From contig NZ_JAGQCU010000022.1 in assembly GCF_024346355.1 (NCBI RefSeq), positions 1 through 39,507 of the forward strand: a DNA stretch of 39,507 nucleotides, read 5' to 3'. Below, one piece after another: positions 1 to 39,507 of this stretch. This DNA comes from Cyanobium sp. ATX 6A2. GTDB taxonomy: Bacteria; Cyanobacteriota; Cyanobacteriia; PCC-6307; Cyanobiaceae. Below the pieces are notes generated by a model, which saw nothing but the letters and a program-made list of their open reading frames with translations, was not told the origin of the DNA and did not search any database. The translations under genes were made by a program, and so were the position numbers. The first letter of the stretch is position 1. Each line of letters opens with the position of its first letter.

Positions 1-2
1 GC

Positions 3-137
3 TCGATCCGTCAGCAGACCTATGAACAGGCCCGCCAGCACCATCCACGCCGCTGGGCAAGACCGCCACGCGATTGGTCCCAGCCACAGATCGTGCGGGT
101 GAATCATCCTCGCCCACAAGAAGCTGTCGCCGCCTGA
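3..137 (+). pseudogene. IS3-family transposase (OrfB) C-terminal fragment
   Basis: This is an open frame entering from the left edge and ending in TGA at 135-137. It reads as the last ~44 residues of an IS3-family OrfB, with the tail motif YEQARQHHPRRW. The same motif recurs as YEQARQRHPHRW in the remnant at 6903-7203, so both come from one IS3 subgroup. The catalytic domain lies outside the window, so I cannot say whether the copy is intact on the left. Called from similarity to the second copy and from memory of the family. Confidence 0.6.
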
Positions 138-427
138 GAATCAGAAACCCAGGCCCCAGGGGGTGTGGTTGGTCCGCCCGCAAGAGGCGGATCGGCCTCA
201 GCCCAGCCCGGGGGCCGGCCGATCAATCCTTGGCTGCTGGCCTGATGTCGATGACCGCTCGATCCCACCCGCTGAGCCCATGACCAATATCTCGGAGTAA
301 GATTGAAACGGTGCTGAGAGCAGCACCCCGAGCGGACAACTTTGCTGATAGGTCCCGAACCTCGATCCTGCTGAGCCCTTTACGACAGGCTGATCACCGC
401 TTGGATCTCAGGCAGAGATTGCTTGAG
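138..427. other. inter-IS spacer with a small hairpin
   Basis: This spacer lies between the IS3 tail and the IS66-type transposase, and I see no gene in it. It holds a perfect 6-bp stem, TCCGCC at 173-178 pairing with GGCGGA at 186-191 across a 7-base loop. No T-run follows, so it is not a convincing terminator. The frame of the IS66 gene is open back to a GTG at 311, but ATG 428 fits the start of the recognisable protein better. Confidence 0.4.
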
Positions 428-1880
428 ATGAGCAGCGCTCCGGCCGGGATTTCAGAAGCCGACTGGCTCGCCACTCCATCCAGTGTTAGGGAGCTCGTCG
501 GCCAAGTGCAGGCCTTACAGCTGGAGAACGAGCAGCTCTGCCAACAGCTCACCGTCCTGGCCACGGAACTGGTTGGCCTGCGGGAACGGCTTGGCCGCAA
601 CTCCCGCAATTCCTCAAAGCCGCCCTCCAGTGATGGCCTGGGTTTTAAGCCGCCTGTCCGCCGCAAGGGCAGAGGCCGCAAGCGTGGCGGGCAGCAGGGC
701 CACCCCGGTAACGGGCCAGAGCTGCTGCCGGTAGAGCGCTGCGACGACGTGCTGGATCACTACCCCAAGGCCTGCCGCCGCTGCGGCACCCTGTTGCAGG
801 GAGATGATCCAGAGCCCCATCGGCACCAGGTGATCGACATTCCGCCGATCACAGCCCAGGTGATCGAACATCGGCTGCACCGGTTGATCTGCCCCTGCTG
901 CTCTACCAGCACTTGCGCTCCGTTGCCGGTTGGCGTGGAGCAGAGCCTTCCCCTTGAGCATCAGCAAGACCCAGGCGCTGCTGGATCAGCTGCTGGGGAT
1001 TGCAATCAGCAGCGGCGCCATCGCCACCATCCGCTCACGACTGGCCGAGTGCCTGCAGCAGCCGGTGGAGGAAGCCCTGGAGGTGGCACGCCAGCAGCCG
1101 GTGGTCTACATGGATGAAACCGGTGCCCCCACGGGCAATGCGGATGGGGGTAATCCCGATGGGCGTCGCGGTTGGCTGTGGGTGTTGATGACGCCCGTCC
1201 TGACGGTGTTCGTGCAGGGCCTGAGCCGCTCGGCCGCTGCTGCCACCGTGCTGCTGGGCAACGCCTTTACCGGCACGGTGGTGAGCGATCGCTTCTCGGC
1301 TTACAACCACCTGCCGCTTGAGCAGCGCCAGCTGTGCTGGGCGCACTTGATCCGTGACCTCACCGCCATTGAGCAGCGGCCTGGCGCCAGCAGAGAGATC
1401 GGCACCGCATTGCTGGCGTTGCAGCAGCAGCTATTTGAGCACTGGCACCACTGGAAGGACGGCCAGATCAACCGGGACCAGCTGCAACATGGCTGCTGGC
1501 CGATCCGTGAACAGTTTGAGCAGACGCTGCAGCGGGTGGTGGAGGTGGGCTGCGAGAAAGGTGAACGCACACCCTGGGCCCAGACGGTGCGCACCTGCCA
1601 GCAGCTGAATCAGCGCAAGCAGGCCTTGTGGACGTTTCTGGAGAAACTAGGGATCGAGCCCACCAACAACGGCGCCGAGAGGGCGCTGCGGCAGGCGGTG
1701 ATTCAACGCAAGATCAGTCACGGCGTCCAGTCCCGCAGCGGTGGGCTTTGCCGCACGCGGCTGCTGACGGTGTGCACGAGCCTGCGGCAACAAGGCCGCG
1801 ATGTGTGGAGCTTCCTGGAGCTGGCCTGGACTGCCCATCGGATTGGAGGTGAGATGCCCTCACTGCTACCCAACAACTGA
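428..1880 (+). pseudogene. IS66-family transposase, frameshifted with a probable small internal deletion
   Basis: The first part, in the frame of ATG 428, carries a leucine-rich coiled coil, the IS66 motif RNSRNSSKPPSSDG (about 595-640) and a zinc-ribbon-like CxxC pair (CRRCGTL, ICPCCS). Near 940-955 the frame changes and the DDE catalytic domain follows to TGA 1880: YMDETGAP (first Asp, about 1110), SDRFSAY (second Asp, about 1290) and NNGAERALR (Glu, about 1675). In intact relatives I recall roughly 15 residues between the PVGVE and FPLSISKTQ blocks. Here they nearly abut, so a small deletion probably caused the frame change. No full-length product can be made. No clear terminal inverted repeats were found, so element ends are not given. 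Confidence 0.82.
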
Positions 1881-1980
1881 GCAGCGCTCACGCACCTGAG
1901 GCATCAGCAGAGCAGATCAGCAGACTCGCTTGATGACCATGGGAGCCGAAGTGCCGTGACTCAGCGTCTCGCCCCCTGAA

Positions 1981-2719
1981 TGGGTACGGGGCTCAAACAA
2001 CAGAACTCCAAGCTCAAGCGATTTCTCGCGGTTGCTGAGCTCGACAACGCGATGCTCTATCCGATGGCTTCTGCGCATCAGTCGGAGCTGACCGAGGGAA
2101 TCGTCTGAGCCCGGAACGACACGCAGGGGCGTGATGGTTCTTCAAGATCGATTCCGGGTCTCCCAGCGGCGTGCCTGCCGGTTGGCGGGCCAGAACCTCA
2201 CCACCCAACGCCGGTCCGTGCCGGTGGCGGACATTCAGGAGCAGATTCTACACCGGCGGAAGCGCGCCCGGCCTGCTGAAGGCTCGCGGGAGCTGCTGAG
2301 AGCTGAGTACCCGCACCACGTGTGGGCGATCGACTTTCAGTTCGCCAAGGCGATTGATGGTCACACGTTCAAGTTCCTCAACGTTGTGGATGAATTCAGC
2401 CGTTTCTGGCTGGAGACTCGGGTGAACAGCTGCTGCCAGCCCGTTGTGATGATCGATACGATTGAAGACCTAGTCAAGCTCTATCCGCCATTTATTCTGC
2501 TGTGCATGGACAATGGGCCTGAGTTCGGTCCACATGCGCTGCAGGCATGGCGCAAACGTAGCAGGTCCAGTATAGCTACATTGAGCCAGGTACACCCTTG
2601 CTGGATCCCTGTCTGGAATCCCTAAGCAGCCGGTTCAGGGATGAACTTTGTTCACTATCGAGCCGTTTGTCTCAGTGACGGAAGCCAGCCTGTTGGCAGA
2701 GCAACTCTGGATGGAGTAA
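1981..2719 (+). pseudogene. degenerate IS3-family transposase (OrfA tail plus OrfB)
   Basis: A short OrfA-like tail (LKQQNSKLKRFLAVAELDNA, about 1990-2050) runs into an OrfB reading frame from 2131. OrfB shows FRVSQRRACRLAG, then AEYPHHVWAIDFQF (first catalytic Asp), LNVVDEFSRFWLE and CMDNGPEFG (second Asp). The helical segment usually present between the RRACR and AEYPHHVW blocks is largely missing, which implies an internal deletion. Near 2570 the frame shifts: YIEPGT and the Glu-bearing DPCLESLSSRFRDEL continue in another frame to about 2655. A further shift leads to TIEPFVSVTEASLLAEQLW, ending about 2719. At least two frameshifts and one deletion make it non-functional. Confidence 0.75.
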
Positions 2720-2752
2720 GATAGCAGGGTTCATCCGTACGGCAATCCAGAA

Positions 2753-2825
<73 letters not shown>

Positions 2826-2891
2826 TAGAGACCCTTCACTAGTGGAAAGCGTCCCGACAACCCGCCAGAGCTCAGAAGCACTGAACCAGGG

Positions 2892-4100
2892 GTGGGTGCA
2901 CCCCTCAGATCCAGCACGCTGCGAGCTAGACCACAGAAGAGAAAAGGTTATAGTAAGTACAGCGATAGAGGATTCGATTTGACGCCTGAAAGCCCTACAG
3001 CTCGTCATCAGCCACGACCCGACCCTTACGGATCTCAACGCATAGAGATAGTCAAATCAGCTGGGGTAAATTCATTTTATGGGCACTCATCGATCATTCG
3101 CCGCTATTGTGGCTACCCGATTGATCAACCCATTCCCTATGTTGTCCAGCATGGAACAATTGGCCTCTCTCAGGATTTCTATGAGGTCCGAGGATGGTTC
3201 AAACGCGAAGTACTAACGCGATACTGGAGCTGGAACCACAGGGGGCTGGAACAGGCAGTGCATGCCGGATCTCAGGTTACTGTCAATATTCTGGGGTCTC
3301 CTTTTCTCTATCTCGTTCGCATGATTCGCGACATTCAGAGAATTGACGACCGCGGCTTAGCTCGGCCGTCGCGCTTCCACGTGAATGACATTAGGACCAA
3401 GGTTGAGGCTGTACTCAAAGAGTTCAAGCATGATAACAGCAGCCAGCCTCCGCTTATTTTCACACCCCATTCCACGCCAGATCTCATCATTTCAAAGCAG
3501 ACTCATGGCCAGTTTGCAGAGCATCTTCAACGTCACGAAGGACTCCGGTCTGGAAGCGTTTGCATGCACCCTTATGATATCTTTCTGGGAAATCATGTGA
3601 TCTATGCAGATGCCGGCTTTGGCGTAGCCTCATGCATGGATGAAGTTATCAACAAATATCCGTGGAATAATGATGATTTCTGGCAGGCTTATAGTAGGAT
3701 CGGAATAGAGTTTCTTGTCAACCTGTATTCCTTGCTCATGCGCTCTTCGATCTGTTACTTCTATGGACTTTCGACTCCACTCTTTTATGCGGGTTTTCTA
3801 AACCGAAGATGTAGGCTTCTAAAGCTCAAGCCCCACCAGTTTATTGAAGGTATTCCCGGCATCCAAGGCATCGGAAATACGCAACCTCTCCCGCAGGCAG
3901 ACTTAAACATAAGCCCAGGCTTAAATAGAGCGCTCTATACAACAAGTCCAAGCGATAGTCAGCGGCGCATGATCAAGACTCATTGCGACATTGTTCTAGG
4001 CGCACATCACATGCTCAGCCCGAGGCAATTGTTCCAGAATCTCAACCTAGCTTACCACGAACTACAGGCTGGCGGCAAAATCGCAGGCTTCCATGATTAA
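2892..4100 (+). CDS. hypothetical protein, possibly a surface-polysaccharide glycosyltransferase-like protein
   Basis: The frame starts at GTG 2892 and encodes 402 residues; an in-frame TAG at 2826 blocks extension into the poly-C tract. The first ~50 residues are basic and low in hydrophobics and look unlike the rest. From about residue 50 (RIEIVKSAGVNSFYGHS) the protein looks like an ordinary soluble enzyme. The true start may therefore be later, or the native N-terminus may have been lost at the poly-C junction. I do not recognise the family with certainty. The segment around FYGLSTPLFYAGFLNRRCRL resembles the C-terminal nucleotide-sugar region of GT-B capsule enzymes, a weak clue. Base composition is clearly more AT-rich than the core genes, like the sulfotransferase and methyltransferase cargo nearby, which suggests transfer. 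A role in cell-surface glycan assembly is inference from context. Confidence 0.6.
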   Translation: MGAPLRSSTLRARPQKRKGYSKYSDRGFDLTPESPTARHQPRPDPYGSQRIEIVKSAGVNSFYGHSSIIRRYCGYPIDQPIPYVVQHGTIGLSQDFYEVRGWFKREVLTRYWSWNHRGLEQAVHAGSQVTVNILGSPFLYLVRMIRDIQRIDDRGLARPSRFHVNDIRTKVEAVLKEFKHDNSSQPPLIFTPHSTPDLIISKQTHGQFAEHLQRHEGLRSGSVCMHPYDIFLGNHVIYADAGFGVASCMDEVINKYPWNNDDFWQAYSRIGIEFLVNLYSLLMRSSICYFYGLSTPLFYAGFLNRRCRLLKLKPHQFIEGIPGIQGIGNTQPLPQADLNISPGLNRALYTTSPSDSQRRMIKTHCDIVLGAHHMLSPRQLFQNLNLAYHELQAGGKIAGFHD

Positions 4101-4232
4101 CTCCCATACTAAGAGGCTATCTCTCAGGCTAGAGTGCTTAGTGTCGCGTCTAAGGAAACTCGGGGCAACAAGGGCTTCAGCGGCTCTCGAGATCAACCAT
4201 CACTTAATTCGCCCTCCAGCTCTGCTCAGGGA

Positions 4233-4638
4233 TCAATCTGTTCTCATCAAGGGTAATCTTAAACCCTTTTGATGCTGTTTTGCGATCGCGAATGGCCTCA
4301 TTCGGGTAGACCACTCCCTTGATTCCCCTCTCCCAAGCAAGTGACGCCGTGCCAGGAACAGATTCGTGAGTGCAGCCAGCACGTTCACCTTGCAGCGGTT
4401 CTTCACCATGCCCCGCAGCCGCATCTTCTGAAAGCCGAACAGCTGCTTGATCACGCAGAACGGAGGCTCATCCTTGGCTCGGATGTAGGTCTTGGTGGTG
4501 TCGACCAGGTCCTGCAGTCTTCCGTCTGGGGTTTTGGACAGAGCTCGCCGTTTGCCTGGCCGCATGGTATTCCAGAACTCCACGGCCTTGCCGGCCACCT
4601 CAGGTCGTTTCGTGATGCGCAGATACCCCCCATCGACA
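4233..4638 (-). pseudogene. IS5-family transposase C-terminal fragment
   Basis: On the minus strand the frame reads as the end of an IS5-group DDE transposase. It includes MRPGKRRAL, the Glu-region block YIRAKDEPPFCVIKQLFGF, and MRLRGMVKNRCKVNVLAALT near the C-terminus. The upstream (N-terminal) part is missing, cut exactly where the terminal repeat of ISx copy B begins at 4639. The last ~40 codons towards 4233 look non-native and probably run past the original end. The matching N-terminal half is not found beyond the other end of the ISx copy, so the locus was rearranged after or during insertion. Confidence 0.75.
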
Positions 4639-4732
4639 TAGGGCCTCCTGAGAAAGCTAAGCGGTGCTTCAATTGATAGCACCGTGGAATCCCCTCCAGC
4701 TTGCCGATTGATCCTCAGGCGGCAGCAGGATG

Positions 4733-5212
4733 ATCACTGCTGGGCAACCCACTGTCGTTACCATCATCCTCATGGGCCTCCGTTTCTGCGGATCGAATGA
4801 CATCCAGGCCATGACGAACAATCATTTCGTTGCAATCGTTGACGACTGATTCCGGCAACCGCTTGCGAAAATAGACCATCATCGATGGATCAAACGGGGC
4901 CGAATACTGGAATGCCTCCCCTCCCGACCGATGAAGAGTTGGGGATAGGGATTTTCCTTGATCTGCTCCACCAGTTCTTCTTCGGTGAGGGCCAGGCGCG
5001 CTTTGATGATCAAAGCGCCGAGCGCCATTCGGAATGGCTTGGCGGGCGCTGCAAAGCCCTTGCAGAACTGCGACGCGTAGTCATCTTCCAGGTCTTCCCA
5101 GGGGATGAGTTCTGCCAGCTTGATCCAGCGGTTATCACCAGACAGTTTGCCGCCAAATGGCAGGAAGAAGTCCTCAAACTAGAGCTGATGACGAGGCTCG
5201 CATCGATGCATG
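4733..5212 (-). pseudogene. ISx copy B transposase remnant (N-terminal third)
   Basis: Reading leftwards from ATG 5212, the first codons give MHRCEPRHQL, then a TAG stop where copy A has a serine codon. After it the frame continues with FEDFFLPFGGKLSGDNRWIK and on through the DUF772-like N-terminal domain. A frameshift follows at the region equivalent to FIGLEAFQYSAPF. The whole DDE domain is missing because of the internal deletion. With a stop, a frameshift and a deletion it is clearly dead. Its start codon abuts the IS3 insertion point. Confidence 0.8.
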
Positions 5213-5292
5213 TGAGGCGGTCTGGCTTTTCTGGACAGGTCCCATCGTTAACCTCTGAGGCGGGGTACCGCCCCTGAAAGGGGCTCCCACCA

Positions 5293-5580
5293 ATGAGCAA
5301 GCGCCGCACCCACAGCCCCGAGTTCAAGGCCAGGGTCGCCATGGAGGCGATCAGTGGCCGTAAGACGATCCAGGAGATCGCCGCGGATCACGCCATCCAC
5401 CCGATCCAGGTGAGCCAGTGGAAGCGCCAGCTCCTCGACGGTGCCAGCGAGCTGTTCACCAGAGGCAAGAAGACCAGGGACAAGGACGAGGGGCAGGCCA
5501 AGGAGGCAGAGCTGTTCCAGCAGATCGGCCGCCTGCAGATGGAGCTGGAGTGGCTCAAAAAAAAGTCTCAGCTGCTCTGA
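5293..5580 (+). CDS. IS3-family transposase OrfA
   Basis: 95 residues. The N-terminal helix-turn-helix (MSKRRTHSPEFKARVAMEAI, then TIQEIAADHAIHPIQVSQWK) recognises the terminal repeats. A C-terminal leucine-zipper-like helix (ELFQQIGRLQMELEWLKKK) follows. It ends at TGA 5578-5580, shortly after a run of eight A (5557-5564). In IS3 elements OrfA is usually joined to OrfB by programmed frameshifting. Here OrfB lies in the +1 frame relative to OrfA, not the usual -1, so how the fusion is made is open. ATG 5293 is the only sensible start and sits 80 bp inside the left end. Confidence 0.85.
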   Translation: MSKRRTHSPEFKARVAMEAISGRKTIQEIAADHAIHPIQVSQWKRQLLDGASELFTRGKKTRDKDEGQAKEAELFQQIGRLQMELEWLKKKSQLL

Positions 5581-6463
5581 TGCCCATGAACTGCGCAAGC
5601 TGGTCGATCACGACCACCCTGAGCTCAGTGTCAGCCGCCAATGTGCGCTGCTGGGTCTGCCGCGATCGACGCTCTACTACCGACCAGCGCCGGTGCGGGA
5701 ATCGACGCTGCGGATCATGGCCAGGATTGACGCCCTCTACCTGGAGGATCCCTGCAGCGGCAGCCGCCGGATGGTGGGCTATCTGGCCAGAGATGGGATC
5801 CCGATCAGCCCTGACCGGGTGCGAAACCTCATGCGCCGCATGGGGTTACGGGCGATCTACCAGAAGCCTCGCACTACGGTTCCTGGGGATCCATCCGAGC
5901 GCTTTCCCTGCCTCGTGGATCTCAGCACGGTCACGGCTGTGGATCAGGTGTGGGCCACCGATATCACCTACATTCCGCTCCAGAAGGGTTTCCTCTACCT
6001 GGTGGCGATCGTGGATCTCTTCTCCAGGAACGTGCTCAGCTGGAAACTCTCCAACAGCCTTGACACGGAGTTCTGTCTGGATGCCCTGGAGATGGCGCTG
6101 GGAGATGGCCGCAAGCCAGAGGTCTTCCACTCCGATCAGGGTTGTCAGTTCACGTCATCTGCCTTCGTGGCGAGGCTGCGGGCAGAGGAGATCAAGATCA
6201 GCTGGTCTGGAAGAAAGCGCTGTTACGACAACATCCTCGTTGAACGGTTGTGGAGGACCGTCAAGTACGAGGAAGTCTATCTACGTGCCTACAAGGATGG
6301 CTGGGAAGCTGAGATCAGCCTTGCCCGCTTCCTGTGGAGGTACTGCCATGTAAGACCCCACAGCTCTCTGGGAGGCAGAACTCCCAATGAGGTCTACACT
6401 GAGACCGAACCCTGTTCCTCCCGTCCAGGGTTAACGATGTCAGGGGCCAGAGCTGTCCAATAA
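5567..6463 (+). CDS. IS3-family transposase OrfB (DDE integrase domain)
   Basis: The catalytic subunit of the nested element. In order: the HTH-like HPELSVSRQCALLGLPRSTL, then the rve-type core with WATDITYIPL (first Asp), FHSDQGCQFTS (second Asp) and DNILVERLWRTVKYEEVY (Glu). The C-terminal RPHSSLGGRTPNEVY is typical of the family. All three catalytic residues are present and there is no internal stop. The frame is open further upstream, to a GTG at 5441 overlapping OrfA, but recognisable OrfB sequence begins after the A8 run. I therefore place the start of the OrfB part at 5567, without a normal start codon. A deleted A in the run, or a +1 slip at the CTC-TGA end of OrfA, would give a single fused protein. 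Confidence 0.82.
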   Translation, partial: LSCSDAHELRKLVDHDHPELSVSRQCALLGLPRSTLYYRPAPVRESTLRIMARIDALYLEDPCSGSRRMVGYLARDGIPISPDRVRNLMRRMGLRAIYQKPRTTVPGDPSERFPCLVDLSTVTAVDQVWATDITYIPLQKGFLYLVAIVDLFSRNVLSWKLSNSLDTEFCLDALEMALGDGRKPEVFHSDQGCQFTSSAFVARLRAEEIKISWSGRKRCYDNILVERLWRTVKYEEVYLRAYKDGWEAEISLARFLWRYCHVRPHSSLGGRTPNEVYTETEPCSSRPGLTMSGARAVQ

Positions 6464-6597
6464 AAGGCACCCACCTCAATGTGGAAAACTCTGGGCGGCT
6501 TTTCGGCGGAAATGAGCCGATTTGCGTACATTTTACCGTATAAAACTGCTCAGATCCACTGCAGTGCAGGCGGTCTGGTCTTTCGCAGGAGGCCCTA

Positions 6598-6877
6598 CCT
6601 CCTCACAAGCCTGCGGACCGCCCTAAAAGCATTGCTACGACTGGTCTGTCACCGCTGGGGCATTGAAAACGAGTGGCACTGGGTCCGGGATGGTCAGCTG
6701 GCCGAGGATGGCCACCGCTACGCCCACCGAATCGGCGCACCGCTGGTCCCCTTCCTGCGCACGCTGGTGATGAACCTGCTGCGGCGAGTTGGCTTCCGGT
6801 CAATCCATGCCGGACAGCAGGAGCTGGCGCATGACATCAGCCGGATGCTGATGGCGGGAGGCATGATCACGGCCTGA
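6598..6877 (+). pseudogene. ISAs1-like transposase C-terminal fragment
   Basis: Immediately right of ISx copy B a plus-strand frame reads LTSLRTALKALLRLVCHRWG, then IENEWHWVRDGQLAEDGHRY and LVMNLLRRVGF, ending in TGA 6877. The HRWGIEN-x-WHWVRD-x-FxED-like block is the Glu-bearing signature near the end of ISAs1/IS4-type transposases. Only about 93 residues remain; everything upstream is cut off at the ISx end. On the other side of copy B lies a different transposase (IS5), so the two flanks do not restore one gene. Confidence 0.65.
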
Positions 6878-6902
6878 TAAGACGTTCAGGCAGCCCTGAT
6901 CA

Positions 6903-7203
6903 AGCCGGCCTATCGCCAGCAAGGAGGAGGCCTGCCAGTGGGTGACGTCGTTTGTGGATTGGTACAACCATCGGCACCGCCATAGCGGGGTCAAGTTCGT
7001 GACTCCCTACCAGCGCTACTGTGGAGATGCCGTGGAGATCTGCCGTCACCGGGCTGTCGTCTACGAACAGGCACGCCAGCGGCATCCCCACCGCTGGTCA
7101 CGATCAACACGTTGCTGGCATCAGCCGGAGTGAGGTGGTCTGGATCAATCAGCGGCCAGCCGAAATCGAACTCGACCCAGCTATGTTGTCGAAGGCTGCC
7201 TGA
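6903..7203 (+). pseudogene. IS3-family OrfB C-terminal fragment, frameshifted
   Basis: The fragment starts mid-domain with SRPIASKEEACQWVTSFVDW, then YNHRHRHSGVKFVTPYQRYC and YEQARQRHPHRWSRSTRCWH, the usual IS3 OrfB tail. A stop at 7131-7133 ends that frame. The sequence EVVWINQRPAEIELDP continues in the +1 frame to TGA 7203, so there is a single-base lesion near 7130. The catalytic Asp residues and the Glu region are absent. Its tail resembles the fragment at 3-137, so two decayed copies of this IS3 subgroup bracket the left part of the island. Confidence 0.72.
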
Positions 7204-7504
7204 ACAACAGCAGGGCGTCATCTCTCCTGGCAGTTACCGCGGGGCATAGAGAAGGTGAACGGTGAGTGGCACCTGATCGCCGCTGACGCACAACTTGCTG
7301 AAGTTGGTCCGCTACCGACGAATGCAGGAGCCGCGGCCGGCAGTGGCAGGGTGAGGGGATACAGCCCTGTCGACACCGGCCAGGAATGCATCTGCTCCAC
7401 ATTGATGGGGCTCTGGACGCACACGGCCATGGCCGCCGCTATCAGCGCAGCCGTATTGCACTGCGAGTATTGGCCTGGAGTTCTACTGGCTACAAGCTCC
7501 TAGG
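7204..7504. other. spacer without recognisable gene
   Basis: About 300 bases between two transposase remnants. A frame is open on the plus strand (7255-7503) but its product resembles nothing I know and its composition looks non-coding. The right end of this stretch may be the eroded N-terminal part of the IS481 gene that follows, since short blocks around 7430-7500 could be its helix-turn-helix region. I cannot support that firmly. Confidence 0.35.
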
Positions 7505-7830
7505 ATCATCAAGGCGCACCTCTCCATCGGCGGAAGAGTGATGAACTCCCTGGGCCTTGGCTGGCTAAAGAATGTGTGACCCAAGAAGCCAGTGCAGCGC
7601 AAACAATGGGAGAGTCCGCATTACATGATCCATGTCTACACGAACCGGCTGGGCCATGTTTTCGCATGTCGATCATCGGATCAACCGCCATCGAAGGCTG
7701 GGCTGCTCGCAGGGAGCCAGTAACGGGAATATGCGTATCGCGATCGGTGACTCCACCCGCCCGACCTATGTCGAAGTGCTCGCCTCCAACCAGAAAGCCA
7801 AAGCTATTGGGGTCTGGCCCACGCAGTTAA
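7505..7830 (+). pseudogene. IS481-family transposase remnant
   Basis: Three collinear blocks in different frames match an IS481-type transposase. The first is LHLSIGGRVMNSLGLGWLKN (about 7518-7577), a helix-turn-helix end. The second is ESPHYMIHVYTNRLGH (about 7610-7660), equivalent to the first catalytic IHVDTK-type block; the Asp is replaced by Tyr. The third is VDHRINRHRRLGCSQ, then RIAIGDSTRPTYVEVLA (about 7665-7790), the IDDATRLAYVEVL-type strand. At least one stop and one frameshift separate the blocks, and the second half of the catalytic domain is missing. A weak fragment, called from motif order. Confidence 0.6.
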
Positions 7831-7861
7831 CAGGAAATACAATTTTAGAAGCAATAAGCGT

Positions 7862-8983
7862 TCAAGCACGAAGAGTAGCAGCGAAGTCTATTAATTGCTG
7901 CTCATAGCACTTCATGTCTTCGGAGCTCCTCTGATTCTCAATACTCTTAAACGCTTTGCGTAGATCCTCTGGCGAACTTGGGATGGTGAGCAGGGCGCTT
8001 GTAATTTCGGCTTCCGGATCAAAATACGACCATTCAACATTCATCAATGTGCAATACTTCCTGTTAGTGGCGGCATAGCATTTGTCGATAGCAAAGGAAG
8101 CAATGTCAATAAGCTCTTGCATGCCAATCGGAGAGCATGCCGTGAATGGCGCACCCTTCACTCTTGTGCTTAAGGAGCCAAGCCAATCATTTCGCTGATG
8201 AGGGTTTGGTATCCATGATGAGTCAACTCCGTCATTGCAAATGCAAATGGCCATCGCTTCGCATAGCATTGGTGAGAACGAAGGATTCGTATTCCGGTCT
8301 AGATCTCCTATCAATTCAGGATCACACTCAATGCCTGCTTTGGCTAGAAAGTCACTAAGCAATGAATACTCGTGGCGCTTTGTTGGAATGTGATTGCTTT
8401 TCACTGCGTAAGTGCCCTCAACAGACTTTGACTTGAGCATCAGAAGTTCGTAGAATCGAAACCAATTCCGAGGTAGCTGAGTCACGGTGGATTCGGTGTT
8501 CAGAGCTTCCACGATAATCCTACGCTCTAAAGGCGCAAACATCTCGGGCCTCAGTCCCTGAGCGTGGAGGAATCCAATGTCATTTTTCAATCTAGTTGGA
8601 CATCGAAAGTACCATTGCTTGTATGCAGCCTGAAAATACGAGGACTGAGTTCTTGTGTATCCAATCGCAATGACTTCATCGACCGAGTAGCGGCGCAAAG
8701 CTCTTTCTGCAATGAAATTAACCGCTAGTGGGTGATTGCCCAATACTTCGTGACTAATTAGCAAGGATGGTGAGCTCCAGGAGCTAAATATCTGATCAAG
8801 CCTTTCTAGGTCCGCGACCGCCTTTGCCTCGAGTCCCAAGCTCAGTCTCCTGGGTATCTCAGGATCAAGATGATTGAAAGTGACCAAATCCCCGCTCTGA
8901 GCGGCGATCTTTTCAAGGGCATCCTGAATCGAAGTAGAGCCACACTTCTGAGCACCGAAGTGAATGACAAGTGTCCTTTGCAA
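7862..8983 (-). CDS. sulfotransferase-family protein
   Basis: 373 residues. A PAPS 5'-phosphosulfate loop lies near the N-terminus (HFGAQKCGSTSIQ, residues 8-20) and a 3'-phosphate loop around residues 108-117 (YTRTQSSYFQA). This is the standard pair of cofactor sites in sulfotransferases, which move sulfate from PAPS to a hydroxyl or amine. The likely acceptor is a cell-surface glycan, inferred from the island context. No signal peptide or membrane segment is visible. Coding DNA is markedly more AT-rich than the core genes. It is flanked by an IS481 remnant and an IS1182-like remnant, so it probably arrived with or was moved among mobile elements. ATG 8983 places the PAPS loop at the usual distance from the start. 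The gene appears intact. Confidence 0.82.
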   Translation of the reverse strand: MQRTLVIHFGAQKCGSTSIQDALEKIAAQSGDLVTFNHLDPEIPRRLSLGLEAKAVADLERLDQIFSSWSSPSLLISHEVLGNHPLAVNFIAERALRRYSVDEVIAIGYTRTQSSYFQAAYKQWYFRCPTRLKNDIGFLHAQGLRPEMFAPLERRIIVEALNTESTVTQLPRNWFRFYELLMLKSKSVEGTYAVKSNHIPTKRHEYSLLSDFLAKAGIECDPELIGDLDRNTNPSFSPMLCEAMAICICNDGVDSSWIPNPHQRNDWLGSLSTRVKGAPFTACSPIGMQELIDIASFAIDKCYAATNRKYCTLMNVEWSYFDPEAEITSALLTIPSSPEDLRKAFKSIENQRSSEDMKCYEQQLIDFAATLRA

Positions 8984-9059
8984 CGGTTGATAAAATGCAC
9001 TGTGGCTAGTTTAACCCATAAACTCTATTACTCCTTTCCGGTTCCAATTCGGACTTGTC

Positions 9060-9182
9060 TTGCTGCGCCGGAAGTCACTGATCCGGCTGTGGTCGAGCTG
9101 ATGGTTTGCCGTGAGCACCCGGAAAGCCAGATGCTCGTAGCAGGCCAGCGCAATTTTCCAGGAGGGGTGAATGCCCACTCAG
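9060..9182 (-). pseudogene. IS1182-like transposase N-terminal fragment
   Basis: On the minus strand one frame reads GIHPSWKIALACYEHLAFRV, then LTANHQLDHSRISDFRR. This closely resembles the N-terminal region of IS1182-type transposases, where a KIARACYEDVAFRVL-like stretch is followed by PDHSTISRFRR. Only about 38 residues survive. The upstream end is truncated at the left terminus of ISx copy A (9183), and the sequence degenerates after 9065. The rest of the gene is not visible on the far side of copy A. Confidence 0.6.
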
Positions 9183-10899
9183 TAGGGCCTCCTGAGAAAG
9201 CTAAGCGGTGCTTCAATTGATAGCACCGTAGAATCCCCTCCAGCTTGCCGATTGATCCTCAGGCAGCAGCAGGATGCTCGTTCAGCACCGCCACATGGGA
9301 GTTGCAGGCTGCTCTATGGGCTAGAAGAAGCTGTAGCCAGTAGGCTAAAAGGACAAAAAGAAGCTCCAGGAGCTTCTCGAGGTTCATGACGAGCACATTC
9401 AACGCAATGGCGCAACCCTGGGTCGTGGCGAGCTTCTCGCGGATCAGATCCAATCCATACCGTCGCTTCCCCTGCCCGATCTTGCCCTCAACGGCATTGC
9501 GTTGTCGCTGGTCATCCAGAAACTGCTTCTTCTCCTCAGCCAGCAACTGTGGATCGCTCTTGGGGCGACCGAGGCGCGGACCACTCAAGCGAATGCCATG
9601 ACGCTGGCAGAAGGCTCGGTTGGATCGCGTTCGATAAATCTGATCAGCACAGATCACCTTTGGATAGTGGCCATATCGGCGGCGATAAGCGCTTGCCTGA
9701 GCCTTCAGATCTTCTCCTTCGTTGTAGGGATTATAACTCAGCCGATCAAGAAAGGTGAACCCATCGCCAGTGACTGAGATTGAGATCTTTGCGCCAAACT
9801 CAACGTTGCTTCTGGCCTTGCCACGCACGATGGGCCTGATGTGAGCTTGGTAGAGGCTCACGATTCGATCAGGGATGCTTCTGCTGTCTGAGTGATAAAG
9901 AATCTTCTGCTGACGCACCAGTTCACTGACCACCAGCAGCTTGTGGTACCAATGCCGACCTGCTGCCAGAAGGAAGTCACCACAAGCGGTCAGGGCATCA
10001 ATACTGGCCAGATTCCGCTCCAGATGGCCCAGCTGCTGCTGAATGGCCTTGCGGATCATGCTGATGCGAGGTCGCTTCTTCTTGGCTACGGCAAGAAACT
10101 GCTGTCTGGCTTTCTTACGATGGGTTCGAGGCTTATCGCCAAAGGATGCTCTGACCTGAGGATGCATCGCATCAATGAGCTTCTCCGTGACCTCCCTGGC
10201 CTCATTGAGCAGAGAGAGGTCCGTTGGGTATCGGATATCGGCGGGGACGCACGTGGCGTCAATCAACAGGGTGCCCTGGTTGGAAGATGCTCTGTCAGAG
10301 CCAGCCTGCGCGGGCTGATCACTGCTGGGCAACCCACTGTCGTTATCATCATCCTGGGATGATGCGGATCGAATGACGTTCAGGCCATGACGGACAATCC
10401 TTTCGTTGCAGTCGTTGACGATTGATTCCGGCAACCGCTTGCGAAAATAGACCATCATCGATGGATCAAACGGGGCCGAATACTGGAAGGCCTCCAGGCC
10501 GATGAAGAATTGGAGATAGGGATTCTCCTTGATCTGCTCCACCAGTTCTTCATCGGTGAGGCCTAGGCGAGCCTTGATGATTAAAGCGCCGAGCGCCATT
10601 CGAAATGGCTTGGCGGGGGCTCCAAAGCCCTTGCAGAACTGCGACGCGTAGTCATCTTCCAGATCATCCCAGGGAATGAGTTCTGCCAGCTTGATCCAGC
10701 GGTTATCACCAGAGAGTTTGCCGCCAAAGGGCAGGAAGAAATCTTCAAACGAGAGCTGATGACGAGGCTCGCGTCGATACATGTGGAAAACTCTGGGCAG
10801 CTTTTCGGCTCAAATGAGCCGATTTGCGTACATTCTACCGTCTAAAACTGCTCAGATCCACTGCGGTGCAAGCGGTCTGGTCTTTCTCAGGAGGCCCTA
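9183..10899 (-). mobile_element. ISx copy A: complete IS5/IS1182-like insertion sequence
   Basis: A 1,717-bp element bounded by inverted ends TAGGGCCTCCTGAGAAAG (9183-9200) and CTTTCTCAGGAGGCCCTA (10882-10899), perfect over 18 bases. It encodes one uninterrupted transposase on the minus strand. No flanking duplication longer than the TA that may belong to the repeat itself is visible. The two flanks belong to different transposase fragments, an IS1182-like piece on the left and an IS5-like piece on the right. Either the insertion site was itself a junction between older elements or a deletion occurred next to the element. Confidence 0.85.
9259..10782 (-). CDS. ISx transposase (DUF772 plus DDE domain)
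   Basis: 507 residues from ATG 10782. The N-terminal DUF772-like domain covers roughly residues 15-125 (SFEDFFLPFGGKL, IKARLGLTDEELVEQIKENP, FDPSMMVYFRKRL). A DDE domain follows: LLIDATCVPADIRYPTD (first Asp, about residue 173), KVICADQIYRTRSN (second Asp, about residue 385) and QRNAVEGKIGQGKRRYGLD (Glu, about residue 442). An insertion of ~170 residues between the first two Asp is normal for this group. No stop or frameshift is present and both inverted ends are intact, so the element may be active and could supply transposase to copy B. I place it in the IS5/IS1182 group; which of the two is uncertain. Confidence 0.85.
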   Translation of the reverse strand: MYRREPRHQLSFEDFFLPFGGKLSGDNRWIKLAELIPWDDLEDDYASQFCKGFGAPAKPFRMALGALIIKARLGLTDEELVEQIKENPYLQFFIGLEAFQYSAPFDPSMMVYFRKRLPESIVNDCNERIVRHGLNVIRSASSQDDDNDSGLPSSDQPAQAGSDRASSNQGTLLIDATCVPADIRYPTDLSLLNEAREVTEKLIDAMHPQVRASFGDKPRTHRKKARQQFLAVAKKKRPRISMIRKAIQQQLGHLERNLASIDALTACGDFLLAAGRHWYHKLLVVSELVRQQKILYHSDSRSIPDRIVSLYQAHIRPIVRGKARSNVEFGAKISISVTGDGFTFLDRLSYNPYNEGEDLKAQASAYRRRYGHYPKVICADQIYRTRSNRAFCQRHGIRLSGPRLGRPKSDPQLLAEEKKQFLDDQRQRNAVEGKIGQGKRRYGLDLIREKLATTQGCAIALNVLVMNLEKLLELLFVLLAYWLQLLLAHRAACNSHVAVLNEHPAAA

Positions 10900-11863
10900 C
10901 GTAAACACCGGCCACGCTATGACCGAGAGAAGGCTCGTGCCAACTTCCTTCGAGTTGCCAAGCAAAAGAAGCCCCGTCGCTCCACAATAAAGGCAACCAT
11001 ACGCCGCCAGCTCGATTACCTGCAGCGGAATCTTGATGCCATTGATGTCCTGATCGCCTCTGGGGCAATGCTTTCGGGCCTGAAGACCCATTGGTGGCGG
11101 AAGCTCCTTGTTATTAGCGAGCTGCACCGTCAGCAAAGCATCCTGTTGTATTCCAAGACCCGCAGCATGCCCGACCGCATCGTGAACCTGGTTCAGCGAC
11201 ACGTTCGGCCCATGGTTCGCGGCAAGGCAAGGGCTGATGTTGAGTTTGGTGCCAAGATCAGTGTATCGGTGCGGAACGGCTTTGCTTTCCTGCACAGAAT
11301 CAGCTGGGATCCATACAACGAGGCTGAAGACCTGATCCCACAAGCCAAGAAGTATAAGCAGGAGTATGGCTGCTATCCCGAGCGAATCTGCGCTGACCGC
11401 ATCTACATCAATACCAGGAACCGTAACTTCTGCACCAGAAACAACATTCGGCTGTCAGGAAAGCGATTAGGGAGACCCCCGAAAGATCCTGAGATCAATG
11501 CTGCGTACTCGCAGCAGCTCAGCGCAGACCAGCGGAAGCGAAATGAAGTTGAGGGATGCTTTGGATCAGGGAAGAGGAAGTATGCTCTAGATCTGGTTAT
11601 GCCTCGGTTGCACAGAGGTGCAGAGAATTCGATCTCGATGGCATTTGTGGTGATGTGTGCAGAGAAGATCCGAAGGCTCCTCCGCCTCTTTTTTGTCGCT
11701 ATTTTCCCTGGTTATGTGCCTTGCAATGGCCAGGTTGCCTCTGGATGGAGCGCAGAAACACTTTGCAGCTCGGAATGGCTTATTCACTGGTCGCTGTATA
11801 GCCGCGCGCATGAGCCGCCTACGCCCTGCTCGTTGACAGAATTCGGATCCATCCTGAGGTTCT
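10900..11863 (+). pseudogene. ISx-related transposase, N-terminally truncated
   Basis: Directly right of ISx copy A a plus-strand frame begins mid-protein (RKHRPRYDREKARANFLRVA) and parallels the ISx transposase. It has the linker helices, IVNLVQRHVRPMVRGKARAD, RICADRIYINTRNRNFC (second catalytic Asp) and RKRNEVEGCFGSGKRKYALD (Glu). The first Asp and the DUF772 domain are missing. The frame stays open past its own right terminal repeat to 11973, so the last ~37 codons are not transposase. The residues differ clearly from ISx, so this is a sister element and not a recent duplicate. An internal ATG at 11068 has no functional meaning. Confidence 0.78.
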
Positions 11864-11906
11864 CTTTTTCAGGAGTCCCTAATCAAGTTAGGGTACTCCC
11901 GAAAAA
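11864..11906. repeat. two related IS ends in tail-to-tail arrangement (inverted repeat)
   Basis: The right end of the ISx sister element, CTTTTTCAGGAGTCCCTA (11864-11881), matches the ISx end at 16 of 18 bases. Six bases later a second end in opposite orientation begins, TAGGGTACTCCCGAAAAAC (from 11889). Together CCCTAA (11877-11882) and TTAGGG (11888-11893), plus the outer TTTTTC and GAAAAA blocks, form a near-perfect inverted repeat. It could also fold as a hairpin in RNA. No transposase follows the second end; the next gene starts from the other side at 12015. Confidence 0.7.
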
Positions 11907-12014
11907 CAAACCCTGGCTTGCGATAACACGGCCATTGTATGCCATCAGGTCTGATCTCCAAAACCTCCCTTAAGCACACGGTGAACCCAAGCCATCTCAA
12001 CAGGCAGCTTTAAT

Positions 12015-12914
12015 TTAGCAAACCTTAAACCAAATACTAGCGCCACCAACGCCATTCGGCGTAGGCATAAACTTCGACGCAAAGCCACTTTTTCCAATGA
12101 AGTTGTTGGCCAACAAGGGCTTTAGCCTGCCAGTTGATACAAGCACCTGAACGAGATAGTCTTCGTACCAATATAGCCGCTGATTAACTAAGTGGGGCCT
12201 AGGCCGCCCATGCGGCAAGTAAAGATCATGGATTTGGACAATCACGCCTGGCCGTAGGAGCGGAAACAGAATGCAATAAACAAACACACAGTCATTTCCC
12301 GTCTTAAGTGCATGACTTGAATCTATAAAGAGGACATCACCGTCAGCGACACTGGCTGAGATTTCAGCCGGGTCGCATTCCTGAATCTTCGTTTCAATAA
12401 TCTCAATGTCAAGCTTCGAGATATCTGCCCGCGGAGCCGGATCAATGCATACAAGGCGGCCACTTCCAGCCATTGCCGATGCCGCAATCCGAGAACTCCA
12501 GCCAGAGCCCACCTCGACAACTGTTTTCGGCTTGTACTTCCTCAAGAAACCATAGTAATGGACAGCATCGCTTCTATCAAACTGTCCGTTTGCCCATTGA
12601 AATCCTGTTTCCGAACAAAAACTTTCAAGGTCATAAGGAATTTCTTCGTTTATGTCGCTGAGCAGCTTCAGCTGTTCGGCAAGGCAATATCTGTCAGGCG
12701 AAAATAGAGGCAGCGAGTTGCCGTCGCTGTCATACTCAAACGAAGAATTTATGTCCTCAATTGTGGGAAGGCTTGAATAAAAGTGTGGCTTCCGGATGCA
12801 GACCCCATCATTGCCCGACTCTATATATGCTCGAGCCTCTTGGTCGCTCCACGCGTACTTTGAAGCAAGTCGCTTAAGCAAGTCTAGCTCCCTCACGGTT
12901 TCAGGATCCAACAT
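12015..12914 (-). CDS. class I SAM-dependent methyltransferase (Methyltransf_24-like)
   Basis: 299 residues. SAM-binding motif I is TVVEVGSGWSSRI (residues 131-143), followed by the acidic strand LVCIDPAP (154-161) and then DVLFIDSSHALKTGNDC (193-209). That order is typical of the FkbM/Methyltransf_24 group found in polysaccharide and glycan clusters. The C-terminal half (RPGVIVQIHDLYLPHGRPRP) fits the same fold. No signal peptide. The acceptor is unknown; sugar O-methylation is inference from the neighbouring sulfotransferases. Base composition is AT-richer than the core. It lies at the right edge of the IS island and about 190 bp separate it from the next sulfotransferase on the same strand. 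ATG 12914 gives the usual length. Confidence 0.8.
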   Translation of the reverse strand: MLDPETVRELDLLKRLASKYAWSDQEARAYIESGNDGVCIRKPHFYSSLPTIEDINSSFEYDSDGNSLPLFSPDRYCLAEQLKLLSDINEEIPYDLESFCSETGFQWANGQFDRSDAVHYYGFLRKYKPKTVVEVGSGWSSRIAASAMAGSGRLVCIDPAPRADISKLDIEIIETKIQECDPAEISASVADGDVLFIDSSHALKTGNDCVFVYCILFPLLRPGVIVQIHDLYLPHGRPRPHLVNQRLYWYEDYLVQVLVSTGRLKPLLANNFIGKSGFASKFMPTPNGVGGASIWFKVC

Positions 12915-13106
12915 GTCCAGCTCTTCAGTCGCGATAATTGGGCGAAGTCGAGCTTAGCGGCAGCACTCGAGGAGGTCCAACGGACAAGATAACCAAATAA
13001 ACGAAAAGCTGCGCGGATCTGCTTAAAACTTTGTCAGGAAGACCTTTTAATACATTTGGAAGGCCGGGAAGCGCAACCTAAGCAACCAAGCAACAGCGGC
13101 TTAGTT

Positions 13107-13885
13107 CTAGAGTTTTCGACAAAAGATATCAGACTGAGAAGTCGCAAATGCTGGTCTCAAGGCCTGAAACAATTTGGCTCCTCTTGCCAGCCGCTCCTCC
13201 GGATCCGCCACCGTGCGGTTCACCTCCAGCAAAGCCATCAGCACCGGCTCACTCATCGAAGTGTTGGACCACGGCACCTGTTTGGGCAGTTCTTCCTGAT
13301 GGGCCCCCGCAGCCATCAACACACGCTGTACCAGGCTCTCGGCGGGCTCATAGGGCAGCACATCAACCGCAGTACAGGCAGCGCGCAGCTCCGCGAGGAT
13401 CGGCTCAAGTCGCAGGCTGGCGGCCTCCTCCTCCAGCCACGCATCCGGGCTGCGCGTTTCCCCCACATAGGGATCCTTCACTGCCTGGTTGTAGAGCGAA
13501 GCCGCCCTGCTGAGCAGGTCACGCTCCACCAGCAGCGCCCTGATGCCCACCGGATCGGCGATGCCATGGCCCACCAAGAATGCCACCACCCTAGCGGCGC
13601 AGCCCTTGCTGAGATACTCGCTGCTGATCAGCAGGGTGCGCTGGCTGACGCCCTCCAGCTCGGTGCGCAACTGCTCCAGCAGCTCAGCCGGCTCGAGCTC
13701 CTCGGCATCAGGCCTCTTCAGCTCAGGCACCAGAGTGAACACCAGGTTGTGATGGGAACCGTCCGGCCATTGGCCGGCCTTCGGATAGTGAAAGGCCTTA
13801 AACACCTGATCGCGCAGCACCGCCTGGATCGCACTGGTGCCGGTCTTGTGCGGGCCGGCATGCAGGATCAGCCGGCATGGGGGCA

Positions 13886-13886
<1 letters not shown>
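13107..13886 (-). CDS. sulfotransferase-family protein overlapping the gltB stop codon
   Basis: About 259 residues. The PAPS loop HAGPHKTGTSAIQ lies at the extreme N-terminus and a second phosphate-contact region is LVERDLLSRAASLYNQAV. It is shorter than the 373-residue sulfotransferase at 7862-8983 and only distantly similar to it. Its base composition is high-GC, like the core. The start ATG overlaps the gltB stop as TGATG (one shared base), with GTG one codon upstream as an alternative. Translation is probably coupled to gltB and both may share a transcript. The enzyme has no obvious link to nitrogen assimilation, so co-transcription may only reflect where it inserted. It probably acts on surface glycans. 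Confidence 0.8.
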
Positions 13887-18499
<4,613 letters not shown>

Positions 18500-18774
18500 A
18501 TCCCGAGGTGTTCCGGCGAGTGTCGTAGCGGTGGACAGGGGCACGAGCGGCCCCGGGGGGGTCTCCAGGGGCTGGGGGCCGTTGGCGGCTTGGCGGTGGG
18601 CCTGCGGCGGCTTGGCGGCGGGCCCTCGGCGGGTGGCCGGTCGAGCCGGTGCTGGGCCGATGCCGCCTGCCTCCGGGGATGCATGCACCTGATGAGCTGG
18701 TAATCCTAGTCAGGCGCAGCCCTGGGGCCACGTTTAAGGTCTGCGGCCAACGGCGGACCGTGAGGCTGCAGGCC

Positions 18775-20577
18775 ATGACCAGCTCAGGACCAACGGCACA
18801 CGCACCCCACCAGGCCAGCTGCCGCCGCGCTCCGGCCGCTATCGGCGCCCTCAGCCTGGTGGCCCTCGCCCTGGTGTCACCCCTGCTGAATGACGCCGCT
18901 TTGGCCGCCCCGCGGATGCCGCCGGCGGTGCGGCGCAGCAGCCCCACCCCGGCGGCGCCAGAGACGCGAGAGGGTGCCACGGTGCTGGTGAACGGCCGCG
19001 CCCAACAGGCGCGCTGGCGCTGGATCGGCGCCGAGAGTGCGCCCAGCCAGGTGTGGCTGCCGCTGGAAGTGCTGCAGAACCAGCTGGGGGTGAGCAGCCG
19101 CAGCCTCAGCGACGGCACCCTGGATCTGGAGTGGTTCGGGCGCCCCCTGAAGGTGCCGCCTGACCAGCAACAGGCCCTCGACGACGAGGTGGCCATCGAT
19201 GCCCTGCCACTGCTGCAGGCCGTGGGGGTGGGGCTCGGGGCCGACGACGGACGGCTGCGCCTCGATCTGCCGGTGACCACGCTGGTGGGGGTGCGCAGCT
19301 CCACCCAGGTGGGGATCCGCCGGGTGGTGCTCGACCTCAGCGGGCCGGCGCTGGTGGAGACCGGAGCCGGAGAACTGCTGCTGGGCATCCGGGGCGATGC
19401 CGCCCGGCTGCGGGAGCTGCAGGGCCTGGGCCTGGCCGCCAGAAGCGACAGCCGCGGGCTCGCCCTGCGCACCGGCGGTGCGGCCCCGAGCCGGGTGTTC
19501 ACCCTCGGCGAACCCTCCCGGGTGGTGATCGACCTGCCCGCCGGCGCGCCGGCCACTGCCCCGGCGGCCCCGGCGCCGATCGATCCGCGGCTGCAGGCCC
19601 TGCTGGGCCGGGGCGTGCGCTGGGACCGCATGGGCCGCGATGGGATGCGCATCAATGCCGTGCGCGTGGAGCCCGCCAATGGCCCCCTGCAGCTGGTGCC
19701 GCTCGTGCGGCCGGGGGGCATGACCGGCCTGGGTACCCTCACCCAGCTGGCCCAGCAGAACCAGGCACTGGTGGCGATCAACGGGGGTTACTTCAACCGG
19801 GTGCGGCGCCTGCCGCTGGGCGCGCTCAAGCGCGATGGGCGCTGGCTGTCGGGGCCGATCCTCAACCGGGGGGTGGCCGCCTGGAGCGGCCGCGAGCTGC
19901 CCCGCTTCGGGCGTCTCAGCCTGGAGGAGTGGGTGGCGGGCAGCGACGGCCGTCGCCTGCCGCTGGTGGTGGTGAACAGCGGCTTCGTGCAGCGCGGAAT
20001 CAGCCGCTACACCCCCGACTGGGGGCATGCCTACCAGGCCCTGAGCGGCAACGAAACGGCCCTGCTGCTGCGCAACGACACCGTGGTGCAGCAGTTCGCG
20101 GCCCCCGACCTGGAGCGGGGCGTGCCGCTGCGCCAAGGCGACACCCTGCTCGTGGGCCGGGGAGGCACCGTGATGCCCTGGAGCCAGGGCGAGCGGCTCA
20201 CCCTGAGCAGCCGCCCCAGCTCGCCGCTGGGCGAAGCCCAGCAGGTGATCGGCGGCGGGCCGCTGCTCCTGGAGGGCGGGCGCACGGTGCTCAACGGCAG
20301 CGCCGAGAGTTTCGCCGCCAGCTTCATGACCCAGGGGGCACCGCGCACCGTGCTGGCCAGCGACGGGCGGGAGGTGTGGCTGATCACCCTGGAGGGGGAT
20401 GGCACTCCGGGGCCGACCCTGACGCAGACGGCCCAGATCCTGCTGCAGTTGGGCCTGCGGGACGCCCTCAACCTCGATGGCGGCAGCTCCACGGGCCTGG
20501 TGATGGGAGGCAGCCTGCAGGTGAAGGGACGCGGCGTGGTGGGCAGCGTCCACAACGGCGTGGGCCTGGTGCCCTGA
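18775..20577 (+). CDS. secreted phosphodiester-glycosidase (NAGPA) domain protein
   Basis: 600 residues from ATG 18775. This start was chosen because a classical signal peptide follows: basic CRRAPAA, a hydrophobic core GALSLVALALVSPLL, then a cleavage-like AALAAP. The N-terminal ~270 residues resemble an AMIN/copper-amine-oxidase-N-like wall-associated region (VWLPLEVLQNQLG, RRVVLDLSGPALVETG). The C-terminal domain has the NAGPA signatures LVAINGGYFN and ALNLDGGSSTGLVMGG, ending NGVGLVP. Members of this family cleave or bind phosphodiester-linked sugars in exopolysaccharide or cell envelope; the substrate here is unknown. Expected location is periplasm or cell surface. The frame stays open upstream to 18649 but overlaps the gltB leader and lacks a signal sequence there. 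Divergent to gltB and 60 bp before the IscA-like gene. Confidence 0.85.
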   Translation: MTSSGPTAHAPHQASCRRAPAAIGALSLVALALVSPLLNDAALAAPRMPPAVRRSSPTPAAPETREGATVLVNGRAQQARWRWIGAESAPSQVWLPLEVLQNQLGVSSRSLSDGTLDLEWFGRPLKVPPDQQQALDDEVAIDALPLLQAVGVGLGADDGRLRLDLPVTTLVGVRSSTQVGIRRVVLDLSGPALVETGAGELLLGIRGDAARLRELQGLGLAARSDSRGLALRTGGAAPSRVFTLGEPSRVVIDLPAGAPATAPAAPAPIDPRLQALLGRGVRWDRMGRDGMRINAVRVEPANGPLQLVPLVRPGGMTGLGTLTQLAQQNQALVAINGGYFNRVRRLPLGALKRDGRWLSGPILNRGVAAWSGRELPRFGRLSLEEWVAGSDGRRLPLVVVNSGFVQRGISRYTPDWGHAYQALSGNETALLLRNDTVVQQFAAPDLERGVPLRQGDTLLVGRGGTVMPWSQGERLTLSSRPSSPLGEAQQVIGGGPLLLEGGRTVLNGSAESFAASFMTQGAPRTVLASDGREVWLITLEGDGTPGPTLTQTAQILLQLGLRDALNLDGGSSTGLVMGGSLQVKGRGVVGSVHNGVGLVP

Positions 20578-20637
20578 TCCGCGGTGGCTGCCACAGTGAG
20601 ACCCTCAGATGCCCGCTGCCGCTGCCGCAGCCCCGCA

Positions 20638-20994
20638 ATGCCCAAGGGCCACAGCCTGCGACTCACCAGCGCCGCCGCCGCCGAACTGGGGCGCCAGGCG
20701 GCCGTGGCCGGCACCCCAGGCCTGATGCACGTGGATCTGGTGGAGGGGGGCTGCGAGCAGTGGACGATCCGGCTGCGGCCCGGCCACCTGGCCGGTGTGC
20801 CGATCGCCCGGGCCGACGGCGTGACCCTCCATGCCCCGCTCGAGCAGACGGCGTTGCTCGCAGGGTTGAGCCTGGATTACCGCGGCGATCTGAGCGGCGG
20901 CGGATTCCTGGTGCGCAGCGCCGAGGGGGTACGAACCTGTGCCTGCGGGGCGGCCTTCAGCCCGCTGCTGGGAAGGGGTCGGGCGACCCGGTAA
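20638..20994 (+). CDS. IscA/HesB-like iron-sulfur cluster assembly protein
   Basis: 118 residues from ATG 20638, the normal size for A-type scaffold/carrier proteins. The pattern of three cysteines is preserved: one in VEGGCEQWTIRL and a CxC in TCACGAAFSP near the C-terminus. LRLTSAAAAELGRQA is the usual N-terminal helix. It would carry Fe-S or iron to target apoproteins; nearby gltB and the radical SAM genes need such clusters, but a specific link is speculation. The middle segment HAPLEQTALLAGLSLDYRGD fits the fold. A longer frame from 20584 exists but its N-terminus is low-complexity. The gene ends 75 bp before rpsL. Which subgroup (IscA, SufA, ErpA) cannot be told. Confidence 0.85.
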   Translation: MPKGHSLRLTSAAAAELGRQAAVAGTPGLMHVDLVEGGCEQWTIRLRPGHLAGVPIARADGVTLHAPLEQTALLAGLSLDYRGDLSGGGFLVRSAEGVRTCACGAAFSPLLGRGRATR

Positions 20995-21069
20995 GGTGAC
21001 GGATTGTCGATTGAGGTCGGAACGTCCGCCCAGTCGTTTCGTTCCCGGCCCCCGAACTTCCGGCCCTCG

Positions 21070-21444
21070 ATGCCCACTATTCAGCAGCTCATCCGTACCG
21101 AGCGTCAGCGACTGACCCGCAAGACCAAGTCGCCGGCGCTGCGGGCCTGCCCCGAACGCCGAGGTGTGTGCACCCGCGTGTACACCTCCACCCCGAAGAA
21201 GCCCAACTCGGCCCTGCGCAAGGTGGCCCGTGTGCGGCTGACCTCCGGCTTTGAGGTCACCGCCTACATCCCCGGCATCGGCCACAACCTCCAGGAGCAC
21301 TCGGTGGTACTGATCCGCGGTGGCCGGGTGAAGGATCTGCCCGGTGTGCGCTATCACATCATCCGCGGCACGCTCGACACCGCCGGCGTCAAGGACCGCC
21401 GCCAGGCCCGCTCCAAATACGGCGCCAAGACGCCCAAAGACTGA
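21070..21444 (+). CDS. rpsL: 30S ribosomal protein S12
   Basis: 124 residues from ATG 21070, beginning [13 protein letters not shown] as in cyanobacterial and plastid S12. Signature blocks [15 protein letters not shown] and [20 protein letters not shown] are intact. The second Lys of KKPNS, where streptomycin-resistance changes occur, is the wild type. It sits in the decoding centre of the small subunit. It is the first gene of the str operon rpsL-rpsG-fusA-tuf-rpsJ, with 71 bp to rpsG. An upstream in-frame ATG-like extension to 21004 has no counterpart in the family and is rejected. A short perfect stem (CAGGCC at 21449 with GGCCTG at 21459) lies just after the stop and may modulate read-through. 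Confidence 0.97.
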
Positions 21445-21515
21445 AGACCAGGCCTTTGGGCCTGAGGCCCTGAATCACCCCCTGACTCCCTCACCAGCTC
21501 CTTCACCTCGCCCCC

Positions 21516-21986
21516 ATGTCCCGCCGCAACGCCGCCGTCAAGCGCCCGGTTCTGCCCGACCCGCAGTTCAACAGCCGCCTGGCCTCCATGATGGTTGCCC
21601 GGCTGATGAAGCACGGCAAGAAATCCACTGCTCAGCGGATCCTCTCGGATGCCTTCACCCTGATCAACGAACGCACCGGCACGGATCCCCTCGAATTGTT
21701 CGAGACGGCCGTGCGCAATGCCACCCCCCTAGTGGCGGTGAAGGCACGGCGGGTGGGCGGCGCCACCTACCAGGTGCCGATGGAAGTGCGCCAGGAGCGT
21801 GGCACCGCCATGGCGCTGCGCTGGCTGGTGAACTTCTCGCGGGGCCGCAATGGCCGCAGCATGGCCCAGAAGCTCGCCGGCGAGCTGATGGATGCCGCCA
21901 ACGAGGCCGGCAGTGCCGTACGCAAGCGGGAAGAGACCCACAAGATGGCCGAGGCCAACAAGGCCTTTGCTCACTACCGCTACTGA
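21516..21986 (+). CDS. rpsG: 30S ribosomal protein S7
   Basis: 156 residues starting [20 protein letters not shown], the standard bacterial/plastid length. The conserved block [15 protein letters not shown] and the C-terminal [20 protein letters not shown] are present. S7 nucleates assembly of the 30S head and contacts the E-site tRNA; in many bacteria it also represses its own operon. It is the second gene of the str operon, and 80 bp separate it from fusA. That gap holds a perfect palindrome at 22016-22031. Confidence 0.97.
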
Positions 21987-22015
21987 GACCCGCCTCAACT
22001 CGCCCCTAGGGGGCT

Positions 22016-22031
22016 GATCACTAGAGTGATC
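22016..22031. repeat. perfect 7-bp-arm palindrome between rpsG and fusA
   Basis: GATCACT (22016-22022) and AGTGATC (22025-22031) are exact complements around AG. It ends 35 bp before the GTG start of fusA. A CCCCTAGGGG palindrome (about 22003-22012) lies just before it. The loop is too short for a comfortable hairpin and no T-run follows. A protein-binding site or a weak operon-internal control element is possible; this is seen structure, not a known site. Confidence 0.5.
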
Positions 22032-22066
22032 CTCACCCATCTGTAGACCCTTCGGAGATCACACCT

Positions 22067-24142
22067 GTGGCCCGCGCCTTTCCACTGGAACGCGTCAGAA
22101 ATATCGGCATCGCCGCTCACATTGACGCGGGCAAAACCACCACTACCGAGCGTATCCTCTTCTATTCAGGGGTCGTCCACAAGATGGGCGAAGTTCACGA
22201 CGGCGCAGCCGTCACCGATTGGATGGCCCAGGAGCGCGAGCGGGGCATCACGATCACCGCCGCGGCGATCTCCACCAGCTGGAATGATCACCGCATCAAC
22301 ATCATCGACACCCCCGGCCACGTCGACTTCACCATCGAGGTGGAGCGCTCGATGCGTGTGCTCGATGGCGTGATCGCCGTGTTCTGCGCCGTCGGTGGCG
22401 TGCAGCCTCAGTCGGAAACGGTGTGGCGCCAGGCTGACCGCTACAAGGTGCCGCGCATGGTGTTCGTCAACAAGATGGACCGCACCGGCGCCGACTTCCT
22501 CAAGGTGTACGGCCAGATCAAGGACCGCCTCAAGGCCAAAGCCGCCCCCATTCAGCTGCCGATCGGCGCTGAAGGTGATCTGATCGGGATCATCGATCTG
22601 GTGAAGAACAAGGCCTACATCTACAAGGACGACCTCGGCCAGGAGATCGAGGAAAGCGAGGTGCCTGCGGATATGGCCGAGACGGTGGCCGAGTGGCGCA
22701 CCAAGCTGATGGAGTCGGTGGCCGAAACCGATGAAGACCTCGTGGAGGCCTTCCTCGACAACGGTGAGCTCAGCGAGGAGCAGCTCCGGAAGGGCATCCG
22801 CACCGGCGTTCTGCGCCACGGGCTGGTGCCCATGCTCTGCGGGTCGGCCTTCAAGAACAAAGGGGTCCAGCTGCTGCTTGACGCCGTGGTCGACTACCTC
22901 CCCGCCCCGGTGGATGTGCCGCCGATTCAGGGTCTGCTGCCCGATGGCAGCGAAGCGCTGCGCGCCTCCGACGACAGCGCCCCGTTCAGCGCCCTGGCCT
23001 TCAAGGTGATGGCCGATCCCTTCGGCAAGCTCACCTTCGTGCGCATCTACTCGGGTGTGCTGCAGAAGGGCAGCTACGTGCTCAACTCCACCAAGGACAA
23101 GAAGGAACGCATTTCCCGCCTGATCGTGCTCAAGGCCGATGAGCGCGAGGAGGTGGATGAGCTGCGGGCCGGCGATCTGGGAGCCGTGCTGGGCCTCAAG
23201 GACACCACCACCGGCGATACCCTCTGCACCGACAGCGAGCCAATCGTTCTGGAATCGCTGTACATCCCCGAGCCGGTGATCTCAGTGGCCGTGGAGCCCA
23301 AAACCAAGGGCGACATGGAAAAGCTCTCCAAGGCTCTTCAATCTCTCTCCGAAGAAGATCCCACCTTCCGGGTGTCCACCGATCCGGAGACCAGCCAGAC
23401 CGTGATCGCCGGGATGGGCGAACTGCATCTGGAAATCCTGGTGGACCGGATGCTGCGCGAGTTCAAGGTGGAAGCCAACATCGGCGCCCCTCAGGTGTCC
23501 TACCGAGAAACCATTCGCGGGAGCGCCAAGGGCGAGGGCAAGTTCGCCCGCCAGACCGGTGGCAAGGGCCAGTACGGCCACGTGGTGATCGAAATGGAAC
23601 CCGGTGAACCGGGTTCCGGATTCGAATTCGTCAACAAGATTGTTGGCGGCATTGTGCCCAAGGAATACATCGGTCCTGCCGAAAATGGCATGAAGGAAAC
23701 CTGCGAATCCGGCGTGGTCGCGGGTTATCCGATGATCGATGTGAAGGTCACCATGGTCGACGGCTCCTACCACGACGTCGACTCTTCTGAGATGGCGTTC
23801 AAGATCGCCGGCTCCATGGCCTTCAAGGACGGCGTCAAGAAGTGCAATCCCGTACTGCTTGAGCCGATGATGAAGGTGGAGGTTGAGGTGCCCGAGGACT
23901 TCCTGGGCTCGGTCATCGGCGACCTCTCATCCCGCCGCGGCCAGGTTGAAGGTCAGTCTATGGACGACGGGCTCTCCAAGGTCCAGTCCAAAGTGCCCCT
24001 GGCCGAAATGTTCGGCTACGCCACCCAGCTCCGATCCATGACCCAGGGTCGGGGTATCTTCTCGATGGAGTTCAGCCATTACGAGGAAGTTCCTCGCAAT
24101 GTGGCCGAGGCCATCATCTCCAAGAATCAGGGCAAGTCCTGA
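22067..24142 (+). CDS. fusA: elongation factor G
   Basis: 691 residues from GTG 22067 (reading [19 protein letters not shown]), the usual cyanobacterial length. GTPase motifs are intact: P-loop [12 protein letters not shown], switch region [17 protein letters not shown] and NKMD. Domain II follows, then domain IV ([16 protein letters not shown]) and domain V to the end. EF-G catalyses ribosomal translocation and recycling. It is the third gene of the str operon, with only 40 bp to tuf. A GTG start fits because no in-frame ATG lies near the conserved N-terminus. Confidence 0.97.
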
Positions 24143-24182
24143 TCTTTCACCCACTTTCTACCCCCCCCGATTCTTTCCTCCA

Positions 24183-25382
<1,200 letters not shown>

Positions 25383-25394
25383 TCCAGGGTCGGA

Positions 25395-25413
25395 GGGGGG
25401 CTTCCCGCCCCCC
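25395..25413 (+). terminator. GC-rich hairpin after tuf, possible attenuator
   Basis: GGGGGG (25395-25400) can pair with CCCCCC (25408-25413) over a 7-base CTTCCCG loop, 13 bp past the tuf stop. There is no T-run, so classical rho-independent termination is unlikely. It could act as a partial attenuator lowering rpsJ expression or as a 3'-end stabiliser. Weak call. Confidence 0.3.
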
Positions 25414-25500
25414 CAGCACCAACCGACCAGCCCAGCACCTCGACAACTTCGCCCGCCTGTGGAAGCTGTAAACGCTCCACAGCTCCGCCCCAATCCTGCA

Positions 25501-25821
25501 ATGTCCGCCACCATCGCCCAGCAGAAGATCCGCATCCGCCTGAAGGCGTTTGATCGCCGCATGCTGGATCTCTCCTGCGACAAGATCATCGAAACGGCCG
25601 ATCACACCGCCGCAACCGCGATCGGACCGATTCCCCTGCCCACCAAGCGCAAGATCTACTGCGTGCTGCGCTCTCCCCATGTGGACAAGGACTCCCGCGA
25701 GCACTTCGAGACCCGCACCCACCGCCGCATCATCGACATCTACAGCCCCTCGGCCAAGACCATCGACGCGCTGATGAAGCTGGACCTGCCCAGCGGCGTG
25801 GACATTGAGGTGAAGCTCTGA
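25501..25821 (+). CDS. rpsJ: 30S ribosomal protein S10
   Basis: 106 residues from ATG 25501. Conserved blocks [40 protein letters not shown] and [20 protein letters not shown] identify it. S10 is part of the 30S head and doubles as NusE in transcription antitermination. In cyanobacteria rpsJ commonly follows tuf, as here, and is not placed at the head of the S10 operon. An in-frame extension back to 25459 is not family-like. It is the last gene of the str cluster; the next gene begins 59 bp on. Confidence 0.96.
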
Positions 25822-25880
25822 ACAGGCCGCGCCGCCTGAGGCCATCTCCCTAGGATCAGGGGGCACTTCCTGAACAAGCC

Positions 25881-26528
25881 ATGGCAGAACTGGCCGTCAG
25901 GGAGCTGCCCCTGTTTCCCCTGCCGGACGTGGTGCTCTTCCCCCAGGAAGTGCTGCCACTCCATATTTTCGAGCCGCGTTACCGCATGCTCCTGCGCACT
26001 GTGATGGCGGAGGATCGACGCTTCGGGGTGGTGCGCTGGGACCCGCAGAAGCGCCGCATGGCCGATGTGGGCTGCTGCGCCGAAGTGATTCACTCCCAGA
26101 CCCAGGAGGACGACCGCAGCAACATCGTGACCATGGGCCAGCAGCGCTTCCGGGTGCTGGACATCGTGCGCGACGCCCCGTTCCGGGTCGCCCTGGTGAG
26201 CTGGATCGAGGATGAGACCCCAACGGCGTCCAGCGATCTGGGCACCCTTGCCACTGAGGTGCGACAGGCCCTTCAGGATGTGGTGGAGCTCACCGCCAAG
26301 CTGGTGGGGAAACCGGCCCAGCTTCCCAGCGACCTCCCGGATCTTCCCCGGGAGCTCTCGTTCTGGATCGGCGCCCACCTGGGTGGGCCGGTGGCCGATC
26401 AGCAGCAGGCCCTGCTGGAGGTCACCGACACGGGCGAACGCCTGCGCCAGGAATTCCAGCTTCTTGATCACACCCGCCGTCAGCTCGCGGCTCGCACCGT
26501 GCTGAAAGACACCTTCCAGCCCCAGTAG
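25881..26528 (+). CDS. Lon substrate-binding-domain protein (stand-alone LAN/LON domain)
   Basis: 215 residues from ATG 25881. The N-terminal LPLFPLPDVVLFPQEVLPLH then IFEPRYRMLLRTVM is the signature of the Lon N-terminal substrate-binding domain. The protein ends without an AAA+ ATPase or Ser-Lys protease domain, so it is the short family common in cyanobacteria and plastids. Its biochemical role is not established; substrate or adaptor binding is the usual guess. It follows rpsJ by 59 bp and precedes the MPBQ/MSBQ methyltransferase by 29 bp on the same strand, so those two are probably co-transcribed. Confidence 0.88.
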   Translation: MAELAVRELPLFPLPDVVLFPQEVLPLHIFEPRYRMLLRTVMAEDRRFGVVRWDPQKRRMADVGCCAEVIHSQTQEDDRSNIVTMGQQRFRVLDIVRDAPFRVALVSWIEDETPTASSDLGTLATEVRQALQDVVELTAKLVGKPAQLPSDLPDLPRELSFWIGAHLGGPVADQQQALLEVTDTGERLRQEFQLLDHTRRQLAARTVLKDTFQPQ

Positions 26529-26557
26529 GCCTCTGCCCGGCGACCTGCCCACTCCCC

Positions 26558-27547
26558 ATGACCCCCGTGAGCTGGCCCCTGGCCGCTGGCCTCACCACCC
26601 TGGGTGCAGCCGTGATCGGCACAGCCCTTTGGTTGCGCCGCAACCGTCGCTACACCGACAGCAGCAGCGTGGCGGCCGCCTACGACCGCTGGACCGAAGA
26701 CCGGCTGCTTGAGCGCCTCTGGGGTGATCACATCCACCTGGGCCACTACGGCGATCCCCCGGCCCGCCCCGGTGCCGTGGATTTTCGCCAGGCCAAAGTG
26801 GCCTTCGTGCATGAACTGGTGCGCTGGAGCGGCCTGGATCAACTGCCCCGCGGCGCCAGGGTGCTCGATGTGGGCTGCGGCATCGGCGGCAGCGCCCGCA
26901 TCCTGGCGCGGGATTACGGGCTGGAGGTGCTCGGCATCAGCATCAGTGCGGCCCAGATCGACCGCGCCCGAACCCTCACCCCTGCCGATCTGGGCCACTG
27001 CCGCTTTGCCGTGATGGATGCCCTGGCCCTCGATCTGCCCGATGGCAGCTTCGATGGGGTGTGGAGCGTGGAGGCTTCCCCTCACATGCCCGACAAACAG
27101 CGCTACGCCGATGAGCTGCTGCGGGTGCTGCGGCCCGGTGGCCGACTGGCGGTGGCCGACTGGAATCGGCGCGATCCCGCCGATGGCGCCATGACCAGGC
27201 GGGAGCGCTGGGTGATGCGTCAGCTGCTGGAGCAGTGGGCCCATCCCGAGTTCGCCAGCATCCATTCGCTGCGCAGCAACCTCAGCTCCAGCCCCTGGGC
27301 CGACGGGCTGACGCTGGAGACCGCCGACTGGACAGCCGCCACCCTGCCCTCCTGGATCGATTCGATCCTTGAGGGGGTGCGCCGCCCCGGCGCCGTGCTC
27401 GGGCTGGGTCCCCGGGCTGTGCTCCAGGGCCTGCGCGAAACTCCCACGATCCTGCTGATGCACTGGGCCTTCGCCACCGGGCTGATGCAGTTCGGCGTCT
27501 TCCGTGGCCGCAAGAGCGTCCCTCAGGCCAGGTTGGTGAGCGGGTAG
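26558..27547 (+). CDS. 2-methyl-6-phytyl/solanyl-1,4-benzoquinone methyltransferase (Sll0418-like)
   Basis: 329 residues from ATG 26558. A single hydrophobic N-terminal segment (WPLAAGLTTLGAAVIGTALW) anchors it in a membrane. Then YDRWTEDRLLERLWGDHIHL, GHYGDPP, the SAM motif VLDVGCGIGGSARIL, WSVEASPHMPDK and LRVLRPGGRLAVADWN follow. This order closely matches my memory of Synechocystis Sll0418, which methylates the ring precursors of tocopherol and plastoquinone. The related gamma-tocopherol methyltransferase lacks this anchor and motif set, so it is the second choice. It sits 29 bp after the Lon-domain gene. Its 3' end overlaps the convergent pheA by 25 bp. Plastoquinone is the electron acceptor of photosystem II, so the gene is probably essential for phototrophy. 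Confidence 0.85.
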   Translation: MTPVSWPLAAGLTTLGAAVIGTALWLRRNRRYTDSSSVAAAYDRWTEDRLLERLWGDHIHLGHYGDPPARPGAVDFRQAKVAFVHELVRWSGLDQLPRGARVLDVGCGIGGSARILARDYGLEVLGISISAAQIDRARTLTPADLGHCRFAVMDALALDLPDGSFDGVWSVEASPHMPDKQRYADELLRVLRPGGRLAVADWNRRDPADGAMTRRERWVMRQLLEQWAHPEFASIHSLRSNLSSSPWADGLTLETADWTAATLPSWIDSILEGVRRPGAVLGLGPRAVLQGLRETPTILLMHWAFATGLMQFGVFRGRKSVPQARLVSG

Positions 27548-28362
27548 GCACCGAACAGGGTGAGGTGCTCGCAGAGGGGCTCGAGCTCCTCGAGCGCGGC
27601 AGCCAGGGCGGCTGCAGGGCTCTGGGATTGCGGGGGCAGCTCCAGATCCACAAAGAAGATGTACTCGCCCAGCTCGCGCTTCGACGGGCGCGATTCGATC
27701 CGGCTCATGTTGAGCTGGCGGTGGGCAAAACAGGCCAGGGCTCGCAGCAGGGCGCCGGGCTGGTTCGAGCGCAGCGAGAAGGCCAGGCTGGCCAGCGGGC
27801 CGTTGCGGCCACGGGGGCCCCGCCGCAGCAGCAGGAAGCGGGTGCAGTTGCCGGCCGCATCGTTGATCGGATAGGCCAGCTCGGCGAGACCGTGCTCAAC
27901 GCCAGCCTGGCGGGAGGCGATCGCGGCTCGGAAGCGGCTGCCGGCCACCATACGGGCGGCGGCAGCCGTGGAGCTGGTGGGCAGCTGCAGGGCATCCGGC
28001 AGATGCTCCGCCAGCCACTGACTGCACTGGGCCAGGGCCTGGGGATGGGAGAGCACCTCGCTGATGCCCTCGAGCGACCCACTGCCCAGCAGGGCGTGGC
28101 GAATGGGCAGCACCAGGGCGTGGGCGATGGCCAGATCGGGATGTTCCCAGAGCGCATCGAGGCAGGCCGTCACCCCGCCCTCCACGGAGTTCTCCACCGG
28201 CACTACCGCAGCCTCACAGTCGCCGCCTGCCAGGGCCTGGATCACAGCGCGGATGCCCAGCTGGGGCACCAGCTCGGCACCGTCGAGAGCCTCGAGCTGC
28301 ATCAACTGCAGCGCCGCCTGCTCTCCATAGGTACCAACGGGGCCGAGGAAGGCGATGCGCAT
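27523..28362 (-). CDS. pheA: prephenate dehydratase
   Basis: 279 residues from ATG 28362 (MRIAFLGPVGTYGEQAALQL). It converts prephenate to phenylpyruvate in phenylalanine synthesis. The catalytic domain shows VVPVENSVEGGV and NCTRFLLL, the latter with the active-site Thr. A C-terminal ACT domain (GALLRALACFAHRQLNMSRI then ESRPSKRELGEYIFFVDLE) contains the ESRP motif that binds Phe for feedback control. No chorismate mutase domain is fused, as usual in cyanobacteria. A longer frame to 28479 has no family support. It is convergent with and overlaps the MPBQ/MSBQ methyltransferase by 25 bp; divergent from the DUF1997 gene with 82 bp between. Confidence 0.93.
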   Translation of the reverse strand: MRIAFLGPVGTYGEQAALQLMQLEALDGAELVPQLGIRAVIQALAGGDCEAAVVPVENSVEGGVTACLDALWEHPDLAIAHALVLPIRHALLGSGSLEGISEVLSHPQALAQCSQWLAEHLPDALQLPTSSTAAAARMVAGSRFRAAIASRQAGVEHGLAELAYPINDAAGNCTRFLLLRRGPRGRNGPLASLAFSLRSNQPGALLRALACFAHRQLNMSRIESRPSKRELGEYIFFVDLELPPQSQSPAAALAAALEELEPLCEHLTLFGAYPLTNLA

Positions 28363-28444
28363 CAACACTGCGGGGCTGGACGGCTGGGCTGGACAGAGAC
28401 CCGAACGCGGGTCGATAGGATCATGACGCGCCGGGCCGCAGCCC

Positions 28445-28957
28445 ATGCCCCTCGCGTTCAGCGCCACGCAGCAGCTCAAACTGCCGATCCGCCACCAGAG
28501 CGATCGCCTGGTTCACTACCTGAACGAAGAGGAGCGGGTGCTGCAGGCCATGCTCAATGCCACCCAGCTGGAGCGGCTTGCGCCCCAGCACTACACCTAC
28601 ACCGTGACGCGGCTGCAGGTGTTCCAGCTGCAGATTCAGCCTGTGGTGGAGCTGCGCACCCATCCCAGCCCCGGACGGCTGGAGCTGGAGGCGCTCGACT
28701 GCCAACTGGATGGCCTGGGGCTGGTGGATGACTTTCAACTCACCCTGAACTCCTGGCTGGAGGCCGGCGAACAGGGACTGGAAGGCGAAGCCAGCCTGAG
28801 CGTGCAGGTGAGTCAGCCGCCCCTGCTGAAGCTCATTCCCCCCCGGGTGCTGGAGACCACCGGCCGCTCCATGCTCTCCGGCATCCTGCTGGGCATCAAG
28901 GCCCGGGTGGGCCAGCAGGTGGTGGAGGACTTCCAGCGCTGGTGCCGCCAGGAGTGA
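28445..28957 (+). CDS. DUF1997-family protein
   Basis: 170 residues from ATG 28445. It starts with a short beta-rich segment, then [40 protein letters not shown] and the C-terminal block [20 protein letters not shown]. These are typical of DUF1997, a family of cyanobacteria and plastids without a settled function. There is no signal peptide or membrane helix. The 3' end overlaps the convergent rnhB by 62 bp. Divergent from pheA. Confidence 0.8.
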
Positions 28958-29558
28958 GCCCAGGCAGACGACGCAGGAAGCTGCGTCGATGCAGGGGGGT
29001 CACACCCAACTCCAGCAGGGCCTGGCGGTGCTGGGCCGTGCCGTAGCCCACGTGGCGCTCAAGGCCATAGCCCGGGTAGCGCCCAGCCAGCTCGCGCACG
29101 AGCTGATCGCGGGCCTGCTTGGCCAGCACACTGGCGGCGGCGATCGCCGGGCAGCGTTGATCGCCCCGCACGAGGGTGGCCTGGGAGCCATCCCAGCCCC
29201 GCAGGGGCAGCACCCCATCCACGATCAACAGCTCCGGCGCGGCGGACAGTTTGTGCAGGGCACGAAGCATGGCGCGCTCGGTGGCCGCCCGGATGCCGAG
29301 GCGATCGACCTCCGCGGCCGTGGCCTGGCCCAGGGCCCAGGCGCGGCAGCGCTGGCGGATCTCCGGCACCAGGGCGGCACGGCGGCGGGCCGTGAGCGCC
29401 TTGCTGTCGCCGAGGCCACGGCGGAGCAGGGGAGCCACCGCCACGGCCGGCAACACCACCGCCGCGGCGAACACCGGCCCGAACAGGCAACCCCGACCCA
29501 CCTCATCGACACCGGCGCAATGGTCCGGTTCACGCCCCAACCAGGGGTCAGCCGCCAC
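28896..29558 (-). CDS. rnhB: ribonuclease HII
   Basis: 220 residues from GTG 29558. It cleaves the RNA strand of RNA-DNA hybrids, including single ribonucleotides. Active-site acidics are visible: [13 protein letters not shown] (Asp and Glu), LGDSKALT, and LLIVDGV (Asp). The C-terminal HRRSF motif is present. A Pro/Gly-rich tail (about residues 200-220) runs over the DUF1997 gene and is probably dispensable. It starts 9 bp after the rne stop on the same strand, so rne-rnhB form an operon of two RNA-processing enzymes. A GTG start is chosen because there is no nearby ATG. Confidence 0.92.
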
Positions 29559-29567
29559 CGCGCCCGC

Positions 29568-31529
29568 TCAGCGGGAGGCCGAGGAGCGGCGGCGGCGCCG
29601 ACGGGGCTGGTCGCTGTCCTCAGCGGGAGCCTCCAGGCCCGGAGCAGGGGCTTCCGCAACCGGTTCGGGGTCGCGGGTGGACACCGAGACCGTGACCACG
29701 GGTTCCGGCTGGAGCCGCAGGGGCAACGGCGTGATCTCCACCGGGGCCGGGCTGTCGGAAACCGTGATCTCGGAAGCCGTGATCTCCGAAACCGTGGCCC
29801 GCGCCGGTGCATCAACGCTGCCGCGTCCGCCGCGGCCCCGGCGACGCCGGGAACCGCTGGCCACCAGCTCGCGGCGGGCGTCGTCCAGCACGGCGTCGGG
29901 ATCGGCATCCGGACGAATCACCCGCACCACGGCGTTCTCGCTGCTGGGGGGGGTCTCCAGCAGCAGGGTGGGGTTCAGCCCCAGCCAGCCGTAGACCTCC
30001 TCCTGCTCGGCATCCATGGGAACCGCCACCAGCTCCGGTTCGAAGCGACCGCCGCCGGCAGGGCTGCCGGCAGTCTCCGCAGCCGCCGGGGCCTCGTGAT
30101 CGAAGGGAACAGCCCCATCGCCCACCAGGGCCTGGGGGGCCGCAGGGAGATCGGCCGTCAGCGCGGCCCCGGTGCGGCCGCGGCCGCCGCGGCGACGGCG
30201 ACCGGACGAGCCCGGCTCGGTGTCGGCGCCGGGAGCCTGCACCCCGGCCCGGGCGGAGGCGGCCGAGCGCACCAGCCCGGCCGTGCTGGCCAGGGGCTGG
30301 AGGGTATCGGTGCCGGGCAGCACAGCCACGTGGCCCAGGCCGCCGCAGGTGGGGCAGGCACGGCCGAAGAGCTCATAGATGTTCTGCCCCTGGCGCTTGC
30401 GGGTGAGCTCCACCAGGCCGAGCTCGGTGATCTGGGCGATCTGGGGCTTGGAGGTGTCGTCGCGCAGGGCCTGGGTGAAGTGCTCCAGGAACTGCAACTG
30501 GTCGCGGCGGGAGTCCATATCGATGAAATCCACGATCACCACACCGCCGATGTTGCGCAGCTTCAGCTGGCGGGCGATCTCCACGGCCGCCTCACAGTTG
30601 GTCCACAGCACCGTCTCGCGGGCGTTGGCGGAGCGGGTGAAGGAGCCGGAGTTGACGTCGATGACGGTGAGGGCCTCGGTGGGCTCGATGATCACGTAAC
30701 CACCCGAAGGCAGGTCCACCCTGGGCTTGAGTGCGTCGCGGATGGTGGCATTCACCCGGTAGTGCTCGAGGATTTCGGCAGGCTCCCCGTGGGCCTCCAC
30801 CAGCACGTTGGCGTGGTCGACCCCGAGGAAGGCGTTGGCCCGTGCCACCGCACCGGGGGTATCCACCACCACGCGCTGAACCTCGGGGGTGTACAGGTCA
30901 CGCAGCACCCGGTGGATGAAGTCTTCGTCGCGATTCAGCAGCACCGGCGGGGACGCCGATTCGGCGGCCGTCTGGATCGCCTCCCACTGGCGCAGCAGCG
31001 CCTCGAGGTCGTCGATCAGCTGGTCTTCGGGCACCCCCTCGGCCTCGGTGCGCACCAACAGGCCGGCGGCGGGGGGCTTGATCAGCACCCCGAGGGCACG
31101 CAGACGGTTGCGCTCATGCTCGCCATCGATGCGCCTGGAGATGGTCACCCCCTGGCCATGGGGCTGCAGCACCAGAAAGCGTCCGGGCAGGGCCAGGTTG
31201 CCCGTGAGCCGGGGCCCCTTGGTGCCGGTGGGCTCCTTCATCACCTGCACCAGCACCTTCTGCTTCGGCTCGAGCAGTTCAGTGATGCCGGCTCCACCCT
31301 TCTTGAGGCGCAGAGGACCGAGGTCGGTGATATGAATAAACCCGTTCTTCTCGCTCTCGCCGATATTGACAAAGGCGGCATCGATGCCGGGTAGCACGTT
31401 CTCAACGGTGCCCAGATACACGTCACCGATCTGGTAACGACCCTGGGCAACAATCAGTTCATCAACACGTTCATCCTTGAGAACTGCGGCGATCCGCAGT
31501 TGCTCGGCAATGACGATCTGCTGGGGCAT
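29568..31529 (-). CDS. rne: ribonuclease E, cyanobacterial type with PNPase-binding tail
   Basis: 653 residues from ATG 31529 (MPQQIVIAEQLRIAAVLKDE). An S1 RNA-binding domain near residues 35-120 (DVYLGTVENVLPGIDAAFV) is followed by the catalytic domain with VIDVNSGSFT and VVIVDFIDMDSRRDQ, carrying the two Mg-binding Asp. The zinc link CPTCGGLGHV follows. The C-terminal ~230 residues are low-complexity and Arg/Ala/Glu-rich. The last residues contain RRRRRRSSA followed by SR, the nonapeptide reported in cyanobacterial RNase E to bind polynucleotide phosphorylase. The enzyme starts mRNA decay and processes stable RNA. A ~390-bp gene-free region upstream may hold a long autoregulated leader. rnhB follows 9 bp downstream. 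Confidence 0.94.
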   Translation of the reverse strand: MPQQIVIAEQLRIAAVLKDERVDELIVAQGRYQIGDVYLGTVENVLPGIDAAFVNIGESEKNGFIHITDLGPLRLKKGGAGITELLEPKQKVLVQVMKEPTGTKGPRLTGNLALPGRFLVLQPHGQGVTISRRIDGEHERNRLRALGVLIKPPAAGLLVRTEAEGVPEDQLIDDLEALLRQWEAIQTAAESASPPVLLNRDEDFIHRVLRDLYTPEVQRVVVDTPGAVARANAFLGVDHANVLVEAHGEPAEILEHYRVNATIRDALKPRVDLPSGGYVIIEPTEALTVIDVNSGSFTRSANARETVLWTNCEAAVEIARQLKLRNIGGVVIVDFIDMDSRRDQLQFLEHFTQALRDDTSKPQIAQITELGLVELTRKRQGQNIYELFGRACPTCGGLGHVAVLPGTDTLQPLASTAGLVRSAASARAGVQAPGADTEPGSSGRRRRGGRGRTGAALTADLPAAPQALVGDGAVPFDHEAPAAAETAGSPAGGGRFEPELVAVPMDAEQEEVYGWLGLNPTLLLETPPSSENAVVRVIRPDADPDAVLDDARRELVASGSRRRRGRGGRGSVDAPARATVSEITASEITVSDSPAPVEITPLPLRLQPEPVVTVSVSTRDPEPVAEAPAPGLEAPAEDSDQPRRRRRRSSASR

Positions 31530-31920
31530 GGGTTAGGTGAATGGACCATCCGCAACCCGGCCCTCAGTACGGCGGCCGCAGAAACCAGATGGGGAGGGGT
31601 TGGGGGGTAGGCAGCGAAGGGCTGCTGCAGCTCTAGCGGGGCCTGACGCAGCGGTCCGCGACCGGATCAGCACCAAAGGCAGGGGTTGTGGCAACGGATG
31701 GCTCACCGACGCAGCGCTGGAGTCCAACAACGGGATGGAGACCGTGGCGGAACCCGGAGCCGAAGGGGGTGAAGCTGGACGGGTGGAACGCTCGCTGGGA
31801 TGGCCCTGGGGCATCACCCTGAGGAGAACCACCGGGTGCTGGTGGCGCGGGGGGAGCTTGTGGCGCTGCGCGGGGCGGCGAAAAGCTTGCGGCAGACAGC
31901 GGTGTCACCTACTGCGGAGG
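31530..31920. other. gene-free region upstream of rne
   Basis: 391 bp between the rne start and the stop of the radical SAM gene, both on the minus strand. I see no protein-like frame, tRNA or clear terminator hairpin. Because RNase E often controls its own long 5' leader, this is the place where such a leader would lie. The sequence next to the start has a pyrimidine-rich stretch on the minus strand (complement of 31590-31610) but nothing I can assign. Confidence 0.4.
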
Positions 31921-34593
31921 TTAACACGCAGGCACCGGCGTTCTTGACTCCAGCAGCAGAGCGGTGCGGCGCTGGCGAGCGCAGTGCAGAGGCCGCCCCA
32001 GCTCGCTGCCCAGCCAGTGGGCGAGCTGATCGGGCCTGAGGCTGCGGCCTGCCCCATCCACCGCCGCCGCCAGGGCCAGCTGCACGTGGGGCAGGGCTTC
32101 GGCGGCGACACCCTCGCTGTGAAGCAGGCGCAGATCCAAGAGGGCCGGCCGGCACTCGCGCTGGCGGGGCCGCCCTTTCTTGTCGGTGTCCTGCCAGATC
32201 AGGCTGCCGGCGGCCAGCAGCGCGGCCACCGCCTGGCGCCAGGCTGACGGGCTGGGCACTGGCAACGGGGCCCCGGCCCGCAGCTCGAAACACCAGTGAG
32301 CCGCCGCCAGGTCCTGGGAGAGGCTGGGCCCGAAGCTGGGCACCACCGCCGCCGAGAGCAGCTGGAACTCCGGCGGCAGCTCGCGCTGCAGCCGGGCGCG
32401 GGCGGCGCCCGGATCGAGGGTTTCCGTGAACTCCAGGTCCAGCCACTCGCCCTCACCCTCCACCCCCAAGGGCAGGGGCAGGGCCAGCTGCAGCCGCGGC
32501 AGGGGGTGGAAGCCGCCGCTGTAACTCACCGGCAATCCACTGCGGCGCAGGCTGCGCTCCAGCATCCGCAGGGTGTCGAGATGGCTGATCAGAGCCAGGG
32601 AACCGATTTTGGCGAAGCCGAATCGCAGCCGGCACACCCGCTCGCTGGCCGGAGCCCGCCGGGGCAGAGCCGCCGGGATCGGCGGCGGCGGGATCACCAC
32701 GTTGTGGCCCAGCTCCGGGCCGCAGACGCCACAGTTGCTGCAGCCGTCGAAGGAGCAGTCGGGCACCACCACGGCCGCCAGGGCCCGCTGCAGATCCTCC
32801 GCCAGCCAGCGCTTGTCGAGCCCCGCATCGATGTGATCCCAGGGCAGGCTCTGGCGGCAGAAGGCCTCGAGATCCGTCGCCTCCATGGCCTCGGCCGCGC
32901 TCCAGGCGCCCAGCTCCAGCTGGCGGTAGCGGCCGCCCAGCCCGGCGGCCTCGATGGCCCCGGTCCAGGCGGCATAGCTGCGCTCGGCCGATTCAAACCA
33001 GGCGTCCAGACCGGCCCCGGCGCGCCAGGCGGCCTCGATCACGGGCGCCAGGCGACGGTCGCCGCGGCCGATGAAGTCTTCGATCGCCGAGAGGCGCACA
33101 TCGGTGCTGTTCGTTTTGAGGCCGCGCAGCTGGCGCAGGGCACCGCGCAGCAGTTGCTGGCGCCGCCGCAACTCTTCGGTGGACACGCTGTGCCACTGAA
33201 AGGGGGTGTGGGGCTTGGGGGTGAAGTTGCTGATCGTGAGATTCAGCTCCAGGCGCCCCAGATCTCGGCATTGCTGCTGCAGGCTGCGGCAGGTGTCGGC
33301 GATGCCGAGCACGTCGGCGTCGGTTTCGCCGGGCAGGCCGATCATGAAGTAGAGCTTCACCTTGCGATAGCCGTTCTCCATGGCCGTGCGGATGCCGGCC
33401 AGCAGCTCGGCGTCGGTGAGGCCCTTGTTCACGATGTCGCGCAGACGCTGGGTGCCGGCCTCCGGGGCGAAGGTGAGGCCGCCCTTGCGGGTGCCACCCA
33501 GGATGTGGGCGATGTTGCTGTCGAAGCGGTCCACCCGCTGGCTGGGCAGGGTGAGGCTCACGTTTTTGTCAGCGAGCCGGTTGCGCAGCTCCACCCCCAC
33601 AGCCGGCAGGGCCAGGTAGTCGGAGCAGCTGAGCGAGAGCAGCGAGAAATCGCTGTAGCCGGTGCGGCGCATGCCCTCCTCCACCGCGTCCACCACCGCC
33701 TCGGGCTCCACGTCACGGGCGGGGCGGGTGAGCATGCCGGGCTGGCAGAAGCGGCAGCCGCGGGTGCAACCGCGGCGGATCTCCACCGTGAGCCGGTCGT
33801 GCACGGTTTCGATATGCGGCACCAGCCCCATGGCGTAGTGGGGCATGGGCGTGGCGGTGCGGCGCTGAATCCGCGCCGGCAGGCCGGACTCCAGGGGCTC
33901 GATGCTCACCCCATCGGCGCCGGGGCCGTAGAGCGCCGGCACGTACACCCCGGGCACCTGGGCCAGATCGCGCAGCAGCTCGCGCCTGCTCTGGCCGGCA
34001 GCCCTGGCCTCAGCCACCACCAGGCCGATCTCCGGCAGCAGCTCCTCGCCGTCGCCGAGGGCGATGAAGTCGAAGAAGGCGGCAAAGGGCTCGGGGTTGC
34101 TGGTGGCGGTGGGGCCGCCGGCGAAGATCAGCGGCGGCGCCGCGGGGTGGGCCAGGGGCAGGTCGCCGCGTTCGGCCGCGCGCAGGGGAATGTCGGCCAG
34201 CTCCAGCATCTCCAGGATGTTGGTGCCGCCCAGCTCGTAGCTGAGGGAGAAGCCGAGGATGTCGAAGGCGGCCAGGGGGCGGCGGCTCTCCACGGCGAAC
34301 AGGGGAGCTTCGCGCTCGCGCAGCCGAGCGGACAGATCGGGCCCCGGCAGGTAGCTGCGGTCGCACAGCTGGCCGGGAACGCTGTTGAGAATGGAATAGA
34401 GGATGATGTGGCCGCTGTTGCTCGCCCCCACCTCGTAGACCTCGGGATAGGTGAGGGCCCAGCGCACCCCGGCCCCCGGCCACTCGGCCTCCCAGTCACG
34501 CAGTGGCACCCCCAGCTCGTTGCCCAGGTAGCGGGCCGGCTTGCTGATGCCCAGGTCCACCAGGGCATCGAAATCCACGGGGGCGACGGTCAC
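31921..34593 (-). CDS. TIGR03960-type radical SAM protein with C-terminal TIGR03936/DUF2344 domain
   Basis: About 890 residues from GTG 34593 (reading [14 protein letters not shown]). This start is preferred to one at 34674, which would overlap the dapL leader and add an unrelated stretch. Order: a B12-binding-like N-terminal domain ([38 protein letters not shown]), then the radical SAM core with the cluster motif [15 protein letters not shown]. Next come [18 protein letters not shown] and [14 protein letters not shown]. The C-terminal domain from about residue 660 ([20 protein letters not shown]) is the TIGR03936/DUF2344 type, fused here as in other cyanobacteria. A Cys cluster [13 protein letters not shown] precedes it. 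The substrate is unknown; a tRNA or ribosome modification role is often guessed. Divergent from dapL. Confidence 0.85.
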
Positions 34594-34691
34594 GGGAGGG
34601 CCAGGGGCTTGCCCCGATGGTATGCAGCCCCACCAGCCCCGGGCCAGCCAGGCGCCGTAGCAGGATGCCGCCACGATTTGCGCGCGCCGCA

Positions 34692-35918
34692 GTGGTTCAG
34701 GTCAACGGCAACTACCTCAAGCTCAAGGCGGGCTATCTGTTCCCCGAGATCGCGCGCCGCGTCAAGGCCTTCAGCGAGGCGAACGCCGATGCCCCGATCA
34801 TCCGCCTGGGCATCGGCGATGTGACCGAACCGCTGCCCCAGGCCTGCCGCCAGGCGATGAAGGCCGCCATCGACGAGATGGGCACCCGCGAGGGCTTCCA
34901 CGGCTACGGCCCCGAGCAGGGCTACCTCTGGCTGCGCGAAGCGATCGCCAAACACGATTTCCAGGCCCGCGGCTGCCAGATCTCCGCCGAGGAGATCTTC
35001 GTGTCGGATGGCTCCAAGTGCGACAGCGCCAACATCCTCGACATCCTCGGACCGGACAACCGCATCGCCGTGACCGACCCGGTGTATCCGGTGTATGTGG
35101 ACAGCAACGTGATGGCGGGCCGCACCGGCGACGCCGATGACGCCGGCCAGTACGGCGGCCTCACCTACCTGCCGATCAACGCAGACAACGGCTTCACCGC
35201 CCAGATCCCCAGCGAGAAGGTGGACCTGATCTACCTCTGCTTCCCCAACAATCCCACCGGCGCGGTGGCCACCCGGGAGCAGCTGCAGGCCTGGGTGGAC
35301 TACGCCCGGGTCCACAGCGCCCTGATCCTGTTCGACGCCGCCTACGAGGCCTTCATCCAGGACCCCGAGCTGCCCCACTCCATCTATGAGATCGAGGGGG
35401 CGCGGGAGTGCGCCATCGAGTTCCGCTCGTTTTCCAAGAACGCCGGCTTCACCGGCACCCGCTGCGCCCTCACCGTGGTGCCCCGGGGCCTGATGGGCAC
35501 CGCCGCAGACGGTGAGGCGGTGGAGCTGTGGGGGTTGTGGAACCGCCGCCAGTGCACCAAGTTCAACGGCGTGAGCTACATCGTGCAGCGCGGCGCCGAG
35601 GCGGTGTATTCCCCCGAGGGTCAGGCCCAGGTGAAGGATCTGGTGGCCTTCTACATGGAGAACGCGTCGATCATCCGCCGCGAGCTGAGCGCCGCCGGGC
35701 TCACGGTGTATGGCGGTGAACAGGCCCCGTACGTGTGGATCAAAACCCCCGCCGGGGTGGATTCCTGGGGCTTCTTCGACCTGCTGCTCAGCCAGGCCCA
35801 CGTGGTGGGCACCCCCGGCAGCGGCTTCGGCGCCGCCGGCGAGGGCTACTTCCGTCTCTCGGCCTTCAACAGCCGCGCCAACGTGGAGGAGGCCATGCGC
35901 CGCGTCCGCGCCCTTTAA
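34692..35918 (+). CDS. dapL: LL-diaminopimelate aminotransferase
   Basis: 408 residues from GTG 34692 ([19 protein letters not shown]), the standard length. It converts tetrahydrodipicolinate directly to LL-diaminopimelate, the short lysine/peptidoglycan route used by cyanobacteria and plants. The PLP lysine lies in [12 protein letters not shown]. Other class I aminotransferase marks are [26 protein letters not shown] and [12 protein letters not shown]-terminal [18 protein letters not shown] holds the Arg region for the substrate carboxylate. Codons upstream to 34617 belong to the divergent spacer. clpS begins 29 bp downstream. Confidence 0.95.
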
Positions 35919-35946
35919 TGGAAGCGCTGTCATCTCAGCTGTGGCC

Positions 35947-36273
35947 ATGACCCAATCCCCCACAGCCACCCAGACTCCGAGCCGCGAGGGCGGCGCTGCT
36001 GTGATGGAGAAGGCACCGCAGCGGGTGCGCAAACCCTCGCCCCGCTACAAGGTGCTGCTCCACAACGACCCTGTGAACAGCATGGAGTACGTGGTCACCA
36101 CCCTGCGCCAGGTGGTGCCGGCCCTGAGTGAGCAGGACGCCATCGCCGTGATGCTCGAAGCCCACAACACCGGGGTGGGGCTGGTGATCGTGTGTGACTT
36201 GGAGCCGGCCGAGTTCTACTGCGAAACGCTCAAGGCCAAGGGGCTCACCAGCACCCTGGAGCCGGAGACTTGA
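35947..36273 (+). CDS. clpS: ATP-dependent Clp protease adaptor ClpS
   Basis: 108 residues from ATG 35947. A disordered Thr/Ser/Pro N-terminus of about 30 residues leads to the ClpS core YKVLLHNDPVNSMEYVVTTL and EAHNTGVGLVIVCDLEPAEF. It delivers N-degron substrates to ClpAP/ClpCP. The HND motif and the central Glu-His region are intact. The protein ends at TGA 36271-36273; the next gene's proposed TTG start overlaps this stop. It is 29 bp after dapL, so probably part of the same transcript. Confidence 0.92.
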   Translation: MTQSPTATQTPSREGGAAVMEKAPQRVRKPSPRYKVLLHNDPVNSMEYVVTTLRQVVPALSEQDAIAVMLEAHNTGVGLVIVCDLEPAEFYCETLKAKGLTSTLEPET

Positions 36274-37160
36274 CGGCCGACGCCGGCGGAGTCGCCCCCG
36301 CCGGCGCCAGTCCCCACTGGCTCAGCACACTCCTGTATGTCCCCCTGCTGCTGGCTGCGGGCTGGCTGCTGGCGAGGCCGCTGACGCTGCTGGCTCCGCC
36401 GTTGCGCCCTGATCAGGTGGATCTGGCCGGTCTGGTGGTGACCCTGCTGCTTCTCCTGGCCACCCTGCCATGGCGAATCCGACGCTGCTGGGGCCACCGC
36501 CATCCCTGGCGGCAGCTGGGCCTGGCGGTGCCCAGCACCCTGGCCATCAGCAGTGGGCTGCGGGGGCTGGCGGTCGCCGTCCTGCTGCTGCTGTTGCTCA
36601 CGGCTGGCCTGTTGCTCAGCGGCCAGGCCCGCTGGCTGGGGCCGGTGGATGGGGCCGTGGCCGCCAATGGGCTGGTGCTCGGCCTTGGCGTGGGGTTTGC
36701 CGAGGAGCTGCTGTTCCGCGGCTGGCTGTGGGGTGAGCTGCAGCTGGGGGGAGGCGGCCGCCGGGCCCTGCTGCTGCAGGCCCTGATCTTTGCGCTGGTG
36801 CACCCCTGGTTCCGGGCGCCGGGGCTGCTGGCGCTGGCGCTGCTGGGCGGGCTGGCCCTGCTGGGGCTGGCCCTGGCCAACGAACGGCGGTTGGGGGCGG
36901 GCTCCCTGTGGGGTGCCATCGGGCTGCACGGCGGCCTGGTGGGCGGCTGGTTCGTGGTTCAGCACGGGCTGGTGGCGATCGCCCCGCAGGCCCCAGGCTG
37001 GTGGGTGGGACCGGGCAGCGGGGATGTGAACCCGATCGGTGGGCTGAGCGGGTTGATCGCCCTGGCCGCTCTGGTGATCGCTCAGCGCACGGCCTTGGCC
37101 AGGGCCCGGCGCCCCTCAACCGGGGCGTGCAATGCCTCGTCGAGCGGAGCAAGGCCGTAG
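36270..37160 (+). CDS. CPBP-family intramembrane metalloprotease
   Basis: About 296 residues, very hydrophobic with 7-8 membrane segments (WLSTLLYVPLLLAAGWLLA; GLAVAVLLLLLLTAGLLL; LLALALLGGLALLGLALA). Motifs of the CPBP/Rce1 family are GFAEELLFRGWLWGEL, FALVHPWFR and IGLHGGLVGG, providing the catalytic Glu pair and His. Members process membrane or secreted peptides or act in stress; the substrate is unknown. The start is uncertain: TTG 36270 overlaps the clpS stop, and no in-frame ATG exists before the first helix. The last ~25 codons overlap the convergent radical SAM gene by 79 bp. Confidence 0.85.
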   Translation: MTADAGGVAPAGASPHWLSTLLYVPLLLAAGWLLARPLTLLAPPLRPDQVDLAGLVVTLLLLLATLPWRIRRCWGHRHPWRQLGLAVPSTLAISSGLRGLAVAVLLLLLLTAGLLLSGQARWLGPVDGAVAANGLVLGLGVGFAEELLFRGWLWGELQLGGGGRRALLLQALIFALVHPWFRAPGLLALALLGGLALLGLALANERRLGAGSLWGAIGLHGGLVGGWFVVQHGLVAIAPQAPGWWVGPGSGDVNPIGGLSGLIALAALVIAQRTALARARRPSTGACNASSSGARP

Positions 37161-38662
37161 TCGCGCTCCAGCAAATCCATCACGGTGCGGCCGAAGTCGT
37201 CGGCGTTGCGATCAAAGGCCTCCAGGCAGATGCGGCCGAAGGTGCTGCCCATGGGCTCTGGGTTCCAGAGGGTCTTGCGCGCCGCCCACGGCATCATGCT
37301 CATCGGGTTGTAGCCGGGCTTTATCAGGCCCTGCTCGAAGCCGTACTGCTCCAGGTGGGTGTGGGGCTGCAGGCCGATGAAGAAGATCGCCGGCTCCACC
37401 TTGTCGGCCCCGAAGATGCACTCCAGCTCCCGGTGGTAGGCCACGGTCTGGCGGATGGTCTCGGGCCGCTCGTCGATGACGTTGAACGAGTAGTTCACCG
37501 ACACGTGGTGGCGGAAGCCGGCCCGGGCCAGCAGCCGGCAGCTCTCCAGCACGGTGCGCAGGTTGTAGCCCATGCGCATCTTGCGCACGAGTTCCTGGGA
37601 TCCCGAGGTGATGCCGATCTCGAAATACTCCATACCTGTGGCCACCATCAGCTCTGCGAGCTCGGCATCGAGGTTGTCGGCGCGGATGTAGGCGGCCCAG
37701 CGGATATCCCGCCAGCCCTCGGCCAGGATCGCCCGCAGCAGGGCCTTGGCGTCCTCGATGTAGCGGCGGGCCGGGATGAACTGGGCGTCGGTGAACCAGA
37801 AGCCGCGGACGCCACGCGCATACAGCTGGCGCATCTCGGCGATCACCTCCTCCACGGGGTTCACCCGCACCGCCTTGCCCTCCACCACGGTGTACACGCA
37901 ATAGCAGCAGTTGTGGGGACAGCCGCGCTTGGTCTGCACGCCCACGTAGAAGTCGCCGCCCTCGAGATACCACTCCAGCTGGGGCCACACACTGGAGATG
38001 TAGTCGTAGTCGCAGGCGGTTTTCTCCAGTCCCGCCGGCTGCTCGTGGATCAGCCCCTGGCGCGGCGCTGCACCGGCCACGAAGCAGCGTTCGCCGGCGA
38101 TCGACTGGCCGCGGATCAGCTTTTCCAGCAGCGGCTCCCCCTCCCCCACCGACACCACCGTGCCCCGAGGCAGCTTGCTGCCCAGCTGTTCGTAGAACAC
38201 GCTCACCGCGCCGCCGCCGATCACCGCCCGGGCATCGGGGTGGTGGCGGCGGGCCCGCTTCAGCCCCTGGCGCACCAACCGCAGGTTGCGACGGAGCTCC
38301 CCGTAGAAGGCCGACATCAGACCCAGGCCACCGAGAGCACCGCGCAGGCGCTTGAGCGGATTGCCGGCGTAGAACACCTCGAAGGAATGCTGCAGGGGGT
38401 TGCCGCTGCGGCCGTCCACCGGCGCATAGATCTGGATGTCGCGCCAGGAGAACACCAGCAGGGTGGGCCGGAAGGCATCCACGGTGTGGCGCAGCACACG
38501 GTGCACGTCGAGCACCGGCACGGCCGCCAGATCCAGGAGGCGCTGGGGCAGCTGGGGAAACTGCTTGTGCAGATGGTCGGCCAGATAGATCGGGCCGATC
38601 GGAAAGATTGGGTTGCAGGGAAGCCGCACCAGCAGCACCCGGTGGTCGCTCTCGGCGCTCAC
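37082..38662 (-). CDS. B12-binding-type radical SAM protein beside psbA
   Basis: 526 residues from GTG 38662 (reading SAESDHRVLLVRLPCNPIF). The frame is open to 38935, but that part overlaps the decayed cofG and is not protein-like. The N-terminal cobalamin-binding-like domain (FPIGPIYLADHLHKQF, LVFSWRDIQI, AVIGGGAVSVFY) is followed by the cluster motif KRGCPHNCCYCVYTVVEGK. A TIM barrel with GVRGFWFTDAQFIPARRYIE and IRADNLDAELAELM comes next, then MEYFEIGITSGSQELVRKMR. From memory, cyanobacterial proteins of this architecture are often named photosystem II high-light-acclimation radical SAM proteins, and the psbA position fits that; I cannot verify it here. The substrate is unknown. The 3' end overlaps the CPBP gene. 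Confidence 0.8.
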   Translation of the reverse strand: MSAESDHRVLLVRLPCNPIFPIGPIYLADHLHKQFPQLPQRLLDLAAVPVLDVHRVLRHTVDAFRPTLLVFSWRDIQIYAPVDGRSGNPLQHSFEVFYAGNPLKRLRGALGGLGLMSAFYGELRRNLRLVRQGLKRARRHHPDARAVIGGGAVSVFYEQLGSKLPRGTVVSVGEGEPLLEKLIRGQSIAGERCFVAGAAPRQGLIHEQPAGLEKTACDYDYISSVWPQLEWYLEGGDFYVGVQTKRGCPHNCCYCVYTVVEGKAVRVNPVEEVIAEMRQLYARGVRGFWFTDAQFIPARRYIEDAKALLRAILAEGWRDIRWAAYIRADNLDAELAELMVATGMEYFEIGITSGSQELVRKMRMGYNLRTVLESCRLLARAGFRHHVSVNYSFNVIDERPETIRQTVAYHRELECIFGADKVEPAIFFIGLQPHTHLEQYGFEQGLIKPGYNPMSMMPWAARKTLWNPEPMGSTFGRICLEAFDRNADDFGRTVMDLLERDYGLAPLDEALHAPVEGRRALAKAVR

Positions 38663-38696
38663 GGTTCTTGAGCTGGAATCAGGACGTGGCCGGACG

Positions 38697-39316
38697 CTAA
38701 CCAGATGCCAGCAGCGCCTGGGCCATGGCCGCAGCCCGGCGGCGCAGCGGCAACGGCAGCCAGGACATCCAGCGTTCGTGGACACACAGGCGGGGCCGCA
38801 ACCCCCAACCCTGGCGAGCCAGCAGGTTGGTGAGCTGGCCTGGGGGGGGGGCTGGGGGTAGGCGGGATTGATCCCATCGCCCCTGCAGCAAGGCGATCCA
38901 TAGGAGGGCATCGCGCTGCTTGGCTGCGCTTTCACCCACCCCCAGCAGCAACCCCGTGGTGAACGGAATCCCCAGGCGTCCCGCCTGCTTCAGTTGCTGC
39001 AGGCGCACGGCCAGTTTTTTGCTCGGAGCGTGCCGATGCAGGGCGTCATCGGCCGGCCCCAGACCCTCCAGCATCAGCCCCCAGCGAGGGGTTGAGCCGA
39101 CCCAGGCAGGCCATTTCAGACAGCGACAGCAGCCCGGCATTGGTGTAGGCCAGGCGCCCGGCGGCCAGGGCCAGGGCACTGAGCTGCCGCAGGCGCACGA
39201 ACCACCGGGGCCGCCCCCTGGATCCCGTAGGCAGTTCGCCATCGCGCAGCGCGTCAGGCGTTGAAGCAGGCTCTGGCGGGCACCAGCGTGAAGCTGGGAC
39301 TCCAGGTGATGACGGC
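38697..39316 (-). pseudogene. cofG: decayed cofG (FO synthase subunit 1, radical SAM)
   Basis: On the minus strand four collinear blocks match CofG, which with CofH makes the deazaflavin FO. First, VITWSPSFTLVPARACFNA (39313-39257) is followed at once by TGA at 39254-39256, where the rest of the CxxxCxxC motif should be. Second, GELPTGSRGRPRWFVRLRQL and then LAYTNAGLLSLSEMACLGRL in another frame. Third, LMLEGLGPADDALHRHAPSK and IPFTTGLLLGVGES after a +1 shift at the C5 run 39078-39082. Fourth, LLARQGWGLRPRLCVHERWM, the C-terminal block, joined without the intervening ~50-80 residues. Thus the cluster core is deleted, one frame is broken and the C-terminal half is shortened. No functional enzyme is possible. 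It is divergent from psbA and 35 bp beyond the radical SAM start. Confidence 0.82.
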
Positions 39317-39343
39317 GGAACGGGCCCCGCCCCGCAACCCCCC

Positions 39344-39373
39344 TTCACAAACCCCGCAACGTTGTGTTACATT
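39344..39373 (+). promoter_or_regulatory. putative psbA promoter
   Basis: TTCACA (39344-39349) and TACATT (39368-39373) are spaced by 18 bp and lie about 98 bp before the psbA ATG, leaving a leader of roughly 90 bases. They resemble sigma-70 type elements (TTGACA / TATAAT, with 5/6 and 4/6 matches). The region between the decayed cofG and psbA is slightly AT-richer than its surroundings. Inferred from sequence only; no transcription start is known. Confidence 0.45.
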
Positions 39374-39470
39374 CCGCTTCGACGGGGTTCCGTCTTACGT
39401 CCCCTCCAGCCCTGCATGCTGCGCGTTGCGCTGCTGCCGCGCCGGAGTTCAACAACCACCAACCGTTCTC

Positions 39471-39507
39471 ATGACCACCACTCTCCAGCAGCGCTCCGGC
39501 GCCAACA
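39471..39507 (+). CDS. psbA: photosystem II D1 protein, N-terminal codons only
   Basis: The last 37 bases start at ATG 39471 and read MTTTLQQRSGAN, the invariant beginning of cyanobacterial D1. The gene continues outside the window. D1 carries the reaction-centre chlorophylls, the Mn cluster ligands and the QB site and turns over rapidly in light. The leader 39374-39470 contains no other frame of note. Identification rests on twelve residues and the cyanobacterial context. Confidence 0.85.
   Translation, partial: MTTTLQQRSGAN

Follow-up and report, generated by a model that had tools for sequence, protein, structure and literature searches.

A broken cofG gene beside psbA

The window, that is, the whole stretch of DNA analyzed here (39,507 nucleotides of Cyanobium sp. 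ATX 6A2, genome G000 in our set), holds near its end the remains of a cofG gene, flanked on one side by an intact radical-SAM gene and on the other by the start of psbA. The features are the following.

37082 to 38662, minus strand: intact radical-SAM gene that marks the cofG site (94 to 95% identity in the three closest named relatives)
38697 to 39366, minus strand: cofG relic (unitary pseudogene), whole extent (blastn and tblastn against the cofG genes of the genus; NF004884 and TIGR03550 matches)
38697 to 38885, minus strand: C-terminal block beyond a deletion of ~230 bp; its length also differs by 2 bases at a run of ten G near 38842 to 38851 (alignment with the relatives' genes L006, L007, L012, and L013)
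38865 to 39240, minus strand: middle CofG block, in which one extra base at 39078 to 39082 breaks the frame (81.5% DNA identity to L006; the frame differs on each side)
39254 to 39256, minus strand: in-frame stop where the second Cys of the cluster would stand, with a deletion of ~120 to 135 bp behind it (three-frame translation and alignment)
39255 to 39366, minus strand: N-terminal block, whose end lies within the radical-SAM motif past the first Cys (85.7% DNA identity to L006)
39472 to 39507, plus strand: start of psbA (D1), the other flank, at which the contig ends (read from the sequence; locus L011 shows the same order with a full psbA)

Eleven CofG sequences from the genus, of which 10 have a single full frame, served as tblastn queries and gave at most four collinear blocks on the minus strand, at ~39337 to 39260, 39270 to 39082, 39092 to 38874, and 38855 to 38748. 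These are the four blocks that a preliminary description had recognized next to psbA, and they lie in three frames rather than in the single uninterrupted one of CofG. That description had placed the relic at 38697 to 39316; its location was right, while its upstream end was set too short, as DNA of the closest relatives matched 39366 to 38697 at ~80 to 86% identity (blastn) and the relic thus runs ~50 bp further, to ~39366. The damage it had listed, namely, a stop replacing the iron-sulfur core, a frameshift in a C5 run, and a shortened C-terminal half, was found as described. The stop comes after the residues CFNA and, in an alignment with four relatives, stands in place of the second Cys with the rest of the motif deleted, so that the first Cys alone is left of the radical-SAM motif CX3CX2C. 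The ten-G run at 38842 to 38851 was noted to lie near the second deletion.

The 181-aa open reading frame in the relic matched the CofG model NF004884 with 76.1 bits (E 2.3e-21) and TIGR03550 with 59.1 bits (E 4e-16). Scores of the relic (54.1 to 76.1 bits) were far under the curated cut-offs of 209 for NF004884 and 213 for TIGR03550 and far over chance. A shift in dN/dS indicating decay was sought against four relatives and was not found; the relic gave values of 0.20 to 0.24, compared to 0.15 to 0.31 between intact pairs. Since the relic still resembles a constrained gene in this respect, the loss fits a recent event, with decay in progress.

The cofG site in related genomes

The radical-SAM neighbor stood beside cofG in all 11 loci of the genus (11/11), and a psbA start was recognized by its sequence pattern on the other flank in 6 of the 11 relatives' loci. 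Together, the collinear blocks and the shared radical-SAM neighbor show that the relic descends from cofG at its ancestral site. An intact cofG at the same site in relatives, which the preliminary description had proposed to look for, was present as one frame in 10 of the 12 other genus genomes. The draft genome G002 (78% complete) has a full-length cofG split over three frames (L015, G002:C99), without large deletions, and no cofG was detected in G008, a genome that is 77% complete. An intact second copy in the ATX 6A2 genome, named as what would overturn the idea of a loss, was looked for by a CofG profile search and not found. The only other match, at C1:164119 (33.9 bits), was considered as such a copy and rejected; it has a 30 to 39-bit counterpart in all 12 other genus genomes and was taken as another radical-SAM gene.

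Of the 80 named loci that carry the radical-SAM gene, 39 extend at least 1,100 bases upstream, with cofG in 13 and absent in 26 (a weak cofG-like match in L129, with 30% identity, was excluded from the 13). Several of the 13 cofG-bearing loci belong to differently named lineages, which indicates that the site is old and that the event in this genome was a loss. A phage collection, consulted for a phage origin of the site, gave no near match. It was also observed that a bin titled Bifidobacterium breve holds contigs with the picocyanobacterial radical-SAM gene (L121, CALPNT020000163.1, and L129, CALPNT020000097.1) and is thus mislabeled or mixed.

cofH is lost as well

The light-gathering pigment FO (8-HDF) is made jointly by the products of cofG and cofH, which are unlinked. 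The preliminary description had expected cofH to be lost or repurposed, and we found it lost: a relic (21 bits) lies at C23:~228218 to 228676, at a conserved site, with multiple deletions that removed most of the gene. Its flanks are the same two conserved genes that surround the intact cofH of relatives, a ClpS-like gene (assigned by eye) and a gene of ~510 codons. Core stretches and the last codons are all that remains of cofH, the cluster motif and the unbroken frame being gone, and a search for an intact cofH elsewhere in this genome returned nothing beyond this multiply deleted relic. Among the other genus members, cofH is present in 10 of 12, in one of them truncated by a contig end; it was not found in G002 and G008 (77 to 78% complete genomes). 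The three-frame cofG of G002, together with its lack of a detected cofH, may be an artifact or a second decaying copy.

Several deletions have thus broken both FO synthesis genes of this genome, each at its ancestral site, and the suggestion that loss of deazaflavin synthesis is in progress was supported by the two relics and by the dN/dS of the cofG relic. Compared with the known FO synthase parts CofG and CofH (TIGR03550 and TIGR03551), the relics are homologous over the remaining blocks and occupy the gene sites of relatives; unlike functional genes, neither copy has the cluster motif or a continuous frame. Synechococcus elongatus carries both CofG and CofH (PMC9178010).

Photolyase genes of the genus

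Two photolyase genes, PhrA and PhrB, are both retained in this genome. PhrA or pieces of it occur in 13 of 13 genus genomes, and a PhrB-type gene in 12 of 13, the copy of G005 being divergent. G000 PhrA matches SePhrA (1owl), a class I CPD photolyase of the 8-HDF type, over nearly its full length (566 bits) with the pocket residues kept; unlike S. elongatus, G000 can no longer make the antenna via the known route. SePhrB is described as an FeS-BCP 6-4 photolyase with an 8-HDF antenna (PMC9178010). The PhrB-type gene of G000 gave 229.6 bits to PF04244, and its antenna loop, located by spacing, reads R-R-R-C with a Lys after it, which matches four of its closest FO-making relatives; in contrast to SePhrB, it has no FO supply.

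Besides these, 11 of the 12 relatives carry an additional photolyase of type a or type b, G002 having PhrA pieces only, and neither type was found in G000. Here, type a is reduced to its first 17 codons (C43:61740 to 61790) with both flanks kept: the upstream gene is followed by the 17 codons and then by sequence from just beyond the gene end. Type a is a full, divergent photolyase-family protein (PF00875 plus PF03441), and the PDB entry nearest to it by sequence is SePhrA (185 bits). The type a gene has thus been deleted in G000, with PhrA and PhrB retained.

Type a is carried by 20 of 201 family genomes, of which 19 are among the 38 counted FO makers (Fisher p 3e-15, with relatedness ignored). 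All 20 type a copies read, from 20 genomes, have the lysine of an LKFG motif; the copy of G003 lay outside this reading. The sole carrier without detected FO genes was G097 (L276, G097:C284; 96% complete, in 380 contigs), in whose copy both the LKFG lysine and the arginine are conserved. This distribution suggests that type a needed FO. The type a gene of G005 (L290, G005:C1:1521653 to 1523504) falls into two frames and contains a stop despite the presence of cofG and cofH, from which it follows that FO makers can do without type a; in G005, loss of a client can precede loss of the supply. As a separate observation, G004, with an intact type a, has a short N-terminal fragment of type b (L071, G004:C121:1344 to 1412), and either type may take the place of the other.

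Lys248 of PhrA follows FO status across the family

Strong cofG matches were found in 36 of the 201 family genomes, strong cofH matches in 36, and both in 35. Mismatches between the two were fragmented genomes, G112 with cofH only and G151 with cofG plus part of cofH; in G165 just a fragment of cofH was found, and the cofG match of G058 begins at position 86. The 38 FO makers in the type a count include G112, G151, and G165. Among the matches listed, G000 alone has a partial cofG match in the ~50-bit range outside cofH loci. At least 11 changes of FO status are needed on the PhrA tree, and the shared cofG site argues for these having been losses.

PhrA was then compared in an alignment of 118 sequences, 33 from genomes with FO genes (FO+) and 85 from genomes without them (FO−), the FO− set containing incomplete genomes. 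The sequences came from 138 family genomes with PhrA: 21 were left out, and of the 117 read, all but G049 (dropped for a short frame) were used, which makes 116; G008 and G010 were added from the genus. The pocket was nearly fixed in FO makers and variable in FO-less genomes. Lys248 was lysine in 33/33 FO+ sequences and was replaced, by Arg, Ser, Ala, Asn, or Cys, in 81 of 83 FO− sequences from 23 genera, a count that excludes G000 and G008 (both included in the pair tests below). It was kept in G024, G187, and G008, which are FO− by our search.

G000 PhrA keeps F35, D38, I41, L42, R51, L55, D101, R107, and K248 and has the FO-maker state at all tested positions except Val36, which is Leu. The residues named as binding 8-HDF in SePhrA, Ile41, Arg51, and Leu55 (PMC9178010), are thus all present, as is Lys248. 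The curated cut-off of TIGR03556, the model for 8-HDF-type CPD photolyases, is 884.6 bits, which G000 PhrA (617 bits) does not reach; it is passed by 0 of 201 family genomes, FO makers included. According to the preliminary description, the photolyase would by now have a different antenna or go without one. No such switch is visible yet in G000, whose PhrA pocket is unchanged, while the pocket has changed elsewhere among the FO-less genomes of the family. As G000 keeps both Lys248 and Arg51, its loss of FO synthesis looks recent.

In four solved structures, the Lys248 column holds Lys in SePhrA and in the animal-like cryptochrome 6fn0 and Ala in 1dnp and 1iqr; we take the former two to bind 8-HDF and the latter two folate and FMN, and the abstract of a paper supports 8-HDF binding by the cryptochrome. 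Lys248 and Asp101 are presumed to contact 8-HDF, and Lys248 would accordingly be expected to touch FO. That SePhrA binds 8-HDF is supported by PMC9178010, in which Arg51 is called crucial for this binding.

Independent FO+/FO− pairs were drawn from a FastTree PhrA gene tree (not a species tree) built with the pocket columns removed. In 10 such pairs, Lys248 differed in the same direction in 7, in the opposite direction in none, and did not differ in 3 (median p 0.016 in a sign test). A scan of the 223 PhrA columns that are fixed in the 33 FO makers, before which Lys248 had already been singled out, placed Lys248 on top. The mean numbers of same-way pairs at other pocket positions were 2.7 for Arg51, which ranked second in the scan, 2.2 for Leu42, 1.5 for Phe35, and 1.1 for Asp101; at position 41, where FO makers have Ile or Leu, the mean was 3.4 (p 0.25). 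None of these listed positions besides Lys248 was significant in the pair test, in which fewer than six differing pairs cannot reach 0.05.

The family-wide link between Lys248 and FO is a correlation, and the pocket differences of FO− genomes could reflect lineage rather than FO. Several genera are dominated by FO− genomes, Lys248 was the sole one among the 223 fixed columns to reach a mean of at least 3 in 10 pairs, and the other single pocket positions had no significant link. Nevertheless, we regard an effect of lineage as unlikely, given that separate FO+/FO− contrasts yielded 7 same-way and 0 opposite pairs for Lys248 with all other 222 columns at 2.7 or less, and that the second-best column was the very Arg51 described as crucial (PMC9178010).

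Recent loss of FO synthesis as the probable explanation

We consider it highly probable that this genome has recently lost FO synthesis, with the window holding one piece of that loss, and that PhrA probably works on FAD alone. Breakage of cofG and cofH would have ended the FO supply, and type a, the presumed FO client, was deleted too. PhrA, as a class I CPD photolyase, would then most likely rely on FAD, its FO pocket being empty or opportunistically filled. The suggested order is loss of the supply first and change of the pocket later: other FO-less lineages of the family show a changed pocket, with Lys248 as the most consistent position and Arg51 after it. With the pocket of G000 unchanged, it is only by comparing lineages that the passage from a lost supply to an altered pocket becomes visible.

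Alternatively, neighboring cells might leak FO, making loss of synthesis cheap while PhrA still binds scavenged FO (a Black Queen case). The intact PhrA and PhrB pockets of G000 would agree with this, as would a report that FO readily diffuses through lipid membranes (PMC8498797). Recency of the loss accounts for G000 equally, however, and the replacement of Lys248 in 7 of 10 independent pairs implies that in most cases an outside supply does not keep the pocket intact; we judge scavenging to be a rather improbable account. Even less credible is that the 181-aa frame (38697 to 39242) encodes a new, shortened functional protein, which we think very improbable. It is a long open frame with dN/dS near 0.2 across three blocks, but intact genes give the same dN/dS, as fits recent loss. 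Moreover, the radical-SAM motif is absent, the frame shifts inside the homologous region so that the ORF is partly not CofG-like, and the partner gene cofH is lost too. Finally, sequencing or assembly error in genes that are really intact has a negligible chance of explaining the damage: indel errors typically occur at runs such as C5 and G10, the relic is close to a contig end, and the three-frame cofG of the draft G002, without large deletions, may be such an artifact, but deletions of ~120 to 135 and 230 bp in cofG, several large ones in cofH, and one of nearly the whole of type a are not homopolymer errors, and their presence at three loci, each on a different contig, in a genome with a completeness rating of 100% led us to reject this cause.

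Recent loss of FO synthesis, as the reading retained, makes G000 a timed natural experiment in which an antenna cofactor is no longer supplied and the pocket of the user enzyme is intact. A broader reading, for and against which we see about equal grounds, would make Lys248 a genetic readout of how much picocyanobacteria depend on FO: FO loss would release the pocket, Lys248 would be replaced, and many marine forms would run a class I photolyase without FO, contrary to assumption. Type a would, as part of the same joint reading, be an FO-dependent photolyase that disappears along with FO, and G000 would stand between supply loss and pocket change, possibly scavenging FO in the meantime. The Phr1 to Phr8 set of picocyanobacteria belongs to the same photolyase family, with Phr3 corresponding to PhrA by its description, and 8-HDF in Phr3 of a marine strain was assumed by analogy (PMC9426592). 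The replacement of Lys248 in many FO− genomes of the family argues against this assumption for such strains, RS9916 itself lying outside our comparison.

A literature search over titles and the beginnings of abstracts, with subscription papers mostly outside its reach, turned up no report of such a loss of FO synthesis or of a link to Lys248, and a full-text search returned no paper connecting photolyase, 8-HDF, and "Lys248" in that spelling. Lys248, followed by Arg51, may serve as a residue-level marker that predicts FO use by cyanobacterial photolyases from sequence, and G000 makes it testable which antenna, if any, serves the photolyases of FO-less picocyanobacteria. Within the genus, the PhrA of G008 (L050) has Arg51 changed to Gln with Lys248 retained; together with its lack of detected cofG and cofH, this may represent a separate FO loss.
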